Below the pieces are notes generated by a model. It saw nothing but the letters and a program-made list of their open reading frames with translations. It did no database searches and was not told the DNA's origin. A stretch of DNA of 64,000 bases. Source: Phycisphaerae bacterium (GTDB lineage: Bacteria > Planctomycetota > Phycisphaerae > Tepidisphaerales > Tepidisphaeraceae). The stretch lies in the NCBI GenBank assembly GCA_025924315.1, contig JAICIO010000013.1, forward strand, positions 1-64,000. The letters are read 5' to 3'. Below, one piece after another: positions 1 through 64,000 of this stretch (the stretch's first letter is position 1; every line of letters starts with the position of its first letter). A program made the position numbers and the translations under genes.

Positions 1-133
1 CGACGGCCGCGCGTGCGGCGATCGTGATGCCGAATGCGACCAGAACGACAAGCGCCAGCTGGCGGGAGAATCTCATCGACATCCACCGCGTCGGTTCTAT
101 CCTCTTCGCAACTTGCAGATCGAAAATCTCCAT
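1..133 (-). CDS. Partial secreted or membrane-anchored protein following nuoJ
   Basis: Only the first 44 codons are inside the window; the gene runs off the left edge. The ATG at 133 overlaps the nuoJ stop (TGATG), which suggests translational coupling. In-frame ATGs at 82 and 76 are also possible; from 76 the product begins MRFSRQLALVVLVAFGITIA and then ARAAV, a good signal peptide or anchor with an A-R-A cleavage site. The sequence does not look like NuoK, which normally follows NuoJ. The function is unknown because the mature part is outside the window. Confidence 0.5.
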   Translation of the reverse strand, partial: MEIFDLQVAKRIEPTRWMSMRFSRQLALVVLVAFGITIAARAAV

Positions 134-1098
134 CACGCTTCCGGAGACGCTTTCTGCCGCGGGTTGTCTGTTCCCGTCACGGGGATGCTGTGCGGGCTGT
201 CGTCGATCGGCGTCATCGGCGCGACCACTTCTCGCATTTCATGCGCGGCGATGGCCGGGCTCTCGATCACGCGACGACGGGCGATCACGATCGCACCGAT
301 CATCGCGAGCGTCAGAATCAAACCGGCCAGTTCAAGATTGATGAGGTGATTGGTGAAGAGATAGACGCCCAGTTGCTGGGTCGGTCCCGTGGCAATCGTG
401 TCAGGCGTTTGGCCATTCGACGCGATGTCACTCGCGCGAATCGGAGAAACGACCTGGACGTTTCCGGGTGCAGGCAATTCCGAACCCTTGTCGAACACGA
501 CGAAGATCAGGACAGCCATCAGGGACAATCCGATAATCGCCGCGAGAACCGGATCGCGGCTCATCACGTCGTGCTCGGACATCCCCGCCATCGGCCCGCT
601 CGTGGGCGTGGCTTCGGCCGCGAGCATAATCACGAAGACGTACGTCACGAGAATCGCGCCCGCGTAGATCAGCACCAGCGCCGCGGCCATGAATTCAGCC
701 CAGAGCAGCAGAAACAACCCCGCCGTCGCGAAGACTGTCAAGACAAAATAGAGAGCGGAGTAAACCGGTTTGCTGTGGGTGATGACGCGCATCGCGCCGA
801 CCAGCGCGATCGCGGAAAAGATCCAGAAATACGCATTCATCCCGCCCTTGTGCATCCCCTCCGCGGGATCGCCCGCGGCCCATCGAAACAAAAACGCCGC
901 GAGCACGATCGCGCTGACGATGAGCAGCGCCCCGCCAATGCGCCGCATCGCCGCCTCCCGCGCCCCGGGCAACAGCAGCACCGTGCCGACGCCCGCGACG
1001 ATCGCCAGCAGCAAAATCACCAGCGGAGGAAGCGGAACTGTCTCGCCCTGCGCGAGCAGCGGCAGACCAATCAGTGAATCCATCGAAGTCCCGGGCAT
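133..1098 (-). CDS. nuoJ: NADH-quinone oxidoreductase subunit J
   Basis: This is a membrane subunit of respiratory complex I, which couples NADH oxidation and quinone reduction to ion pumping. The 321-residue product has a NuoJ core from about residue 85: FWIFSAIALVGAMRVITHSK, then a segment reading KPVYSALYFVLTVFATAG and an alanine/valine-rich helix ending YVFVIMLAAE. A last helix near residue 265 (LAGLILTLAMIGAIVIARRR) is also typical. It is longer than common NuoJ (about 170-200 residues): the first 80 residues add two hydrophobic helices, and a polar insert lies before the last helix. Its stop overlaps the start of the next minus-strand gene. The rest of a nuo operon would lie upstream on the minus strand, but the neighbour there is a toxin-antitoxin pair, so the locus may be split. 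Confidence 0.9.
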   Translation of the reverse strand: MPGTSMDSLIGLPLLAQGETVPLPPLVILLLAIVAGVGTVLLLPGAREAAMRRIGGALLIVSAIVLAAFLFRWAAGDPAEGMHKGGMNAYFWIFSAIALVGAMRVITHSKPVYSALYFVLTVFATAGLFLLLWAEFMAAALVLIYAGAILVTYVFVIMLAAEATPTSGPMAGMSEHDVMSRDPVLAAIIGLSLMAVLIFVVFDKGSELPAPGNVQVVSPIRASDIASNGQTPDTIATGPTQQLGVYLFTNHLINLELAGLILTLAMIGAIVIARRRVIESPAIAAHEMREVVAPMTPIDDSPHSIPVTGTDNPRQKASPEA

Positions 1099-1222
1099 AA
1101 AGATGGGGCAGTCTAAGAGTGGCTAGATTTCTTTGCAAGGCACCATGTGAACGTTTTCACAAGCGCCACTCGCGATCGCGCGAATTTCCTGAGGCCATTC
1201 AGGAGGAACAAAAAAGGGCCGT

Positions 1223-1543
1223 CTACGGTCCGAACATCTTGCGCTTCAACTTCCGCGCTCCATGCAGAACGCGCACCAACTCGATGCCGTCCGAAGCGAT
1301 TCGGTAGAAGACGAGATAGTTGCCCACCGGAAAGCTCCGTAAGCCTCGCCCGAGACGGCTTCGGTTAGTTCCCATTTGCGGATGAGCGGCGTAAAGATTC
1401 AGTTTCGCATCGATTTTTCGCAGAAATGCGTCCGCAGCGTCGGGATTGTCTGCTGCGATGAAATGCCAAGCTGCGCGATAATCGTCCTCGGATAGCTTCG
1501 AGCGTCGAACGCTGGGATGTGGCACATCCCCGCCCGCGACCAT
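1223..1543 (-). CDS. parE: RelE/ParE-family toxin of a type II toxin-antitoxin pair
   Basis: The 106-residue product has the compact ParE/RelE layout. An N-terminal helix region (LSEDDYRAAWHFIAADNPDA) is followed by a helix with repeated charged residues. It ends with the beta strands GLRSFPVGNYLVFYRIA and IELVRVLHGARKLKRK, the family hallmark. ParE toxins poison DNA gyrase and RelE toxins cleave mRNA; the sequence alone does not settle which. I chose the ATG at 1543 because it overlaps the antitoxin stop (TGATG). An upstream extension is open but would run deep into the antitoxin gene. Confidence 0.85.
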   Translation of the reverse strand: MVAGGDVPHPSVRRSKLSEDDYRAAWHFIAADNPDAADAFLRKIDAKLNLYAAHPQMGTNRSRLGRGLRSFPVGNYLVFYRIASDGIELVRVLHGARKLKRKMFGP

Positions 1544-1827
1544 CAGCGTCGCCCTCGTTTGGATGTAGAGCGCGGGTTCGCGCGCTTTGCGCGCTCTTGT
1601 GCGATAATTGTTTCCGCAGTGAAGTCGCTGCACTCACCCTGATCCAGCTGTTCCAAACCTCGCTTCACTTCACCACGTAGATATGACTCTAGTTTCGGCG
1701 TGAGCTGCTCCTGATCCCGCAGGACTTCCAACGCTTGATTGACGAGATCACTGGCGTCGGCGCACTGGCCCGCCTTCACTTTTTCCGCGACGAATCGTTT
1801 GATCTCGGGTTTGAGCATAACCTTCAT
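1543..1827 (-). CDS. parD: ParD-like antitoxin
   Basis: The 94-residue protein opens with a ribbon-helix-helix-like segment (MKVMLKPEIKRFVAEKVKAG, then QCADASDLVNQALEVLRDQE), the usual ParD DNA-binding and dimerisation region. A charged C-terminal part would wrap the toxin. It precedes the toxin gene and overlaps it by one base, the standard antitoxin-first order. A GAGG Shine-Dalgarno lies about 8 bases before the ATG. By family knowledge the antitoxin probably represses its own promoter in the 1828-1870 region; no operator was confirmed by eye. Confidence 0.85.
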   Translation of the reverse strand: MKVMLKPEIKRFVAEKVKAGQCADASDLVNQALEVLRDQEQLTPKLESYLRGEVKRGLEQLDQGECSDFTAETIIAQERAKRANPRSTSKRGRR

Positions 1828-2027
1828 GGATCGCCTCGCTTTGAAGAGTATATCCGCTTATCTGTTTCAATTCGATGCGTTCCTGGCACAGTGAGCCGAA
1901 TTGCATCGGTCGCGAAACTTTGGGTGCAAAACGGGTTTTGGCTTCCCTAAAGATTCGCGAATTGGCTAGAATTTTCGATCGAGCACTTCGTTCTCTATTG
2001 AGGGACTCCGCGCGGTTTTGGGAAACG

Positions 2028-2681
2028 ATGTTCTGGCGGCTCGTTAATATCTTCATCGCCTGCATTTTGCTCGGGATTACGTTGCTGTGGATTCGCAGCT
2101 TCGTCGTCGCCGAGCGGCTCGCGTTCCAGAAGGCCAACACCCGGGTGATGTTCGTTACGTCCGAAGGCTCGTTCGTCTTCATCAAGAACCGCGTGGATTT
2201 TTCGGACCCTGATGTGCAGCAGCGGTGGTTCGATCGGGCGGGGGTCGACCCGGTCGAGTGGTCGAAACTTCACTGGGCGTGGTCGTCGGACGTGGGCGTG
2301 TTCGTTTCGCCCGACGACAACTGGCTCGGCTTCAGCATGGAGCGTTACGACCGCGACTTTTCGCAATGGGGCGGCCCGGACGGCATTCGCCGCCGCGGCC
2401 TCGCCGTTGAAGTGCCGGGGTGGTTTGTGATCGTGTTGCTGGGGGCGTGGCCCATTTTCTGGTGGACGCGGCACGCAACGATTCGCTATCGCCGCGAACA
2501 GCGCGGGGAATGCCGCATGTGCGGATTTGCGATGGGGACGGCCTACACCGTGTGCCCCGTTTGCGGCGAGATGACCCGCCGGGGGCTTACTGCGCCGGCA
2601 ATTCCGGATGCGGCTTCGGTTGAGTCGCCGATCGCTCCGTTCTCTCCTGCCGTTGGATCTCCCTCAAGCCCATCGGCGTGA
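2028..2681 (+). CDS. Two-helix membrane protein with C-terminal zinc ribbon
   Basis: The 217-residue product starts with a membrane helix (residues 4-25). A polar domain of about 100 residues, rich in Trp and Asp, follows; then comes a second helix (GWFVIVLLGAWPIFWW, about 131-146). After a basic stretch there is a zinc ribbon with C162-x2-C165 and C176-x2-C179. Proteins of this plan are common in Phycisphaerae, but their function is not established as far as I know. The ATG at 2028 fits the first helix; an upstream in-frame extension to 1875 lacks coding character. The last 95 bases overlap the convergent gene that ends at 2587. Confidence 0.75.
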   Translation: MFWRLVNIFIACILLGITLLWIRSFVVAERLAFQKANTRVMFVTSEGSFVFIKNRVDFSDPDVQQRWFDRAGVDPVEWSKLHWAWSSDVGVFVSPDDNWLGFSMERYDRDFSQWGGPDGIRRRGLAVEVPGWFVIVLLGAWPIFWWTRHATIRYRREQRGECRMCGFAMGTAYTVCPVCGEMTRRGLTAPAIPDAASVESPIAPFSPAVGSPSSPSA

Positions 2682-3732
2682 TGTTGTCTTTCGCCCAATC
2701 GTCGGCGAGCTTCTCCACGCGCGGTGACTGATCGGCCGGCGCTTCGGTCACGATGTTCACAAGCGCATGACCGGCCTGCAGCACCCGGCATGAAACGACC
2801 GCCGGTTGCGATTTCCCCGCGTAACGCTGCCGCGATTCTTTCACGTACGCCGGATCGTCCACTGCTTCCGATTCGCCTTGGGTTTCCCGCCCCGCGGCTT
2901 TGTCCGCCTGCTCCTGCCGATCGATCATGCCGTCCGCCATCTTTTCGATCCGCGCATCGTCCTCTGAAATTCCCGCCGCGAGCGGCTCGATCGTCACGTG
3001 AATCTTCACGTCCGCGTGCTGCGGATCGGTGAACGTCGCGATCTCGCCGGTCGCGTTGTCTTTCATCTCTTCCTTCCAACCGGCGGGGCCGAGAATGCGA
3101 ACGTGCGCTTTCCAGTAATTCTTCGGCAGCGTCGTCGGCATTTTCGCTTTCACCGGCACGCGTTTGCCTGTTTTCGGATCGAGTTTCTGAAATCGCGCGC
3201 TCATCAAAACGTCGGTCGCGACTTTTTGATCCGCGTTGATCTCGTCCTCCACATCGGAGCTGACGACGGATATGACGGTGACCAGATTCAGGCTCACCAT
3301 GTTGTAAAGCTGCACGCGATCGGCGACCGCCCCGCCGCTTTTGGTGCGATCGTGCACCTTCAGCAGCAGCAGGCCGTCTTTTTCCACGCGCGGGCTGATG
3401 ACGAATTCCCCGCCGGCGGATTTCACCTGCTCGGCGATTTTCTTTTTGATCATCATCCCCATTTGATCGGCGGCGTCTTTGTTGATGTTCACTTCCTGCG
3501 GCCGCGCGGTGATCATGAGCGTCGCTTTGTGATCGGGCGAGTTGTACTGAATGCTCTTGTTGCCGTCGCGCGTCAGCTCCTGCCAACCTTCCGGCGGCGT
3601 GAAGATGATCTCGCCGTCGAGCAGCGTGTCCTCGCCTTCTTTCGGGCCGGTGGTGGCTGACTTGTTAGGCGCCGCGGCGAAGGCGCGGGACGCAAGCATC
3701 ATGCAGATCAGGAGAACACCGACAATTTTCAT
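2587..3732 (-). CDS. Secreted protein of unknown function
   Basis: The 381-residue protein has a clear signal peptide (MKIVGVLLICMMLASRAFA) followed by AAPNKS. I chose the ATG at 3732 because a GGAG motif precedes it and the signal peptide starts there; an upstream ATG at 3753 would add seven residues. The mature part has two similar-looking halves, each containing a phrase such as FTPPEGWQEL or ILGPAGWKEE followed by sheet-like sequence. That suggests two PsbP/Mog1-like or similar alpha-beta domains, which is an inference. The C-terminus overlaps the convergent gene by 95 bases, so its last residues (SATQPKPHPELPAQ) are weakly constrained. Confidence 0.75.
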   Translation of the reverse strand: MKIVGVLLICMMLASRAFAAAPNKSATTGPKEGEDTLLDGEIIFTPPEGWQELTRDGNKSIQYNSPDHKATLMITARPQEVNINKDAADQMGMMIKKKIAEQVKSAGGEFVISPRVEKDGLLLLKVHDRTKSGGAVADRVQLYNMVSLNLVTVISVVSSDVEDEINADQKVATDVLMSARFQKLDPKTGKRVPVKAKMPTTLPKNYWKAHVRILGPAGWKEEMKDNATGEIATFTDPQHADVKIHVTIEPLAAGISEDDARIEKMADGMIDRQEQADKAAGRETQGESEAVDDPAYVKESRQRYAGKSQPAVVSCRVLQAGHALVNIVTEAPADQSPRVEKLADDWAKDNITPMGLREIQRQERTERSATQPKPHPELPAQ

Positions 3733-3753
3733 GGCCGCTCCGACATCTATCAT

Positions 3754-3830
3754 AACCCGCGGAGCTGCGCTCCGCCGCTAACTACTCGGATGGTTACCAT
3801 ATTTAGCGGCGGAGCGCAGCTCCGCGGGTT
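3754..3830. repeat. Perfect 27-bp inverted repeat with 23-bp loop
   Basis: The arms are 3754-3780 and 3804-3830 and match perfectly as inverted copies. The arm core is GCGGAGCTGCGCTCCGC, itself nearly palindromic. The element lies between divergent genes starting at 3732 and 3867. It resembles the dispersed intergenic palindromes elsewhere in the window in design, but not in sequence. Confidence 0.9.
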
Positions 3831-3866
3831 CCTCCAAAGTCCCTGAGCCGCTATGATCGCCGCGTC

Positions 3867-4160
3867 ATGAGTCATCAGGATGCATATATTTCCGACATCG
3901 TCGTCGTCACTACAGACGAGGGCGGCAAACAAATCGACGACACACTTACCCGTTTGAAGTCCGAAGGGATGGAAGTACAGAACGTCGACAAGGACCAGGG
4001 CGTGATCGAAGGATCATGCCCCGTCGCGAAGGTGAAGACGCTCGATCATCTGCCCGGCGTGTCGTACGTCCGCAGCGTCTTCACGTACATCGCGGACTAT
4101 CCACCCGGCGATCCACGCGATCTCGACGGCCAGGAAGAAACGATGCACGAATCTGACTGA
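3867..4160 (+). CDS. Small propeptide-inhibitor-like protein of unknown function
   Basis: This is a 97-residue soluble protein without a signal peptide. The pattern is alternating beta and alpha: a strand (SDIVVVTTDE), a helix (KQIDDTLTRLKSEGMEVQ), a strand ending GVIEGSCP, a helix (VKTLDHLPGVSYV), and a final strand. This matches the ferredoxin-like fold of subtilisin propeptide/I9-type domains, where a short motif of the form hydrophobic-PGV-hydrophobic is common. Similar small planctomycete proteins are sometimes annotated ketohydroxyglutarate aldolase, which the sequence does not support. The acidic tail (DLDGQEETMHESD) looks disordered. Confidence 0.65.
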   Translation: MSHQDAYISDIVVVTTDEGGKQIDDTLTRLKSEGMEVQNVDKDQGVIEGSCPVAKVKTLDHLPGVSYVRSVFTYIADYPPGDPRDLDGQEETMHESD

Positions 4161-4165
4161 CTCGT

Positions 4166-4225
4166 GTGGCACAGCCGCCCTCGGCGGTGGTGCGCGAGCA
4201 GCACGGCCGCGGGCGGCTGTGCCAC
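4166..4225. repeat. Dispersed palindromic element, GTGGCACAGCCGCC family
   Basis: The left end GTGGCACAGCCGCCCTCGG and right end GGGCGGCTGTGCCAC (4211-4225) are inverted copies flanking a GC-rich centre. A second member of the same family is at 34737-34803. The element lies between a stop at 4160 and the coding start of the next gene, and the next gene's reading frame is open through it. Confidence 0.85.
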
Positions 4226-4238
4226 ATGCCCAATCCAT

Positions 4239-4913
4239 TTGTCGAGGAAACGATTAATCTTATTCTCCGGCCTGGGCCTCGACGCCCGATACGTCACCCC
4301 GCCGTTCTCGCTGCCGTTCGATCTGTACGTGCCACCGTGGATCGATCCCCAACCGAATGAGACGCTCGAAAGCTACGCCGAGCGCCTTATTCCAACGCTC
4401 TCGATCGACGACGCAGAAGACTACTACATCGGCGGCGTCAGCTTCGGCGGAATGGTCGCCCTAGAAGTCTCGCGCCACCTGAATCCGAAGGCCGTTTTCC
4501 TCATCTCGAGTTGCCCGTCCTATCGCCAAGTCAGCTGGCTCGTCACATTTCCCGGCAAACACCTCGCGCCATTCGTCACCGCCGACTTCGTCAGACGTTT
4601 CCTCTGGCTCGCGCCGTTGGCGATTCGATTGACCGGCCCACTCCATCGCGACCAGCGCAACCTGCTGATCGACATCTGGAAAAACGCGAACCTCGAGGTG
4701 ATGCGATGGGGCGCGATGATCATGACGCAGTGGGAATTCATCCACACGCTGACGATGCCGGTGCACGAAATGCACGCCCGCAACGATCTTTTCATTCCGC
4801 TCTCAAAGGTGGAACCGGAGGCGATCGTCGCCGATGGTTGGCACGCGTTTAACCTGACACATCCGCGGGAAATGTTTAACTTCATCGCTGAGAGGATGAA
4901 CCTATTCGTCTGA
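4239..4913 (+). CDS. Alpha/beta hydrolase
   Basis: The 224-residue product begins with a beta strand (LILFSGLGLDARYV) typical of alpha/beta hydrolases, where the residues after the strand form an oxyanion-hole region. The nucleophile elbow is G-V-S-F-G-G, in YYIGGVSFGGMVALE. The acidic and histidine members are probably the Asp of HARNDLFIPL and the His of DGWHAFNLTHP. The substrate is unknown. The frame is open back to a GTG at 4164, but that part is wholly palindromic repeat, so I favour the TTG at 4239 (then SRKRLILF). No good Shine-Dalgarno decides it. Its stop is followed at once by the next gene. Confidence 0.7.
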   Translation: MSRKRLILFSGLGLDARYVTPPFSLPFDLYVPPWIDPQPNETLESYAERLIPTLSIDDAEDYYIGGVSFGGMVALEVSRHLNPKAVFLISSCPSYRQVSWLVTFPGKHLAPFVTADFVRRFLWLAPLAIRLTGPLHRDQRNLLIDIWKNANLEVMRWGAMIMTQWEFIHTLTMPVHEMHARNDLFIPLSKVEPEAIVADGWHAFNLTHPREMFNFIAERMNLFV

Positions 4914-4933
4914 GACATCTCATCATCGCAGTA

Positions 4934-7813
4934 GTGTTCAGCGTCGCGCTCAGTCTTCGCGCGGACGTAGTGCGCGAAGGTTCGAAAGTCGTGCTGCGCT
5001 CGCCGCAGTTTGTGTTCACGCTGGATGTTTCGGACGGATTGCGCGCCGTGTCGTGGGAGAATCGCCTCGCGAATCGCTCGCTCAGCCTTGGCAATGGGCG
5101 CGAATTCGAAATCGATCTCGACGCCGCCGAGCGACGCATCGGTATCACGGGGTGGAAGTTTTTGCAGACGCAGGAAACCGATGGACCCGCCGCGGAAGAA
5201 AGCGGCCTGCGCGCTGGCGTCTTCAAGCCGGAATTCGACGATTCAAAGTGGGAACCGGTGATGACACCCAACGTCGACATCGCTCCGCGGACGGGTTACG
5301 CATGGGTTCGCCGAAAGCTCAAGCTCGACGACTCTGATCGCGGGAAACCGATTTGTTTCACCCTCGGCGGATTCGGCTTGTTCGACTTCCGTCAGATGCG
5401 CGTGTTCCTGAACGGCGAGCTCATCGGCACCCGCGAGCCCACGCATCTCCGCCGCGGGCCGATGACGATCGCGCTGACGCCGGATTCGCCGGACTATCGC
5501 CATCTGCGCTTCGGCGCCGACAACACGCTCGCGCTCCAGCTCGGCGGATATCAGTATCGCCTCGCACGGCTCGATGCGCTCGATCCCGAAAAACGCTGGG
5601 ATCTTTCGCGGTTCTATTGGCCGCCGACGTTCGAGCAGGCCGTCGCAATCGGTGGCGACCGCATCACTCCCGCGTGGCGGGTGACGAACGTCGCCGATCG
5701 CAGCGACAAAGCTCACGGCGAGGTGGTGATCACGCTTTCTTCGGCGCAGCCTGCGCTGCAAGCACTGGTCATTTATCAGTGGAACGGGAACGATAGCGTG
5801 CTTCACAAGTTCGTTAAGCTCCGGAACACCGGCAACAAACCAACGCGAGTGCTCGATGTGCGTCTCGGCACGTATGCGACCGGCGCGGCGACCACTGAAG
5901 GCGAGCAGGGCCATCCCGTCTATGCGGATGACGCGTTCTTCTTCGGCGTCGCCCATCCCGCGGGCTGGTCCACCGGCGAAGACGGCGAAGTGCGCCTGCA
6001 TCAACATCCCGGCAAAACGGTCGCGCCCAATGAAACGCTCGATTGCTTCGAAACGGTCTATGGCGTTTCCAAGGCGAACGAGATCTCGAGCGCATTCAAA
6101 GAGTACATCCGTTCGCAGATGCGGCGGACGGTGCGACATCACGATCATCCGTACGCGTTCATGGAGCCCTTCGGCAGTGACGAGCTCAAAGACAAATACG
6201 ACGCGACCGAGCAGCGTCTCATGCCGAATCTCAACGCCGTTGCCAATTTCACGCACGATACCGGTTGCCATTTCGACGCCTGGGACATCGAGTTCTGGGA
6301 AAATTTGCACGGCGATCGCTCAGCGCCCGATCCGGTGCGCTTTCCGAACGGTTTCACGACGCTTCACCAAGTGCTCGATCCGATGCACACAGCGCTCGGG
6401 CTGTGGATGGACATCACCGGCCCGGACCAATCGATCGGACAAAACCCCGCCATCGCGCGCACGCTCAACTTCGATCCCGCGTACGGAACCGAACGCCGCA
6501 CAATGTGCCTCGCCACCGATCCGATGCCCACGATCAATCGCGATGCGTTCGTGAAGCATCTCAAGGATGGCGTGCGGCTGCTGAAGTTCGACGGCTATTG
6601 GGCGGCGTGCCGGAACAACGAGCACGCACATCTGCCCGGCGTCTACGCAACCGAGGCGATCGACTCCGCGTTCATCACGCTGTTGCACGAACTCGATGCC
6701 GCGTCGCCGGATTGTTTCTTCGAGCTCTACGGCGGATATCACTCGCCGTGGTGGCTGCTGCATGCCGACACGATCTACGAATCTGGCATCCAGATGGAGG
6801 CGGCGACGCCCGGCCCGTGGCCGACGCTCTTCGCGCGCGACGGCGTGACGCGCGTGCTCGACATGGCGACGACGTTTGCCGAGCAAGACACTCCGGCGCT
6901 CGGCAAAGATTCGCTCGGCGTGTGGCTGAGCGATTGGAAATGGAACAGCCAGATCGGCAAGGAGCGCTGGCAGGAAGGTTTCGTGATGGACCTCCTGCGC
7001 GGCAGCCTGCTGGCGCAGCCGTGGTGCGATCCATCAAAGATGGATAAGGATGAACGTGCCCAGCTCGCCGAATTCATCGCCCTGCTTCGCGCGTACCCAA
7101 AATGTTTCGCCCACCCACGCCTGATCGTCGGCGACCCCTGGAAAGCCGAACCCTACGGCTGGTGCGGAACCGACGGCCACCGGGCGTTCATCGCGATCAA
7201 TAACGGCACGTGGAATGATCAGACGATCGAGCTCGAACTGAATGAGAAGTGGGGATTGCCGAAGGATCAGCAATGGAATCTCTATCGCCGCTATCCGAAC
7301 CCCGCGCGGCTTCATGGATCAGTCGACACGTTCGATGGCACGGTGAAGTTCGCGATGCGACCCTTCGAGATCGACCTACTCGAAGCCGTCCCCGTCGGTG
7401 AACCCTCCGCGCTCAATCGCCAATTCAACGACGTCCCGATTCCCACACAATTCAAAGAGGAATCAACCGAACTCACCGTCGAAGTCTCACCGCCCGACGC
7501 GAAAGGCTTCCGCACCCTGACGATCAAAGTTCCCGCAACCGCTGGCGGATTCGTCGCCGTGACGGCCGACGCGCGCCTAAACAACCTCCCCCTCATGCGC
7601 AAAGACGCCGGCTCCCACTACGAAACCGACTCCGCCGCAGGCACCCAATGGACCCCCGTCCTCGCCAACCAGCTCTACTACAAAACCTCCTGGCAGGCGT
7701 GGCGAACGAAAGTCGATGCAACGGATCGTCCTCGTCAATTTTCTCTAAAAATCAAAGCAGATGCCCCTGCGGACGCAGAAGTGAAATATGAAGGGCACCT
7801 CATTCCCAGATGA
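4934..7813 (+). CDS. GH36-like secreted glycosidase with N-terminal galactose-binding-like domain
   Basis: This is a large (959-residue) predicted carbohydrate-active enzyme. Residues of about 75-185 (DDSKWEPVMTPNVDIAPRTG onward) resemble a galactose-binding jelly roll, a beta-sandwich follows, and the centre is a TIM barrel. The barrel contains LLKFDGYW, which fits the K-x-D nucleophile strand of alpha-galactosidase-like clans, as well as WDIEFWENLHG and LWMDITGPDQ. A beta-rich domain closes the protein. Family GH36 is an inference; related unclassified barrels remain possible. The frame is open upstream to a CTG at 4910 that overlaps the previous stop (CTGA). From there the N-terminus would be a neat signal peptide (MRHLIIAVVFSVALSLRA), so export is likely and the GTG at 4934 may be too short. 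Confidence 0.7.
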   Translation: MFSVALSLRADVVREGSKVVLRSPQFVFTLDVSDGLRAVSWENRLANRSLSLGNGREFEIDLDAAERRIGITGWKFLQTQETDGPAAEESGLRAGVFKPEFDDSKWEPVMTPNVDIAPRTGYAWVRRKLKLDDSDRGKPICFTLGGFGLFDFRQMRVFLNGELIGTREPTHLRRGPMTIALTPDSPDYRHLRFGADNTLALQLGGYQYRLARLDALDPEKRWDLSRFYWPPTFEQAVAIGGDRITPAWRVTNVADRSDKAHGEVVITLSSAQPALQALVIYQWNGNDSVLHKFVKLRNTGNKPTRVLDVRLGTYATGAATTEGEQGHPVYADDAFFFGVAHPAGWSTGEDGEVRLHQHPGKTVAPNETLDCFETVYGVSKANEISSAFKEYIRSQMRRTVRHHDHPYAFMEPFGSDELKDKYDATEQRLMPNLNAVANFTHDTGCHFDAWDIEFWENLHGDRSAPDPVRFPNGFTTLHQVLDPMHTALGLWMDITGPDQSIGQNPAIARTLNFDPAYGTERRTMCLATDPMPTINRDAFVKHLKDGVRLLKFDGYWAACRNNEHAHLPGVYATEAIDSAFITLLHELDAASPDCFFELYGGYHSPWWLLHADTIYESGIQMEAATPGPWPTLFARDGVTRVLDMATTFAEQDTPALGKDSLGVWLSDWKWNSQIGKERWQEGFVMDLLRGSLLAQPWCDPSKMDKDERAQLAEFIALLRAYPKCFAHPRLIVGDPWKAEPYGWCGTDGHRAFIAINNGTWNDQTIELELNEKWGLPKDQQWNLYRRYPNPARLHGSVDTFDGTVKFAMRPFEIDLLEAVPVGEPSALNRQFNDVPIPTQFKEESTELTVEVSPPDAKGFRTLTIKVPATAGGFVAVTADARLNNLPLMRKDAGSHYETDSAAGTQWTPVLANQLYYKTSWQAWRTKVDATDRPRQFSLKIKADAPADAEVKYEGHLIPR

Positions 7814-7833
7814 GTGCGCAAACCCAAGCTCAT

Positions 7834-7914
7834 GTCATCCTGAGCGCGCAGCGAAGGATCTCGGGCTCGAGAGCGATTTGCGGATTGGAGATCCTTCGCT
7901 GCGCTCAGGATGAC
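7834..7914. repeat. Dispersed palindromic element, GTCATYCTGAGC family
   Basis: The left arm 7834-7862 (GTCATCCTGAGCGCGCAGCG and on) and right arm 7888-7914 (ending CGCTCAGGATGAC) are inverted copies with a two-base indel. It separates convergent genes ending at 7813 and 7948. Other members are at 19662, 21251-21329 and 32251-32443. Confidence 0.9.
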
Positions 7915-7947
7915 CAACTCGAAGGGCGCTCGGCGTGCCACAAGCAG

Positions 7948-10900
7948 TTAAGCGCTGGCGACGAGCGCCGGCTTAGCGACCGATGACGGCCTGTGGAGCT
8001 TCGGCGCCAGGTACTCCGCGGTGTGGCTGCCTTTAGTTTCGGCGATTTGTTCGGGGGTGCCGGTGGCGATGACTTGGCCGCCGCCTTGGCCGCCTTCGGG
8101 GCCCATGTCGATCAGCCAGTCGGCGCACTTGATCACGTCGAGGTTGTGTTCGATCACGAGCACCGTGTTGCCCATGTCGGCGAGGCGGTTCAGGACGTTC
8201 AGCAGGTTGTGGATGTCAGCGAAGTGTAAACCTGTGGTGGGTTCGTCGAGGACGTACAGCGTGTGACCGGTCGGAGTTTTGCCGAGCTCGGTGGCGAGCT
8301 TCACACGCTGCGCTTCGCCGCCGCTGAGCTGCGTGCTGGGTTGGCCGATCTTCACGTAGCTCAGGCCGACGTCGTTGATCGCCTTGAGCATCTGGTAGAT
8401 GCGCGGGAAGTTTTCGAAGAACGCGAGCGCTTCTTCGACCGTCATGTTCAACACTTCCGCGATCGTTTTGCCGCGGTAGTGGATCTGCAGGGTCTCGGCG
8501 TTGTAGCGCGTGCCGTGGCACACTTCGCAATTGACGTACACGTCGGGCAGGAAGTGCATCTCGATGCACTTCGTGCCCTGGCCCTGGCACGATTCGCAGC
8601 GGCCGCCTTTCACGTTGAAGCTGAAGCGGCCCATCTCGTATCCGCGGAGCTTCGCTTCGCGCGTTTGCGAGAAGACTTTGCGGATCTCGTCGAACACGCC
8701 GGTGTAGGTCGCGGGATTGGAGCGCGGCGTGCGACCGATCGGCGATTGGTCGATCTCGATCACCTTGTCGATCTTCTGCGCGCCGTTGAGGGTCTTGTGC
8801 TCGCCGGCTTTGACCTTGGAACCGTAGAGCTTGCGCTTGAGCGCGGGCAGCAGCGTCTGGTTGATAAGTGTCGATTTGCCGGAGCCGGAAACGCCGGTGA
8901 TGCAGACGAATCCGCCGAGAGGAATCCTCACGTCGATGTTCTTTAGATTATTCTCCCGGCAGCCTTTGAGTTCGAGGCAGTTCTTATCGGGATCGACGGG
9001 GCGGCGCTCGTCGGGTGGATGGATGGAGAACTCGCCTGTGAGGTACTTTAGCGTCGTGGACTGGTAGTTGGGATTGATATAAACGTCGTCGTTGCTCATG
9101 CGCGACTTCCGCGAAGATGCAAGCAACTTCGATGCGCGCTCGGCTGTCTCGAGCAACTCGTTCACTGGGCCGGTGACGACGACGTTTCCGCCGTGGGCGC
9201 CGGCGCCGGGGCCGATGTCGATTAAGTAGTCAGCCGCGCGGATGCAGTCTTCGTCGTGTTCGACCATCAGCACGGTGTTGCCGATGTCGCGCAGGCGCAG
9301 GAGCGTTCTAATCAGTCGGGTGTTGTCGCGCTGGTGCAGGCCGATCGTGGGCTCGTCGAGGACGTAGCAGACGCCGACGAGACCAGAGCCGACTTGCGTC
9401 GCGAGACGAATGCGTTGCGCTTCGCCGCCGGAAAGGGAACCGGTCTTGCGATCGAGCGTGAGATAGCCGAGGCCGACGTCGACCATGAAGCCAAGCCGCG
9501 CCGCGATTTCGCGAACGATTGGCTCGGCGATTTTCTGCCCTTCTTCGCCGAGCTTCAGCGCTTCGAAGAAACGCTTGGCGTATTCGACCATGAACGTGGT
9601 GACGTCGTGGATCGAATAGCCGGGGATTTGAACATCCGCATTGGTGGCGAGGGCATCTTGCCCTCGTGCCTTGGATTTTCGCTTGCGCGAGGGCGCGACG
9701 GTCTCGCCATTATTTTCCAACGCATCTTCGCCGGCGTTGGGCTGGTCCTGGTCGATTTCCCCAGATTTGCGAACGGCGCAGCTCGGGCCGGCCGAATGGA
9801 ATTCCGGGATCGGCAATTGCGGCGGCGCGCCTTCTATGTGCAATCGCACCGCCATCGCTTCCTTGCGCAGGCGCGTGCCCTTGCAGACCTGGCACGGTTG
9901 TTCACTCATGTACTGGTGCAGCCGCGCTTTGACCCATTCGCTTTCGGTGTTATCGAAGCGCCGCTGGAGGTTAGGAATCACGCCTTCGAATTCGGTTCCG
10001 GTGCCGAGGTCGCCCTTCTTATCCGTGCCGTACATCAGCACGTCGCGAACTTTCTTGGGAATGTCTTTGTACGGCGCGGTGTAGCTGATGCTGTAATCGC
10101 GGGCGAACTGCCGCAGTACGCGGCTGTACCAGATGTTCATTCGCTTGCCATTTTTCCGCCACGCTTCGACGGCGCCGTTTTCGAGCGAAAGCGATTCGTC
10201 CGCGACGATCAGGTCCGGGTCGAATTCGCAGGTTGTGCCTAGGCCATGACAGGCGGGACACGCGCCGTGCGGGCTGTTGAAGCTGAACAGCCGCGGTTCA
10301 AGCTCGGGAAGACTTACGTGCGGATGCAGCGGACAGGCGAACTTTTCGGAGTAGACGTTGTCGCTCCACGAGCCATCAGCGTTGCCGACCGTGACGATCA
10401 CGAGACCTTGCGCAAGCTTCAGCGCGGTCTCGATCGAGTCGGCGACGCGCGAACGAATTTCGGCTTTGATCACGATGCGATCGACGATCGCTTCGATGTT
10501 GTGGGCGAAGGTTTTTTGAAGCTTCGGCGCGTTCTCCGGCTTTTGCAGCTCGATGAGCTGACCATCGACGCGCGCGCGAACAAAGCCCTGCTTGTGAATC
10601 GCGCCGAAGATGTCCTTGTGCTCGCCCTTCTGCCCACGAACCAGCGGCGAGAGGATCATGACCTTTGTGCCCGCGGGAAATTTCATCACCGCATCGACGA
10701 TCTGCGATGGCGATTGGCTCGAGATCTCTCGGCCGCATTCCCAGCAATGCGGCGTGCCGGCGCGGGCGAAGAGGACGCGAAGGTAGTCGTAGATTTCCGT
10801 CGTCGTCGCGACGATCGATCGCGGATTGCTCGATGCATGCCGCTGCTCGATCGCGATCGTGGGTGGTAGTCCTTCGACTTCCTCGACATCCGGCTTCTGC

Positions 10901-11109
10901 AATTGGTCGAGAAACTGCCGCGCGTAGGCCGACAGCGACTCCATGTATTTTCGCTGGCCTTCAGCGTAGATCGTGTCGAACGCGAGCGTGGATTTGCCGG
11001 AACCCGAGAGACCGGTGACGACGACGAGCTGATCGCGCGGCACCTCGAGAGAGATGTCCTTGAGGTTGTGTTCCTTCGCGCCTTTGATCCGGATTGCTTT
11101 AGAAGTCAT
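7948..11109 (-). CDS. uvrA: Excinuclease ABC subunit UvrA with in-frame repeat-derived insertion
   Basis: UvrA is the damage-recognising ATPase of nucleotide excision repair and loads UvrB. The 1053-residue product has Walker A motifs GLSGSGKST (residues 33-41) and GVSGSGKST in the second half. It has two LSGGEAQR signatures, each followed by a DEPT Walker B, and the C-terminal zinc module CESCQGQGTKC ... CEVCHGTR. Typical UvrA is about 940 residues. The surplus lies mostly at about residues 425-500, between RLRKEAMAVRL and IHDVTTFMVEYAKRFF. That tract is polar, low in conservation character, and contains KARGQDALATNA, a translation of a dispersed palindrome. The frame is intact, so the protein is probably functional. 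No partner uvrB or uvrC is in the window. Confidence 0.97.
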   Translation of the reverse strand: MTSKAIRIKGAKEHNLKDISLEVPRDQLVVVTGLSGSGKSTLAFDTIYAEGQRKYMESLSAYARQFLDQLQKPDVEEVEGLPPTIAIEQRHASSNPRSIVATTTEIYDYLRVLFARAGTPHCWECGREISSQSPSQIVDAVMKFPAGTKVMILSPLVRGQKGEHKDIFGAIHKQGFVRARVDGQLIELQKPENAPKLQKTFAHNIEAIVDRIVIKAEIRSRVADSIETALKLAQGLVIVTVGNADGSWSDNVYSEKFACPLHPHVSLPELEPRLFSFNSPHGACPACHGLGTTCEFDPDLIVADESLSLENGAVEAWRKNGKRMNIWYSRVLRQFARDYSISYTAPYKDIPKKVRDVLMYGTDKKGDLGTGTEFEGVIPNLQRRFDNTESEWVKARLHQYMSEQPCQVCKGTRLRKEAMAVRLHIEGAPPQLPIPEFHSAGPSCAVRKSGEIDQDQPNAGEDALENNGETVAPSRKRKSKARGQDALATNADVQIPGYSIHDVTTFMVEYAKRFFEALKLGEEGQKIAEPIVREIAARLGFMVDVGLGYLTLDRKTGSLSGGEAQRIRLATQVGSGLVGVCYVLDEPTIGLHQRDNTRLIRTLLRLRDIGNTVLMVEHDEDCIRAADYLIDIGPGAGAHGGNVVVTGPVNELLETAERASKLLASSRKSRMSNDDVYINPNYQSTTLKYLTGEFSIHPPDERRPVDPDKNCLELKGCRENNLKNIDVRIPLGGFVCITGVSGSGKSTLINQTLLPALKRKLYGSKVKAGEHKTLNGAQKIDKVIEIDQSPIGRTPRSNPATYTGVFDEIRKVFSQTREAKLRGYEMGRFSFNVKGGRCESCQGQGTKCIEMHFLPDVYVNCEVCHGTRYNAETLQIHYRGKTIAEVLNMTVEEALAFFENFPRIYQMLKAINDVGLSYVKIGQPSTQLSGGEAQRVKLATELGKTPTGHTLYVLDEPTTGLHFADIHNLLNVLNRLADMGNTVLVIEHNLDVIKCADWLIDMGPEGGQGGGQVIATGTPEQIAETKGSHTAEYLAPKLHRPSSVAKPALVASA
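9644..9709. repeat. Palindromic element GTGGCGAGGGC inside uvrA
   Basis: The left arm is 9644-9666; its first 20 bases are GTGGCGAGGGCATCTTGCCC, followed by TCG. It matches 23 of 23 bases of the intergenic element at 32283. The right arm at 9688-9709 (CGAGGGC...TCTCGCCA) is its imperfect inverted copy. The element lies within the uvrA coding sequence and is read in frame on the minus strand. Confidence 0.9.
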
Positions 11110-11211
11110 GTAACGGCCCGTCTGAATGCTCGGCGGTCAATCGTACGGTATGTGTACGGATGCCGAAAGCGATTGGTTTGCGCTCAGAACGGATTGTAGG
11201 CGCGGCGGCCG

Positions 11212-12489
11212 TTACTTGCTTTCATCGGAGATGCCTTCGAGCTGCTTCGATGTGTAGTTTTCCTCGCGATCGTTTTGGTCGTACTGGTCGGCGTTCGAAT
11301 GAGGCTCAAGCTTCACGCGCAGCGTTGTGTCGCCGGTGACCTGGCCCATCATCGAATGGTAGTTGGCGTAGTAGCTCACGTTTTCCTTCGACATCGCCAA
11401 GCCTTTGCCCTGGATGTAGAGACGGACCACGCCCGTGGGAACGCCGACGAACTTGAACGTCCCGTCGGGTTTCACCTTGGTGGTCGCCCCGTCGAAGTTG
11501 TCCTCGATCGACAACGATGCCGTGGCATTCGGCGGAAGTTTTTGTCCTTCGGACAGCACGACTGTTCCGCTGACGGTTACGCCGGGCTCGATGTTCAAAT
11601 CGTCCGCATCTGCGTCGGCGGTGTCGACTTTGACATGCACAGGCCGACAGCAGCCGCGCTCGCCGAGGCTCTGCATCGTCGCGAGCACGTCATATTGATC
11701 GTTTTCCGGCACGTGTTCGACCGTGAACTTTCCATCGGCGTCGGTGCCGATCGAGAACATGCCGATGTACCGATCCATATTACGGTCCGCCTGCGTCAGA
11801 CCAATCTGCACGCCCGCGAGCGGCTGGCCGTCTTTGACGACCCTTCCGGTCACCTTTACGCCGGGGGTGAGCGTGATTTCGCAGTTCTCTCCGCTGCTGG
11901 GATGCGCGAGCTGGGGCGCGTAACGCGGATGCTCGAAGAGCACATCGAACTGCCGGCCGGGCTTGTCGGCAATCATGATAAATGCGCCGTCATCGCCCGA
12001 CACCGCGAATTGATCGACGTTTTTGATTCCGCCGTAAGAATGACCGCCCTGGTATTTCTCGCCTTGCAATGTGATGAGTGCGCCGGCGATCGGTTTGCCG
12101 TCGCCATCGACCACATGGCCGGTGACGCAATTGTCGTTATTCACGTCCTTGGGCAGCGGCGCGAGCTTTATGACGACAGGCTTTTTCGTGTCGATGCTGA
12201 AGCGCCGATGTTGCGCTTTGTAATGGTCGGCCGCAATTGCGACTTCATAGGTGAGGCGCGAATCGAGTTCGGCGAGCGCGAACCGCCCGTCGCTCTCGGT
12301 GGCGATGACATTCCCAACGCCCACGTACTCCGTCGGGCAATTCGCGGCCGCTTCCGCCCTCGGCTCTGCGGCCAACACATACACCTTGGCGTTCTCAATC
12401 GCTTTTCCCTGCGGATCCGTGACTTTCCCCTGGATCGAGAGCGAGGGCTGGGTCGTGACGGCCAGGATGACGGCGAGAATCGAGATCAT
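11212..12489 (-). CDS. Secreted protein with carboxypeptidase-regulatory-like (beta-sandwich) repeats
   Basis: The 425-residue product has a short signal peptide (MISILAVILAVTTQPSLS). Several carboxypeptidase-regulatory-like domains follow, marked by repeated phrases such as GKVTDPQGKAIENAKVYVL, GHVVDGDGKPIAGALITL, GRVVKDGQPLAGVQIGL and a later GTVVLSEGQK. Each is followed by a D-G-x-F turn (SDGRFALAEL, DDGAFIMIA, ADGKFTVEHV, PDGTFKFVGV). Such domains are structural modules of surface or secreted proteins with no catalytic residues. A GGAG sits about 8 bases before the ATG. The C-terminus is acidic and polar. It stands alone on the minus strand between uvrA and a palindromic repeat. Confidence 0.8.
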   Translation of the reverse strand: MISILAVILAVTTQPSLSIQGKVTDPQGKAIENAKVYVLAAEPRAEAAANCPTEYVGVGNVIATESDGRFALAELDSRLTYEVAIAADHYKAQHRRFSIDTKKPVVIKLAPLPKDVNNDNCVTGHVVDGDGKPIAGALITLQGEKYQGGHSYGGIKNVDQFAVSGDDGAFIMIADKPGRQFDVLFEHPRYAPQLAHPSSGENCEITLTPGVKVTGRVVKDGQPLAGVQIGLTQADRNMDRYIGMFSIGTDADGKFTVEHVPENDQYDVLATMQSLGERGCCRPVHVKVDTADADADDLNIEPGVTVSGTVVLSEGQKLPPNATASLSIEDNFDGATTKVKPDGTFKFVGVPTGVVRLYIQGKGLAMSKENVSYYANYHSMMGQVTGDTTLRVKLEPHSNADQYDQNDREENYTSKQLEGISDESK

Positions 12490-12854
12490 ATGATTGCTCC
12501 AAATCCGAGACGTTTAGCCGCGAGCTTGCTCGCGGAGGTAGTTCGGCTCGGAAGGAAATCGCGAGCAAGCTCGCGGCTAAACAGACCCCCGTCGACGCTA
12601 TTCATTGCCTGATCGCTACAAATTACCGAGGTTCCGGCATTCGGCCTGCACGTCCAAAAACTTAACGTTTTTTAATGCTGGAATCCGAAAAAATGATTTG
12701 CAATTCCCTTTGACCCCATGTATTCCTTCATTCGCTGGTGCACGGGCTTGGCTTCGCCCGACGATTCGCATGCCTTGGCTGGGTGTGCGTGGCTAAACGT
12801 CGGGTATTCACTTCGAAGCTCGTGATAACCGCTGGTTGGCTGGGAGAAATTGCA
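12490..12854. other. Intergenic region between divergent genes, with palindromic element
   Basis: The region holds the inverted repeat at 12512-12582, then an AT-richer stretch (about 12655-12700) that could contain the promoter of the sigma-54 activator gene. No clear promoter hexamers could be assigned. An in-frame extension of the downstream gene to 12738 is probably not translated, because a GGGAGAAA Shine-Dalgarno precedes the ATG at 12855. Confidence 0.6.
12512..12582. repeat. Perfect 23-bp inverted repeat, TAGCCGCGAGCTTGCTCGCG family
   Basis: The arms are 12512-12534 and 12560-12582 and are perfect inverted copies; each arm also contains the small palindrome CGCGAGCTTGCTCGCG. The loop is 25 bases. 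It lies upstream of the gene starting at 12489 on the minus strand and of the sigma-54 activator on the plus strand. Confidence 0.9.
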
Positions 12855-13868
12855 ATGGCTTCGTCTTTGGATCCCGCGTCTTTAGACGCGTCCGCGCAGA
12901 AGGAAGCGCCGCTCGGTTTCGAGCCCTTCCCGGTGCCTCAGCTCGTGGGGCAATCCGCTGCAATCACCGTTGTCAAAGATATTGCGTCGAGCATTGCTCG
13001 CCGCCGGTCTACCGTGATGATTCTCGGTGAGACAGGCAGCGGCAAAGAAATGCTTGCGCGCCATATCCACCAAACTTCAGACCGGGCCGAAAAGCCCTTC
13101 ATCCCCGTGGACTGCTCGAGCCTGTCCGACACGCTCTTCGAGAGCGAATTGTTCGGCCATGTGCGCGGCGCGTTCACCGGCGCGGTGCGGGAATCGCTCG
13201 GTTTCATCCGTGCAGCTGACGGCGGCACGCTTTTCCTCGACGAAATCGGCGAATTGAGCCTGGTTTTGCAGGCGAAGCTCCTCCGCGTGCTGCAGGAACG
13301 CGTGGTGGTCCCGGTCGGCGACACCCGTCCCCGTCCGGTCGACATCCGCGTGGTCTGCGCGACGAACAAAAACCTGGCCGACATGGTCCGCCGCGGAACT
13401 TTCCGCGAAGACCTGTATTTCCGGCTCAACGTCGTCGTTCTGCACATGCCGCCACTGCGTGACCGGCAGACGGATGTGATTGGCCTGGCCACTCATTTCC
13501 TCAATATGCAGGCCTCGCTCTACGGCGAGCAGGCGAAGCAACTCTCGCCGGAAGCTGGCGTTGCGCTGACGAACTACACGTGGCCGGGCAACGTTCGCGA
13601 GCTGGCGAACGTCATGGAGCACGCTCACGTGCTCGCGACTGGGGACGTCATCGAGCTCGTCGATCTGCCGGATCGCCTCCGCAGCAGCGAAGCGAACGAT
13701 GCACCTCCGAGCGACCTCTATCTGCCGGACCTCGAACGTCAGGCCATCGCCGAAGCGATGCGCCGGACGAAGAACAACAAGGCCCAGGCGTGTAAGCTGC
13801 TCGGAATGAACATCCAGCGCCTGAATCGCCGAATCCAGCGCCTCGGCATCCGTACGGCCAAGGACTAA
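12855..13868 (+). CDS. PspF-like sigma-54-dependent transcriptional activator
   Basis: This 337-residue bacterial enhancer-binding protein remodels sigma-54 RNA polymerase using ATP. It shows Walker A GETGSGKE (residues 58-65), the sigma-54-contacting loop GAFTGA (105-110), Walker B GGTLFLDEIGE (about 124-134), the R-finger region, and a Fis-type helix-turn-helix at the end (KNNKAQACKLLGMNIQRLNR). It has no N-terminal receiver, PAS or GAF domain; only about 25 residues precede the AAA+ core. As in PspF, its activity is therefore probably controlled by an unlinked partner or by expression level. The start is set by GGGAGAAA before the ATG. A strong terminator follows at 13893. Confidence 0.93.
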   Translation: MASSLDPASLDASAQKEAPLGFEPFPVPQLVGQSAAITVVKDIASSIARRRSTVMILGETGSGKEMLARHIHQTSDRAEKPFIPVDCSSLSDTLFESELFGHVRGAFTGAVRESLGFIRAADGGTLFLDEIGELSLVLQAKLLRVLQERVVVPVGDTRPRPVDIRVVCATNKNLADMVRRGTFREDLYFRLNVVVLHMPPLRDRQTDVIGLATHFLNMQASLYGEQAKQLSPEAGVALTNYTWPGNVRELANVMEHAHVLATGDVIELVDLPDRLRSSEANDAPPSDLYLPDLERQAIAEAMRRTKNNKAQACKLLGMNIQRLNRRIQRLGIRTAKD

Positions 13869-13892
13869 CGCCTCTTTCCAATCAACTTCATC

Positions 13893-13922
13893 AAGCCCAG
13901 CCGTTCACGGCTGGGCTTTTTT
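13893..13922 (+). terminator. Rho-independent terminator
   Basis: A hairpin with stem AGCCCAGCCG / CGGCTGGGCT and loop TTCA is followed by six T bases. It ends the sigma-54 activator transcript. Confidence 0.9.
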
Positions 13923-13977
13923 ACGCGCACAACAGATTTCGCGCTTCTGCCCCTCTGCATCTATAGTTGTGCAAGCA

Positions 13978-14796
13978 ATGTCGCCTCTCGTCCAAATCTC
14001 GCACCTCGACTTCGCCTACGGCCAAACATTGGTCCTCAAGCATGTCGATCTGACGATTGAATCCGGGATGATGGTCGGCATCATCGGCCCGAACGGCGGC
14101 GGAAAGACGACGCTGCTTCGGCTGCTTCTCGGTTTGCTCAAGCCCACGCGCGGGTCGATTACGATTGATGGACTTACGCCCGAGCGCGCCATCGCCCGCG
14201 GAGACGTCGTCGGTTATTTGCCGCAGAATTCAGCGTTACCGGCGAATTTCCCGCTCAATGTGCGGCAGGTCGTCCGATTGGGACTTGCAGGGAAAGCGGG
14301 CCTGCTGCGCTCGCCGTCGCGCGATGACGTCAACTTCAGTGAGACGCTGATCGAGCGCGTCGGCATTCGCGAGCTCGCGGAACAACCAATCGCGCAGCTC
14401 TCCGGGGGACAAATGCAACGCGCGCTCATCGCGCGAGCGCTCGCCGCTCGACCCAAGCTTCTGCTGCTCGACGAACCCACCACGGGCATCGACCGCAGCG
14501 GACAACAGCGGTTCGTGGATTTCCTCAAAGACATCCAGCGCGAGCTCGGCCTGACCGTCATCCTCGTCAGCCACGACCTCCGCGCCGTCTCCGCGGTCAG
14601 CGATCGCATCGCGTGCCTCAACGTCACCGTGCACTACCACGATGTCCCGCACAATATGCCGCGAGAGCTCGCAAACCAGATGTTCTCGTGCGATCTCGAG
14701 GCGATGGGACTCGGCGAATCGTGCGGATGTGATCGAATCGCACCAGTGAAAGTCTCCAGCTTGATCCCCTCTCCCGGTACGCCGGGAGAGGGTTAG
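13978..14796 (+). CDS. Metal (zinc/manganese-type) ABC transporter ATP-binding protein
   Basis: This is the ATPase subunit of an ABC importer of the ZnuC/MntB type. The 272 residues include Walker A GPNGGGKTT (37-45), signature LSGGQMQRAL (141-150), Walker B LLLLDEPTTG (161-170) and the switch HD (VSHDLRAVS). A late segment containing HYHDVPH and ESCGCD resembles the metal-site-like tails of this subfamily. The final residues SLIPSPGTPGEG come entirely from a dispersed palindrome whose TAG is the stop. The permease gene follows at 14916. No substrate-binding protein gene is nearby. The ATG at 13978 gives the family-like start; a GTG at 13969 is also in frame. Confidence 0.88.
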   Translation: MSPLVQISHLDFAYGQTLVLKHVDLTIESGMMVGIIGPNGGGKTTLLRLLLGLLKPTRGSITIDGLTPERAIARGDVVGYLPQNSALPANFPLNVRQVVRLGLAGKAGLLRSPSRDDVNFSETLIERVGIRELAEQPIAQLSGGQMQRALIARALAARPKLLLLDEPTTGIDRSGQQRFVDFLKDIQRELGLTVILVSHDLRAVSAVSDRIACLNVTVHYHDVPHNMPRELANQMFSCDLEAMGLGESCGCDRIAPVKVSSLIPSPGTPGEG

Positions 14797-14881
14797 GGTG
14801 AGGGCTCTGCTTCGATGAGCAATCGATCTGCGAAGAAACAGAACCCTCACCCCACCCTCTCCCGGAGTACCGGGAGAGGGA
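14766..14881. repeat. Paired hairpin element, CTCTCCC/GGGAGAG family
   Basis: The left part 14766-14806 and right part 14843-14881 are inverted copies, each containing its own hairpin (CCTCTCCCGG / CCGGGAGAGG). The left part supplies the last codons and stop of the ABC ATPase gene. A second family member is at 30917-31071 and shares GGGTTAGGGTGAGGG. Confidence 0.9.
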
Positions 14882-14915
14882 CCCGCTTCATTCCTCGCAA
14901 CATCGTCAACCTCGC

Positions 14916-15770
14916 ATGACCACCCTCGCCGCCGGGAATCTCACCAGCATGATCGTGGCGGATCTCGCGATGGCGGTCGCGTGCGCGCTGCTGAGCGTGT
15001 TCGTCGTTCTTCGCCATTGGTCGCTCGTTGGTGAAGGGATTGCTCATAGTGGCTTTGGGGGCGCGGGCACGGCGTGGCTCATCGCGCTCGCGGTTCCGTC
15101 GCTCGATCAGCCATGGCTGCCGTACGTGGGCGTCGTTGTCTTCTGTGTCGGAACCGCGCTCGCGATCGGCTGGCTCGGGCGCGACGAACGCATCTTCCCA
15201 GACGCCGCAATTGGCATCTTCCTCGTGGCCTCGCTCGCCTGGGGTCTCCTTGCACAACAAGTCTATTTAACTCATCGGAAGGCCTTTCCCCCCGCGTTTG
15301 ATAATCTGCTTTATGGTCGCGTTACAGATTTCTCAGGTACGTCTGCCACCATGGTCGTTTGCGTTAGCCTCGCGGTGATCGTGGTTTTTGCGATGATGAA
15401 CAAAGAGATCGTGAGCTACGCCTTCGATCCTTTGGCGTCGCGCATCTCCGGTGTGAATACGACGCTCGTTTACAACGTTCTGATGATTCTGCTCGCCGCG
15501 GTAGTCATCATCTCCGTGCGTGTCGTTGGAACACTGCTAGCGACTGCATTGCTCGTTCTGCCCGGGACGACAGCGCTCCTGCTCAGCAAAAACCTTCGCA
15601 GCGTGATGATCTATTCGGTCGCAGTGAGCGCCCTCGCAGTGCTGATCGGTTTACTCATTTACATGCGATGGCCTCTCCTGCCGCTCGGGCCGGCGATTGT
15701 GCTCGTGCTCGTCCTCGAATTTGCGGTTACGTATCTCGTCACGAAGCTCCGCAGCCCCGTCGCGACGTAA
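14916..15770 (+). CDS. Metal ABC transporter permease (ABC-3 family)
   Basis: The 284-residue, very hydrophobic protein has about eight membrane helices and matches the ZnuB/MntC permease family. Features are an early SVFVVLRHWSLVGEGIAHSG segment, the coupling-helix region around SFDPLA-like YAFDPLASRISGVNT, and VRVVGTLLATALLVLPGTTA. It would form the membrane channel for zinc, manganese or iron import with the ATPase encoded just upstream; a 119-base palindrome-filled gap separates the two genes. The substrate is not decidable from sequence. The stop is followed by another palindromic element. Confidence 0.9.
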   Translation: MTTLAAGNLTSMIVADLAMAVACALLSVFVVLRHWSLVGEGIAHSGFGGAGTAWLIALAVPSLDQPWLPYVGVVVFCVGTALAIGWLGRDERIFPDAAIGIFLVASLAWGLLAQQVYLTHRKAFPPAFDNLLYGRVTDFSGTSATMVVCVSLAVIVVFAMMNKEIVSYAFDPLASRISGVNTTLVYNVLMILLAAVVIISVRVVGTLLATALLVLPGTTALLLSKNLRSVMIYSVAVSALAVLIGLLIYMRWPLLPLGPAIVLVLVLEFAVTYLVTKLRSPVAT

Positions 15771-15775
15771 ATGCT

Positions 15776-15877
15776 GTAGCGGCGACGCCTGCGTCGCGTC
15801 GATGCACAGCATCGAATCAATTGAGCGACTCGGTTCGATGGCGGCTGCGCCGCCCGCGACGCAGGCGTCGCCCCTAC
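15776..15877. repeat. Inverted repeat GTAGCGGCGACGCCTGCGTC family
   Basis: The arms 15776-15798 and 15855-15877 are 23-base inverted copies with one mismatch, separated by 56 bases. The element lies between the permease stop and the sorbosone-dehydrogenase-like gene. Confidence 0.88.
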
Positions 15878-15935
15878 CTTAAAGACGCACGGTTGAGATG
15901 ACAGAAGCGATCGCCTCTGGTAGTTCTGTCACACC

Positions 15936-17141
15936 ATGAACACGCGCACGCTCGCCGTCCTGGTGCTCGCCGCCGTTTTCGCTTCGCACTCGATCGCTCA
16001 GCTTCCCGACAACCTGAAGTCGGATCTCGGCCCGGATGTGAAGATGAAAGTGCGGCCGGGCTATCGCGTGACGCGTGCGCTGCCGAACAAGGCGATCAAC
16101 GAAGCGCGCTTCATCCAGTTCTCCGAAGACGGCAAGACGCTGTACGTCGCCCAGGGCCGCGAGGGAAAAATCCTCTCGTTGCGCGATCCGGATGAAGACG
16201 GCGTGTTCAAGAAAATCACGACTTTCGTGAACGACAAGTCATCCGTGCAGGGCATGTGCAACCACGACGGCTGGCTTTATTTCTCGCAGGCAAGCGAAGG
16301 CTCAGTCTCGCGCGCGAAAGACACGACCGGCGACGGCGTCGCCGATCAGGTGGAGAACATCATTCCGCCGAAGACGCTCCCCACCGGCGGCGGGCATCCG
16401 TTCGAAGGACTGCTCGTGACCGACAAGCAGATATACGTCACCGCCTCCGATCCGACGAACATGACGCCGGAGATCGAATCGCCACGGAAGACGATTTATG
16501 TGTTCGACCTCGATGGCAAGAACAAGCGCGTTTTCTGCACCGGCATTCGCAACACCGAAAAGCTTCGCTTCCGCCCCGGCACAACCGATATCTACGGCTT
16601 TGATCACGGCTCCGATCGTTTCGGGAACGAATTCGGCGAGACGATGAACACCAACCAGCCGATCACGGATTTCAATCCGCCGGAGGAATTCAATCTCTAC
16701 AAAGAAGGCGCGTTTTACGGCCATCCGTTCATCTCCGGCAATCGCGTTCCGCGGCCTGAGTATTCGAAGCGGCCGGACATTGTCGCGCTCGCCGCGAAGA
16801 CGACCGTGCCCGAATGGCTCGTTCATGCGCATTGGGCGGTGCTGGGCTTCACCTTCCTCGAGAAAGATTATTTTCCCGATCACAAGGGGGAGGTATTCTT
16901 CTGCTCGCACGGCTCGTGGAATTCGACCAAGCCGGTGGGCGCCGTCGTCGAGCGGCTGATGTTCGATCAGGTCACTGGCCGTCCGTGCGGATCGAAGACG
17001 ATTGTCGACTGCTACATCGACGGCCGACGCACCGCGCGTCCCGTCGACGCCGCCGAAGCGCCCGACGGCTCGATCGTCTTCTCCTCCGATGAACCGCCGG
17101 CGCTGTATCGGATCACGAAATCTCAGACCTCGCCGAATTAG
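15936..17141 (+). CDS. Secreted sorbosone-dehydrogenase/PQQ-sugar-dehydrogenase-like beta-propeller
   Basis: The 401-residue protein has a signal peptide (MNTRTLAVLVLAAVFASHSI followed by AQ). A beta-propeller of the soluble glucose/sorbosone dehydrogenase type follows. Recognisable pieces are RFIQFSEDGKTLYVAQGREG, QGMCNHDGWLYFSQ, RNTEKLRFRPGTTDIYGFDHGSD, GHPFISGNRVPRP and the terminal AAEAPDGSIVFSSDEPPALYRI. Planctomycetes carry many such paralogues, often without a proven cofactor or substrate. The role would be periplasmic sugar oxidation or a binding function; this is inference. The next gene starts two bases after its stop. Confidence 0.85.
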   Translation: MNTRTLAVLVLAAVFASHSIAQLPDNLKSDLGPDVKMKVRPGYRVTRALPNKAINEARFIQFSEDGKTLYVAQGREGKILSLRDPDEDGVFKKITTFVNDKSSVQGMCNHDGWLYFSQASEGSVSRAKDTTGDGVADQVENIIPPKTLPTGGGHPFEGLLVTDKQIYVTASDPTNMTPEIESPRKTIYVFDLDGKNKRVFCTGIRNTEKLRFRPGTTDIYGFDHGSDRFGNEFGETMNTNQPITDFNPPEEFNLYKEGAFYGHPFISGNRVPRPEYSKRPDIVALAAKTTVPEWLVHAHWAVLGFTFLEKDYFPDHKGEVFFCSHGSWNSTKPVGAVVERLMFDQVTGRPCGSKTIVDCYIDGRRTARPVDAAEAPDGSIVFSSDEPPALYRITKSQTSPN

Positions 17142-17142
17142 G

Positions 17143-17745
17143 ATGAGCGACGCTCAAGATGTAATCCGCGTCGCGTATGACTGCACGCCAGCCGAACGGG
17201 CCGGCGCGATGGCTTACCTTTCGCAGTTCAAAAGAGGCGGCACTGGCTTACCGATGCGCAAGTCGCGCGCCGGCTCGGTCGTTCTTCTCATCATCCTGCT
17301 TGCCCTCGGACGTGTGCTGCAATCCGACGGTTACCTTCCGCACGTAGACTCTGCCTCGCCGCTCGCATGGTCGCGCGATCGTCAGATCGCAATCGGCCTG
17401 TTTGCGCTTGGCGCACTGCTCATGACTTTGGGCTGGCGCAAGGTGCGCACGCCGAAATCCGATGTCACAGATCGTTCGAAGGAAGAGCTCTCTTACGAAT
17501 TGAGCGAGACCGGCATCCGTTCGGAACAGCCGGAACGGATCACGGTCATCTCGTGGCAACTCATTCTCGGGTTCGATGAGACGGCAGATCTGTTCATTCT
17601 GCCTCCTTGGACGGGGCATCCGATCGTATTTCCCAAGAGGCTTTTTGATGCTCAGCAGATACTGCGGGCTCGCGCGTTGTTCGCGACTCGCGCAGCGAAG
17701 CCTGCGGTGCCACAGGCCATCGGCTTTGAGGTGACACGACGATGA
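17143..17745 (+). CDS. YcxB-like membrane protein, first of a pair
   Basis: The 200-residue protein starts with a cytoplasmic segment (about 40 residues) and has two membrane helices (VVLLIILLALGRVLQ and IAIGLFALGALLMTLGW). It ends in a YcxB-like domain: LSYELSETGIRSEQPERITV, SWQLILGFDETADLFIL and PIVFPKRLFD. This domain occurs in small bacterial membrane proteins of unknown function. The start is 2 bases after the preceding stop; the end overlaps the next gene by four bases (ATGA). It thus heads a tightly coupled three-gene set with a second YcxB-like protein and a sulfatase. Confidence 0.8.
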   Translation: MSDAQDVIRVAYDCTPAERAGAMAYLSQFKRGGTGLPMRKSRAGSVVLLIILLALGRVLQSDGYLPHVDSASPLAWSRDRQIAIGLFALGALLMTLGWRKVRTPKSDVTDRSKEELSYELSETGIRSEQPERITVISWQLILGFDETADLFILPPWTGHPIVFPKRLFDAQQILRARALFATRAAKPAVPQAIGFEVTRR

Positions 17746-18308
17746 CGCTTCAGGGGCAATGCACAGTTGAGGATTTTGTACAGGCGAATCGCACGCCGCC
17801 ACTCATCCCTACAGCCTTGCGTGTCGCGCGCGAGCTATTCAGGCCTTCGGATAAAACGCGTCGGGCTGTCTCCGCGCTTCGGCTGCTGGCACCAGGATTT
17901 CTTTTGGCATTCGCTGCAAGTGCGTACCTCAGCGTCCGGGTTTCTCCGTTCTGGATTCTCGTCGTTTTCGTCTTAGCGCGAGGACTGAGTTCGTTCGTCG
18001 CGTTGTTGCGATCGCCGATCGCCCGCGAAGGAAGGGAAGTCTTTCGCTTCACGCACCGTCATCTGCTGGACCCATGCGTCATTGAAGTAGACGCCGGTGG
18101 TTTCCGCATCGAGACCGGCTTGTGGATGCAGTCGCTGGGATGGAAACGGGTGGTTGAGATGCGTGAGACCGGCGGCGAGTTTATGATCATCGACGATCGA
18201 AGGCATGTCGTCCTCGTGCCCAAGCGCTTCTGTGCAAATCCGACAGAGGAAGCCGAGTTTCGCAATCTGGTGCGCAACTCGATTGCTCAGGCGAAGGAAC
18301 CCGCGTGA
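17742..18308 (+). CDS. YcxB-like membrane protein, second of a pair
   Basis: The 188-residue protein has the same order as the preceding gene: an N-terminal cytoplasmic part, two membrane helices (LLAPGFLLAFAASAYL and FWILVVFVLARGLSSFVALL), and a C-terminal YcxB-like domain. The domain contains DPCVIEVDAGGFRIETGL, SLGWKRVVEMRETGGEFMII and HVVLVPKRFC. It is divergent from its neighbour, so the duplication is old or the two form a heteromer. It overlaps both flanking genes by four bases (ATGA upstream, GTGA downstream), which implies coupled translation. Confidence 0.78.
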   Translation: MTLQGQCTVEDFVQANRTPPLIPTALRVARELFRPSDKTRRAVSALRLLAPGFLLAFAASAYLSVRVSPFWILVVFVLARGLSSFVALLRSPIAREGREVFRFTHRHLLDPCVIEVDAGGFRIETGLWMQSLGWKRVVEMRETGGEFMIIDDRRHVVLVPKRFCANPTEEAEFRNLVRNSIAQAKEPA

Positions 18309-19639
18309 CGCCGCACATCGTGCTCTTCATCTCGGACGACCATTCCGCCCGCGATTGCGGGCCGTATGGGGCGACGGATGTGCGCACGCCGAACCTCGAT
18401 CGTCTCGCGAGCGAGGGGCTGACCTGCGACGCGGCGTTTTGCGCGTCGCCAACGTGTGCGCCGTCGCGATCGGCGATGTACACGGGGCTCTTTCCGTTTC
18501 GCAACGGCGCGCACGCGAACCACACGCTCATCCGCGACGGGATTCGCACGCTGCCGCATTACATGCATTCGCTCGGCTATCGCGTGATCATCGCGGGCAA
18601 GACGCACATCGGCCCGCGGGAAAATTTCCCGTTCGAATATCATCCGAAGACCAACCTCATGCCGCCGGGGAAGCATCACATTCTCTGGACGGATCTCAAT
18701 CTCGCCGCGATCGATCACATCATCGCGACGCACGATGCTTCGCAGCCGTTGTGTCTGCTCGTGTGTGCACATTCGCCGCACGTTTATTGGGAGCCGGGTG
18801 ATTACGATGCGTCGAAGGTTTCGCTTCCGCCAGTTCTCCTCGATACGTCCGAGACGCGCGCGATGCGGGCGGAGTATTATGCGGATGTCACGCACCTCGA
18901 TTCGCAGATTGGCGCGGTGCTGAAGTCGCTCGAGACGCATGGTTTCGCCGAGAACACGCTATTCGCTTACACGCACGATCACGGCGCGCAGTGGCCTTTC
19001 TGCAAATGGAACTTGTATGACAGCGGAATCCATTCGCCGCTGATTCTCCGCTGGCCACGGAAGATCAAGCCGGGCACCCGAACCGACGCGATGATCAGCA
19101 CAATCGACCTGCTGCCGATGTTCATCGACGCCGCGGGTGGATCGGTGCCGACCGACATCGATGGCCAAAGCTTCCTTACAGTGCTGAACGGCGAGCGCAA
19201 CGATCATCGCGACGCAATCTACGCGTCTCACACCGGCGACGGCAAGATGAACCGCGCGCCAATGCGCTGCATCCGCACGTCACGATACAAATTCATCCAC
19301 AACCTCGCGCCCCAGATCGAATACCACACGCACATCGACGCCGGCGAGGATCTGGATGGCCTGCGTTACTGGAAAACGTGGGAAGCGCTCGCGAAGACAG
19401 ATAGCAACGCGAAAGCGATGGTCGATCGCTATCACCACCGCCCCGCCGAAGAGCTTTACGATTTATCGAATGATGCTTTTGAGCTGAAGAACTTGGCGAG
19501 CGATCCCGTGTTTGCGAAGATAGCCGCCGATCTACGTCAACGGCTGGCGCGGTGGCGGGTGCAACAAGGCGAAGATCTTTCAAAGGTTCCGATGCCCGAG
19601 GATGCGCGTGTCGGAAAACTCGAGTACGTACCGACGTAG
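18305..19639 (+). CDS. Type I sulfatase
   Basis: This arylsulfatase-family hydrolase removes sulfate esters. The 444 residues contain the metal-binding ISDDHSARDCG (about residues 9-19) and the maturation motif C51-A-P-S-R55 in PTCAPSRSAMYTG, whose Cys is converted to formylglycine. Later metal/substrate residues are HDHGAQWPFCKWN and the C-terminal LYDLSNDAFELKNLASDP typical of the family. The protein starts almost directly at the first strand and has no signal peptide, although many sulfatases are exported. It is coupled by GTGA to the YcxB-like pair. No anaerobic maturase (anSME) gene is in the window. The sulfated substrate is unknown. Confidence 0.93.
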   Translation: MTPHIVLFISDDHSARDCGPYGATDVRTPNLDRLASEGLTCDAAFCASPTCAPSRSAMYTGLFPFRNGAHANHTLIRDGIRTLPHYMHSLGYRVIIAGKTHIGPRENFPFEYHPKTNLMPPGKHHILWTDLNLAAIDHIIATHDASQPLCLLVCAHSPHVYWEPGDYDASKVSLPPVLLDTSETRAMRAEYYADVTHLDSQIGAVLKSLETHGFAENTLFAYTHDHGAQWPFCKWNLYDSGIHSPLILRWPRKIKPGTRTDAMISTIDLLPMFIDAAGGSVPTDIDGQSFLTVLNGERNDHRDAIYASHTGDGKMNRAPMRCIRTSRYKFIHNLAPQIEYHTHIDAGEDLDGLRYWKTWEALAKTDSNAKAMVDRYHHRPAEELYDLSNDAFELKNLASDPVFAKIAADLRQRLARWRVQQGEDLSKVPMPEDARVGKLEYVPT

Positions 19640-19661
19640 CGAGTGCACCTCTTCGTGTTTC

Positions 19662-19690
19662 TGTCATTCTGAGCGAAGCGAAGAACCTGG
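19662..19690. repeat. Solitary half of the GTCATYCTGAGC palindromic family
   Basis: The sequence TGTCATTCTGAGCGAAGCG and the next ten bases match one arm of the elements at 7834, 21251 and 32251. No inverted partner arm is seen downstream before the next gene, so it is a half-element. Confidence 0.75.
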
Positions 19691-19733
19691 GTCTGCTGTG
19701 TTCAGGGGGAAACGGTTAATCAGGAGGTTGAGA

Positions 19734-21260
19734 GTGGGCGAGGCAATCAAGGGTGCACGCGATCGCTTTCGGGCGGAGCCGAATCCGATTTTCGCGGAGC
19801 GAATTCTCCGGCCGATTTTTGAGTTCAACTGCGAGCACAACTTTCGGCCGCTGATCGAAGCGCATCGGGCATGGTTGACGATGCTGGTCGAGCGAAACAT
19901 TGTCCCGCGCGACTCGGCGGCGAAGATCCTGCGCGCACTGGATGAGATCGAAAAAGCCGGACCGGACTCGATGCGACCCTTCGACCGCGCCGTGGAATTC
20001 TTCTACCTGCACATGGAGCGCGCGATCGTGTCGCGCGTGCCTGGCGGAGAACCGGCGGTCGGGAATCTCAACCTCGGCCGCACCCGTCCCGAACCGCTGG
20101 CGCGGATGGTCGTGCGCGATGCACTTCTGCGCGTGCTCGACGGTGTCATCCACATGCGCCGTGGGCTGATCGAGCGCGCGGAAGCCGAAGCCGAAACGGT
20201 GATGCCCGGCTACACGCATCTTCTGCACGCGCAGCCGACGACGCTCGGTCATTATCTGCTCGCGATTCACGATCATCTCGAACGCGATACGCAGCGATTG
20301 CTCGCGGCTTACGAAACCACCGATCAATGCACGCTTGGCTGCGGCGCCATGTCCGGGACGAGCCTGCCGGTCGATCGCGAGCTCGTTCGCGAATTGCTGG
20401 GCTTCGCCACGCTCTGTGAGAACACGATCGACAGCGTTTCCGCTTCGGATCACGTGACGGAAAGCGCTTCCGCCCTCGCAGGGCTGATGACGATTATCGG
20501 GCGACTCAGCCAGGATCTGTATATCTGGTCGAGCCAGGAATTCGGAATGATCGACATCACCGATGCATTCGCTTCGCCGAGCAGTTTGATGCCGCAGAAG
20601 AAGAACGCGCTGGTGCTGGAATACATTCGCTCGCGCACCGCGCGGGTGATCGGCCAACTGGCGGGTTCGTTCGCGGTGCTGCACAACGTTGGTTACATGG
20701 ATACGGAAGAAGTCGAGCTGGAAACGTATCAGCCGCTGGTGGAAGCGTTCGAGTTGACCGAGCAGGCGCTGCCGTCGATCGACGCGTTCGTCATGGCGAT
20801 GGAGCCGCAGCGCGAATTGATGCGGCAGCGCGCGGCGTGGGGATTCTCCAGCGTGACGGCGCTCGCCGAGGCGCTCCACACGCAGAAGGATTTGTCGTAT
20901 CGCACGGCGCATCGCGTGGTCGCGCGCTCGGTGTTGCTGGCGGTCGAACACGGTCGTGACGCGACGGGCATCGATACGGCGCTACTCGATCAAGCGGCGC
21001 AGGAGATGATCGGCACGAAGCTCGGTGTCGATGCGAAAACGATCAGCGAATGCCTCGATCCGCGGCGGTTCGTCGAGCAGCACAAGGTGACTGGCGCAAC
21101 GGCGCCGGCCGAAGTGCGCCGCATGGCCGGCGAACGACGCAAACGCCTCGCGAACGACGAGCGGAGTGTGAAGGCACACAAGGACCGCATCGCAGACGGA
21201 CAAAAGCGCCTGCGCGACGCAGTTTCCCGCATCGTGTCTTCCTCGGCCGTGTCATCGTGA
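19734..21260 (+). CDS. argH: Argininosuccinate lyase (fumarase/aspartase superfamily)
   Basis: ArgH releases arginine and fumarate from argininosuccinate, the last step of arginine synthesis. The 508-residue product has the superfamily signature ASPSSLMPQKKNALVLEYIR (about residues 280-300). It also has GYTHLLHAQPTTLGHYLLAI with the usual catalytic-site His, and TLGCGAMSGTSLPVDR. The N-terminus (GARDRFRAEPNPIFAERILR) departs from classic ArgH, so a related lyase acting on another substrate cannot be excluded. The C-terminus is about 50 residues longer than usual and basic. I chose the GTG at 19734 because AGGAGG lies at 19722-19727. The stop lies inside a palindromic repeat at 21251. Confidence 0.82.
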   Translation: MGEAIKGARDRFRAEPNPIFAERILRPIFEFNCEHNFRPLIEAHRAWLTMLVERNIVPRDSAAKILRALDEIEKAGPDSMRPFDRAVEFFYLHMERAIVSRVPGGEPAVGNLNLGRTRPEPLARMVVRDALLRVLDGVIHMRRGLIERAEAEAETVMPGYTHLLHAQPTTLGHYLLAIHDHLERDTQRLLAAYETTDQCTLGCGAMSGTSLPVDRELVRELLGFATLCENTIDSVSASDHVTESASALAGLMTIIGRLSQDLYIWSSQEFGMIDITDAFASPSSLMPQKKNALVLEYIRSRTARVIGQLAGSFAVLHNVGYMDTEEVELETYQPLVEAFELTEQALPSIDAFVMAMEPQRELMRQRAAWGFSSVTALAEALHTQKDLSYRTAHRVVARSVLLAVEHGRDATGIDTALLDQAAQEMIGTKLGVDAKTISECLDPRRFVEQHKVTGATAPAEVRRMAGERRKRLANDERSVKAHKDRIADGQKRLRDAVSRIVSSSAVSS

Positions 21261-21329
21261 GCAAAGCGAAGGATCTCGATACCGGACGACGCGCTCGAAC
21301 CGGAGATTCTTCGCTTCGCTCAGAATGAC
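21251..21329. repeat. Dispersed palindromic element, GTCATYCTGAGC family
   Basis: The left arm 21251-21277 (GTCATCGTGAGCAAAGCGAA and on) and right arm 21303-21329 are imperfect inverted copies. The argH stop codon TGA (21258-21260) lies within the left arm. Confidence 0.88.
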
Positions 21330-21478
21330 AAGATGGCGAAGCAACACGCAATTGATCCGTAATTCTCATCACGCCTGCGAGAAATATTCCGCGTGCATTT
21401 GCTTGCTCGCAATAGATCATCCGCGCGCGGCGTCCCTACCCTTGTCCACACCTTTTGGACATGTGAGGCGGACGAATA

Positions 21479-23788
21479 ATGTTGTTTGAATCGTTGGAAA
21501 ACCGCGTGCTGCTGAGCGCGGCGGTGTATCAGCTCACCTCGACCGATCGCAAAGCGCTGGCGGGGGAATTTGCCGAGCCGCTTCGCACGAAGCTGCTGAA
21601 CATCTTCAACGGCAAGGCTCACGTCCCGACCACCAGACGCTCAGCGACGTTCGATGCGACGCTGCTCTCGTGGATGCATCAGCATTCCGACGGCCAGTAC
21701 TTCTTCGATCCCGGCGAAGCGAACACGGTCGTCTCAACCATTAAGAAAAACCTCGGTGTCGATACTTCGTACGCCGACAAAGTCGTTGCGCATCAGTTCA
21801 AGGACGGCAGCAACTACATCACCGTTCCGCAGTCGGGCACGATGTGGACGCAGGCGCCTTCCAACGCGAAGACAACCGAGTTCATCGATTACCTCAACCG
21901 CATGGATTGGTGGGATGATCTCGCATTGTCATACAAGGCGACGAACAACTCCAAATACCTGAACGAGCTGACGACCGAGCTTGGCACGTTCGCGAAGCAG
22001 GAGACGCCGCTGGCGGATTGGAACAAGTGGCGCGAGGGAAAGACGTGGAACCAGCTCGACACCGCCAAGCGCGTCGAGAACTGGATGAACGCGTATTACC
22101 TGCTCGTGCGCAGTCCCGGCTGGACGGGCGCCGACAACACGCTCTTCCTGCGCGAAATGTACTTCACCGGCGATTTCCTCAACACCTCCGAGCCGGATCA
22201 GAACACGCTGAACAAGCGCAGCGCCCAAGGCGCGGGACTGATGTACATCGCGCGCGGGTTTCCATTTGCGGCGGCGGATCAGTGGAAACAGACGGCGTCG
22301 GATCGGATCGACGAGGCGCTCTCGCTCGGCGGGCAATACAGCGAATTTCGTGCGGATGGATTCGATCGCGAGCAATCGCCGGGTTATGGCGACGTGACGA
22401 CGCGACTGCTCGTCGATCAGGCGAGCCTCGCGCACGCGACGGGCGATGATTTCTCGAAAGCCTGGCGCGATCGGCTGATGACGATCCTCAACGCGTCGTA
22501 TCAGACGCTCAATCCGGACGGCAAAACGCCCGCGTTCGGCGATTCGTACCGCACGTACGACATGGGGATCTTCTCCCGCGCATCGCTCGTGTTTGGGGGA
22601 GCGTATGCCCAGACGCGGCCGAGCGCGACGGACGTGCAGTACCTGTGGCAATACCGTTACGACATCCAATACAAGCCGCGCGGTTTCGTCGCGACGCCGA
22701 GTGGGCGTGGAACGTCATACAACCTCGACGACGCCGGTTATTACGTGATGCGCTCGGCCGAGAGCAGCAGCGATCCGACGTCGCAGCGGCAGTTGATGTT
22801 TGATGCCGGCCCCGTCGGCAACATGGATGAATCCGGCCACGGGCATTACGATCTGCTCAGTTTCGAGTTGTACGGTTACGGCAAGCCGCTGATCACCAAT
22901 CCCGGGCCATATCAATATCCGTCCGCCACCGAAACGAACTCGTCGATCATTGCAAAGCGAGACTGGGCGATCTCGACACCGGCGCACAACACGATCAGCA
23001 TCGATGGGTATAGCCACGCCGATGTTGAGAGCCCGCCCGGTTATCTCGCGAGTGGCGTGGTCAAAGCGAACGGCGGGTTGCAGGTCACCGGTCGCAGTTA
23101 TGCGTATCAGGATCTCAAGGGGACGACCGCCGCGGGGAAGAAAGTGTCGGGCAAGCCGGTGCTGGCGCGCAGTATCTGGTTTGATGAGTCGAACGTATTC
23201 GTGGTTGTCGACTGGGGTAAGAGCGTCGACAGTGCGAAGTACAACTACACGCAATCGTTTACCGTCCCCGGCACCACCAGCAGCACGAGCAGCGGGCATG
23301 ACGGCGAGATTCACACGCTGAATCAGAATTCGGCGAACGTGATGATCAAGCCGGTCGGCCGATTGCCGAGCAAGGCGAGTTCGTTCATTTCGACCGACAG
23401 CGCACATCTGACGGACTCGGCCGTTCGCATCACCACCGGCGCGAAGACGACTTCGCCGACGTTTGCGACCGTGATCGTCACCTACAAATCTGGCAGCGAC
23501 ACGTCGAAGATTCCGCAGGTGTCGGCGCGGTTCGTCGACGCACCGCAGCCGGGCAAGCCGGTGAAGATTCGCCTCTATTACAACGACGGTAAAACACCGT
23601 CGCGCACGCTCGTCTTCAACCCCGGTAGCATGGTTCCACTGAAAGATTCGCCGGGCGTGATCGCGCCGCGCGTGATCGGAGGATCGACCCCGCCGAAGGT
23701 GAGCTCACTCGCTTCGACCGCGCCCACATCGCCCTTCGCGACGACACCGGTCGCGACGGACCCGTTGGATAATCTGCTCTTGTTCTAG
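21479..23788 (+). CDS. LEPR-XLL protein with heparinase II/III-like polysaccharide lyase domain
   Basis: The 769-residue protein opens with the LEPR-XLL sorting motif (LFESLENRVLLSA, residues 2-14). An alpha-toroid of about residues 30-420 follows (for example WWDDLALSYKATNNSKYLN and RVENWMNAYYLLVRSPGW), then a beta-sandwich. Between them sits GNMDESGHGHYDLLSFELYG with the following GKPLITNPG, the classic heparinase II/III pattern. In it, His residues and the Asp next to Leu-Ser-Phe form the active region. Family members cleave uronic polysaccharides such as alginate or heparin-like glycans. The Ser/Thr/Pro-rich end (PTSPFATTPVATDPLDNLLLF) is linker-like. Substrate choice cannot be read here. 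Confidence 0.87.
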   Translation: MLFESLENRVLLSAAVYQLTSTDRKALAGEFAEPLRTKLLNIFNGKAHVPTTRRSATFDATLLSWMHQHSDGQYFFDPGEANTVVSTIKKNLGVDTSYADKVVAHQFKDGSNYITVPQSGTMWTQAPSNAKTTEFIDYLNRMDWWDDLALSYKATNNSKYLNELTTELGTFAKQETPLADWNKWREGKTWNQLDTAKRVENWMNAYYLLVRSPGWTGADNTLFLREMYFTGDFLNTSEPDQNTLNKRSAQGAGLMYIARGFPFAAADQWKQTASDRIDEALSLGGQYSEFRADGFDREQSPGYGDVTTRLLVDQASLAHATGDDFSKAWRDRLMTILNASYQTLNPDGKTPAFGDSYRTYDMGIFSRASLVFGGAYAQTRPSATDVQYLWQYRYDIQYKPRGFVATPSGRGTSYNLDDAGYYVMRSAESSSDPTSQRQLMFDAGPVGNMDESGHGHYDLLSFELYGYGKPLITNPGPYQYPSATETNSSIIAKRDWAISTPAHNTISIDGYSHADVESPPGYLASGVVKANGGLQVTGRSYAYQDLKGTTAAGKKVSGKPVLARSIWFDESNVFVVVDWGKSVDSAKYNYTQSFTVPGTTSSTSSGHDGEIHTLNQNSANVMIKPVGRLPSKASSFISTDSAHLTDSAVRITTGAKTTSPTFATVIVTYKSGSDTSKIPQVSARFVDAPQPGKPVKIRLYYNDGKTPSRTLVFNPGSMVPLKDSPGVIAPRVIGGSTPPKVSSLASTAPTSPFATTPVATDPLDNLLLF

Positions 23789-23836
23789 TTCGGCGCGCTC
23801 ATCGGATATCATCCGGCATCAATCGTGGGAGGCCGG

Positions 23837-25528
23837 GTGAAGAAAGCGATCGTTTTCGCGGCGACGTTGTGCATCGCGCTTTGGATTTTTCTCGTCTTCT
23901 TGCAGAACAAGAAGAAGCCCAGCAGCGCGCCGACGAACATGCAGATGGGTCACACCGCCGACGATGAAGGCCCGTCGATTCGATTCAACATCACAAATGT
24001 TCGCAGCAAGCAGCAGCTGAGCGACACGCCGCCGTTTGCGTCCGCCGGCGGGACGTGGACCGTCTTCGATTGTGTGCCGACCGACGATGCCCAGGCGGTC
24101 TTTACCGTGGCGGTTCCGTCGGCGTCGCAGCAGGTCTCTGGTCAACCCTTTGCATTCGGCAAAGCGGTGGTGTGGACGGCCGATCGGACGGCCGGCACGC
24201 ACGTCGCCGCCATCTTCGCGCACAAGTTCAACCAACCGTTGCCGAACCCGAAATCTCCTCAGCCGCTCAAGCCGATGAAGCTTGAAACGGCGGTGCTTGG
24301 CGAGAACGTGAATCGCGACGGTGCGACATTCACCGGAAGTGGCGGCACCTGGAACGCGACCAAATGGTTTCTCGAAGAGAACGGCTACGAAGCCGAGGTG
24401 TTCTTCAACTATGACCTGCAGAACAAGGTCGGCGAATTCGCGGAAAAGGATCCGGATTATGATGCGGATCTGGTTGCACAAATCGCGGAGGGACTTCGCG
24501 ATGGCCCGCGTCCGCCGCGAACGCCCGATAGCGATGCGAACCTCACGCTCGTCGGCCCGTCGCTTTCGCCGACGCTTATTCCGGATACGAAGCATTGCCG
24601 TTTCGCCTTCACGCGCGATGGCCACCTAATCGTTTACGAGACCAATTTTCGAAACTCCGCGGCATCCATCATCGATCTGGCGCAGCCGCAAGTAGCGAAG
24701 AAGCAGATCGCGCGGGTCGAGGGATCGATTGACGGCGCGTATCCGATCGTCGCTGACGGCACGAAGCTCGTGCTTCTCGAGGCGATGCGAAAGGACGAGC
24801 ACGCGTACAGCTCGGATGATCCGAAGCGGCTCTGGATGATCGAAGGGGATAACCCGCCGCGGGCGATTTCCGGGCCGTACGGAGACCAGCCGCTGCTTTC
24901 AACGCAGGAGCAAACCGTTTCGCCCGATGGTCGAATCCTGGCCGTCACCCACTGGGGTGGCAAAGGGAAGACCCGTAAAAAACTGATCTGGTTTTACCAG
25001 TTGAAGGGCCTTGCGTTTCAGGATGTCGAAGTGCCGCTTGATTTGAGCCTGAGCGAGTGGGTTGGCGATGGACCGAACCTGCGCGCGATTGCGCGAACGA
25101 ATTCATTTGCGATCCGGGAGAGCGGCTACCAGGCGCGCATGATCAACCCGATGACCGGCGACGTGACAACGATGCCGGAGAAGAGCCCACCGCCGCCGAC
25201 ATCACCGGACGGAAAACATCAATTCGTCATCACACCGCACGAGCGGCTCGATGTGAGCGATGTCGCGAGCGGACAGAAGCGGAGCTTCACGTTCCACGAA
25301 GATGACCGCCGGCTTTGCGACGAAGAGATCGCGCGGTGGGTCAGCAATCGATACATCATGCTTCGCCTGCCGCGACAACCGTTGATTGACATAACGACGA
25401 TGAAGATGAATTACCTGACCGCGCCGGAGGAAAAGGGCGAATATGACTTCAGCCCCGACTTCAAATGGGCTGCCGCGGCGGTGAGCGATGTAGGGATTAA
25501 GGTGTCGGCGGTGAAGCTGCCGAACTAA
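23837..25528 (+). CDS. Membrane-anchored protein, N-domain shared with next gene plus C-terminal propeller-like part
   Basis: The 563-residue product starts with an anchor helix (MKKAIVFAATLCIALWIFLV). A domain of about 200 residues contains MGHTADDEGPSIRFNI, GGTWTVFDCVPTDDAQ, MKLETAVLGENVNRDG, EAEVFFNYDLQNKVGEFAEK and QIAEGLRDG, all repeated with changes in the next gene. The remaining 330 residues look like beta-propeller blades (HCRFAFTRDGHLIVYETNFR, YPIVADGTKLVLLEAM, TVSPDGRILAVTHWGG, TSPDGKHQFVITP). I do not recognise a named family. The GTG at 23837 is preceded by GGGAGG; another GTG at 23825 is less well placed. Confidence 0.75.
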   Translation: MKKAIVFAATLCIALWIFLVFLQNKKKPSSAPTNMQMGHTADDEGPSIRFNITNVRSKQQLSDTPPFASAGGTWTVFDCVPTDDAQAVFTVAVPSASQQVSGQPFAFGKAVVWTADRTAGTHVAAIFAHKFNQPLPNPKSPQPLKPMKLETAVLGENVNRDGATFTGSGGTWNATKWFLEENGYEAEVFFNYDLQNKVGEFAEKDPDYDADLVAQIAEGLRDGPRPPRTPDSDANLTLVGPSLSPTLIPDTKHCRFAFTRDGHLIVYETNFRNSAASIIDLAQPQVAKKQIARVEGSIDGAYPIVADGTKLVLLEAMRKDEHAYSSDDPKRLWMIEGDNPPRAISGPYGDQPLLSTQEQTVSPDGRILAVTHWGGKGKTRKKLIWFYQLKGLAFQDVEVPLDLSLSEWVGDGPNLRAIARTNSFAIRESGYQARMINPMTGDVTTMPEKSPPPPTSPDGKHQFVITPHERLDVSDVASGQKRSFTFHEDDRRLCDEEIARWVSNRYIMLRLPRQPLIDITTMKMNYLTAPEEKGEYDFSPDFKWAAAAVSDVGIKVSAVKLPN

Positions 25529-25594
25529 AGCCTTCTGCTCTGAAACCGCTGAGAATCTGATATCATTCGTGCGACTTTCAATGGGAGGGCTCGA

Positions 25595-26320
25595 GTGAAT
25601 CGATGGATTGCGATCGGCGCCGCGATTTGTGTGGGACTCTTTGCGTTCGCGTATTTCAACAAGACCGACAACGTATCGAGGTCGCACTCGCACGGCCTCA
25701 CACGTCTGGGCCACACGGCCGGCGACGACGTCCCCTCAATTCGCTTCACCATTTCCAATGACCGCCCCCGCCAGTCGATCACCGACGATCCGCCGTTCAC
25801 GACTCCGGGCGGGCTGTGGACGGTGTTCGAATGCCTGCCCGCGGATGATCCGAAGGCGGTGATCGTCGTTGCGGTTCCGACGTTTGTGCAGCGGTCGAAC
25901 GGAGCGCCGGCGGCCTCCAGCCGCGCCATCATGTGGACGTACGATCGCGCGACAGCGGATCGCGTCGTGAGCGTTTTCGCGAAAGCGTTTCATCAGCCGG
26001 TTCCGCCCGCGGCTCCTTCTGCCGCGATACCGACCATCATCAGGCCGATGAAACTGACGACCGCGGTGCTCGGTGAACACGTGCGCCGCGACGGCGATTC
26101 GTTCGTCAGCGAGGGGAACGGCACATGGACCGCGACAAAGTTGTTTCTGCAGAACGGCGGCGTCGAGGCGGAGGTGTTCTTCAACTACGACGTGGTGAAT
26201 CACGTCGGGGAATTCGCCGAGAAAGATCCGCAGTCGGACGCAAATCTCGTTGCGCTCATCGCGCAAGGACTTCGCGATGGGTCGTATCCGTCGCAATCGG
26301 CGGTGCCGTTGGCCCGGTGA
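25595..26320 (+). CDS. Membrane-anchored paralogue of the preceding gene's N-terminal domain
   Basis: The 241-residue protein has an anchor helix (MNRWIAIGAAICVGLFAFAY). It then has the same domain as the upstream gene: LGHTAGDDVPSIRFTI, GGLWTVFECLPADDPK, MKLTTAVLGEHVRRDG, EAEVFFNYDVVNHVGEFAEK and LIAQGLRDG. It lacks the propeller-like second half, so it is either a truncated duplicate or the ancestral short form. A GGGAGGG motif precedes the GTG start, as in the neighbour. A 29-base dispersed repeat lies just downstream. The function is unknown. Confidence 0.75.
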   Translation: MNRWIAIGAAICVGLFAFAYFNKTDNVSRSHSHGLTRLGHTAGDDVPSIRFTISNDRPRQSITDDPPFTTPGGLWTVFECLPADDPKAVIVVAVPTFVQRSNGAPAASSRAIMWTYDRATADRVVSVFAKAFHQPVPPAAPSAAIPTIIRPMKLTTAVLGEHVRRDGDSFVSEGNGTWTATKLFLQNGGVEAEVFFNYDVVNHVGEFAEKDPQSDANLVALIAQGLRDGSYPSQSAVPLAR

Positions 26321-26327
26321 ACGCCCC

Positions 26328-26403
26328 GTGTACGGTACGCTTCCGCGGACCGGTTATTCATCTGTCCGAAGGTAAATAACCGGTCCGCTGAAGCGGACCC
26401 TAC
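26328..26403. repeat. Palindromic element containing the 29-base GTAGGGTCCGCTTCAGCGG repeat
   Basis: The right arm 26375-26403 is an exact 29-base inverted match to 60086-60114; the left arm 26328-26358 is a diverged inverted copy. The stop codon TAG of the minus-strand gene (26400-26402) lies within the right arm. Confidence 0.9.
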
Positions 26404-27263
26404 AAGATCGACGGGCTGTCGCGCTGATCGAGTCCCGCGGCGTAGGCGCGGACGCGCGGTTGGAAGAGGTAGATCAATAGGACGATCGCGTAGACCAGCG
26501 CGATGATCGAAGGCAGCGACAGGATCACTGTGATCACCCCACCCATCCAGTCGTTCCAATCGGCGACGACGATTGCAGCAATCGTGGCGATTGCGATGGG
26601 CGCCTGGAAGATCGCGTAACGTCGGAGCAACTGAATTCCGCCAACGGGCTTCCGCCAGGCTTGTATTCCCGCCCAGACCAGGAATAGCGCGAGCAAGAGG
26701 CTTGTGCCTTCACCGATCGCGACGCAAAGCGCCGGCCATTTAATGTGATGCACGAATCCCTTCGCGGCATACGGCTGTTGGTTGCTCATCGTTACGGTGG
26801 TTCGGCCGTACTTCGTAATGTGAAGTTTCCCGCGGTCACTCTGGATCTCGACGAAGTTGTCCGGACCGTTCGCGATGGAGTGGATCTGCCAGCGAAGTTC
26901 TTCGTCGTCCGGCGTCGGATAGAAGAGCGCCTGCTGCGGCGAAGAGAAATATTCCCCGATCGCGTCGCGCGCCTCGGACGTGACGGTGTAATACTGCGGA
27001 TCAAGCTGCCCGCGAATGAGTTCGATCTGATGCGCGGTAAGTGGTCCTGCCGGTGGCGACCATTGCGCGGCCGGCTCCGTGACGAACTTGCTTTCGACCG
27101 CTTCGTCGCAACCACCGACGGTGAGGAACGCGTTCCCGCCGACGGTGAGCATCGAAACGATGAAGCTGAGCACCGCGATTCGCTTCAATCCGCGTGGCGG
27201 GCGGTAAAGACCCGCCCCGGCGTAGGCCAACGGTGTGCTCGCGATAGGGGAAGCGTCACTCAT
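26400..27263 (-). CDS. Membrane protein of unknown function (about four helices)
   Basis: The 287-residue protein has a cytoplasmic proline-rich start and a first membrane helix (AVLSFIVSMLTVGGNAFL). A soluble, probably extracytoplasmic domain of about 110 residues with two Cys near its start follows. Three more helices come after it (WPALCVAIGEGTSLLLALFL, FQAPIAIATIAAIVVA and VITVILSLPSIIALVYAIVL). No known motif was seen. The gene ends inside a dispersed repeat whose bases provide the stop codon, so the natural C-terminus may have been altered. Confidence 0.7.
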   Translation of the reverse strand: MSDASPIASTPLAYAGAGLYRPPRGLKRIAVLSFIVSMLTVGGNAFLTVGGCDEAVESKFVTEPAAQWSPPAGPLTAHQIELIRGQLDPQYYTVTSEARDAIGEYFSSPQQALFYPTPDDEELRWQIHSIANGPDNFVEIQSDRGKLHITKYGRTTVTMSNQQPYAAKGFVHHIKWPALCVAIGEGTSLLLALFLVWAGIQAWRKPVGGIQLLRRYAIFQAPIAIATIAAIVVADWNDWMGGVITVILSLPSIIALVYAIVLLIYLFQPRVRAYAAGLDQRDSPSIL

Positions 27264-27325
27264 CGCGCGGATAGCTTACAAAATTGAAGATGGCGGGGGA
27301 AAACAGTGGGTTTTAGAATTAACGC

Positions 27326-27898
27326 ATGAAGTCACTCTGCGTCTCGCTCGTTTTCCTTCTGCTGACCGGTTGTGCGCATTACGAATATCAGCTGACCGAT
27401 CCGGCGCAATCGGCGGGTCACATCGGATCGAAAGCCGATTACGTTGTGAAGCTCGAGCCGCTGGAATACCGCTTTCGCGCGGTCGAGGGCCGGCTCGTCG
27501 TGCAGATTCACAATCCGACCGATCAGACCGTTCAGCTTAAGGGAAGCGAAAGTTACGTGGTCGATTTGAACGGGCAAAGCCACCCGCTGCGTTCGCTTTC
27601 GATTGCGGCGGATTCGTACGGCAAGGTCATCATCCCGCCCCCGCGGCCCGAGGTTTACGACAGCGGTCCGAGGATCGGTTTCGGCGTCGGCGTCACGCAT
27701 GTCGGCATGGTCAACGATGCGCGATATCTCGAGCCCGTTCCGATCATGGATCGGCCAAGGTATCTGACCGTGTATGACGAAGAGGATTCGTACTACTGGG
27801 ACATCAGCGGCGAAGGGGAATTGCGCGTTCGCTTCACCTATCAGCGGGCGGACAAATCGTTCGGTGACGACTTTCGTTTCCGCCGGATGAAGATGTAG
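27326..27898 (+). CDS. Lipoprotein of unknown function
   Basis: The 190-residue protein begins with a lipoprotein signal peptide with lipobox LLTGC (MKSLCVSLVFLLLTGCAHYE), so it should be lipid-anchored after cleavage before Cys. The mature part reads as a beta-sandwich (VVKLEPLEYRFRAVEGRLVV, QIHNPTDQTVQL, SYVVDLNGQSHPLRSLSI), with a glycine-rich turn SGPRIGFGVGVTHVG and a C-terminal strand ELRVRFTYQRADKSF. No family name can be given. Confidence 0.75.
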   Translation: MKSLCVSLVFLLLTGCAHYEYQLTDPAQSAGHIGSKADYVVKLEPLEYRFRAVEGRLVVQIHNPTDQTVQLKGSESYVVDLNGQSHPLRSLSIAADSYGKVIIPPPRPEVYDSGPRIGFGVGVTHVGMVNDARYLEPVPIMDRPRYLTVYDEEDSYYWDISGEGELRVRFTYQRADKSFGDDFRFRRMKM

Positions 27899-27923
27899 CT
27901 GTTCGGAGCCTGCTGATGTGAAT

Positions 27924-27972
27924 GTGACATGGCCTTCCAGGCCATGCGCACGGCCTGAAAGGCCGTGTCACG
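27924..27972. repeat. Double-hairpin repeat (CATGGCC / GGCCATG and CGGCC / GGCCG)
   Basis: Two adjacent short hairpins, ATGGCCTTCCAGGCCAT and ACGGCCTGAAAGGCCGT, lie between convergent genes ending at 27898 and 27988. The design resembles a REP-type element; it could also help terminate transcription, although no T run follows. Confidence 0.6.
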
Positions 27973-27987
27973 AAAAACCGCACTCAT

Positions 27988-28266
27988 TCACCGAAACGGG
28001 ATTCCGAACGCATAGAGCAGGAATGCCCCCGCCCCTAGCAGAGCCACCGCGGTGATCCAGATCCACGTCATCTTCCGCGGGGCGTCTTCGTGCGAGATGA
28101 AATTTCGGCAATGCGGGCAGATGTCGATGTCGTCGATGATCTTCTTTCCGCAATAGGGGCAGGCGATCATCTCTGGATCATCATGCTCATCCATGTCCGA
28201 TTCATCAGGCGTTTCGTCCGCGAGCGATTCCTCGGCCTCTTCGTCATCGTCGAAGAACTGGGTCAT
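27988..28266 (-). CDS. Small zinc-ribbon membrane protein
   Basis: The 92-residue protein has a very acidic N-terminal 33 residues and a zinc ribbon with C36-x2-C39 and C50-x2-C53 (MIACPYCGKKI, ICPHCRNF). It ends with a membrane helix (WIWITAVALLGAGAFLLYAF). This architecture is frequent in planctomycetes and has no assigned function that I know of. I chose the ATG at 28266 because the region upstream lacks coding character. It is divergent from the radical SAM gene. Confidence 0.72.
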   Translation of the reverse strand: MTQFFDDDEEAEESLADETPDESDMDEHDDPEMIACPYCGKKIIDDIDICPHCRNFISHEDAPRKMTWIWITAVALLGAGAFLLYAFGIPFR

Positions 28267-28484
28267 TGCGTGAGAGGATACAGCGCAAAGGCGGGTCATT
28301 CTCCCCTCAAAGCTCTGTGAGATGGCTTCACAACGAACCACGGGCCACTCGGAAACGTCTGAAAATACTTGGGATATGTAAACAAATGTTGCCGATGCAT
28401 ATGGACATCGCCCGCGTTGGCGGGTTAAAACGTTCAACGCTCGGCGTTTGCAACTCTTCACTTTTGACAAGGAAAAACCTGACC

Positions 28485-30137
28485 ATGCGGGTCCTCCTGC
28501 TCTATCCGGTGTTTCCACCCAGCTTCTGGTCCTTTGAAAAAGCGATCGAACTCGTCGGTCGCAAGGCGATGTTGCCTCCGCTTGGGCTGGTGACGGTGGC
28601 GGCGCTGCTTCCGCCGGAGTGGGAGTTCAAACTCGTCGATCGCAATGTGCGGAATGTCACCGAGGCCGAGTGGGCCTGGTGCGACATGGTGATGCTGTCG
28701 GCCATGATCGTGCAGAAGGAGGATTTTCACGCGCAGATCCGCGAAGCAAAGCGTCGGGGAAAGCCGGTGGCGGTGGGCGGGCCTTACCCGACGTCGATGT
28801 TCGAAGAATGCAAGGCGTCGGCGCCCGACTATATGGTGCTCGACGAAGGGGAAATCACGCTGCCGCTGATGGTGGCCGCGATCGAGCGTGGCGAGAAGTC
28901 CGGCATTTTCCGCTCAAATGGCGTGAAGCCCGACGTCACGAAGACCCCCATTCCCCGATTCGAATTGCTTCAGATGGACGCCTATTCGGACATGTCCGTG
29001 CAGTTCTCGCGCGGATGCCCGTTTCTTTGCGAGTTTTGCGACATCATTGTGCTCTACGGCCGCAAACCGCGAACGAAAACGTCGGCTCAGATGATCGCCG
29101 AGCTGCAGCGGCTCTATGACCTGGGTTGGCGGCGCAGCATCTTCATGGTGGACGACAACTTCATCGGCAACAAGAAAAACGTGAAGGCGTTTCTGCAGGA
29201 ACTGAAGCCGTGGATGATCGAGCACGATTATCCGTTCTCGATCGCCACTGAAGCTTCGGTTGACCTCGCGCAGGATCAGGAATTGATGGACCTGATGCGC
29301 GAGTGCAACTTTGGCGCGGTGTTCCTCGGGATCGAAACGCCGGACACCGAAAGCCTGAAACTGACGAAGAAATCGCAGAATAATCGTGATCCGTTGAGCG
29401 AATCCGTGATGCGCATTGCTCGTTCGGGCATTCGCGTGATGGCAGGGTTCATCATCGGGTTCGATAACGAAAAGCCCGGCGCGGGCAAGCGCATCGTGGA
29501 TTTTGTCGAAGAAACCGCTGTTCCCACCGCCGTGTTCAGCATGCTGCAGGCCCTGCCCGATACCGGCTTGTGGAAGCGGTTGGAGAAAGATGGTCGCCTG
29601 CTGAATCAGGGCGGGGACATCAACCAAACCACGCTTCTCAACTTTGTGCCGACCCGGCCGATGGAAGAGATCGCGCGCGAGTACGTGGATGGTTTTTGGG
29701 AACTGTACGACCCGATCAAGTATCTCGACCGCACCTTCCGCCATTTCATGCTGCTGAAAGAGGCGAAGTATCCGAAGAAAAAAGGGTACGCGCGGCGGAA
29801 ACGGAACCTGAAGAATCTTCGCGCCATGGCGATTGTGTTCTGGCGTCAGGGGTTTGTCCGCAAGACCCGCACGGTTTTCTGGAAACGCCTGTACCAGATG
29901 TACCAACTCAATCCTGGCGGGGTCAGTAGTTACCTGACCGTGTGCTCGCAGGCCGAGCATCTGCTCGATTACCGGGAGCGCGTGCGAGCCGAGATCAGCA
30001 AGCAGATGTCAAAACATCTCGCGCTTCACAAAGCGACAGCACCGGCGACGTCCGTGACACAACCGAGCGAGCCGAAGGTTGAAGTCACGCTCAAGACGTC
30101 GCAATTTCAACTGCCCGTGCTCTCCGGCGTCCAATAA
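28485..30137 (+). CDS. B12-binding-domain radical SAM protein (DUF4070-type)
   Basis: The 550-residue enzyme has an N-terminal cobalamin-binding-like Rossmann domain (MRVLLLYPVFPPSFWSFEKA, then KPVAVGGPYPTS). A radical SAM core carries the cluster motif C178-x3-C182-x2-C185 in SRGCPFLCEFCDI, and a C-terminal DUF4070-like region includes ALPDTGLWKRLEKDGRL. It probably transfers a methyl or performs a C-C radical reaction on an unidentified substrate; relatives act on lipids, tetrapyrroles or natural products. The N-terminal domain lacks an obvious D-x-H-x2-G, so true B12 binding is uncertain. The ATG at 28485 fits the family start. No biosynthetic neighbours give its substrate. Confidence 0.88.
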   Translation: MRVLLLYPVFPPSFWSFEKAIELVGRKAMLPPLGLVTVAALLPPEWEFKLVDRNVRNVTEAEWAWCDMVMLSAMIVQKEDFHAQIREAKRRGKPVAVGGPYPTSMFEECKASAPDYMVLDEGEITLPLMVAAIERGEKSGIFRSNGVKPDVTKTPIPRFELLQMDAYSDMSVQFSRGCPFLCEFCDIIVLYGRKPRTKTSAQMIAELQRLYDLGWRRSIFMVDDNFIGNKKNVKAFLQELKPWMIEHDYPFSIATEASVDLAQDQELMDLMRECNFGAVFLGIETPDTESLKLTKKSQNNRDPLSESVMRIARSGIRVMAGFIIGFDNEKPGAGKRIVDFVEETAVPTAVFSMLQALPDTGLWKRLEKDGRLLNQGGDINQTTLLNFVPTRPMEEIAREYVDGFWELYDPIKYLDRTFRHFMLLKEAKYPKKKGYARRKRNLKNLRAMAIVFWRQGFVRKTRTVFWKRLYQMYQLNPGGVSSYLTVCSQAEHLLDYRERVRAEISKQMSKHLALHKATAPATSVTQPSEPKVEVTLKTSQFQLPVLSGVQ

Positions 30138-30431
30138 CGTCTCCCTGTGGGCAAGGTCGCTGACCCTCCCGGCGCGCGGGGATCAGCGACGCCGTCTACA
30201 CAATTCGAGTCAGGCCGGAGTGCGCACCTTTCCTGATAGGCGCGGCTGAAATTGTTTGGTACGCTTAGGCTGGTGGTTCGACGACCGAAGCTATCTGCTA
30301 CGAGGCCTGATCATTTCTCAGTTCCCGTTGCGAGCTCTCTCGCCCTTCCTACCCGGGTCAGGGTTTGACCCCTTTCGGTGGCGCTTGGAAAGTGAAGAGC
30401 GAGCGCTAGGAAGCCCAGACAGGAGACTCCA
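30138..30431. other. Long structured leader/intergenic region upstream of the RRM gene
   Basis: This 294-base gap contains a hairpin just after the radical SAM gene (GTCGCTGA / TCAGCGAC with a GC-rich loop, about 30168-30190). A second hairpin closer to the RRM gene has the arms GGGTCA / TGACCC (about 30356-30370). No open frame is convincing. It may hold a long 5' untranslated region of the RRM gene, by analogy with cold-inducible RRM genes of other bacteria; this is inference. Confidence 0.5.
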
Positions 30432-30833
30432 ATGGGCAGCAAGCTTTACGTGGGGAATCTGAGCTACGCGACGAGCAGCTCGGACCTCGAACAGTTGTTC
30501 AGCCAGCACGGCACCGTGTCGTCGGCCGAAGTAATCGCCGATCGTGAGACCGGCCGCAGCAAGGGCTTTGGTTTCGTGCAGATGGGCAGCGACGAAGAGG
30601 CGCAAGCCGCGATCGCCGCGCTCAATGGCCAGCAGCATGACGGCCGCGCCCTGACGGTGAACGAAGCCAAGCCGCGCGAAGATCGTCCGCGTGGTGGTGG
30701 CGGCGGCGGCGGTGGCCGCGGTGGTTACGGTGGTGGCGGCGGCGGTGGTGGCCGTGGCGGATTCGGTGGCGGCGGCGGTGGCCGTGGCGGCGACCGCGGT
30801 GGCCGCGGCGGCGGTGGTCGCGACCGTTACTAG
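30432..30833 (+). CDS. Glycine-rich RRM RNA-binding protein
   Basis: The 133-residue protein is a single RNA recognition motif (residues 4-80) followed by an RGG/glycine-rich tail (about 88-133). RNP2 is LYVGNL (5-10) and RNP1 is KGFGFVQM (44-51), with the aromatic residues needed for stacking on RNA. Cyanobacterial and planctomycete proteins of this form bind U-rich RNA and are often cold-responsive. The tail repeats GGYGGGGGG-like units and ends GGGRDRY. A GGAG precedes the ATG, and a strong terminator follows. Confidence 0.93.
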   Translation: MGSKLYVGNLSYATSSSDLEQLFSQHGTVSSAEVIADRETGRSKGFGFVQMGSDEEAQAAIAALNGQQHDGRALTVNEAKPREDRPRGGGGGGGGRGGYGGGGGGGGRGGFGGGGGGRGGDRGGRGGGGRDRY

Positions 30834-30870
30834 TCGACTACTTCAGTAGTCCGATCGCATCAAATACAAC

Positions 30871-30906
30871 CGAAGGGTCGCACTCGTGCGACCCTTCGGT
30901 TTTTTG
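30871..30906 (+). terminator. Rho-independent terminator of the RRM gene
   Basis: A 12-bp stem CGAAGGGTCGCA / TGCGACCCTTCG with loop CTCG is followed by GGTTTTTT. It lies 38 bases after the stop. Confidence 0.92.
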
Positions 30907-30916
30907 GGCTCGAATC

Positions 30917-31071
30917 CTCTCTCCCTGAAAGGGAGAGGGTTAGGGTGAGGGTCCAGCGCGGCAGTAAAATCGCGCTCCTTACCAACCAGTCTCGAACCTT
31001 TCGCCCCACCCGCGCCACTCGACTCTCGCGGTCGACCCTCACCCCCACCCTCTCCCTTTCAGGGAGAGGGA
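30917..31071. repeat. Paired hairpin element, CTCTCCCTGAAAGGGAGAG
   Basis: The left arm 30917-30952 and right arm 31034-31071 are inverted copies, each with an internal hairpin (CTCTCCCT / AGGGAGAG). The shared GGGTTAGGGTGAGGG links it to the element at 14766-14881. The right arm ends about 33 bases before the M50 protease start. Confidence 0.9.
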
Positions 31072-31104
31072 GTAAGTGCGCTCCTACAATCGATCGGAGC
31101 CAAC

Positions 31105-32244
31105 ATGAGATGGTCCTTCAAATTCGCACGCGTCGCGGGGATCGATCTCCGCGTCCACATCACGTTCTTCCTTATCGTCATCCTCGGCGCGGGCCAATTC
31201 GCCCGCTTCGGCACACCCGGAATGCTCTTCGGCGCCGCGATGATCCTGCTGCTGTTTCTTTGCGTCACGCTGCACGAGCTTGGTCACGCCCTCGTCGCGC
31301 AACGATTTCACGTTGAGGTAAAGGAGATCATCCTCCTGCCGATCGGTGGCGTTGCGATGCTGAGCCGCATTCCGCGGAAGCCGTCGCAGGAATTATTCAT
31401 CGCGATCGCGGGGCCGCTCGTGAACGTCGTCATCGCCGCCGCAATCATCCTCGGCATCGGTGTGAACACGTCGCTCGGCCGGATGAACCTGAACGATCTC
31501 GTGACGACGGCGCACGCAGGTCCTTCGACTTTTCTCGCGATGAAATATCTGCTCGACGCGAACGTCGCGCTCGTGCTCTTCAACCTGATCCCCGCCTTTC
31601 CCCTTGACGGCGGACGCATCCTCCGCGCGCTTCTCGCGATGCGCCTGCCGTACGCCCGCGCGACACAAGTGGCCGCCGGCATCGGTCAGACCGCCGCGAT
31701 CCTGCTCGGCATGTGGGGCTTGATGGGCGGTGGAATTCTCGTGATTGTCGTCGCGGTCTTCATCTTCTTCGCCGCCGGCGCCGAAAACATGGAAGGCCAG
31801 ACGCGCACGGTACTCGCGAGCCATCGCGTGGGAGAAGCCTACAACCGCCACGCGCTCACGCTCTCGCCGAACGATCGCATCGATCGCGTGATTCATTACA
31901 TCCTTAACAGCTATCAACCCGATTTCGCGGTAATGGACGGCCACGACATCCTCGGCGTCGTGACGCGCGAGGACGTCATCCGCTCGCTCGCGCAGCACGC
32001 CGGCGACGTGCCTGTTACCCAGGTGATGCACCCGGCCGTCGTGCGCGTGCACGCGGATCAAACGCTCGATCAGGTGAGGCAATCGATGAGCGAGCAAAGC
32101 TCGCGCCTTGCCGCAGTGTATGAAGGCGATCGCTATCTCGGTCTCGTCAGCGCGGAGGATATTGCCGAAGCATTCGCGCTGCTTAAGTTTTTCGATAACA
32201 CGTCCGCAGACGGAAGCGTTGAGGGCAAGGAGATTGTGGTCTAG
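31105..32244 (+). CDS. Site-2-protease-type M50 metalloprotease with CBS domains
   Basis: The 379-residue intramembrane protease has the zinc motif HELGH (residues 57-61) in a membrane helix and the third zinc ligand in NLIPAFPLDGGRIL (Asp168). About five to six helices are present. Two CBS domains follow (about 236-360: SPNDRIDRVIHYILNSYQPD and VMHPAVVRVHADQTLDQV), which usually bind adenine nucleotides and regulate the enzyme. Such proteins cleave membrane-bound anti-sigma factors or other small membrane proteins. No partner is evident nearby. A GGAG lies 6 bases before the ATG. Confidence 0.92.
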   Translation: MRWSFKFARVAGIDLRVHITFFLIVILGAGQFARFGTPGMLFGAAMILLLFLCVTLHELGHALVAQRFHVEVKEIILLPIGGVAMLSRIPRKPSQELFIAIAGPLVNVVIAAAIILGIGVNTSLGRMNLNDLVTTAHAGPSTFLAMKYLLDANVALVLFNLIPAFPLDGGRILRALLAMRLPYARATQVAAGIGQTAAILLGMWGLMGGGILVIVVAVFIFFAAGAENMEGQTRTVLASHRVGEAYNRHALTLSPNDRIDRVIHYILNSYQPDFAVMDGHDILGVVTREDVIRSLAQHAGDVPVTQVMHPAVVRVHADQTLDQVRQSMSEQSSRLAAVYEGDRYLGLVSAEDIAEAFALLKFFDNTSADGSVEGKEIVV

Positions 32245-32250
32245 TCGCGT

Positions 32251-32443
32251 CTGTCATTCTGAGAGAGTGCGAGTTTCTCGACGTGGCGAGGGCATCTTGC
32301 CCTCGCGAACGCGGCTGTAGCCGCAAATGCGAGGGCGAGACGCCCTCGCCACACAAAAACTCACACACTCTGAGCGAAGCGAAGAATCTCGGGTCTTGCG
32401 CGTCGTCCGATTTCGAGATCCTTCGCTGCGCTCAGGATGACAT
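32251..32443. repeat. Nested palindromic elements: GTGGCGAGGGC element inside a GTCATTCTGAG element
   Basis: The outer family arms are at 32251-32263 plus 32369-32390 and at 32415-32443. The inner 105-base segment 32264-32368 carries the GTGGCGAGGGC arms 32283-32307 and 32329-32352. TCTGAG occurs on both sides of the inner segment (32258-32263 and 32369-32374). Removing the inner segment with one TCTGAG copy restores the sequence seen at 19661-19685, GTCATTCTGAGCGAAGCG. Confidence 0.85.
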
Positions 32444-32452
32444 ATCTGAATT

Positions 32453-33574
32453 CTATGGCCCTACCGGTTCGGCGACGAGCGCCTCTTTCGATCGATGCTT
32501 GCTTACCACCGACGCCACGACGCCAATCATGAGGATCAGCAGAATCGCACCGAGCATGTAGAAGTTGAAGTAATCACCCAGCAGCGCTTTCAGCGGCTTG
32601 TGCGCCAGCATCTTCACGCCCACCAAAAGCAGCACGAACGCGAGCGCCGGCTTGAGATAGCGGAACTTGTCGATCATCCCCGCCAGCGCGAAATACAAAC
32701 TGCGCAGCCCAAGCATCGCGAAAACGTTGCTCGTGAAGACGATGAACGGATCGGTCGTGATGGCAAAGATCGCGGGGATCGAATCGACCGCGAAGATCAG
32801 GTCGGTGAATTCGATCAACACGAGCGCGACGAACAGCGGCGTCATCATCAGCGTGCCGATGTTCGCAGCATCGATGGCGGCGTCCGCCCGCTCGGGCTCG
32901 CCCGCGATCGCCGGTTCGTGCGCATGACCCGAGCCCGCGCGCACGAAGAAATGCTGGCCGTGAAAGTTCGATGTCACCGGAAATAAACGCTTCGTGAGAC
33001 GAACGATGAGATTGTTCGATGGATCGCCTTTCTCGCTCTTCATGAACAACATTTTCGCGCCGGTGAGGATGAGGAATCCGCCGAAGACGAAGATGATCCA
33101 ATGATAACGATGGATCAGTTCTGCCCCCAGCCAGATCATTACGCCGCGCATCAGCAGCGCGCCGAGAATCCCCCAGAACAGCACGCGATGCTGATACACT
33201 GCCGGCACTGCGAGGAAACCAAAGATCATCGCGATGACGAAAATGTTGTCGATTGAGAGCGACTTCTCGATCACATAACCCGTGAGATACTTGATCGTCG
33301 CCGCGGATCCATTCAGCTCGCCGAGCGGATTGCTCTCCGTCACCGCCATCTGATCGAGCGGTGTGCCGTCGAGGCTTTTCCCGAGCCCGAGCCAATGTTT
33401 TTCATATCCAAAATAAATGAACGCGGTGAAGACCAGCGCGATCGTGATCCATACCGCCGACCATGTCAGCGCTTCCTTCACGCTGACGACGTGCGCTTTG
33501 CGATGAAACACGCCCAGATCCAGGGCGAGAAATACGAGAATGAGCGCGATGAACCCAAGCCATGCGAAAAGCAT
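32453..33574 (-). CDS. TerC/Alx-family integral membrane protein
   Basis: The 373-residue protein has about nine membrane helices and matches TerC: early LGVFHRKAHVVSVKEAL, the acidic helix VIEKSLSIDNIFVIAMIFGF, and FTDLIFAVDSIPAIFAIT. The final core part is FTSNVFAMLGLRSLYFAL. The conserved intramembrane Asp residues are those in LSIDNIF and FAVDSIP. The family exports or balances Mn2+ or Ca2+ and may help metal loading of secreted proteins. An insert (HGQHFFVRAGSGHAHEPAIA) with several His lies in the central loop, as in Alx relatives. Only 60 bases separate it from the upstream gene. Confidence 0.92.
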   Translation of the reverse strand: MLFAWLGFIALILVFLALDLGVFHRKAHVVSVKEALTWSAVWITIALVFTAFIYFGYEKHWLGLGKSLDGTPLDQMAVTESNPLGELNGSAATIKYLTGYVIEKSLSIDNIFVIAMIFGFLAVPAVYQHRVLFWGILGALLMRGVMIWLGAELIHRYHWIIFVFGGFLILTGAKMLFMKSEKGDPSNNLIVRLTKRLFPVTSNFHGQHFFVRAGSGHAHEPAIAGEPERADAAIDAANIGTLMMTPLFVALVLIEFTDLIFAVDSIPAIFAITTDPFIVFTSNVFAMLGLRSLYFALAGMIDKFRYLKPALAFVLLLVGVKMLAHKPLKALLGDYFNFYMLGAILLILMIGVVASVVSKHRSKEALVAEPVGP

Positions 33575-33634
33575 TCTGGTTTTTAGGCCAATCGCTTGTC
33601 GATGGCGATTAGAAACCGCGCATACTGTTTTGAC

Positions 33635-34717
33635 TCACTTCCGTGCTTGACGAAGCGCCTCGATGTAATCCTTCGGCACCCCGCCGCGCCACCAGTCCGG
33701 CTTTTGCGACCAGATCCAGACATAGCGATCGGTATATCGCATCGCCTGATGCACCGATTGCTCGAATTGCTGCGGCGTGAAGAAGTTCTTCGAGAAATCA
33801 TTCGCGTCCCAGTGTGCATCGTAATCGAGCCATAATCCGAAGCTGGCCCGCCAATGCGCCCGCATCGCATCCGGAACCGCTGACCAGGTCAGCGCCGTCT
33901 GGCGAATGATCTTGCGTGTGTCCGCGAATTCTTTTTCCGTGCGAAAGTTATACGCGTATTCCCACCCGTCGTAGATCACAGTGCCCGCGTCGGCGGATTC
34001 GAGCATGCCGTCGAGAAACGCGGGCAGCAGCTGATACTTCTGGGCGCTCTCGTCCGGGAAATGCGCCATTGAATAACCGAGCGTGACGATGATCGTCACG
34101 TTCGGGTACGCGGCATTGATCGCCCGCATGAACTCGCCGCCGCGCGTGCGCACCTGTCGCTGATAATCTTCGAGCGAATGCTTCGCTTTCTGCGGCTGGC
34201 GGCTGTAGTTGAACAGCTGACCGTCGTACGCTTCCGTGTCGAGCAGAATCCCTTTGAGCTTGCACTGGCTCGCCACGCTCGCGAGCAGGCGCACATTCGC
34301 AACGGCGGGAAGTTCATCCGCGAACCAGTCGGCGTCGCCTGGAGTGACGTTCATTCGCAGGAAGTTATCGGTGAACCGCTTAAACTTGATCGCCCGGAGC
34401 GCGTCGATTGATTCGGAATAATCGTCGCGTTTCAACACTTTCGCACCGAATGCGCGGGTTGGGAAACATGCCTGTCGATCCGGCCGCTGCGAGAGATCAT
34501 GTTTCCCATTCGCCGTCAGCGTCAGCACGATCCCGTCGAACGGCGAATTCTCCATCTCGCCGACATGCTCCCGCACATAGGTCGGTGACGGCGTGTCCCA
34601 CCCCCACTCAATCAGCTTCGCCGCCGCCACGTTGTCGGGCGGCGTGACAGGATTGTCGGCAGCGCACGCACAGACAGCCACGAACATCGCGCAAAGTGTG
34701 ATGATGCCAAGTCGCAT
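33635..34717 (-). CDS. Secreted TIM-barrel-like protein of unknown function
   Basis: The 360-residue protein has a signal peptide (MRLGIITLCAMFVAVCACA, then ADNP). Barrel-like strands follow: SPFDGIVLTLTAN, CKLKGILLDTEAYDGQLFNY, NVTIIVTLGYSMAHF, AGTVIYDGWEYAYNFRTEKE, RASFGLWLDYDAHW and RYVWIWSQKPDWW. Acidic residues at strand ends (DTEAYDG, YDGWEYA) are placed like glycosidase catalytic acids, but no family is recognised. The ATG at 34717 has GGGAG upstream. The region upstream of it is a palindromic repeat, through which the frame is open. TerC follows 60 bases downstream. Confidence 0.72.
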   Translation of the reverse strand: MRLGIITLCAMFVAVCACAADNPVTPPDNVAAAKLIEWGWDTPSPTYVREHVGEMENSPFDGIVLTLTANGKHDLSQRPDRQACFPTRAFGAKVLKRDDYSESIDALRAIKFKRFTDNFLRMNVTPGDADWFADELPAVANVRLLASVASQCKLKGILLDTEAYDGQLFNYSRQPQKAKHSLEDYQRQVRTRGGEFMRAINAAYPNVTIIVTLGYSMAHFPDESAQKYQLLPAFLDGMLESADAGTVIYDGWEYAYNFRTEKEFADTRKIIRQTALTWSAVPDAMRAHWRASFGLWLDYDAHWDANDFSKNFFTPQQFEQSVHQAMRYTDRYVWIWSQKPDWWRGGVPKDYIEALRQARK

Positions 34718-34736
34718 CGGTCTCCCAAATGATTCT

Positions 34737-34803
34737 GTGGCACAGCCGCCTCGGCTGTGCTTCTGCTCGCGCACCGAGCACAGCCGAGGGCGGCTGTGCC
34801 ACA
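34737..34803. repeat. Dispersed palindromic element, GTGGCACAGCCGCC family
   Basis: The left arm 34737-34761 (GTGGCACAGCCGCCTCGGCT and on) and right arm 34778-34803 are inverted copies. It lies between two minus-strand genes and is the second member of the family seen at 4166-4225. Confidence 0.9.
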
Positions 34804-34817
34804 CCGGGATCGCCGCG

Positions 34818-35639
34818 TCACTCCCGATGCCACACGTGCTCGCTCTTTCGATAGCGCGTCGTGTCGATCGCCGCGAATTCGCCGCCGTTCCACGCACGCA
34901 CTTCAATCGTCAGCACGTCCCGATCGATCGTGATCCAGTTGTACGCATTCGGCTCGCCGCGTCGGCGTGTCGACGTCGCGGTCGACGCCTGCACGCTGAG
35001 GATCGACCGCCGCGCCGCTTCGTAATGCGTCCGCACATCGCCGCTGTATCCCCGATGCAAATGTCCCGCCAGCAGCAGATCGACGTTGCATTCTTCGAGC
35101 TGTGCCAGCGCCCGCGTCGCGCCGTGCACCATCCCCTTCATTCGCTCGCCCGGCGGCGGGATGAACGGATGATGCGTCACGACAATCTTGAACACCGCCG
35201 CCGGCACATCGCACATGCTCAGCTTGATGTCGAGCAGTTGCTCTTCGGAGATGCGGCCGTCCTTCCAGAATCCATTCCACGACCACGAGAACGACCGCGC
35301 CGTGTTCATCCCGATGATCGCCACCTCGTCATCTCTATAGCTGGGACGAAGGTCGTGATTAATGATGCGTCTGTACCGCGTGAGCGGAAAGAAAAACCGC
35401 CGGATCACATTCCACAGTGGAATATCATGATTTCCCGGCACGACAATCTGCGGCGACGGAAGCTTCTTCAAATACGCCGCGGCTTCCTGGTATTGGCCCA
35501 CTCGCGCCCGCTGCGTGAAATCTCCGCTCGCTACCACGACGCTCGGCGTTCGCGCGTCGATATCGCGCGCCAATCCCTCCGCGACGGCCGGGTCGACCGT
35601 CCCGAAATGCAAATCCGAAATATGCGCAATCGTCCGCAG
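34818..35639 (-). CDS. Metallophosphoesterase
   Basis: The 273-residue hydrolase shows the calcineurin-like motifs in order: ISDLHFG (metal ligands D and H), ASGDFTQ, VPGNHDIP, a later VTHHPFIPP and LLAGHLHRG. Members cleave phosphoesters using two metals; the substrate is unknown. The start is not settled. No ATG, GTG or TTG lies between the upstream gene's stop at 35687 and the first motif. A CTG at 35639 (then RTIAHISDLHFG) gives the expected N-terminus; an ATT or a second CTG at 35648 are alternatives. It follows a small membrane protein gene on the same strand. Confidence 0.87.
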   Translation of the reverse strand: MRTIAHISDLHFGTVDPAVAEGLARDIDARTPSVVVASGDFTQRARVGQYQEAAAYLKKLPSPQIVVPGNHDIPLWNVIRRFFFPLTRYRRIINHDLRPSYRDDEVAIIGMNTARSFSWSWNGFWKDGRISEEQLLDIKLSMCDVPAAVFKIVVTHHPFIPPPGERMKGMVHGATRALAQLEECNVDLLLAGHLHRGYSGDVRTHYEAARRSILSVQASTATSTRRRGEPNAYNWITIDRDVLTIEVRAWNGGEFAAIDTTRYRKSEHVWHRE

Positions 35640-35686
35640 GGCAAGCAGAATAAACGAGAAGATTCGCGATGTCGCCCTTTCCTGTC

Positions 35687-36034
35687 TTAGTGCCCGTTGA
35701 AGTACGGAATGAGGAACATCCACGCAATGATGTTTGCGCAAGCGATAGATACAGAGAAAGCAACCAGCCACCGACCCCGCCATCCGGCACGACGGCCGCA
35801 GAAACATGCAGCGAGGAGACTGCCGCAGGCACAGAGAAAAATAATCAGCAGCCACCAGTCGGCGTATCGCGACGGTTGGCCATGTAATAACTGTGGAACG
35901 AGCAGGAGCGTCAGCACAGTTGCGACCACGCACAAGCCGACTGCAAACATGGTCAATGCTTTTGCCAGTTCAGGGCGACGAGCCGGATAATCGGGCGTTA
36001 TGCTCTGCCGGGATTTGCTATCGTCGTCGTGCAT
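35687..36034 (-). CDS. Small membrane protein with three helices
   Basis: The 115-residue protein has a polar start (MHDDDSKSRQSITPDYPARR) and three hydrophobic helices: ALTMFAVGLCVVATVLTLLL, WWLLIIFLCACGSLLAACF and WLVAFSVSIACANIIAWMFL. No motif is known to me. It is immediately upstream of the metallophosphoesterase gene on the same strand and is probably co-transcribed; translation may be coupled, given the missing standard start of that gene. Confidence 0.7.
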   Translation of the reverse strand: MHDDDSKSRQSITPDYPARRPELAKALTMFAVGLCVVATVLTLLLVPQLLHGQPSRYADWWLLIIFLCACGSLLAACFCGRRAGWRGRWLVAFSVSIACANIIAWMFLIPYFNGH

Positions 36035-36123
36035 TGATCTTCAGTCAGTATAAGCCTCGCAGAGTAGGTTCACCCGACCTTATGGCGGATCGAAGGTGAG
36101 GTGTTGCAACCCCGAGCCGAAAT

Positions 36124-37002
36124 TCATGGTGCGATCACGCGCAGCGCGCCGGGGTGAATGGTGTAATGCAGCGGGGTTCGGACGCGGCGGATTTCGCCAT
36201 CGGTGGCGACTTTTAGCGTGAGTTTCTTGGTTTCGATCCAGAGCTCGGTGGCGGTGGTGGCGGTGAAATCTCTCGCCTGATCGAGTCGGTGCAGCCAGCC
36301 GAGGATGACGAGCTTGAGCAGGCCGAAGCGGCCGGTGCGATTGGAGAAGTAGATGCCGAGCTCGCCGCCGTCGAGCCGCGAGCGCGAGGCGAAGTTGAAG
36401 AGGTCCCACAGGTACGCATTGTTGCCGACCATCACGAACGGCGTGGCCCCTTCCCACATCTGCCCCGCCAGTTTCACGCGCACGTGAACGGTCGGAAAGC
36501 GACGCAGCGCAGTGATTGTCGCAAGGAATGTTGCGAGCGCTTTGCCGCGACCGAGGCGGTCGATATGCCCGTCGCGGCGCTTGACGAGGTGGGGATAGAT
36601 TCCGATCGAGGAGTTGTTCACGAAGAACCGCCCGTTCACTTCGGCGACGTCGATCTGCCGCGTGTGACCTGCGCAGATGAGGCGCGCGGCTTCGTCCAGC
36701 GTGAGCGGAATTCCCAGGTCTTTCGCGAAGTGATTGAGTGTTCCAAGCGGGAGTACACCGAGCGCGGTGCCCGTTCCGACCAGCGCGCTCGCGACGCAGT
36801 TGACGGTCCCATCCCCTCCGGCTGCGACGACGCACTCGAAGCCTTCGCTGCTCGCACGCTTCGCAGTGTCGTAGATCTGATCGGCGTGCATCGCGCGGAT
36901 GACGATCTCGTTCGCGGCGCAGTTGTGAAACGCGGCGCGGGCGAGCTGTTCGTTGCTTCCCTGCGGACCGGAATGCGGGTTGGTCAGGACGAGAATGCGC
37001 AT
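36124..37002 (-). CDS. Diacylglycerol/sphingosine-kinase-like lipid kinase
   Basis: The 292-residue protein has the DAG-kinase catalytic fold: an initial strand MRILVLTNPHSGPQG and the ATP-binding GGDGT (residues 62-66) in VVAAGGDGTVNCVASALVG. Then come LPLGTLNHFAKDLGIP and, in the second domain, LDGGELGIYF. Relatives (YegS, DgkB, BmrU) phosphorylate lipids such as diacylglycerol or act on undecaprenol-like substrates. I chose the ATG at 37002 as it gives the family start. The frame is open further upstream but that part is not family-like. Confidence 0.9.
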   Translation of the reverse strand: MRILVLTNPHSGPQGSNEQLARAAFHNCAANEIVIRAMHADQIYDTAKRASSEGFECVVAAGGDGTVNCVASALVGTGTALGVLPLGTLNHFAKDLGIPLTLDEAARLICAGHTRQIDVAEVNGRFFVNNSSIGIYPHLVKRRDGHIDRLGRGKALATFLATITALRRFPTVHVRVKLAGQMWEGATPFVMVGNNAYLWDLFNFASRSRLDGGELGIYFSNRTGRFGLLKLVILGWLHRLDQARDFTATTATELWIETKKLTLKVATDGEIRRVRTPLHYTIHPGALRVIAP

Positions 37003-37170
37003 CAACGCGGGCAGGGTAGCAGAGTTCCCCCGATGCGGGAGCGGATTAAGCACAAAGATCTCAAAGCTCGCAAAGAGTACAAAGACGCAACTCAAAGCCA
37101 TTGTTTGTGCGCTTCTGCGTTATTTGTTCTCCTTGAGCTTTTGGATCGAACGCTCCGCTCCAAACCAAAA

Positions 37171-37197
37171 GACCCGAGCCATGAACTGGCTCGGGTC
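37171..37197 (-). terminator. Rho-independent terminator of the gene ending at 37225
   Basis: On the minus strand GACCCGAGCC / GGCTCGGGTC forms a 10-bp stem followed by TTTTGG. It lies about 28 bases after the stop. Confidence 0.75.
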
Positions 37198-37224
37198 CTC
37201 TTCACCCCGCGCTTGATTACGTAA

Positions 37225-37686
37225 TCAGGCCTGCGTTGTCGGCACGTCCGATCCCGCTTTGCCTTTCTTCCCGCCGCGGTCCTGCAACTGCAGTTCGACT
37301 TTCGCGGTTTGCCCTTCGGTTACTGTGACGCGCTCGTGAGCTGCGCCGATCTTTTTGCCCATGGCGGCGACGACGTATTTCCCGGCGGGGACGTCGATGG
37401 AAAACTTTCCATTTTCATCGGTCACGGCCTGTGCGATGGGCTTGGGCCGATCGGCGCCGAAGAGCTTGCGAAGGCCGGCGCCCTTTTCTTCCGCACCGTT
37501 TTTGTTGTGCTTGCGGCCTTCGGGAGAGAAGACCATCACGCGAATGCCGCCCATCGGCTTGCCGTTATGCAGAACCTTGCCGGTGATCGTGCCGTTGGCA
37601 GCATCGGAGGAAGGTTGCGTGGTGGCCGCCGTCGCGGTGATCGCAAAAATTGTCAGTAACGCCATCGAAACGAGAAGTGATCGCAT
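37225..37686 (-). CDS. Small secreted protein with carboxypeptidase-regulatory-like domain
   Basis: The 153-residue protein has a signal peptide (MRSLLVSMALLTIFAITATA, then ATTQPSS). One carboxypeptidase-regulatory-like beta-sandwich follows: GTITGKVLHNGKPMGGIRVM, TDENGKFSIDVPAGKYVVAA and VTEGQTAKVELQLQ. The loop between the first strands is long and basic (GRKHNKNGAEEKGAGLRKL). It has no catalytic residues; a structural or binding role at the cell surface is inferred. A terminator follows. Confidence 0.78.
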   Translation of the reverse strand: MRSLLVSMALLTIFAITATAATTQPSSDAANGTITGKVLHNGKPMGGIRVMVFSPEGRKHNKNGAEEKGAGLRKLFGADRPKPIAQAVTDENGKFSIDVPAGKYVVAAMGKKIGAAHERVTVTEGQTAKVELQLQDRGGKKGKAGSDVPTTQA

Positions 37687-37816
37687 TGAAAGATCTCCTG
37701 TCGAAGCTCACCCATAAAACGTGTTTGGGTTGCAGTTATTTCGTGAGATTGGGCGCTAACAGGGCGGACGCGCGCCTCTACGATCAAGGGTTGAATCTGG
37801 GAATATTGGAGCAGTT

Positions 37817-38020
37817 ATGAAGCGTGAAAAAACTCCGCGGAAGAGCGCGTCCAAACCAAAACCTCGCGATGCGGTGACCAGCGCCGCCGAGGAAGGCGAT
37901 CCGAAAGAATCGGGCCGATCGCACGGCCGGATCATCGGCAAAGACGGCGCGCCGGTGACGGAGCGAAATCAGGACACCACCGACGAAAACTGGGAATCCG
38001 GCCGGCACGAAGCGGACTAG
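37817..38020 (+). CDS. Small highly charged hypothetical protein
   Basis: The 67-residue protein is rich in Lys, Arg, Glu and Asp and looks disordered (MKREKTPRKSASKPKPRDAV; later RNQDTTDENWESGRHEAD). A GGAG sits about 7 bases before the ATG, which supports translation. The stop overlaps the stop of the convergent NUDIX gene by three bases (CTAG shared). No function can be given. Confidence 0.55.
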   Translation: MKREKTPRKSASKPKPRDAVTSAAEEGDPKESGRSHGRIIGKDGAPVTERNQDTTDENWESGRHEAD

Positions 38021-38559
38021 TCGCACTTTGTCTTCCGCAGCCAGAGCAAGAGCGCCGTGAGGGTCATGCCGTCCGCGGTTTGACCGTTGTCGATCATCGT
38101 TTCGAGTTCGGCGCGATCGAAGAATCGCGTCTCGTGAATCTCGACCGGATCGTGCACGCCGACCTGTTTCAAGTCGCGCGCAACGAACAGGTGGAAGATC
38201 TGGGTGGATGTGCCAATCGATGGGTGATAGGCGTAAAGCGGCTTGATCACGCTCGCCTCATAGCCGGTTTCTTCTCGCAATTCACGTAGCGCCGCTAGCT
38301 TCGGCGTTTCACTTCCATCCACCGCCCCAGCGGGGATTTCCCACTGCATCGTCTGCGCCGGATGTCGCCACTGATGCACGAGCAGCACGCAGCCCTGTTC
38401 GTCGATCGGTATCACACCCGCGGCGTAGCGATGCGGGCGCATCACGAAGTAATCGAACGGCTCGCCCTTTGGCCTGCGCACGCGATCACGCGTAATCGCG
38501 TAGTATGGCGTTTCCAAAACATTCTCGCTCGCCAACGTTTCCCATTTCGCGTCGCTCAT
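38017..38559 (-). CDS. NUDIX hydrolase (ADP-ribose-pyrophosphatase-like)
   Basis: The 180-residue enzyme has a complete Nudix box: G-x5-E-x7-R-E-x2-E-E-x-G, at residues 78-100 (GAVDGSETPKLAALRELREE, then TGY). A beta-rich start contains MQWEIPAG. The layout resembles ADP-ribose or nucleoside-diphosphate-sugar pyrophosphatases (NudF-like). The ATG at 38559 gives the usual N-terminus (MSDAKWETLASENVLETPYY). A region of GCGAAG repeats lies upstream. Confidence 0.92.
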   Translation of the reverse strand: MSDAKWETLASENVLETPYYAITRDRVRRPKGEPFDYFVMRPHRYAAGVIPIDEQGCVLLVHQWRHPAQTMQWEIPAGAVDGSETPKLAALRELREETGYEASVIKPLYAYHPSIGTSTQIFHLFVARDLKQVGVHDPVEIHETRFFDRAELETMIDNGQTADGMTLTALLLWLRKTKCD

Positions 38560-38573
38560 GAACGAAATGCTAT

Positions 38574-38658
38574 CGCGAAGACGCGAAGGATCACGAAGAC
38601 TCACGAAGAAATTCAAGAACTTCTTCGCGAATCTTTGCGCGTCTTCGCGCCTTCGTGA
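38574..38658. repeat. Imperfect palindromic region rich in CGCGAAG / CTTCGCG
   Basis: CGCGAAGACGCGAAGG and similar words on the left face CTTCTTCGCG, GTCTTCGCG and CTTCGTG on the right. A related stretch occurs at 62708-62813. It fills the gap between two minus-strand genes. Confidence 0.7.
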
Positions 38659-38667
38659 AAACATGTT

Positions 38668-41433
38668 TTACGCGTCGTTCGCTTCGTCGGCGCTGGCGAG
38701 AGCGAGAAGACGGGGGCTGAGCTTTCCGTAAAGCACGCTCGTGCCGAGCAGCAGCATGCCGAGGCCCGTGAACGACAGGACGCGATAGCCGGTCGAGATC
38801 GATCCGAGATCGACCAGCACCACCTTTGCGAGCGTGAGGGCGAGCAGACCGAGGCCGCAGTAGCGGAGGGCTGCGACGCGTGCGCGAAAGCCGCAGGCGA
38901 CGCACGTCACGCCGAAGACCGACCAGAAGATCGAGAATCCGACCTGCCGAACAAACCACGGGTTGCCGAACGTTTGATGCGCCGCCCAGCGATCGATCTC
39001 GAGCGAGCCAATGAGGAAGAGCAGCGTGATCGCGAGGAAACCGATGAACCCGCGGCGGGCATCCGGGGTTTCAGGGTCGTGCGGTCCGCCGACGAACCAG
39101 GCGAGTGCGAGTCCGCCGAGCACGAACATCCCCGCGAGCGTCTGCAGATTCGCGAGCACGAGCACATTGGCCGGCCCACTGCTCGCGCGGAAGCTGAGCG
39201 CGTCGATGAGGATAAACTTGATCGCGAGAAGGATCGGGAAAATCGAAAGTCCGCGCATCGTCGCCCGGCGCTTGCCCTGTTTAGGCTCGAACAGGCGCAC
39301 CAGCGCCATCAGGCCGCACATCGCCGCCATCCACAGCATCGTCCACGCGAGATGCTTTGCCTGATCCGGCGGCCATGCCAGCATCGTGCTCAGTCGCACC
39401 TGTTCGACGACGCGATCGATTTCGAAGCTGAAGCCGATCGTCATGAGAACGAGCACGAAGGCCGCGATGCCAAGCATCAATCTCGAATGCTCGTTTTCGT
39501 CGTTCGCATTTTTCGCGGCGAACGCCAGGAATGACGCGCGACGGAGGAAGACGATGGCGGCGACGCTCACGCTGATTAGCATCCCGAGCGCCATGACCGG
39601 ATTGAGGACGGGCGTGTATCGGGCGGCCGACCAACCCGGAGCAATTCGATCGGCGAGGTTGTCGATCACGATCCATTTGAGCGCCGCGAGCAGCAGCACG
39701 ATCGCGGATTGATGGACGAACCCGTGACGCGGGCGAATGAGATTAATTGCAAAGAGGAGCCACGCGTACGCGACGATGGCAAGGGTGGCGCCTGTCGTCG
39801 GAAGCGCTGCGATGCACGCGACGATCCATGTGAGTCCACCGACGGCCGTCATCACCTGATCGAGGTACGCCGAAGTGCCGACGATGGCTTGATCCATTTG
39901 CGCGACGCCACTGAGGATCGCGATGCTATTGGCCGCGAGGCTCAGTGCCGCGGCGACGAAAAGATACGCGGGGATGGCCGTGCCGAAGATTGTGAGCCAT
40001 GTTTCGTGTCCGGTTGGAGAGGTCGCCCAATGCGCCAGGTACACGGCACCCAGGCACCAGACGAGGGCGCTCGCCCGGCGCGCGGCATTGAGATTGAGCG
40101 TCGCGCCCATCAGCGCGAAACCGCAGGCGAGAATCGACCAGCCGAAGACGATCCCCGCGCCGGTGAAGAGCATCGGCACCGCGGCGATCAGGAGCATCGC
40201 GGATTGCGTGCCATAGCCGAGCGCGAGCGCTTTGAGCGACGGGTATATCTTTCGCGGGAGAGCGAAGGCTATCGCAAGCGTGATGGCTGCGAAGACAAGC
40301 GTCCAGATTCCGCGAACGGTGTTGGTTTCATTGCGGAGGAGGAAGAACGTTCCGGCTGTCAGCCCCGCCGTGACGAGCACGCTGAAGATCACGCCGGGTT
40401 GTGCGGCGGCGTCGTTGACGTCGAGCGGTTGTTTAATTCGCTTTGCCGTCGAAACGATCACCTCGGCCTGAAACAGCCCCGCGAAGATCAGGAGGAACAC
40501 TTGCGTCGCGGAGGAAGCGACCGCCGCGGGTTGCGCGATGAGAAAAGCCATCCAGAGCGATGTGCTGGCGAGCGACAGCGCGCGCAGCATCCACCATTTA
40601 CGACTTCCGCCCCACCACGCGAGCACGAGGGCGACGAGTTGGAGCATCAGCAGATAGCACATGAACGGAACGAGGTGCGCGTGATCGCCGTGAAGAACGA
40701 TCGGCGCGATGTTTCCGCCGATGAGCGAGAGCGTCGCGACAGAGACGAGCTTTCCACGGATCGCGACGGCCGCGCCGACGAGCGTAGAGATCCCCATGAG
40801 GAAGAACGCCGTGTCGCGCGCGTAAAGGCCGTACATCCCGTGACCGGCGTAGCTCACGAGAAAGAGCGTCGCGACGCCCGCGGCGAACACGCCCGCGGAG
40901 GCAATGTCGTTCACGCGCCGGTAGACCCATTCGCCCGCGCCGATCAGCGCGAAGCCGCCGAGGTACATCAGCCCAAGTCGCACGGCCGGCGGAAGGACCT
41001 GCAGCCAGCCATTGTCGACAGCGTATTTGATGCCGAGTCCCGCGCCGATGACGAGGACGATCGCGCCAATCCAGCCGGCCCATTTCAGGCCGATGGTCTG
41101 CTCGATCTCACCGCGAGGCGCGGAAGTCGGTGTGATTTTCGGAGCATATGGAACGACCGGCGTCGACGCCGAGAGGGGTGCGAGCGGGGGTCGATGCACG
41201 GTGACGCGCGGCTCGGGACGGATCGGCTCGGCCGGAATCGGAGGCGGAGCGACCTGCCTTGGTACTTCACGTTTCGGTTCGACCGGTGAGAGAGGGGCGG
41301 CCTGCGGGATCATCCTCTGCAGCGGCGGGACCGGATCGCCCGGTGATTCCGCTTCCATCTGAAGCTTTTCCTCAATCCGTCGCACGCGCCGCTCTAAGGA
41401 ATTCATCCGCAGTTGAAGAACGGTCGGTTCCAT
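38668..41433 (-). CDS. DUF2339 giant multi-spanning membrane protein
   Basis: The 921-residue protein begins with a coiled-coil-like segment (RMNSLERRVRRIEEKLQMEA). A proline-rich linker of about 80 residues follows, then about 25 hydrophobic helices. The first helix region EQTIGLKWAGWIGAIVLVIG with following GLGIKYAVDNGWL is the hallmark of DUF2339. Its function is not known; a transport or envelope role has been suggested for other giant membrane proteins only by analogy. A GAGG Shine-Dalgarno lies about 9 bases before the ATG at 41433, and an in-frame upstream extension to 41754 is not needed. Confidence 0.9.
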   Translation of the reverse strand: MEPTVLQLRMNSLERRVRRIEEKLQMEAESPGDPVPPLQRMIPQAAPLSPVEPKREVPRQVAPPPIPAEPIRPEPRVTVHRPPLAPLSASTPVVPYAPKITPTSAPRGEIEQTIGLKWAGWIGAIVLVIGAGLGIKYAVDNGWLQVLPPAVRLGLMYLGGFALIGAGEWVYRRVNDIASAGVFAAGVATLFLVSYAGHGMYGLYARDTAFFLMGISTLVGAAVAIRGKLVSVATLSLIGGNIAPIVLHGDHAHLVPFMCYLLMLQLVALVLAWWGGSRKWWMLRALSLASTSLWMAFLIAQPAAVASSATQVFLLIFAGLFQAEVIVSTAKRIKQPLDVNDAAAQPGVIFSVLVTAGLTAGTFFLLRNETNTVRGIWTLVFAAITLAIAFALPRKIYPSLKALALGYGTQSAMLLIAAVPMLFTGAGIVFGWSILACGFALMGATLNLNAARRASALVWCLGAVYLAHWATSPTGHETWLTIFGTAIPAYLFVAAALSLAANSIAILSGVAQMDQAIVGTSAYLDQVMTAVGGLTWIVACIAALPTTGATLAIVAYAWLLFAINLIRPRHGFVHQSAIVLLLAALKWIVIDNLADRIAPGWSAARYTPVLNPVMALGMLISVSVAAIVFLRRASFLAFAAKNANDENEHSRLMLGIAAFVLVLMTIGFSFEIDRVVEQVRLSTMLAWPPDQAKHLAWTMLWMAAMCGLMALVRLFEPKQGKRRATMRGLSIFPILLAIKFILIDALSFRASSGPANVLVLANLQTLAGMFVLGGLALAWFVGGPHDPETPDARRGFIGFLAITLLFLIGSLEIDRWAAHQTFGNPWFVRQVGFSIFWSVFGVTCVACGFRARVAALRYCGLGLLALTLAKVVLVDLGSISTGYRVLSFTGLGMLLLGTSVLYGKLSPRLLALASADEANDA

Positions 41434-41477
41434 AATTGCCTCACCTGAGCCCCCTGACATCATCGTCCAATATGTTA

Positions 41478-41483
41478 GTATAT
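41478..41483 (-). promoter_or_regulatory. Candidate -10 element for the DUF2339 gene
   Basis: On the minus strand TATACT lies 45 bases before the ATG at 41433, in a locally AT-rich stretch of a GC-rich genome. No convincing -35 hexamer was found at a normal distance, so this is tentative. Confidence 0.25.
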
Positions 41484-41623
41484 GCAAACTTATTTTTGCA
41501 AGCCGAAATTTGGAAACTTTCCGCGAGAGGTTTTTGTTGCGTAGACGCGGATGGCGGCAGCGGTTACAAGCGTCCCGTCGCCCTGCGGAGCGGAACTCCG
41601 CGGAAACCGAGGTCTTTCGGCAA

Positions 41624-42241
41624 ATGTTGCGTTGCTCGTGCTGTCTGATCGGACTGGCTATCCTGCTCGAATTATCGGGCGGGTGCGCGAGCGTTCGCAC
41701 GACCGATCCGACGCGCACTGCAACCGAAATGTTCCTCATGTCCGAGGCCGCCACCCGCGCGGTCGATCAGCTCAAGAACGACGCCCTGCGAGATCGCAAG
41801 GTGTATCTCGACGCGACGTATATCAATGCCAGCACGCTCACGCAGGAGCAGTCGTTTATGCTCGCCGAGCTGCGTGCGCAGCTTCTGCTGGGCGGTGTTC
41901 GACTCGTCGACAAAAAGGAAAACGCGCAGATCGTGATGGAAGTGCGCAGCGGCGGACTGAGCATCGACCGGCTCGAATTCCTGCTCGGCATTCCCTCGAT
42001 CTACATCAGCGGCGGGACGAGTCCTGCGCCGGGGAATTTGCCGGTTGCGACGCCGGAGCTGGCGTTGGTCAAAACCACGCGGCAAAAGGGTTTCGCGTCG
42101 ATTGCTTACGTCGCATACTGGGCGGATACCGGCGAGGTCATCGCCAGTTCCGGGCCGTTCGTCGGCAAGACCTATCGTGAGGACCTGTGGATTCTCGGGG
42201 TCGGTCCTCACACGACGGGCAACATTCCACCCGCGAAATAA
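41624..42241 (+). CDS. Putative lipoprotein (planctomycete DUF6655-like)
   Basis: The 205-residue protein begins MLRCSCCLIGLAILLELSGG followed by Cys, a lipoprotein-type signal with a slightly unusual lipobox (SGGC). The mature part contains RTTDPTRTATEMFLMSEAAT and DQLKNDALRDRKVYLDATYI. Later parts are LRAQLLLGGVRLVDKKENAQ and SIDRLEFLLGIPSIYISGG. This fits a planctomycete family I associate with DUF6655; the number is from memory and should be checked. The ATG at 41624 fits the signal peptide; the frame is open back to 41510. Confidence 0.7.
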   Translation: MLRCSCCLIGLAILLELSGGCASVRTTDPTRTATEMFLMSEAATRAVDQLKNDALRDRKVYLDATYINASTLTQEQSFMLAELRAQLLLGGVRLVDKKENAQIVMEVRSGGLSIDRLEFLLGIPSIYISGGTSPAPGNLPVATPELALVKTTRQKGFASIAYVAYWADTGEVIASSGPFVGKTYREDLWILGVGPHTTGNIPPAK

Positions 42242-42309
42242 TTTGCATTCTCGCCTTCAGCAAACCCCAACCGGTAAGATCGCTGGTTGTCTGAATCCCT
42301 CATCGTTGC

Positions 42310-45300
42310 ATGCTCGACCGATCGCCGACAAGTTCTCCGCCGAAGAAAAAGAAACGCTGGTTTCTCCGCTTCTTTCTCACGCTGATCGTTCTGCTGATCG
42401 CGATCGTGATCACGGTGCAGATCGTCCTCGGGACCTCCTATCCCAAGAACCTCGTGATCGCGCAAGTTGAGCGAGCGCTGGGACTGAACGTGCAGGCGAA
42501 GTCATTCAGCACCGGATGGTTCGGCCACACCGTGCTGCGCGACGTGACGCTCTCGCTTCCGCTGGCGGACCAGGCATTCCTCACGATCCCAGAGCTGCGC
42601 GTCGAGCACTCGACGCTGCCGATGATCGCGCTGAAACGCGGGATCAAGCTCGACTCGATCGAGATGGATCATCCGACGCTCGTCGTTCGGCAGGACCAAA
42701 CCGGGCGGTGGGATCTGCAGCAGGCGCTGGAGCTGATGAAACGCACGAGCGGCGCGAAGAACACCGAAGAGCAGCAGCAACCGACGCTTCCGGCGCTGTC
42801 GCTGATCGACGGCACGATTCATGTCATCGACAACAAGGGGCGCGAAGCGATCGTCGAGCCGGTGAACCTCCGCGGCGAGCCGCAGAACTCGCTTGCGTGG
42901 CAGTTCAACATGAAGGTGGACGATCAAGTGACGGTCGAAGGCGCCGTGAATCCCGGCCGCGTGTGGGAACACACCGCGACGTTCGCCATCGCGAAGATCG
43001 ACCCGTGGCTGAAGCCGTGGGTGAAGAACCTGCCTCAGCCGCTTGCGATCTCGGGCAAATGGGAAGGCCGCGTGAATGAAGGACAGCTCACGGGCCAGGC
43101 GCGGCTCGACAGCGCCGTCATCTCCGACGTCAAAGGCAGCGGCGTTGTGAACATCCTTCGCGATGATGTTGGCGTTCACATTCGACCGGACGGATTCACC
43201 ATCGAAAGTCCGGCGAAGCTCGCGCCGCAGGTCCGCGCGATGTCGGGCGAGATCACGCTCGAGGGAAATCAAGTCGTCGCGAAAGCGCTGCGCTGCACGG
43301 CCGCGGGGGGAGATGTGCAGATCAACGGGAACTATTCATGGGCGAACGTCGCAGGGGAGATTGAGGCGTCGTGGGAAGATCTGACGCTGCCGGCGGGCAC
43401 CGTGCAAGGCGGAAGTGCGAAGGCTTCGCTCAGAACGCCGCTGCCGAGCCGTCCTGAAATCGCCGTCGAGCTGCATAGCCGTGGCCGAATGACGACCGGT
43501 AAATGGGCCGCTGATCTCAACCTCACGGGCAAAGGCGACAGCTGGCAGAAGATCGACTGGACCCTGAGCGCACCGCTGCTCGAATTCGCGGCGGTCAAGC
43601 ATCACTTCATGGTGCATTCGGTGGGCGCGCGCCTCGCGACGGCGGATGACAAACTCAAGCTGCTCGAAATCACGCATGACGGTCCAGAGATTCTGCGCGG
43701 CACCGGCGAGCTGAATCTCTCCGACAAGAATTGGACGGTCGATCTCTCCGCGGGCGCGTTGCCGATGCCGAATGCGGCGGCCGGCACCCTCGACCTCTCG
43801 GTCCAGGCGGCGGGGAACTCGATCGGCTCTGTCGATCTGAAGAACGCGCACCTTCGCCAAGCGGATCTCACGATCGACGCGAACGGAATCTACGACACGC
43901 AGCTGCCTAAGCCCGTCGCGATCACGGTCAACGTCTCGCAGACGCCGACGATCGCCGAAGAAGTCACCGAGCCGCTGATGAAAGGTCATCTCGACAGCAG
44001 CGCCACTGTCGCGGGCACGCTTGCGCCGATGGACATCGGTATTACCGGCAAGCTGGAGGCGGAGCAGCTTTCGGTCCGCAATCACGTCCTAGGCGATGCG
44101 ACCCTTCAATTCAATGGACAACTGAATGGCGACGGCGCGGTCATAAAGACGACGGAGCTGACGGCCTTCGGCGGGAAATGGAACGTCCAAGCGACATGGG
44201 CTGGCGAAGATGAGCCGGTAAACGTGCATGCAGACGTGCGCGAGCTGCCGATCGAACAGCTCGCACCAGTGCTGAAGGAACGCGACATCAGCGGCAAGGT
44301 CTCCGGGCGATGGGACCTCGTGACCTCGAGCCTCCGCCCGAGCCAGATGAAATTGACGGGGAAGCTGCGAATCGCCGATCCCGAAGCCGGACCGATCGCC
44401 GCGGATCGCCTCACGACGACGGTCTCGATGGAAAACGGCATCGTGCATCTCGATCAGCTCGAAGCACAGAAGGAAGAGGGACGGCTGAAGGCGTCAGCTT
44501 TCTTTCCGCTGCTGCATCCGACTCAGTGGCATTTTCAGGGCGAGATGTCGGACTGGCCTTATGCGCTTCCGCGCCAGGGTTCGTCGCTGCGCGTGGCGGC
44601 GCAGACCTCCTTCGATGCGGACTTTTTCTCGCGTACCGCGACCGGAACGCTCAACGCTTCGAGCGACATCGTTCTGAATCGAGAGCTCACGGGCGTTGCC
44701 AAGATCAGCGCGAGCGCCGAAGGCGATGCGCTCCAGCTCAATTCAATCACGGCGAACCTCATCGGTGGGACGCTCAGCGGAAGCGGCGCGTATCACTTCA
44801 CCGATCCGCTGAAGTCGCGCATGGTGCTTCAGCTGCAAAATGTGGATGCGTCGCGTGTCGCCGGGATCTGGCCGAAGCTGTCGGAGCTTTCCGGCGTGTA
44901 CAATGCGCTCGTCACCGTCTCGCCGACGACCGATCCACGCGCGCTCGGGCCCCTGCGCCTCTCGCTGACCGTTCACCCGACCAACGGCAAGCTCCGCGAT
45001 CTGTCGCTCGGCAACCTCGACATCGTTGCCTACGCCGATCGACAGGACGGTCAGTCGCGCATCGTGATTGATGACTCGATGCTCAACATCGCGGACGGAC
45101 AGGTTCGCGTGTGGGGCCGGCGAAGTCAGCATCCGGGTCCGACGACCGGCCAGGCCGGGCCGGTCTCAACGCAGATGGAAGTGCGGCTCTCGCAGCTGGA
45201 TCTCAATCAGATCGTTCGCGCGGTCAAGCCGGATGACAAGAAACCGGTGCCGGGCAGAATCGATGGCTCGTTCGTGATCGCGGGCAATCTTCGGGAGCGC

Positions 45301-45771
45301 GACCGGCTCTATGGAAGTGGAAGTGTCCGGCTCACAAAATCGGACCTTGGCAACAGCAAGCTCTTCGCGGGGATTTACGACTTCCTCAATCTGCGATTCG
45401 GCCAGCGTCCGCCGGACGGTCACGGTTACGCCGAGCTTCGTCTGCAAGGCGACCTGCTGCAGGTGGACAACGCGACCTATCGCATCGGGGGCGCCGAGAT
45501 TCGCATGAACGGGGCGATCGAGAAACTTTACGAGACTCCCAACAGTCCGATCCGCGGGCGCGCGATTGCATCGGTCCAGCCGTTTGCCGACTGGAAGATT
45601 CCGCTCATCAAAGAGGCGAGCGAGTTTTTCGCGACACTTCAAACCAGCACCGTCGGCGCGTTTCGCATTTCAGGAACCGTTGGCGATCCGAAGACCACCC
45701 CCGCCGCGCTCGGTGAAGCCGCGGATATCTTCAAAGAGCTGCTCGGCATCCGGACCCATGAGAGCGAGTGA
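42310..45771 (+). CDS. AsmA/TamB-like large envelope protein
   Basis: The 1153-residue protein has one N-terminal anchor helix (RFFLTLIVLLIAIVITVQIV). Long beta-rich repeats follow, of the sort found in AsmA, YhdP and TamB bridge-like lipid-transport proteins. Family-like phrases are LTIPELRVEHSTLP, IELDSIEMDHP-like IKLDSIEMDHPTLVVRQDQT and GRWDLQQALELM near the start. At the end come GNLRERDRLYGSGSVRLTKS, FAGIYDFLNLRFGQRPPDGH and AFRISGTVGDPKTTP. Such proteins span the periplasm and are thought to move phospholipids to the outer membrane. The stop abuts the convergent response regulator stop with no gap. Confidence 0.85.
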   Translation: MLDRSPTSSPPKKKKRWFLRFFLTLIVLLIAIVITVQIVLGTSYPKNLVIAQVERALGLNVQAKSFSTGWFGHTVLRDVTLSLPLADQAFLTIPELRVEHSTLPMIALKRGIKLDSIEMDHPTLVVRQDQTGRWDLQQALELMKRTSGAKNTEEQQQPTLPALSLIDGTIHVIDNKGREAIVEPVNLRGEPQNSLAWQFNMKVDDQVTVEGAVNPGRVWEHTATFAIAKIDPWLKPWVKNLPQPLAISGKWEGRVNEGQLTGQARLDSAVISDVKGSGVVNILRDDVGVHIRPDGFTIESPAKLAPQVRAMSGEITLEGNQVVAKALRCTAAGGDVQINGNYSWANVAGEIEASWEDLTLPAGTVQGGSAKASLRTPLPSRPEIAVELHSRGRMTTGKWAADLNLTGKGDSWQKIDWTLSAPLLEFAAVKHHFMVHSVGARLATADDKLKLLEITHDGPEILRGTGELNLSDKNWTVDLSAGALPMPNAAAGTLDLSVQAAGNSIGSVDLKNAHLRQADLTIDANGIYDTQLPKPVAITVNVSQTPTIAEEVTEPLMKGHLDSSATVAGTLAPMDIGITGKLEAEQLSVRNHVLGDATLQFNGQLNGDGAVIKTTELTAFGGKWNVQATWAGEDEPVNVHADVRELPIEQLAPVLKERDISGKVSGRWDLVTSSLRPSQMKLTGKLRIADPEAGPIAADRLTTTVSMENGIVHLDQLEAQKEEGRLKASAFFPLLHPTQWHFQGEMSDWPYALPRQGSSLRVAAQTSFDADFFSRTATGTLNASSDIVLNRELTGVAKISASAEGDALQLNSITANLIGGTLSGSGAYHFTDPLKSRMVLQLQNVDASRVAGIWPKLSELSGVYNALVTVSPTTDPRALGPLRLSLTVHPTNGKLRDLSLGNLDIVAYADRQDGQSRIVIDDSMLNIADGQVRVWGRRSQHPGPTTGQAGPVSTQMEVRLSQLDLNQIVRAVKPDDKKPVPGRIDGSFVIAGNLRERDRLYGSGSVRLTKSDLGNSKLFAGIYDFLNLRFGQRPPDGHGYAELRLQGDLLQVDNATYRIGGAEIRMNGAIEKLYETPNSPIRGRAIASVQPFADWKIPLIKEASEFFATLQTSTVGAFRISGTVGDPKTTPAALGEAADIFKELLGIRTHESE

Positions 45772-46209
45772 TCACGGCAATTCGCTGACCGTCCAATACT
45801 TGTTCAGCGTCGCCATGATCTCGACGAAGGCGGAGAGCGTCACCGGTTTCAGGATGTAACCGGCAACATTGAGGTTGTAGGCATCGACCTTGTCGCGTTC
45901 CTCGTCCGACGTGGTGAGGACGATCACGGTAATGGCGCGCAGGTCGGGATCGGCGCGCAGCTCGCGGAGGAATTCGATTCCGCCCATTTTGGGCATATTC
46001 AAATCGAGCAGAATGATCCGGCGATCGCGCGGAATCGTCTGGCCATGCTCGTTTGCTTTGCCGCGGAGCATGTCGAGCGCTTCAAGTCCATTGCCAGCGA
46101 CGTAGAGCGGGTTGGTAATGTTGTTTTTCTTGAACGCGCGCTGAACGTTCATGACGTCCAACTCATCATCTTCGACGAGGAGCATGTTCAGCGGACGCTC
46201 GGTGTTCAT
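45772..46209 (-). CDS. Single-domain response regulator (Rcp1-like)
   Basis: The 145-residue protein is a lone receiver domain: acidic pair in LLVEDDELDVMNVQRAF, phosphoacceptor Asp69 in ILLDLNMPKMGG, TTSDEERD, and the Lys of YILKPV. The early insert (GKANEHGQTIPRD) is typical of the Rcp1 class that pairs with phytochrome-type kinases. It has no output domain, so signalling would pass by protein contact. Its start overlaps the kinase gene by 44 bases, so the two are one unit. Confidence 0.92.
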   Translation of the reverse strand: MNTERPLNMLLVEDDELDVMNVQRAFKKNNITNPLYVAGNGLEALDMLRGKANEHGQTIPRDRRIILLDLNMPKMGGIEFLRELRADPDLRAITVIVLTTSDEERDKVDAYNLNVAGYILKPVTLSAFVEIMATLNKYWTVSELP

Positions 46210-47350
46210 TTAAGCTCGGCTCTTTAGGCCACGTAAAGCGGAAGATGGCGCCTTCGCCTTCACGCGAAGCGACGCTGACCTGTCCGCCATGATGCTCGAC
46301 GATTTTTCGCACCAGCGACAGGCCCACGCCGGTTCCTTCGACTTTGTCGCGGGCCTGCAGCGTCTGGAACATCACGAATATCTTCTCGTGATACTCCGGA
46401 GCAATTCCCGGGCCGTTGTCCTTCACGTCAAACGCGTAGAACGATCCGACCTCCCGGCACGTGACCTCGATGAGCGCGTCCGGCCGCGGGTTGTGCTTAA
46501 TTGCGTTGCCGATCAGGTTCATAAGCACTTGCTGAAGGCGAAGCTTTTCGGTGCGAAGCGTCGGCAGGGCTGACCGAACCTGGATCTCCACATTCGGCGG
46601 GGGCGCGAGCAGGTCGATCACTTCGAGGAGCACCTTTCCCACGTCCACTTCCTCAACCGGAATTTTCGTTCGACCGACGCGCGCGTACTGAAGGATGCCG
46701 TCGATCAATGCTTCCATTCGATGTACGCGTCCGCGCAGCAGTTGCATCTGCTGATGCGCCTCGGGCGTGAACTTGTCGCCCATGTCTTCTTCAATCCAGG
46801 TCGAAAGGTTGGCGATGCCGCGCAGAGGCGCGCGAAGATCATGCGATGTAATGTACGCGAACTGATCGAGCTCGGCGTTGGTTTCCTTCAGTTGCCGCGC
46901 CAGGCGCACCAGCTTGGCGGCGCGTTGCCGCAGCGCGGCATGCGAGCGTTTTTGCCGCGTGATGTCGATGGAAATGTTTCGCAGCCCTTCGATCTCGCCA
47001 TTCGCGGCGCAAATGAGCGAACTTTTCGTCTCAAGCCAGCAGAGCTGTCCCCGCCGGGTTGTCACGCGAAATTGAAGCGTCTGGACTTTGCCTCGAAGGA
47101 TGTCATGTATGGCGCGCAACGAACGCTCGCGATCGTCTGAATGAATGAGTCGAAGCCAGAACCCGGGGTCACTCGTCCAGTCCGCCAGAGGATATCCAAG
47201 CAGCTTTTCAGCAAATCCGCTGACGAACGTCACGTGAAGGTCTTCTGGCTTTTCGATCGAGGGCGCGCGGAGCTCCCAGATGATCGCGGGCACCTCGTCC
47301 AGCAACCTTTTTTCCTGATTCCGCGGCGAATCATCCGGCTGCCAATCCAT
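46166..47350 (-). CDS. PAS-domain sensor histidine kinase
   Basis: The 394-residue kinase has one PAS domain with PAC tail (about 15-133: GFAEKLLGYPLADW ... GEIEGLRNISIDIT), a HisKA domain with phospho-acceptor His170 in YITSHDLRAPLRGIANL, and an HATPase domain. The HATPase domain shows N-box NLIGNAIKHNPRP, G1 DVKDNGPGIAPEYHEKIF and G2 GTGVGLSLVRKIVEHHGG. It has no membrane helix, so it senses a cytoplasmic signal. The ATG at 47350 starts MDWQPDD; the frame is open upstream into the transketolase leader. It partners the overlapping downstream response regulator. Confidence 0.92.
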   Translation of the reverse strand: MDWQPDDSPRNQEKRLLDEVPAIIWELRAPSIEKPEDLHVTFVSGFAEKLLGYPLADWTSDPGFWLRLIHSDDRERSLRAIHDILRGKVQTLQFRVTTRRGQLCWLETKSSLICAANGEIEGLRNISIDITRQKRSHAALRQRAAKLVRLARQLKETNAELDQFAYITSHDLRAPLRGIANLSTWIEEDMGDKFTPEAHQQMQLLRGRVHRMEALIDGILQYARVGRTKIPVEEVDVGKVLLEVIDLLAPPPNVEIQVRSALPTLRTEKLRLQQVLMNLIGNAIKHNPRPDALIEVTCREVGSFYAFDVKDNGPGIAPEYHEKIFVMFQTLQARDKVEGTGVGLSLVRKIVEHHGGQVSVASREGEGAIFRFTWPKEPSLNEHRASAEHAPRRR

Positions 47351-47462
47351 CTCTATGATCTTTACAACAAAGCAGGTGCCAATGACCACGGACTTTTCGG
47401 GATGAATTGCATCGCCCAAATTCCTGCTGTATTCTGCGCCGCTTGACCCTTTCGGAGTGAGC

Positions 47463-49427
47463 ATGAGCTTTCAAGCAGCAGCGAATCGTAAAGCGATTGA
47501 TCTGGGAAAACTGTCCGTCGAAATGACCACGTCCGCGGGCAGTGGGCACCCTTCCACGGCGCTGTCCCTCGCGCACCTGATTACGGTGCTGATGTATCAC
47601 CAGATGCGGTGGGATCCGAAAGATCCGTGGAATCCCAATAGCGATCGACTCGTGCTCTCCGAAGGTCACGCAGTGCCGATCATCTACGCGGCGCTGGCGG
47701 ACCTCGGCGCGACGATCCTTCCGCTGGGCAAGGGTCGCGACGCGGCGCGTCCAATGACGAAGCAGGATGCGATGGACCTTCGCGCAATCGGCTCAGCGAT
47801 CGATGGGCATCCGAATCCGCAGCTGGGCGTGCATTTCTTCGACGCGGCGACGGGCTCGCTCGGTCAGGGTCTCTCGGTTGCTGCCGGCCTCGGCGCTGCG
47901 GCGCAGATGGACAAGATCGACCGCAACATTTACTGCATCATCGGCGATGGCGAATCGCGCGAAGGCCAGATCTGGGAAGCGATGGATTTCATCGCCGATC
48001 ATGCGCTGACGAACGTCATCCCGATTTTCAATTCGAACGAGCTCGCACAGAGCGACTGGGTCAGCCCGCAGCAGAGCGCGGAAGGTTTGGCGAAGAAGGC
48101 CGAGGCATTCGGCTTCATCACGCGCGTGATCGACGGCCACGATCCCGAGCAGATCAGCAAGGCGCTGAGCGAACTGCACGTCGTGCAGAACGGCAAGCGT
48201 CCGTTTGCGATCGTCGCCCGCACCGTGAAGGGGTGGGGCGCTTCGGCCGAACAAGGCATGGGAAAGCACGGCACGCCGGTGAAGAAAGACAAGATGTCGG
48301 AAGTCTTCGCCGAGCTCGACAAGACCGCGAAAGATCTCGGTATCGCCGATTACAAACTCGATGGTGAATTAAAGATCACGGCGCCGAAAGCGCCTTCCAC
48401 CAAGCAGGCTGCTTCAGCGGTGGGCAACATCAAAGCGGCATCTTTCCAGGAAGGCCTCGCGCTTGTCGGCCTTGATAAAGACTTCAGCGCCGGCAAGCCG
48501 ATTGCCCCGCGCAAAGCCTATGGCGCCGCGCTAGTGGCCCTCGGCGCTGCCGACAAGCGCGTGGTCGGTCTCGACGCCGACGTGAAGAATTCGACGCACG
48601 CCGAGTGGTTCGCAAAGAAATTCCCCGATCAATACCTCGAGTGCAAAATCGCCGAACAGAACATGATCTCCGTCGCCGCCGGCGCCGCCGCCGCGGGCAA
48701 GATCCCCTTCTGCTCCACTTTCGCGAAGTTCGTTGAGCGCGGCTACGACCAGCTCGACATGGCGATCATCAGCGGCGCGAACATCAAAGTGACCGGCTCG
48801 CACGCGGGCGTGACGCTCGCCGCCGACGGACCTTCGCAGATGAGCCTGCCGGACGTCGCGTTTTTCCGCAGCTATTGCCACACGAAGGACTACCACGGCG
48901 AGATCGCCTGCCGCTATTTCTTCCCGAGCGACGCGGTGAGCTGCTACAAGATCGTCGAGATCATGGCGAACGTGAAAGGATGCTGCTATCTCCGCACGCT
49001 CCGCGCCGAAACCAAGACGCTCTACAAGCCGGAAGAAACATTCGAAGTCGGCGGATACAAGGTCGTGCGCGAAGGCAAAGACGTCGTCTTCGTAACCGCA
49101 GGCTACATGGTCCACGAATGCCTCCGCGCCGCTGACGAACTCGCCAAGTCCGGCAAACAGGCGACGGTGATCGATGCCTATTCGCTTCCGCTGAAAACCG
49201 ACGGCATCCTCCAGATCGCCCAGAAAAACGGCGGTCGGATCATCACCGTCGAAGACAACTATGCCGGTGGCTTGGATGCCGAAATCGCCGGGGCAATCGC
49301 GACGAGCGGCGCGGGCGTAAAGCTTAAGTCGCTCTTCGTCACGAAGATCCCCAAGAGCGGTCGCGAACCCCAGGATGTCCTCGACGCGCTGGGACTTGGT
49401 TACAAGCAGATCGCGCAAGCGGTCTAG
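47463..49427 (+). CDS. tkt: Transketolase
   Basis: This thiamine-diphosphate enzyme of the pentose phosphate pathway transfers two-carbon units between sugar phosphates. The 654-residue product has the expected AGSGHPSTALSLAHLITVL at the start and the GSLGQGLSVAAGL loop. The ThDP motif is GDGESREGQIWEAMDF, ending near PIFNSN, and the catalytic Glu is in CKIAEQNM of the pyrimidine domain. A C-terminal domain (SGKQATVIDAYSLPLKTDG) completes it. It resembles the longer animal-type or archaeal-like subgroup more than E. coli TktA. I chose the ATG at 47463 (GGAG upstream); a GTG at 47457 is in frame. It is divergent from the kinase gene. Confidence 0.95.
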   Translation: MSFQAAANRKAIDLGKLSVEMTTSAGSGHPSTALSLAHLITVLMYHQMRWDPKDPWNPNSDRLVLSEGHAVPIIYAALADLGATILPLGKGRDAARPMTKQDAMDLRAIGSAIDGHPNPQLGVHFFDAATGSLGQGLSVAAGLGAAAQMDKIDRNIYCIIGDGESREGQIWEAMDFIADHALTNVIPIFNSNELAQSDWVSPQQSAEGLAKKAEAFGFITRVIDGHDPEQISKALSELHVVQNGKRPFAIVARTVKGWGASAEQGMGKHGTPVKKDKMSEVFAELDKTAKDLGIADYKLDGELKITAPKAPSTKQAASAVGNIKAASFQEGLALVGLDKDFSAGKPIAPRKAYGAALVALGAADKRVVGLDADVKNSTHAEWFAKKFPDQYLECKIAEQNMISVAAGAAAAGKIPFCSTFAKFVERGYDQLDMAIISGANIKVTGSHAGVTLAADGPSQMSLPDVAFFRSYCHTKDYHGEIACRYFFPSDAVSCYKIVEIMANVKGCCYLRTLRAETKTLYKPEETFEVGGYKVVREGKDVVFVTAGYMVHECLRAADELAKSGKQATVIDAYSLPLKTDGILQIAQKNGGRIITVEDNYAGGLDAEIAGAIATSGAGVKLKSLFVTKIPKSGREPQDVLDALGLGYKQIAQAV

Positions 49428-49488
49428 TTGTTTCTCATTGGGTTGGACGACATGCAACGACGCAACCTACGATGAGCGGTAGACACGG

Positions 49489-50349
49489 ATGTCGATCGAG
49501 TTGTGCATTCTCGCAAGCGGGTCTTCGGGCAACTGCACGCTCTTGCGCACACCGAATGGATCCGTTTTGATTGACGCCGGGATCGGGCCCCGCACGACGG
49601 CGCAGCGGATGGATGGGACTGGCGCGTCACCCCTCGATATCCGGGCGATCTGTCTTACACATCTCGATCGCGATCATTTCAGCGGTGGTTGGCTCACGAC
49701 GATCCTGAAACGCGCGATTCGACTCTTCGTACATCGCTCCCGGCGGGACGATCTGCTGCGGCGGATCGAACAACTTGGCTTTCCTGTCGACCTTGCACCA
49801 CAAGTAGTTGGATTTGATGGACACGCATTTCAGCCTGTTGATGGCCTGCACCTGCATTCGATTCCATTGGCGCACGATTGCGAAGGATCGCACGGGTTTG
49901 TGATCGAAGGATTCGGTTGCCGAATTGGTTATGCAACGGATCTCGGCCGCGTACCGAAATTGCTGATGGAGCGGTTTGAAGAGCTCGACGTGCTGGCGAT
50001 CGAGAGCAATTATGACCCGGAGATGCAGCGATCGAGCGGGCGCCCATGGTTTCTGCAGGAGCGAATCATGAGCGGCCGTGGGCATCTGTCGAACGGCCAG
50101 GCATTCGAGGCGATTTGCGAGATCCTCGACCGATGCGAACGTCGCAGATCGCGGCTGCCGAGCCATATCGTTCTCCTGCACCGCAGCCAGCAATGCAATT
50201 GCCCGAAGCTTGTTCGCCAGTTCTTTTCGCGCGATCACCGGATCGCGCAGCGCCTGACGCTCGCGGAGCAATACGAGCGGACGCACTGGATCCGTCCACG
50301 GCCGATGAAGCCGCTCGTGGGCGAGCAACTGTCGATGATGTGGGAATGA
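49489..50349 (+). CDS. Metallo-beta-lactamase-fold hydrolase (YycJ/WalJ-like)
   Basis: The 286-residue protein starts with the YycJ pattern LCILASGSSGNCTLLRTPNG, SVLIDAGIGPRTTAQRM, followed by the metal motif T-H-L-D-R-D-H (LTHLDRDHFSGG), a later IPLAHDCEG and IGYATDLGRVP. YycJ relatives are DNA exonucleases linked to mismatch repair or cell wall control; which applies here is not known. The C-terminal part (IVLLHRSQQCNCPKLVRQFF) gives the last metal-ligand region. It is a single gene on the plus strand after transketolase. Confidence 0.85.
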   Translation: MSIELCILASGSSGNCTLLRTPNGSVLIDAGIGPRTTAQRMDGTGASPLDIRAICLTHLDRDHFSGGWLTTILKRAIRLFVHRSRRDDLLRRIEQLGFPVDLAPQVVGFDGHAFQPVDGLHLHSIPLAHDCEGSHGFVIEGFGCRIGYATDLGRVPKLLMERFEELDVLAIESNYDPEMQRSSGRPWFLQERIMSGRGHLSNGQAFEAICEILDRCERRRSRLPSHIVLLHRSQQCNCPKLVRQFFSRDHRIAQRLTLAEQYERTHWIRPRPMKPLVGEQLSMMWE

Positions 50350-50616
50350 ACCCACCACGAGCGGCGGGGTAACGGTCGGTCAATCACCGATTCAGTAAGG
50401 CCGATCATCCACGGATTGCCGAAATCCACGATAAACGGCGGATTTCCACCAGCTTTGCAACATTGGACGCGGTTCAGCGTTTTATTACGGTCGGGTGATG
50501 CGGAATGGGCTGGCAAAAACGCGGGCCGATCTCTATCCTCTGCCCGCGATTTGGGTCTACCCCACACGGCTGGACGTTGGGATTAAGCTGATCGAACACC
50601 TTTTGGAGAATTGGAA

Positions 50617-51102
50617 ATGTCGGAAATGAATCGTCGCGACTTTGTCGCCCTCGCCGCTTTGACCATCGCCGGATCTTGCGTGATGTGCGAAGGCGCTTTC
50701 GCCGCTGAAGACGAAAAAGGCTCTTCGAAGAAGGAATACCCCGCCGGTCCGGTCGATTGCGGCAGCGCGGACGACTACAAGAAGGACGGCGTTTACGATA
50801 AGTTCGCCAAGTCCAACGGCGTCATGCTCGTCACCCACGAAGGCAAGCTCATCGCCCTCTCGACCAAGTGCACGCACAAGAACTGCAACGTCGCCAAGAA
50901 GGACGAGATCATCGCGTGCCGTTGCCATGGCAGCAAATTCGACGACCAGGGCAAACCGACGAAAGGCCCTGCCAAGGCGGCGCTGTTCCGTTTTCCGCTC
51001 AAGAAGGATGAAAAGGGAAACGTCATCGTCGACGCCGACAAGACCAAAATCCTCGGCGAAAAGGAATGGGACAAGGACGGCTCGTTCCTGAAGGTTGCTT
51101 AA
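50617..51102 (+). CDS. Tat-type Rieske [2Fe-2S] protein
   Basis: The 161-residue protein has a twin-arginine start (MSEMNRRDFVALAALTIAGS). A Rieske domain with ligands C85-T-H87 (KCTHKNC) and C101-x2-H104 (CRCHGSKFD) follows; extra Cys C90 and C103 could form the usual disulfide. It would be exported folded and hold a Rieske cluster. No cytochrome b or oxygenase partner is in the window, so its electron partner is unknown. The ATG at 50617 has GGAGAA about 10 bases upstream. A strong terminator follows. Confidence 0.9.
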   Translation: MSEMNRRDFVALAALTIAGSCVMCEGAFAAEDEKGSSKKEYPAGPVDCGSADDYKKDGVYDKFAKSNGVMLVTHEGKLIALSTKCTHKNCNVAKKDEIIACRCHGSKFDDQGKPTKGPAKAALFRFPLKKDEKGNVIVDADKTKILGEKEWDKDGSFLKVA

Positions 51103-51128
51103 GCCCGAGCGAGTGAATCTGATAAACG

Positions 51129-51159
51129 AAAAGCGACGCGGATTTCCGCGTCGCTTTTT
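51129..51159. terminator. Bidirectional terminator between convergent genes
   Basis: The stem AAAAGCGACGCGGA / TCCGCGTCGCTTTT has a two-base loop. T runs follow on both strands, serving the Rieske gene on the plus strand and the minus-strand operon whose last stop touches it at 51159. Confidence 0.9.
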
Positions 51160-52400
51160 CATTTGGCTTCAAGAACAATCGTCTCACGCGGGTCATCGCG
51201 ATCGCGCCCAAGTTCCTTAACGCCTTGCGAGAGATACTTGTCGTTTACCAGCGATGTGAAGGGCGTCTGCATTGATCGAGCCACGTGCGGCCGCGGAATG
51301 TTGCCACGCATTGAGCGGTCGAGCCACGCGATCGTGTAATGCGGGGGCAGCGTGAAAACAAATCGCTCGGGCGCGCCGATGGAGCGACACCGCAATTCGA
51401 GTTGAAACCGTTCGATCTCCGAGTCGCTCGCGAGAACTGGATACATCAGGCCGTATGCATTCTCGCTGCCGGCCTCCGGTTGCCGCCACGATCGAAAGTA
51501 GCGCCAGCCGTCCAATTGCTGGGCCGAACCGGAAAAAATTTCAACCGTTCCTCGCGACAGTTCCTGCGTTTTTTTGTTCGTCGGCGCCACGACTGCAATT
51601 GCGATCGTCCCGATGGACAACGCCACGATCACGACAAGGCTCGCCCGCGGCCGCAGCAGAAGTGCTGCGCCGACGACCAGCAATCCAAACAGCGCGCCGC
51701 CGATCACCACGAGCTGCCGACCCGCCAGCGCTTCCTCGGGTTCCAGCCCGAACGACGGAGCATAGTCGTCCACATCGATCTCGGCCCCGCCGGGACCGTA
51801 CAGCGGGTTGTTCAGCACCCAATACGCGCCTCGGTGCTCCCACTTCCAATCGCTCTCTGGCGATTGCTGCGTTTTGATTGCGATGATCGTTCCATTGGCA
51901 AGCACGTTGTCGACGACCGGGAAGATCGTTTGGGCGCTGTCGAGCACCACGGCATCGAGCGCATCCCATGTCGGCACCGACGCGGGATTCGGAAACTGCG
52001 GATCGACCCGCACGGTGATAACCTTCTTCCCCGGAAAGAGCGTTGCTGCGAACGCTTCATTGCCTTCGGTGACACCGACAAGCCGCTCATCCGGCGACAG
52101 TGCGTGAAGCGGGCCGGCCCTCACGATCTGCCCGTTCATCTGCGCGGTGACTTCGGTGGCGTTCGAGGTCATGAGCAGCAGTGGCGCGACCGCCTCTTGG
52201 ACAGGAGGCACACCGGCGATTCGCGTCGGAACGGCGCCGCTTGCCGAAAGGATCACGTCACCCGATTCGCCGACGACCCGGACCGGCATGTACTCGCCGG
52301 CGCGATAATAACCCTGCAGTGGAAAAGACAGTTGAAGCGATTGCGCTGCCGCGTTTACGGTGGTGATTGAGATCACGAGCAGCGTGATGAGAGGTCGCAC
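51159..52400 (-). CDS. Secreted and membrane-anchored protein of unknown function
   Basis: The 413-residue protein has a signal peptide (MRPLITLLVISITTVNAAA, then QSLQLSFPLQG). A beta-rich domain (YYRAGEYMPVRVVGESGDVI ...) follows, then a CARDB- or GATase-like middle with DALDAVVLDSAQTIFPVV. A pair of membrane helices lies at about 235-290 (LVVIGGALFGLLVVGAALLL and LVVIVALSIGTIAIAVV), then a soluble C-terminal part. I recognise no family. The GTG start at 52400 has GGAGG 8 bases upstream and lies one base after the stop of the previous gene, so the two are co-translated. It ends the arabinofuranosidase operon. Confidence 0.75.
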   Translation of the reverse strand: MRPLITLLVISITTVNAAAQSLQLSFPLQGYYRAGEYMPVRVVGESGDVILSASGAVPTRIAGVPPVQEAVAPLLLMTSNATEVTAQMNGQIVRAGPLHALSPDERLVGVTEGNEAFAATLFPGKKVITVRVDPQFPNPASVPTWDALDAVVLDSAQTIFPVVDNVLANGTIIAIKTQQSPESDWKWEHRGAYWVLNNPLYGPGGAEIDVDDYAPSFGLEPEEALAGRQLVVIGGALFGLLVVGAALLLRPRASLVVIVALSIGTIAIAVVAPTNKKTQELSRGTVEIFSGSAQQLDGWRYFRSWRQPEAGSENAYGLMYPVLASDSEIERFQLELRCRSIGAPERFVFTLPPHYTIAWLDRSMRGNIPRPHVARSMQTPFTSLVNDKYLSQGVKELGRDRDDPRETIVLEAK

Positions 52401-52401
52401 G

Positions 52402-52596
52402 CTAATGCCTCCGCAGCGCATCGAGCGCCCCGTGCGCCACGATGCTCGCGCCGAGCAGGAATCCGAGCAATCCAATTGCGACGATGAACCGGTTCAGCGA
52501 TCCGCGGCCGAGGAGGAGTGGAAGAAAAATAAGCACCAATCCGCCGAGCATGCAGCCGGCTCCGATCAGCATTGTTCGGCGGGTTTGTGCGTTCAT
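52402..52596 (-). CDS. Small two-helix membrane protein
   Basis: The 64-residue protein has two helices (GAGCMLGGLVLIFLPLLLG and FIVAIGLLGFLLGASIVAHG) separated by GRGSLNR. It lies 14 bases after the debranching-enzyme stop and directly before the anchored protein gene, so it is part of the operon. No function is known. Confidence 0.75.
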   Translation of the reverse strand: MNAQTRRTMLIGAGCMLGGLVLIFLPLLLGRGSLNRFIVAIGLLGFLLGASIVAHGALDALRRH

Positions 52597-52610
52597 GGCT
52601 TGAGTGCAAA

Positions 52611-54539
52611 TTACATGTTCAGCTCAACCGCCAATCGCAGCGCTTCCGCGACGCTCCAGGCTTGGGCGGGCGTGCCGACGGGCCTGTGCGGCGGATCGGC
52701 TTCGTAGCATTCGCTGATCGAGCCGATGCAGCCGTGCTCGCTCATTGAATCGATCAGCGGCTTGAGCCACGCGCGGCACTGCTGCATCGCTTCCGGTGAG
52801 CGATCAAAGACACGGAGGTACGCTTCCAGGAACGGGCCAATGAGCCACGGCCAGATCGTGCCATTGTGATACGCACGATCGCGCTCGAACTGATTCCCCC
52901 GGTACTTCGCGCAAAACTTTGGATCGCTCGCGGCGAGCGTGCGGAGGCCGAACGGTGTAAGCAACTCACGGCGAACGACTTCCACGACTGCGCTCTGCTG
53001 ATCGTGAGACAGCGCACAGTGCGGAAGGCTGATCGCGAAAATCTGGTTCGGCCGGATCGACATGTCGCGCCAGTTGTCGTTCACCACGTCGCACAATCCG
53101 CGAAACGGGCTGATCCAGAATGCTTTCGCGAAGCTGGCTTTCACCTTGGCGGCGAGGTCTTTCTCGCCCATGAGCATCAGCGCGTTGTACCAGAGCGCGT
53201 TGATTTCAACCGCCTTCCCCTGCCGCGGCGTGAAGACGACGTCACCGTCTTTCGCGTCCATCCACGTGAGCTGCGTCGTCGGATCGCCTTGCGTGATGAG
53301 CCCGTCGCGCTCGTCCATTTTGATGTGGAAGCGCGTACCTTTGCGATAGCCTTCGACGATCGCGCGACATGCGGGGAGAAGCGTCGTGTCGAACATCTTC
53401 TGGTCTTTTGCGAGCCGGAGAAATTCGTAGGCGGCATGAATGAACCAGAGGCTGGCGTCAACGGTGTTGTAGTGCGGTTCGTTGGAGTAGTCGTCGAAGC
53501 GATTGGGAATCATCCCTTCGCTGACGTATTTCGCGAAGGTGCAGAGGACCTGGCCGGCTTCTTTGAATCGGCCGGTCGTAAGAAAGAGACCCGGGAGCGA
53601 GATCATCGTGTCGCGACCCCAGTCGGCGAACCAGGGATACCCGGCAATGACGGTGACGCCCGGGGAGCCATCGGGAGATTTGCGATCGACGACAAAATCG
53701 TTGGCGCTGTGGAACAATCGTTCGATGACTTTGGATTGAGTGGCCGACTTGGGCTTCGTCGCGCTGCGACGACGATCGATCTCGGCGTTCCAATCGATTG
53801 ATTCGATCGGTTGCATCGATGCCCACAGCGTCACGGTTTGTGTTTCTTTGGTTGCGAAATAAAAGCCACCCGGCGTGAAGAGGTCTTCGGTGTCATCGAG
53901 GCCTCGTTCGGTTTCGATCGGGTATTTGTGGCCGTACCACCAGTCGTATTGCTCGGCGAAATCGCATTTGTCGGAGCGGATCTCGACTTTTTGCGAGGAA
54001 TGCTCGTCCGTCACGATCGCGAGATGTTTTTCCGAATGCACTTCAAACCGCGATTGATCCTTGTGGCGCAGCGAATGGAAGTCGCGTAGGCTGACGAAGG
54101 GGCGAAGGTCCAGCTCAACATGTCGGCCGTTGGGCTCGATGGTGTAACGGATCGCGACGACGTCGCGTTTCCAGAAGAGGTGAAGCTCTTTCTTCAGGCG
54201 GACGCCTTCGATTTCGTAATCCCACGTGATGACGTCGCCGATTTCGAAGCGGCGGAGATAGCGCTCGCCGCGCGGGAAGACGTTATCGCGGAAGACGTTG
54301 ACGGAAAGTTCGTGCGTCGTATCGCTCTGATCGAGGCGCACGCTTTCGGCCATGCGATTGAGCGCCATGATGCGACCGACCGGCGGCATGATCGCCGCGC
54401 AAAGCAGCCCATGATAGCGCCGCGTGTTGCACCCGACGACCGTTGACATCGCGAACGAGCCGAGGCCGTTCGTCTGGATCCATTCCTGAGAAAGATGCGG
54501 CTCCAATTCGCCGTAGGTTTCGATCGTGTAAAGCGACAT
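52611..54539 (-). CDS. Glycogen-debranching-type amylo-alpha-1,6-glucosidase (GH133-like)
   Basis: The 642-residue enzyme matches bacterial and archaeal glycogen debranching enzyme. The N-terminal domain includes EWIQTNGLGSFAMSTVVGCN and TRRYHGLLCAAIMPP, and the alpha/alpha-barrel includes YPWFADWGRDTMISLPGLFL. Further hallmarks are PNRFDDYSNEPHYNTVDAS, GLITQGDPTTQLTWMDAKDG, VEINALWYNALML and YHNGTIWPWLIGPFLEAYLR. It would hydrolyse alpha-1,6 branches of glycogen or related glucans. No signal peptide is present, so it is cytoplasmic. It lies 25 bases after the arabinofuranosidase gene. Confidence 0.93.
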   Translation of the reverse strand: MSLYTIETYGELEPHLSQEWIQTNGLGSFAMSTVVGCNTRRYHGLLCAAIMPPVGRIMALNRMAESVRLDQSDTTHELSVNVFRDNVFPRGERYLRRFEIGDVITWDYEIEGVRLKKELHLFWKRDVVAIRYTIEPNGRHVELDLRPFVSLRDFHSLRHKDQSRFEVHSEKHLAIVTDEHSSQKVEIRSDKCDFAEQYDWWYGHKYPIETERGLDDTEDLFTPGGFYFATKETQTVTLWASMQPIESIDWNAEIDRRRSATKPKSATQSKVIERLFHSANDFVVDRKSPDGSPGVTVIAGYPWFADWGRDTMISLPGLFLTTGRFKEAGQVLCTFAKYVSEGMIPNRFDDYSNEPHYNTVDASLWFIHAAYEFLRLAKDQKMFDTTLLPACRAIVEGYRKGTRFHIKMDERDGLITQGDPTTQLTWMDAKDGDVVFTPRQGKAVEINALWYNALMLMGEKDLAAKVKASFAKAFWISPFRGLCDVVNDNWRDMSIRPNQIFAISLPHCALSHDQQSAVVEVVRRELLTPFGLRTLAASDPKFCAKYRGNQFERDRAYHNGTIWPWLIGPFLEAYLRVFDRSPEAMQQCRAWLKPLIDSMSEHGCIGSISECYEADPPHRPVGTPAQAWSVAEALRLAVELNM

Positions 54540-54564
54540 GAGCGGAGTGTAATCGAAAACGCGA

Positions 54565-56055
54565 TCAGAGACGCATGCGGATCACGGTAACGGACGCGGC
54601 GGGGAAGCTGTAGCGTGGCGGATTGCCGAGCGTGATGTTGTGAGTTTGCGGCGCGACGCGATTTGGATCGTCAAATGTATTGTGCGCCGTGATGTCGTCA
54701 GCGGCGAGTGTTGCGACGCTCGCCTCGTCGAGCGATGCGCCCTCCAACACGATTTCCGCTTCGATCGGCAGGCTCGCGTGTGTGTTGACGACGCTGAGCG
54801 TCAGCACATTTTCCTTCACCGATGCCGAGCCGTGCAGCGCGGCGATCGAGCGGCGCTCGGAACCGACGGCAAAGGAGATTTCATTGCTTTCGATCTGCAC
54901 GTTTGCGCGGCGCGCCCCTTGGTGCACCTGGTACAAGTCGTAGACGTGATAGGTTGGTGTCAGCAGCATCGTCTCGCCCTCCGTGAGGATCATCGCCTGC
55001 AGCACATTTACGGTCTGCGCGATGTTCGTCATCGTCAGCTTCTCGGCGTGGTTGTTGAATATGTCGAGCGACAGCGCCGCGACGAGGGCATCGCGCATTG
55101 TGCTTTGCTGCCAGAGATGCTGGGGATGTCTTCCCGGCGTCGGCGGATGCCACGTGCCCCACTCGTCGATGATCAGGCCGATTTTCTGGTGCGGACTGAG
55201 TTCGTCGAGCAGTGCGCGCTGTTCTTTGATGAGCGTTTCGATGTACGTTGCCTTGTGCAGCAACTCGTACCACTGATCGGTTGAATACTGGAGCGCGGTC
55301 CCGGCAGTGCCGCAGTAATAATGGGCGGCCCATCCGTGCAGGCGCGCGTTGGCGAAAGGATCGGGGATGCCGTACTTCGTGAAGAAGCGGCGCGTCCATT
55401 CGTGGTTGTTGCCGTTCGGTCCGCAGGCGATGAGGAAGAGTTTGCTGTTGCCGTAGTCGCGCAGGTATGTCGCGTAGCGGCGATACTCGATGGCGTAGTC
55501 TTCCGGGTTGAAGTTTCCGCCGCAGCCCCAGTTTTCGTTTCCGACGCCCCAGTACTTCACGTCGAAGGGATACGGCGATCCGTTTTCAGATCGCTGTCGC
55601 GCGAGCGTGGAGTCTCCGGCGAAGTTGCAATATTCGGCCCAGTCGCGCATCTCGCGAACGGTTCCGCTGCCGAGGTTGCCGGCGAGGTACGGTTGCGCGC
55701 CGATCAGCTCGCATAGGCGCATGAACTCGTGCGTGCCGAATTGGTTGCATTCGATATTTTGTCCCCACCAGATGTTCACGCGGCGCGGACGCGATTCGCG
55801 CGGACCGATGCCGTCGGTCCAGTGGTAGTCGTCGGCGTAGCATCCGCCCGGCCAGCGCAGCACGGGTGGGTTGATCTTCCGCAGCGCCTCGACCACGTCG
55901 GTCCGGACGCCGTCGGTGTTGGGGATTTTCGAATTCGGTCCGACCCAAAGCCCCTCATCAACGCATGCGCCCAGATGCTCGGCGAAGTGGCCGTAAAGCT
56001 CTCTGCGTATTTCTACGGAAAGGTCCTGTAGGGATACCGTAATCTTCGCTGGCAT
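54565..56055 (-). CDS. Alpha-L-arabinofuranosidase (GH51)
   Basis: The 496-residue enzyme releases terminal L-arabinofuranose from plant polysaccharide fragments. It shows the GH51 start EIRRELYGHFAEHLGACVDE, the core RWPGGCYADDYHWTDGIGP, acid/base Glu174 in GVGNENWGCGG, and nucleophile Glu298 in LIIDEWGTWHPP. It ends in a beta-sandwich. No signal peptide is present, so it acts inside the cell on imported oligosaccharides. It is the first gene of a minus-strand operon with a debranching enzyme and two membrane proteins; the promoter should lie in the 355-base gap upstream. Confidence 0.95.
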   Translation of the reverse strand: MPAKITVSLQDLSVEIRRELYGHFAEHLGACVDEGLWVGPNSKIPNTDGVRTDVVEALRKINPPVLRWPGGCYADDYHWTDGIGPRESRPRRVNIWWGQNIECNQFGTHEFMRLCELIGAQPYLAGNLGSGTVREMRDWAEYCNFAGDSTLARQRSENGSPYPFDVKYWGVGNENWGCGGNFNPEDYAIEYRRYATYLRDYGNSKLFLIACGPNGNNHEWTRRFFTKYGIPDPFANARLHGWAAHYYCGTAGTALQYSTDQWYELLHKATYIETLIKEQRALLDELSPHQKIGLIIDEWGTWHPPTPGRHPQHLWQQSTMRDALVAALSLDIFNNHAEKLTMTNIAQTVNVLQAMILTEGETMLLTPTYHVYDLYQVHQGARRANVQIESNEISFAVGSERRSIAALHGSASVKENVLTLSVVNTHASLPIEAEIVLEGASLDEASVATLAADDITAHNTFDDPNRVAPQTHNITLGNPPRYSFPAASVTVIRMRL

Positions 56056-56410
56056 TGGGCTTTCCTGTGATGTTGCGGACGGAACCGGACCGATTTAACG
56101 GAAGAACCCGCCGCCGGCAACGTCTCTAACGCGGAGGCGGAACTTGCCGGGGTGGCGCATGCGCGTTGCTCGGTAATATTCGTCACAAAGTTATCGGGCC
56201 TGCTTGCGAGTGCTACCGGTGCATTCGATACTTTTACTCGAGCCCCGCCAAGTTGGGCCGCCCATTAAACCGTGCGTTAAGCGTAGTCGTCACGCAGCGC
56301 TTAATCGCACCCGATCCAGTTGTTCGCGAGCCGTAAATCCTCTCATGTGATTTGCCGCCGGCTGGTCTTGAGGTAGTTTCTGCGTACGCAATTTTTCCTT
56401 TGGAGGCATC
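56056..56410. other. Divergent intergenic region (promoters for arabinofuranosidase operon and LEPR-XLL gene)
   Basis: This 355-base gap lies between divergent genes. It contains an imperfect inverted repeat at about 56270-56308 (GTGCGTTAAGCG facing CGCTTAATCGCAC), a possible operator. TTGGAGGCATC at 56401-56410 is the ribosome-binding region of the LEPR-XLL gene. No clear promoter hexamers were assigned and no open frame is convincing. Confidence 0.5.
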
Positions 56411-57190
56411 GTGATTGAAGAACTCGAACTTCGCCGTCATCTGTCGGCCACGCTGAGCGGTGGCGTTCTGACCGTGCAGGGAACTGACAGCCCGGATCGC
56501 CTCGAATTCGGCTCGGGCAAAACGGCGATCAACGTCGTCGAAACCACCAGCGGAGTGCGCACGCAGACCGACTTCGCGATTAAAGATGTGCAGAAGATCG
56601 TGGTGAACGGCGGCGGCGCCGGTGACCTCATCATCCTCGGCAAGCTGACCATTCCTTCTCTGATCCACGGCGACTCTGGCACCGACTCGATCACGGGCGG
56701 CCAGGGCAACGACACCATCTTTGGCGACGGCGGCAACGACTCCATCAACGGATCGGGCGGTAAAGACCTGATGAACGGCGGCATCGGTGGCGACGCAATC
56801 TACGGCGGCGCCCAGATCGACACCGTCGACTACAACCAGCGCACCGCGAACATCACGGTCGGCATCGGCACGGTTGCCGACGACGGCGAAGCCGGCGAAG
56901 GCGATAACGTCGCGACCGACATCGAAGTGGTGATCGGTGGCAGCGGCAACGACTATCTCAAGACCACCAGCGGCAAGAGCGTCACGCTGATCGGCAATGC
57001 CGGCAACGACACGCTCGAAGGTGGCAGCGGTAACGACGTCTTCAACGGCGGCTCGGGCAATGACTCCTGCATCGGCCACGGTGGCGACGACTTCTTCTCG
57101 GTTCGCGACGGCCAGGTTGATAGCGTCATCGGCAACGGTGGCCACGACACCGCCGACGCAGACAGCAATGACGTGCTGAGCGAAATGTAA
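56411..57190 (+). CDS. LEPR-XLL protein with RTX calcium-binding repeats, copy 1
   Basis: The 259-residue protein opens with the LEPR-XLL motif (MIEELELRRHLSATLSGG). A beta-rich lead domain (TVQGTDSPDRLEFGSGKTAI) follows, then hemolysin-type nonapeptides of the form GGxGxDxxx (GGQGNDTIFGDGGNDSINGS, IGNAGNDTLEGGSGNDVFNG). These form calcium-loaded beta-rolls in secreted proteins. No enzymatic part is present, so it is a surface or matrix protein by inference. The GTG start has GGAGG 6 bases upstream. The next gene is a close paralogue with the same leader. Confidence 0.88.
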   Translation: MIEELELRRHLSATLSGGVLTVQGTDSPDRLEFGSGKTAINVVETTSGVRTQTDFAIKDVQKIVVNGGGAGDLIILGKLTIPSLIHGDSGTDSITGGQGNDTIFGDGGNDSINGSGGKDLMNGGIGGDAIYGGAQIDTVDYNQRTANITVGIGTVADDGEAGEGDNVATDIEVVIGGSGNDYLKTTSGKSVTLIGNAGNDTLEGGSGNDVFNGGSGNDSCIGHGGDDFFSVRDGQVDSVIGNGGHDTADADSNDVLSEM

Positions 57191-57238
57191 GCCGGCAACC
57201 GATAAACCGAACAACAGACAAAAGATTTGGAGGCTTCT

Positions 57239-58033
57239 GTGATTGAAAGTTTGGAAACACGCCGGCTGATGAGCGTTTCGTTCGCGAAGGCGAGCGGAAC
57301 CGTGACGGTGACCGGAACGGATTCGGCCGACCGCATTGAATTCGGCAGCGGCAAAACCCTGCTCACCGTCGTTGAAACGACCGGCGGCGTGCAGCACACG
57401 ACCAATCTCGACATCGCCAAGGTCAAGAAGATCGCGGTCAACAGCCTCGCGGGCGCGGACACGATCATCCTTGGGAAGACCACAATTCCCGCGATCGTCC
57501 ACGGCGGCCGGGCGAACGATGTGATCTCCGGTGGCTTCGGCAACGACACGCTCTTCGGCGACGCCGGCGATGACTACATCAACGGCTCGGACGGCAAGGA
57601 CCGCCTCGATGGCGGAACCGAAGGCGATGAAATCTACGGCGGCGCGCAGCTCGACATCGTCGACTACTCGACCCGCACGAACAACGTCACCGTCGGCATC
57701 GGCACGCTGCCCGACGACGGCGAAGCGGGCGAAGGCGATAACGTTCACACCGACGTCGAAATCGTCTTCGGCGGCGCGGGCAACGACACCATGTCGACCA
57801 CCAGCGCCAAGGCCGTGCAGTTCTACGGCTTCGCGGGCAACGACACGCTGATCGGCGGAAGCGGAAGCGACCTGCTCGTCGGCGGCGCCGGACGCGACTC
57901 GCTCGTCGGAAAGGCCGGCAACGACACCTTCCGCGACCAGGACGGCGCGAAGGACACGATGGACGGCGGCAGCGGTACCGACGTGGCCGACCAGCTCGAC
58001 GCCGGCCTCGACGTGCTCATCTCGATTCCATAA
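57239..58033 (+). CDS. LEPR-XLL protein with RTX calcium-binding repeats, copy 2
   Basis: The 264-residue protein repeats the layout of the upstream gene: motif VIESLETRRLMSVSFAKASG, lead TVTGTDSADRIEFGSGKTLL, and RTX units GGFGNDTLFGDAGDDYINGS and FAGNDTLIGGSGSDLLVGGA. The shared central part is NITVGIGTVADDGEAGEGDN in copy 1 and NVTVGIGTLPDDGEAGEGDN here. Both genes share the leader TTTGGAGGC before a GTG start, so I chose the GTG at 57239 over a TTG at 57227. It is a recent tandem duplicate. A terminator follows. Confidence 0.88.
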   Translation: MIESLETRRLMSVSFAKASGTVTVTGTDSADRIEFGSGKTLLTVVETTGGVQHTTNLDIAKVKKIAVNSLAGADTIILGKTTIPAIVHGGRANDVISGGFGNDTLFGDAGDDYINGSDGKDRLDGGTEGDEIYGGAQLDIVDYSTRTNNVTVGIGTLPDDGEAGEGDNVHTDVEIVFGGAGNDTMSTTSAKAVQFYGFAGNDTLIGGSGSDLLVGGAGRDSLVGKAGNDTFRDQDGAKDTMDGGSGTDVADQLDAGLDVLISIP

Positions 58034-58060
58034 GCGAATCAATTTCAACGATGCCTTACC

Positions 58061-58098
58061 GCGGGAGTCCCGAGCGATCGGGACTCCCGCTTTGTTTT
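58061..58098 (+). terminator. Rho-independent terminator of the RTX gene pair
   Basis: A stem GCGGGAGTCCCGA / TCGGGACTCCCGC with a short loop is followed by TTTGTTTT. It lies 28 bases after the stop. Confidence 0.9.
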
Positions 58099-58133
58099 GC
58101 GCGTCTCGCGCGACATGAACCGCGCGGAGTACA

Positions 58134-60080
58134 ATGCGCGCGATGAACGAAACGGCGACGACACAGCCGCAGTCACAATCGCCATCCGACATTGCCGTCG
58201 ACGCGCGCCCGCAATCGTCGTTCGCATCGCGCGCGCTCGAGCGCGTGGTCATCGCCGCCTCGCTTTGCTTCGCCGTCGTCACGCTCACTTATGCGCCGAG
58301 GAATATCGAGCCGAATTCGCTGACGGATTCCTGGCTCTGCGTCTTGCACCGCGCTTTCGTGCAGCACGCGGTCTGGGGGCGCGACATCGTCTTCACCTAT
58401 GGCCCCTGGGGCTTCGTCTTCGGCGGGACGCGCAGCGAAACGCTCGCGTGGTGGCTCGCGGCGCGACTACTTTTGGCCGGCACCTGCTGGTACGCGATGT
58501 GGCGAATCAACGCGCGCGTCCTCCCACGGCCGATCCTCCGCGCCGCTTCGGTGTGCATTCCAATCGCAATCATTGCCTGGGGCGGAATGGATCTGCAGAT
58601 CATGATCGTTCCGTTTCTGCTGCTCGTGATCGGGGTGCGGCACGACCGCGATGATCGTGCGCTTCTCGTCATGCTGTGCCTGGCCGCTGGCCTTTGTGGC
58701 TGGATCAAGCATTCCGCCGGGCTCATTGGAGCAGCCGTCGTCGCCGTCGTCACGCTGACCGATCTGATGCAGCGCCGTCGCCCGCTCGTACTGCTGATAT
58801 ATCTGCTGGCATCGCTCGGATTCTTTTTACTGGCGCGCCAACCGCTGGGGGCCTTGCCGGATTATGTGCGAAACAACTGGGAAATCATGATCGGCTATGG
58901 CCCGGGCATGCAGGCGAGCTCGCTGCAAGCGCCGCGCGCGATGAGTTTCTACCTCGCAAGTGTCGTCGTTCTTCTGGCGATCCTGGCGCTGGGGCGAACG
59001 CAATCCCGAGGCGTTACCCTTCTCGTCTGTATCGTGGCGGCGGTTTGGTTCGAAGTGATCTTCAAAGAATCTTTTGTGCGGCAGGATCAAGACCCGCACA
59101 TGGAAATCGCGGCACCCGCCGTGCTCCTCGTGCTGCTCATTCTCGTGGCGCATCCCTCCTCGCGGCGCCGAACGTCTGCCTTGCTCGCGGTCGTCGGGCT
59201 GGCCCTTGGAATGTTCACCGCGAACTCCATTCACCGGCACGATTATGTTTACGGGGTCAGCGCGATCTCGGACGTCCTCACGAAAACCCCTCGACACGCT
59301 TACAACTTTATCTCAATGATCGGCGACCTTTTTCGGCGAGACGCTCCGGCAATCGCTTCGGATGAGGCGTTGCCTCCGCTGAAAGGCCCCTTTGATGCGA
59401 TCCCCTGGACAGGCCCGTACGGCTTTGACCAGCTGAAGCCGCGGCCGGTCTTCCAGAGCTATTCGGTCTACACCCCGCGTCTCGCTGAGCTGAATGCGCG
59501 CTTCCTTCAACGCGATGACGCGCCACCGACGCTGCTCTGGCGCGTGGATCCGCTCGCCCCGAACTATGCGACAATGGAAGATCCGCTCATCTGGCCGGAG
59601 GCGCTGGCGCATTATCGATATGCAGGCGACGCTGCGGGGCAGCTCATCCTTTCGCGCAAGCCCGACGGCTCGTATCGGCTGGTTCCAATAGCGGAAGTCA
59701 CCACCACGATCGGCGTAAGCGTTGAGGTGCCGCGCTCCAAGACAGGTTGCATCTGGTTGAAGATGCACGTCGCCCCGACGCGCGCGGGACAGTTGCGCTC
59801 AGTCCTCTACCGCCCCGTCGAATTGCATCTCATGGTTGAAACGGACGACGGCGCGACCGTCTCCGCGCGGTTGTGCGTCCCGATTCTCTCGTGCGGATTT
59901 CTCCTCAGCCCGGAGCTGAAGGAAACATCCGACTTCAAAAACCTGATCGAAAACGATCCGCGAAATGCCCTCGCGCCGCGGCGCGTGAAGCGGATCTGTG
60001 TGACGCCTGCCGAGCCCGGCTCATTCCTCGGCTACGACGAAAAACTCGCCTACAAGTTCTTCGATCTTGAAACGAATTAA
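58134..60080 (+). CDS. Polytopic membrane protein of unknown function (GT-C-like topology)
   Basis: The 648-residue protein has about ten membrane helices (for example VVIAASLCFAVVTLTY, ILRAASVCIPIAIIAW, PLVLLIYLLASLGFFLLA, SFYLASVVVLLAILALG). A soluble C-terminal region of about 250 residues follows. An acidic site in the first loop (NSLTDSWLCVLHRAF) and conserved-looking GRDIVFTYGPWGF recall membrane glycosyltransferases of the GT-C class, but no catalytic motif is certain. The ATG at 58134 has GGAG upstream; the ATG at 58143 is an alternative. It is followed by a dispersed repeat. Confidence 0.72.
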   Translation: MRAMNETATTQPQSQSPSDIAVDARPQSSFASRALERVVIAASLCFAVVTLTYAPRNIEPNSLTDSWLCVLHRAFVQHAVWGRDIVFTYGPWGFVFGGTRSETLAWWLAARLLLAGTCWYAMWRINARVLPRPILRAASVCIPIAIIAWGGMDLQIMIVPFLLLVIGVRHDRDDRALLVMLCLAAGLCGWIKHSAGLIGAAVVAVVTLTDLMQRRRPLVLLIYLLASLGFFLLARQPLGALPDYVRNNWEIMIGYGPGMQASSLQAPRAMSFYLASVVVLLAILALGRTQSRGVTLLVCIVAAVWFEVIFKESFVRQDQDPHMEIAAPAVLLVLLILVAHPSSRRRTSALLAVVGLALGMFTANSIHRHDYVYGVSAISDVLTKTPRHAYNFISMIGDLFRRDAPAIASDEALPPLKGPFDAIPWTGPYGFDQLKPRPVFQSYSVYTPRLAELNARFLQRDDAPPTLLWRVDPLAPNYATMEDPLIWPEALAHYRYAGDAAGQLILSRKPDGSYRLVPIAEVTTTIGVSVEVPRSKTGCIWLKMHVAPTRAGQLRSVLYRPVELHLMVETDDGATVSARLCVPILSCGFLLSPELKETSDFKNLIENDPRNALAPRRVKRICVTPAEPGSFLGYDEKLAYKFFDLETN

Positions 60081-60085
60081 CAAAA

Positions 60086-60114
60086 GTAGGGTCCGCTTCA
60101 GCGGACCGGTTATT
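60086..60114. repeat. 29-base dispersed repeat GTAGGGTCCGCTTCAGCGG family
   Basis: It matches the inverted sequence of 26375-26403 over all 29 bases. It contains the palindrome GTCCGCTTCAGCGGAC and lies 6 bases after the stop of the membrane protein gene. Confidence 0.92.
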
Positions 60115-60178
60115 CTCTTCACGAGCACCATGAGTAACCTGTCTGCTGAACCAGACTCTGCGTGTATCGGTCTACGTT

Positions 60179-61153
60179 TTAGAACTGCAATTCAAGCCCC
60201 ACGCGGAAAAACCACGCGTCGCCGATATCCGCGACGTGCAGCGAATGAGTCGTGTCCCAGCCGGCGCTGAATTCCTGGTTGAACATATAGCCTCCCGACG
60301 CGATCAGGCTCATCTGATCGATCGGCGAGAACTTCACGCCCGCCTCCGCACTGCGCTCCTGAAAGAGTAAGCGGTCGTGGCTACCCAGTTGCTCAAGCCA
60401 GAACGCTTCTTGCCGCGTGTTGAGCCGGCTGAAGACCGAAAAATGCGGCGTGACGTCGTACGTGACGCTCGCGTCGAAGCGATCGGTCAGCGTGTACGTC
60501 GCTTCGATGTTCAGCTTTTCGATCGGCGTCCACAGGATGCTCGTGACCGGCAGACCGAGCGTCATGCGGATGTGCGGGTCAAAGCGATAGATATATTCCA
60601 CACCCGGTACCGGGAAGTCGCGGAAGCGCGTGCGATTGCCGTCGTAGTCCAGCACGAAGGCGAGCACGCTTTCGTGTTTCGTGTCCAGCTCTTTGCCGAT
60701 GCCAATGCTTCCAAGGTAATACCAGCCATTGCCGTCGCCGAAGGGTGCGTCGCCTGCGTATCCGACGCCCGCGGAGACGCCTGCGATCCAGCCGGAGTAT
60801 CGGCCGACGAACAGCCCCGCCGACACGGACTGGTCATACAACTGATCCGGCAGCCCCGGATCATTGCTGTGGAGGTCCATCTTCAAAAAGTCGTACCCAA
60901 ACCGCGGGCTGGCTTCCTGCCCCGGAAACAATCGCACGCGGCCGGAGCTGTCATACATCGACAGCTGATAATCGGCGTGGTTGTCGGTGCGCACCTTCTC
61001 GGCGAAGAGCGCGCTGCCCTGTGCCTCGGCCAACTTCTCCGGTTCCCAGGGTTTGAGCATCAGCGTGGCGCCGGTTTGCGCGAATGAAACGGGTCCCCAG
61101 CTCAGAACGAGCACGATAAGGAGCAGCATCGATCCATGACGTGATTTGTACAT
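60179..61153 (-). CDS. Outer membrane beta-barrel protein
   Basis: The 324-residue protein has a signal peptide (MYKSRHGSMLLLIVLVLSWG, then PVSFAQ). Alternating amphipathic strands follow (SGWIAGVSAGVGYAG, GWYYLGSIGIGKEL, VLAFVLDYDGNRTRF, MTLGLPVTSILWTP, LNIEATYTLTDRFDASVTY). The last residue is Phe after a typical closing strand (WFFRVGLELQF), the Bam-recognition signature of outer membrane barrels. Such planctomycete proteins are often called DUF6268-like; this is tentative. The ATG at 61153 is chosen; ATG at 61129 would give a shorter signal peptide. Confidence 0.8.
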   Translation of the reverse strand: MYKSRHGSMLLLIVLVLSWGPVSFAQTGATLMLKPWEPEKLAEAQGSALFAEKVRTDNHADYQLSMYDSSGRVRLFPGQEASPRFGYDFLKMDLHSNDPGLPDQLYDQSVSAGLFVGRYSGWIAGVSAGVGYAGDAPFGDGNGWYYLGSIGIGKELDTKHESVLAFVLDYDGNRTRFRDFPVPGVEYIYRFDPHIRMTLGLPVTSILWTPIEKLNIEATYTLTDRFDASVTYDVTPHFSVFSRLNTRQEAFWLEQLGSHDRLLFQERSAEAGVKFSPIDQMSLIASGGYMFNQEFSAGWDTTHSLHVADIGDAWFFRVGLELQF

Positions 61154-61523
61154 GCGGCAGAGTTTGCCGAGAGTCTCGCCCTGCGCCAAGTTTGATTCTC
61201 GCACGCGACGCCCAAGTCCTCTGCGAAACCGCAAGCGGCATGACCACGGCTTGTGTGTTCGACGCCGCTTGCGGTTTCGCAGACCAATACGCGTGCTCCG
61301 CGCGCGACCGATAACGCAAGCCTCTGCGTCTCAATAATTTTCCATTTATCCGCCCTGTCACGTTTAGCCCGGCCCTTCTGTCGCCGATACGCATCGTGGG
61401 TGTGGAGCAGTTCCGCCCGTTGTGTTCAATCCGGCAGTCGCATGGGAACCACAGTCGACCGAATCTCAGGTCGACCGTGCTGATGGTGTCTGGTCGTACA
61501 GGCCGGCCGAAAGGAGTTTGGAG
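61154..61523. other. Divergent intergenic region with 20-bp inverted repeat
   Basis: This 370-base gap between divergent genes holds a perfect inverted repeat (see next entry). It ends with an AAGGAG and TTTGGAG motif (61511-61523) in front of the LEPR-XLL gene. The in-frame upstream extension of that gene to 61422 lacks its motif and is not supported. No promoter hexamers were assigned. Confidence 0.55.
61220..61283. repeat. Perfect 20-bp inverted repeat TCTGCGAAACCGCAAGCGGC
   Basis: The arms 61220-61239 and 61264-61283 match perfectly, with a 24-base loop. Each arm also holds a small palindrome (GCCGCTTGCGG region). It may be another dispersed palindrome or an operator-like site for the divergent genes. 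Confidence 0.88.
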
Positions 61524-62423
61524 ATGTTGGAAAACCTCGAATCCCGCCGCTACTTCAGCATTACGCTTAGCGCTGAAGGCACTCTGGAAATTCACGGAAA
61601 CAGCAGCTCGGAGCAGGTGCTCTTCGATCAGATCGGCGACCAGATGCGCGTGCGCTACAACGCCGACGCGCACTACTTCCAATATAGCGCGGTCAAAGCG
61701 ATCAAGGTCGACGCTGCCGGTGGTGACGACGAAGTCGTCATCGGTGTCCGCAACGTGCCCGTCACGCTGCTCGGCGGCAACGGCAACGACACGCTCTCCG
61801 GCGGAAACGGCGACGACTCCATCTCCGGCGGCGCCGGCAACGACGTGATCCGCGGACGCGAAGGCGACGACACGCTCGTCGGCGGGCTCGGCGCGGATGA
61901 CATCGCCGGCGGACTCGGCCGCGACGTCGCGGACTATTCCGATCGCACTGAAGATCTCACGATCAAAGTCGGCACACATGCCGACGACGGCGCGCTCCAC
62001 GAGCACGACAACGTTCGAGACGATATCGAAGCGGTCGTCGGCGGATCTGGCAACGACTACATCAAGAACTGCAGCAAAGACGGCCGCCCAATGGAACTGC
62101 TCGGCGGGCCGGGCAATGACACGCTCGTCGGCGCGGATGGCAACGACACGCTCTACGGCAACGAAGGCAACGACACTCTCGAAGGCAACGGCGGAGACGA
62201 TTTCCTCGCCGACGCGTCGAATAAGTCGTGGCACCACGGCGGTGTTGATTCGATGGACGGCGGCCTCGGCGCGGATACCGTCAAGACCAGCTCCGGCGAC
62301 GACAAGGTCACCGGCGCCGACACGGTCGTGATCGCGAGCTACTTCGAGTCAAACTCGATGCCCGCCAGCGCAATCGTGATCCACGCAAATCAGCCCGACG
62401 ACGTGCACGCGCTGCTGATGTAA
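61524..62423 (+). CDS. LEPR-XLL protein with RTX calcium-binding repeats, third copy
   Basis: The 299-residue protein opens MLENLESRRYFSITLSAEGT, a LEPR-XLL variant. A lead domain (EIHGNSSSEQVLFDQIGDQM) follows, then RTX repeats such as LLGGNGNDTLSGGNGDDSIS and GAGNDVIRGREGDDTLVGGL. The central phrase DYSDRTEDLTIKVGTHADDG parallels DYSTRTNNVTVGIGTLPDDG in the copy at 57239, so it is the same family, more diverged. Repeats end in YGNEGNDTLEGNGGDDFLAD. A GGAG lies directly before the ATG. A terminator follows at 62473. Confidence 0.87.
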   Translation: MLENLESRRYFSITLSAEGTLEIHGNSSSEQVLFDQIGDQMRVRYNADAHYFQYSAVKAIKVDAAGGDDEVVIGVRNVPVTLLGGNGNDTLSGGNGDDSISGGAGNDVIRGREGDDTLVGGLGADDIAGGLGRDVADYSDRTEDLTIKVGTHADDGALHEHDNVRDDIEAVVGGSGNDYIKNCSKDGRPMELLGGPGNDTLVGADGNDTLYGNEGNDTLEGNGGDDFLADASNKSWHHGGVDSMDGGLGADTVKTSSGDDKVTGADTVVIASYFESNSMPASAIVIHANQPDDVHALLM

Positions 62424-62472
62424 AGCGGCGGTGGGTTCGTTTCGACGAATGAACATCCAAAAGACCTCCCCG

Positions 62473-62499
62473 AGGGCGAACTCCGGTTCGCCCTTTTTC
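62473..62499 (+). terminator. Rho-independent terminator of the third RTX gene
   Basis: A stem AGGGCGAA / TTCGCCCT with loop CTCCGG is followed by TTTTT. It lies about 50 bases after the stop. Confidence 0.85.
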
Positions 62500-62536
62500 G
62501 TTTTCGGTGGGTTCGTTCTGCAAAAACGGCGTTTTG

Positions 62537-62643
62537 GGAACATTTTGGAACATCCGGGAACGGCGCGGAACGTTTCGGAACATTTTCGCGGTCCATTTGT
62601 TCCACTTTGTTGTTCGCGCGAACGTCGTGGAACATTTCGGAGC
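62537..62643. repeat. Array of GGAAC motifs at 10-bp spacing
   Basis: GGAAC starts at 62537, 62547, 62557, 62567 and 62577, exactly 10 bases apart each time. A further GGAAC at 62629 and a GGAGC at 62639 are again 10 apart. The bases between vary (ATTTT, ATCCG, GGCGC, GTTTC). The spacing equals about one helical turn. Confidence 0.85.
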
Positions 62644-62707
62644 ACGCATGCAGAACCGCGAAGGCGTTCGAGGACGCCGAGTTTGCCCAGAAGAGGAGAA
62701 TGCCTGC

Positions 62708-62813
62708 TCGCGAAGGCGCGAAGGAGCGCGAAGATCCGCCAGGATGGGAATGAGGTGGGCGTTGAACCTCTACCGATCTCCCCGAGCTTCGCGCAGTCTT
62801 CGCGCTTTCGCGA
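62708..62813. repeat. Imperfect palindromic region rich in CGCGAAG / CTTCGCG
   Basis: CTCGCGAAGGCGCGAAGG and GCGCGAAGATC on the left face CTTCGCGC, GTCTTCGCGC and TTTCGCGA on the right. It is related in word content to 38574-38658. Confidence 0.65.
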
Positions 62814-63035
62814 CAATGCATTTCGCTTCCTCTCTCGCCGCTCCTGGGGTCCCAAGGGACTTTTGAACCTGAGACTGAAGAACTTCCCGGGCCGTATGGA
62901 AATGTGGCCCGCGGTGGGTGACGCGGTCGAAGGCGCCAATCAGCCACGTTAACGCCGCGGCCGCGGAAATCCAGCATTTTCCGCGGATTTTCAGCACTTG
63001 CGTCGCATCGCGCGCTCGCCTACGTTCGTCGCTCC

Positions 63036-64000
63036 ATGCGTTTCACGATCATCTCCTTCGTTGCGTTTATGATGCTCTGCTCACAGCTTTTCGCCGCTAC
63101 GACGGCACCGACTTCGCAGCCGTGGAACCCAAACGATTTCCCGATCAGCTTCTGGTGCGCGCCCGATGCGGAGAACAGCACGCTGGAGCGCTATCAACAG
63201 ATCAAAGACGCCGGCTTCACGTTCGTCATGCCGCCGTGTGGTGGCGCGACGCTCGAATCGAATCGCAAGATTCTCGATCTGTGCGAAAAGGTCGGCTTAA
63301 AAGCGTTCATTCAGGACGCTCGCATCGGGAAGGCGGCGACGGGGAAGGGCGCGATCGACGATCTCGATGGCGTCGCGAAAGATTACGGCGATCATCCAGC
63401 GCTCGCGGGCTACATGATCGCCGACGAACCGCTCGCCAATGCGTTCCCCCAACTGGCCGAGGTTGAAGATCGCCTCCGCGAGCGCGATCCGAAGCACGTT
63501 TCGTTCATCAACCTTTTCCCCAACGTGGTCGCGCCCAATCTCCTGAAAGCAAAAAGTTACGAAGACTATCTGCGGAGGTTTGTGCAGACGGTGCATCCGT
63601 TCACGCTCAGCTACGATCACTATTCGCTGCAGAAAAAGGGCGATGACGGACTGTTCATCGCGAACCTCGCGGTCGCGCGGCGCGTCGCCCTCGAGGAGCA
63701 CGTGCCGTTCTGGAACATCATTCAGGTGACCGAGTGGGGCGGCGTGCGCAATCTCACCGCGGGCGAACTCGAATACCAGGCGACGCAATCGCTCGCGATG
63801 GGCGCGAAGGGTTTGCTCTGGTTCACCTATTGGACGCCGACTCACGATCATTCACAGGCGTGGGCCCATGCGATGATCAATGCCGACGGAATGCCGGACG
63901 CGCACTACGACATGGTGAAGCAGATCAACGCCCGCGTGCAGGCGATCGGCGGCGAGTTGCTGCACGCGACGTCGGTCGACTTCTTCCAAACCGGCAAGAT
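63036..64000 (+). CDS. Secreted TIM-barrel protein (glycoside-hydrolase-like), truncated by window end
   Basis: The first 321 residues are in the window; the gene continues past the right edge. A signal peptide (MRFTIISFVAFMMLCSQLFA, then ATTAPTSQ) is followed by barrel strands: FPISFWCAPDAENSTLERYQ, DAGFTFVMPPCGGA, GLKAFIQDARIG, LAGYMIADEPLA, HVSFINLFPNV, TLSYDHYSL, VPFWNIIQVTEWGG and AKGLLWFTYWTP. The strand YMIADEP, with Asp-Glu at its end, is where GH42-like and related barrels keep a catalytic Glu. This suggests a secreted glycosidase, but the family is not fixed and the C-terminal half is missing. Confidence 0.8.
   Translation, partial: MRFTIISFVAFMMLCSQLFAATTAPTSQPWNPNDFPISFWCAPDAENSTLERYQQIKDAGFTFVMPPCGGATLESNRKILDLCEKVGLKAFIQDARIGKAATGKGAIDDLDGVAKDYGDHPALAGYMIADEPLANAFPQLAEVEDRLRERDPKHVSFINLFPNVVAPNLLKAKSYEDYLRRFVQTVHPFTLSYDHYSLQKKGDDGLFIANLAVARRVALEEHVPFWNIIQVTEWGGVRNLTAGELEYQATQSLAMGAKGLLWFTYWTPTHDHSQAWAHAMINADGMPDAHYDMVKQINARVQAIGGELLHATSVDFFQTGK

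Follow-up and report, generated by a model that had tools for sequence, protein, structure and literature searches.

Recurrent insertion of gene-less miniature elements, very probably by transposition, at one site in REPIN-like arms

Very probably, a miniature non-autonomous transposon inserted into one arm of a REPIN-like element with duplication of its CTGAG target, and in the same genome some 40 to 50 arms received such insertions independently. The locus lies in a window of 64,000 nt (the whole stretch of DNA analysed), which is part of contig C13 of a 6.57 Mb draft genome, and it is placed between convergent genes for an M50 peptidase with CBS domains and a TerC family protein (Table 1). 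The GTGGCGAGGGC palindrome sits within a separate shell whose ends are AGNNTGTGA, so that the nest reads as three layers: the core in the shell, and the shell in an arm that spans 32253-32391. An earlier sequence-only reading had described an element inserted into an element, with 32264-32368 as a single GTGGCGAGGGC-type palindrome; the insertion holds genome-wide, in 39 composites and in both insert orientations, but the inner unit has two parts, with the palindrome proper confined to 32283-32352 and the remainder being shell. An Rfam search of the window gave no match. Elsewhere in the window, positions 9644-9709 hold a remnant of the GTGGCGAGGGC palindrome that has diverged to 72% identity with the core and has neither shell nor arm.

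Table 1. Coordinates of the nested locus, its neighbouring genes and the comparison elements in the window.
Feature	Position	Strand	Remarks
Left REP-like arm, outer part GTCATT CTGAG	32253..32263	+	Includes the left target copy CTGAG, 32259-32263; arm consensus from 82 arms
Inserted gene-less element, 106 bp	32264..32369	+	Palindromic core within a shell whose terminal inverted repeats, AGAGTGCGAG.. / ..CTCACACACT, are imperfect
Palindromic core GTGGCGAGGGC...GCCCTCGCCAC, 70 bp	32283..32352	.	Also alone at about 10 other sites in 1.61 Mb
Shell flanks of the core	32264-32282 and 32353-32369		Separate from the palindrome proper
Right copy of the duplicated target CTGAG	32370..32374	+	
Interrupted left arm, inner part CGAAGCGAAGAATCTCG	32375..32391	+	
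Variable loop of the REPIN-like element	32392..32413	.	
Right arm, intact	32414..32441	-	GTCATCCTGAGCGCAGCGAAGGATCTCG on the - strand
Uninterrupted REPIN-like element, 79 bp, for comparison	21251..21329	.	Fold z = -4.2
Second uninterrupted REPIN-like element, 81 bp	7834..7914	.	Left arm with a 2-bp insertion
Lone arm, comparison copy of the sequence-only reading	19663..19685	+	
M50 peptidase with CBS domains	31105-32244	+	Neighbouring gene of the locus
TerC family protein	32453-33574	-	Neighbouring gene of the locus

The traces of insertion at the locus are direct. TCTGAG had been reported on both flanks of the insert and is indeed present, at 32258-32263 and 32369-32374; the two CTGAG copies also show up within C13:32259-32272 (+) and C13:32361-32374 (-). 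As had also been proposed, deletion recreates the outer repeat: removal of 32264-32369 and one CTGAG yields GTCATTCTGAGCGAAGCG, which occurs uninterrupted at 19663 and 21312 and has seven matches in the window at up to three mismatches, versus 0.18 expected by chance. The copy originally chosen for this comparison, given as starting at 19662, starts one base later and is a lone arm; the complete copies are the two uninterrupted elements of Table 1.

The outer repeat, GTCATTCTGAGCGAAGCGAAGAA, is abundant throughout the genome, with 142 forward and 141 reverse matches at up to three mismatches, versus 1 and 0 for the reversed control. In the 1.61 Mb of genome read directly, the outer element is mostly exactly 79 bp long, with 28-bp arms, GTCATYCTGAGCGNAGCGAAGRATCTCG, in inverted orientation on either side of a loop of nearly constant length and very variable sequence; for example, the elements at C1:85517-85595, C3:5719-5797 and window 21251-21329 have loops of 22-23 bp and nearly invariant arms. 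Across 82 arms, positions 6 and 22 covary: they are Watson-Crick pairs in 80 of the 82 (C-G in 56, T-A in 23 and G-C in 1), and their mutual information is 0.85 bits, versus 0.1 for the next pair. Because of this covariation, each arm probably forms a small hairpin. In the arm's minimum-energy DNA fold these same two positions pair, with an energy no better than that of shuffled sequences, and the whole uninterrupted element folds as a larger hairpin (z = -4.2).

These features are those of a REPIN: an inverted REP doublet, a variable loop, a hairpin-forming sequence and, at the ends of the outer element, no target duplication above chance. Like REPINs (PMC3116915), the host element pairs inverted arms of about 28 bp around a variable loop of near-fixed length, forms a hairpin and lacks an outer duplication; unlike them, its arms have no GTAG tag and no RAYT gene was found beside them. 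In particular, the genome has 10 Y1 transposase genes, two of which resemble RAYT while scoring below the curated cut-off, and no arm occurs within the approximately 1.5 kb fetched on each side of these genes. In the excerpts of PMC3733652, CGTC- and GTAG-tagged repeats are high-copy extragenic palindromes, often inverted dimers, and the CGTC-tagged ones have no linked transposase. The host element resembles them as a high-copy extragenic palindrome and inverted dimer for which no linked transposase was found, whereas its GTCAT tag has no constant preceding C and its hairpin fits no family named in those excerpts. A literature query with the arm sequence returned one irrelevant hit and no relevant paper among those searched. 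A relative from another genus of the same family (G041; for example, locus L250) has 127 matching arms, in pairs of about 190 bp rather than the 79 bp seen here.

The window's composite is matched end to end, over its full length, at about 20 other sites in the genome. Overall, there are 39 composites of the form GTCATY-CTGAG-insert-CTGAG-CGNAGCGAAG, with the same architecture and the same insertion base; this count comes from the 1.61 Mb read directly and from loci around matches, with duplicates removed, and is a lower bound. The terminal inverted repeats of the inserts are AGNNTGTGA / TCACANNCT. Between these same ends lie two unrelated cores, which divide the inserts into class B (about 106 bp, GTGGCGAGGGC core) and class C (about 117 bp, GAGCCGCGACCG core); insert lengths range from 104 to 118 bp, with a few deletion forms of 63-66 bp. 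The inserts have the traits of MITEs, being short and gene-less with terminal inverted repeats and a target duplication; they encode no transposase, and no long version was seen in the genome. The inserted element of the locus has a DNA fold z of -8.8. Further, the GTGGCGAGGGC core is itself a separate palindromic repeat, with about 10 copies lacking the shell in 1.61 Mb, mostly 80-89% identical to the insert cores, and related stand-alone copies in the relative G020. Identical inserts occur at eight different loci, and pairs of inserts have a median identity of 97%, which argues for fairly recent movement.

The same shell ends occur around different palindromic cores in relatives G013 (L260, L263, L266, L269, L272) and G016 (L259, L262, L265, L268, L271), which are of other genera, and several of these shell elements likewise adjoin GTCATCC. 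All relatives compared belong to other genera.

The arms carry a record of whether these insertions were one event or many. Of the 39 composites, 36 still have complementary bases at arm positions 6 and 22, which the insert separates (C-G in 25, T-A in 10 and G-C in 1; Fisher p about 2e-7 for the two commonest states). The most economical reading is that every insert went into an arm already in its 6/22 state, because a composite of single origin would need the two separated positions to change in step. A single ancestral insertion, followed by spread of the resulting composite of about 190 bp as a unit, would explain why the window's composite is matched in full by many others and why composites end in the same GTCATYCTGAG as the stand-alone element; limited copying as a unit would also fit composites L037 and L181, which share a loop. 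As an account of the whole set it is nonetheless improbable, since composites retain the arm covariation, in three states, despite the insert, and the inserts occur in both orientations with two unrelated cores. Moreover, judged by nearest neighbours (13 versus 15.5 expected), composite loops resemble one another no more than they resemble the loops of uninterrupted elements, as would be the case for composites that are not copied whole. The retained 6/22 pair, together with a central target base that goes with the arm and not with the insert when the insert is reversed (see below), supports independent transposition into existing arms. In agreement with this, two loci have inserts in both arms, L194 and L210/L038, the latter of which may be one locus split between contigs.

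Insertion takes place at one fixed arm bond, GTCATYCTGAG^CGNAGCGAAGRAT, in the 39 composites, and inserts of class B and class C share it; other insert copies lie in arm relics or have an outer/outer form. Within the 1.61 Mb, all 10 inserts are in arms or arm relics, while arms make up about 5% of CTSAG sites. At L198 the CTGAG repeat is present and the site resembles an arm weakly. The outer/outer form is represented by five copies, all C-type, that are flanked at either end by the outer part of an arm and lack a direct repeat. They probably arose by recombination between inserts that occupied both arms of one element; double-arm insertion, which is seen, followed by this step would give exactly such copies. 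The reverse derivation, in which the composites arose by recombination or template switching between an outer/outer element GTCATCCTGAG-B-CTCAGGATGAC and a REPIN-like element, draws on the existence of these five copies and on the common end GTCATYCTGAG, which offers homology. It is very unlikely: the outer/outer copies all have C at the variable base, whereas T-type composites have an inner half that pairs with their T (10 T-A), and the junction would be needed about 40 times at the same 2-bp microhomology. Outer/outer copies were accordingly rejected as the parental form, since T-type arms yield T-type composites.

The sequence-only reading had proposed a 6-bp target duplication, to be checked by a genome survey of flanking repeats, and had named two observations that would count against it: copies without duplication, and TCTGAG as part of the inner element's own ends. 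In the survey, 33 of the 39 composites have an identical CTGAG on both sides of the insert, which upholds the duplication, and copies without it are a small minority, namely the five outer/outer copies and mutated ones. The length of six bases was rejected: the sixth base, the first T of TCTGAG, belongs to the insert. All 33 inserts end in T, whereas the arm base at this position is C in 24 copies, T in eight and G in one. The remaining CTGAG does not behave as an insert end. Inserts were oriented by their core to ask whether it was one, and the central base of CTNAG, seen from the insert, is G/G in 29 of 30 core-plus copies and C/C in 11 of 12 core-minus copies, following the arm in 40 of 42 (Fisher p about 4e-10, concordant cases). 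Because a reversed core changes the central base on both sides together, the flanking CTGAG repeat is read as derived from the target. Hardly any credence is left for the view that the right CTGAG is the inner element's own end without any duplication, as in IS200/IS605-type elements, which insert 3' of a short target and bear a cleavage site resembling it: all arm targets are CTGAG, so that the two origins look alike until orientation changes, and the extra T is indeed the insert's own, but reversed inserts show both flanks as CTCAG relative to themselves in those 11 of 12 cases.

With the repeat assigned to the target, the duplication is at most CTGAG (5 bp) and possibly TNA (3 bp); it is left at 3 to 5 bp because the targets are CTGAG or CTCAG, whose outer C and G may belong either to the target or to the element. 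A 3-bp TNA duplication, leaving GAG ends, is favoured by a group of inserts whose left end reads CTGAA and by TNAG contexts in G016, a relative, with the qualification that the first search of relatives had TNA in its pattern and an unbiased search gave a mixed picture. In G013 and G016, no clean flanking repeats were found around elements with these ends.

Taken at the level of sequence, the composites establish how the elements are arranged, that this arrangement recurs, where the insert enters, that the repeat stems from the target and that most events were independent. The proposed mechanism is as follows. A 106-bp shell-plus-core element would enter one REPIN-like arm by cut- or copy-and-paste transposition, and the target CTGAG would be duplicated over 3 to 5 bp. 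A second miniature element, with another core and the same ends, would target the same arm bond, both having moved independently. A transposase acting in trans would recognise the AGNNTGTGA ends and select the arm as its target.

The search for a RAYT or other transposase able to act on the two families, which the sequence-only reading had also called for, identified none. A search for DDE transposases flanked by matching ends was negative, with 0 PF01609, 0 PF13586 and one PF00665 in the genome. Likewise, no autonomous partner with the same ends was found in the genome, and the PF01609 loci of G013 and G016 lack these ends. Each shell end inspected has a partner a short distance away, sits at a contig end or belongs to a damaged copy. 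A long autonomous partner could be absent from the draft assembly, because the assembly is broken at many such repeats; contigs end inside inserts at C61:1, C117:1, C135:1, C177:1 and C103:1. The ends, readable as GAG...CTC, and the possible TNA target recall the IS1031 group of the IS5 family, which provides a lead. Checked against this pattern, the targets are CTGAG or CTCAG, where 3 and 5 bp are inseparable, and the CTGAA left-end variants and some relatives favour 3 bp. Like bacterial MITEs derived from the IS5 family (IS1031-like), the inserts are small and gene-less with terminal inverted repeats; unlike them, they target a specific palindromic arm instead of scattered TNA sites, and no parent IS was found.

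Insertion into REP sequences is already known, and gene-less nested inserts on such a scale are a variant of it. According to the excerpts of PMC1525189, the REP-specific insertion sequences IS1397, ISKpn1, IS621, ISPsy8, ISRm22, ISPpu9/10 and ISPa11 occupy a fixed position in a palindromic repeat, with direct repeats of 3 bp for ISPsy8 and 6 bp for ISRm22. The same excerpts describe ISPpu9 and ISPpu10 as unrelated elements with one common insertion point, and ascribe a few copies without repeats to recombination between copies. The present inserts are similar in their single fixed arm position, their short direct repeats, their use of one insertion point by two unrelated cores and their few repeat-less copies, and, as with the type 1 elements of these excerpts, the 39 composites all break the repeat at a single point. 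However, the REP-specific insertion sequences described there encode a transposase, with at most 9 copies per genome in type 1 cases, whereas the present inserts of about 106-117 bp are gene-less, occupy about 40-50 sites in one genome and have no enzyme found for them. REPINs inserted into or beside REPINs have also been mentioned (PMC3116915).

The inserts differ from these systems in lacking genes, in their high number and in having palindromic cores that also exist alone, which was shown for one of the two; they also sit in a repeat family whose arm sequence led to no relevant paper. A broader reading is possible but doubtful: gene-less elements with a common shell (AGNNTGTGANNTTTT ends) and interchangeable palindromic cores, at least one of them free-standing, may have spread over several genera through a transposase that recognises a structured feature of the REP arm, and the three layers would then be three mobile families, each travelling inside another. 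The locus is a clear new example of mobile elements using bacterial palindromic repeats as landing sites; here, the REP-type repeats of an uncultured lineage serve other repeats as a landing pad. With about 40 natural, base-precise insertions into an internally covarying hairpin arm, and the empty target present in well over a hundred copies, the genome is a good system for learning how transposases choose palindromic repeats.
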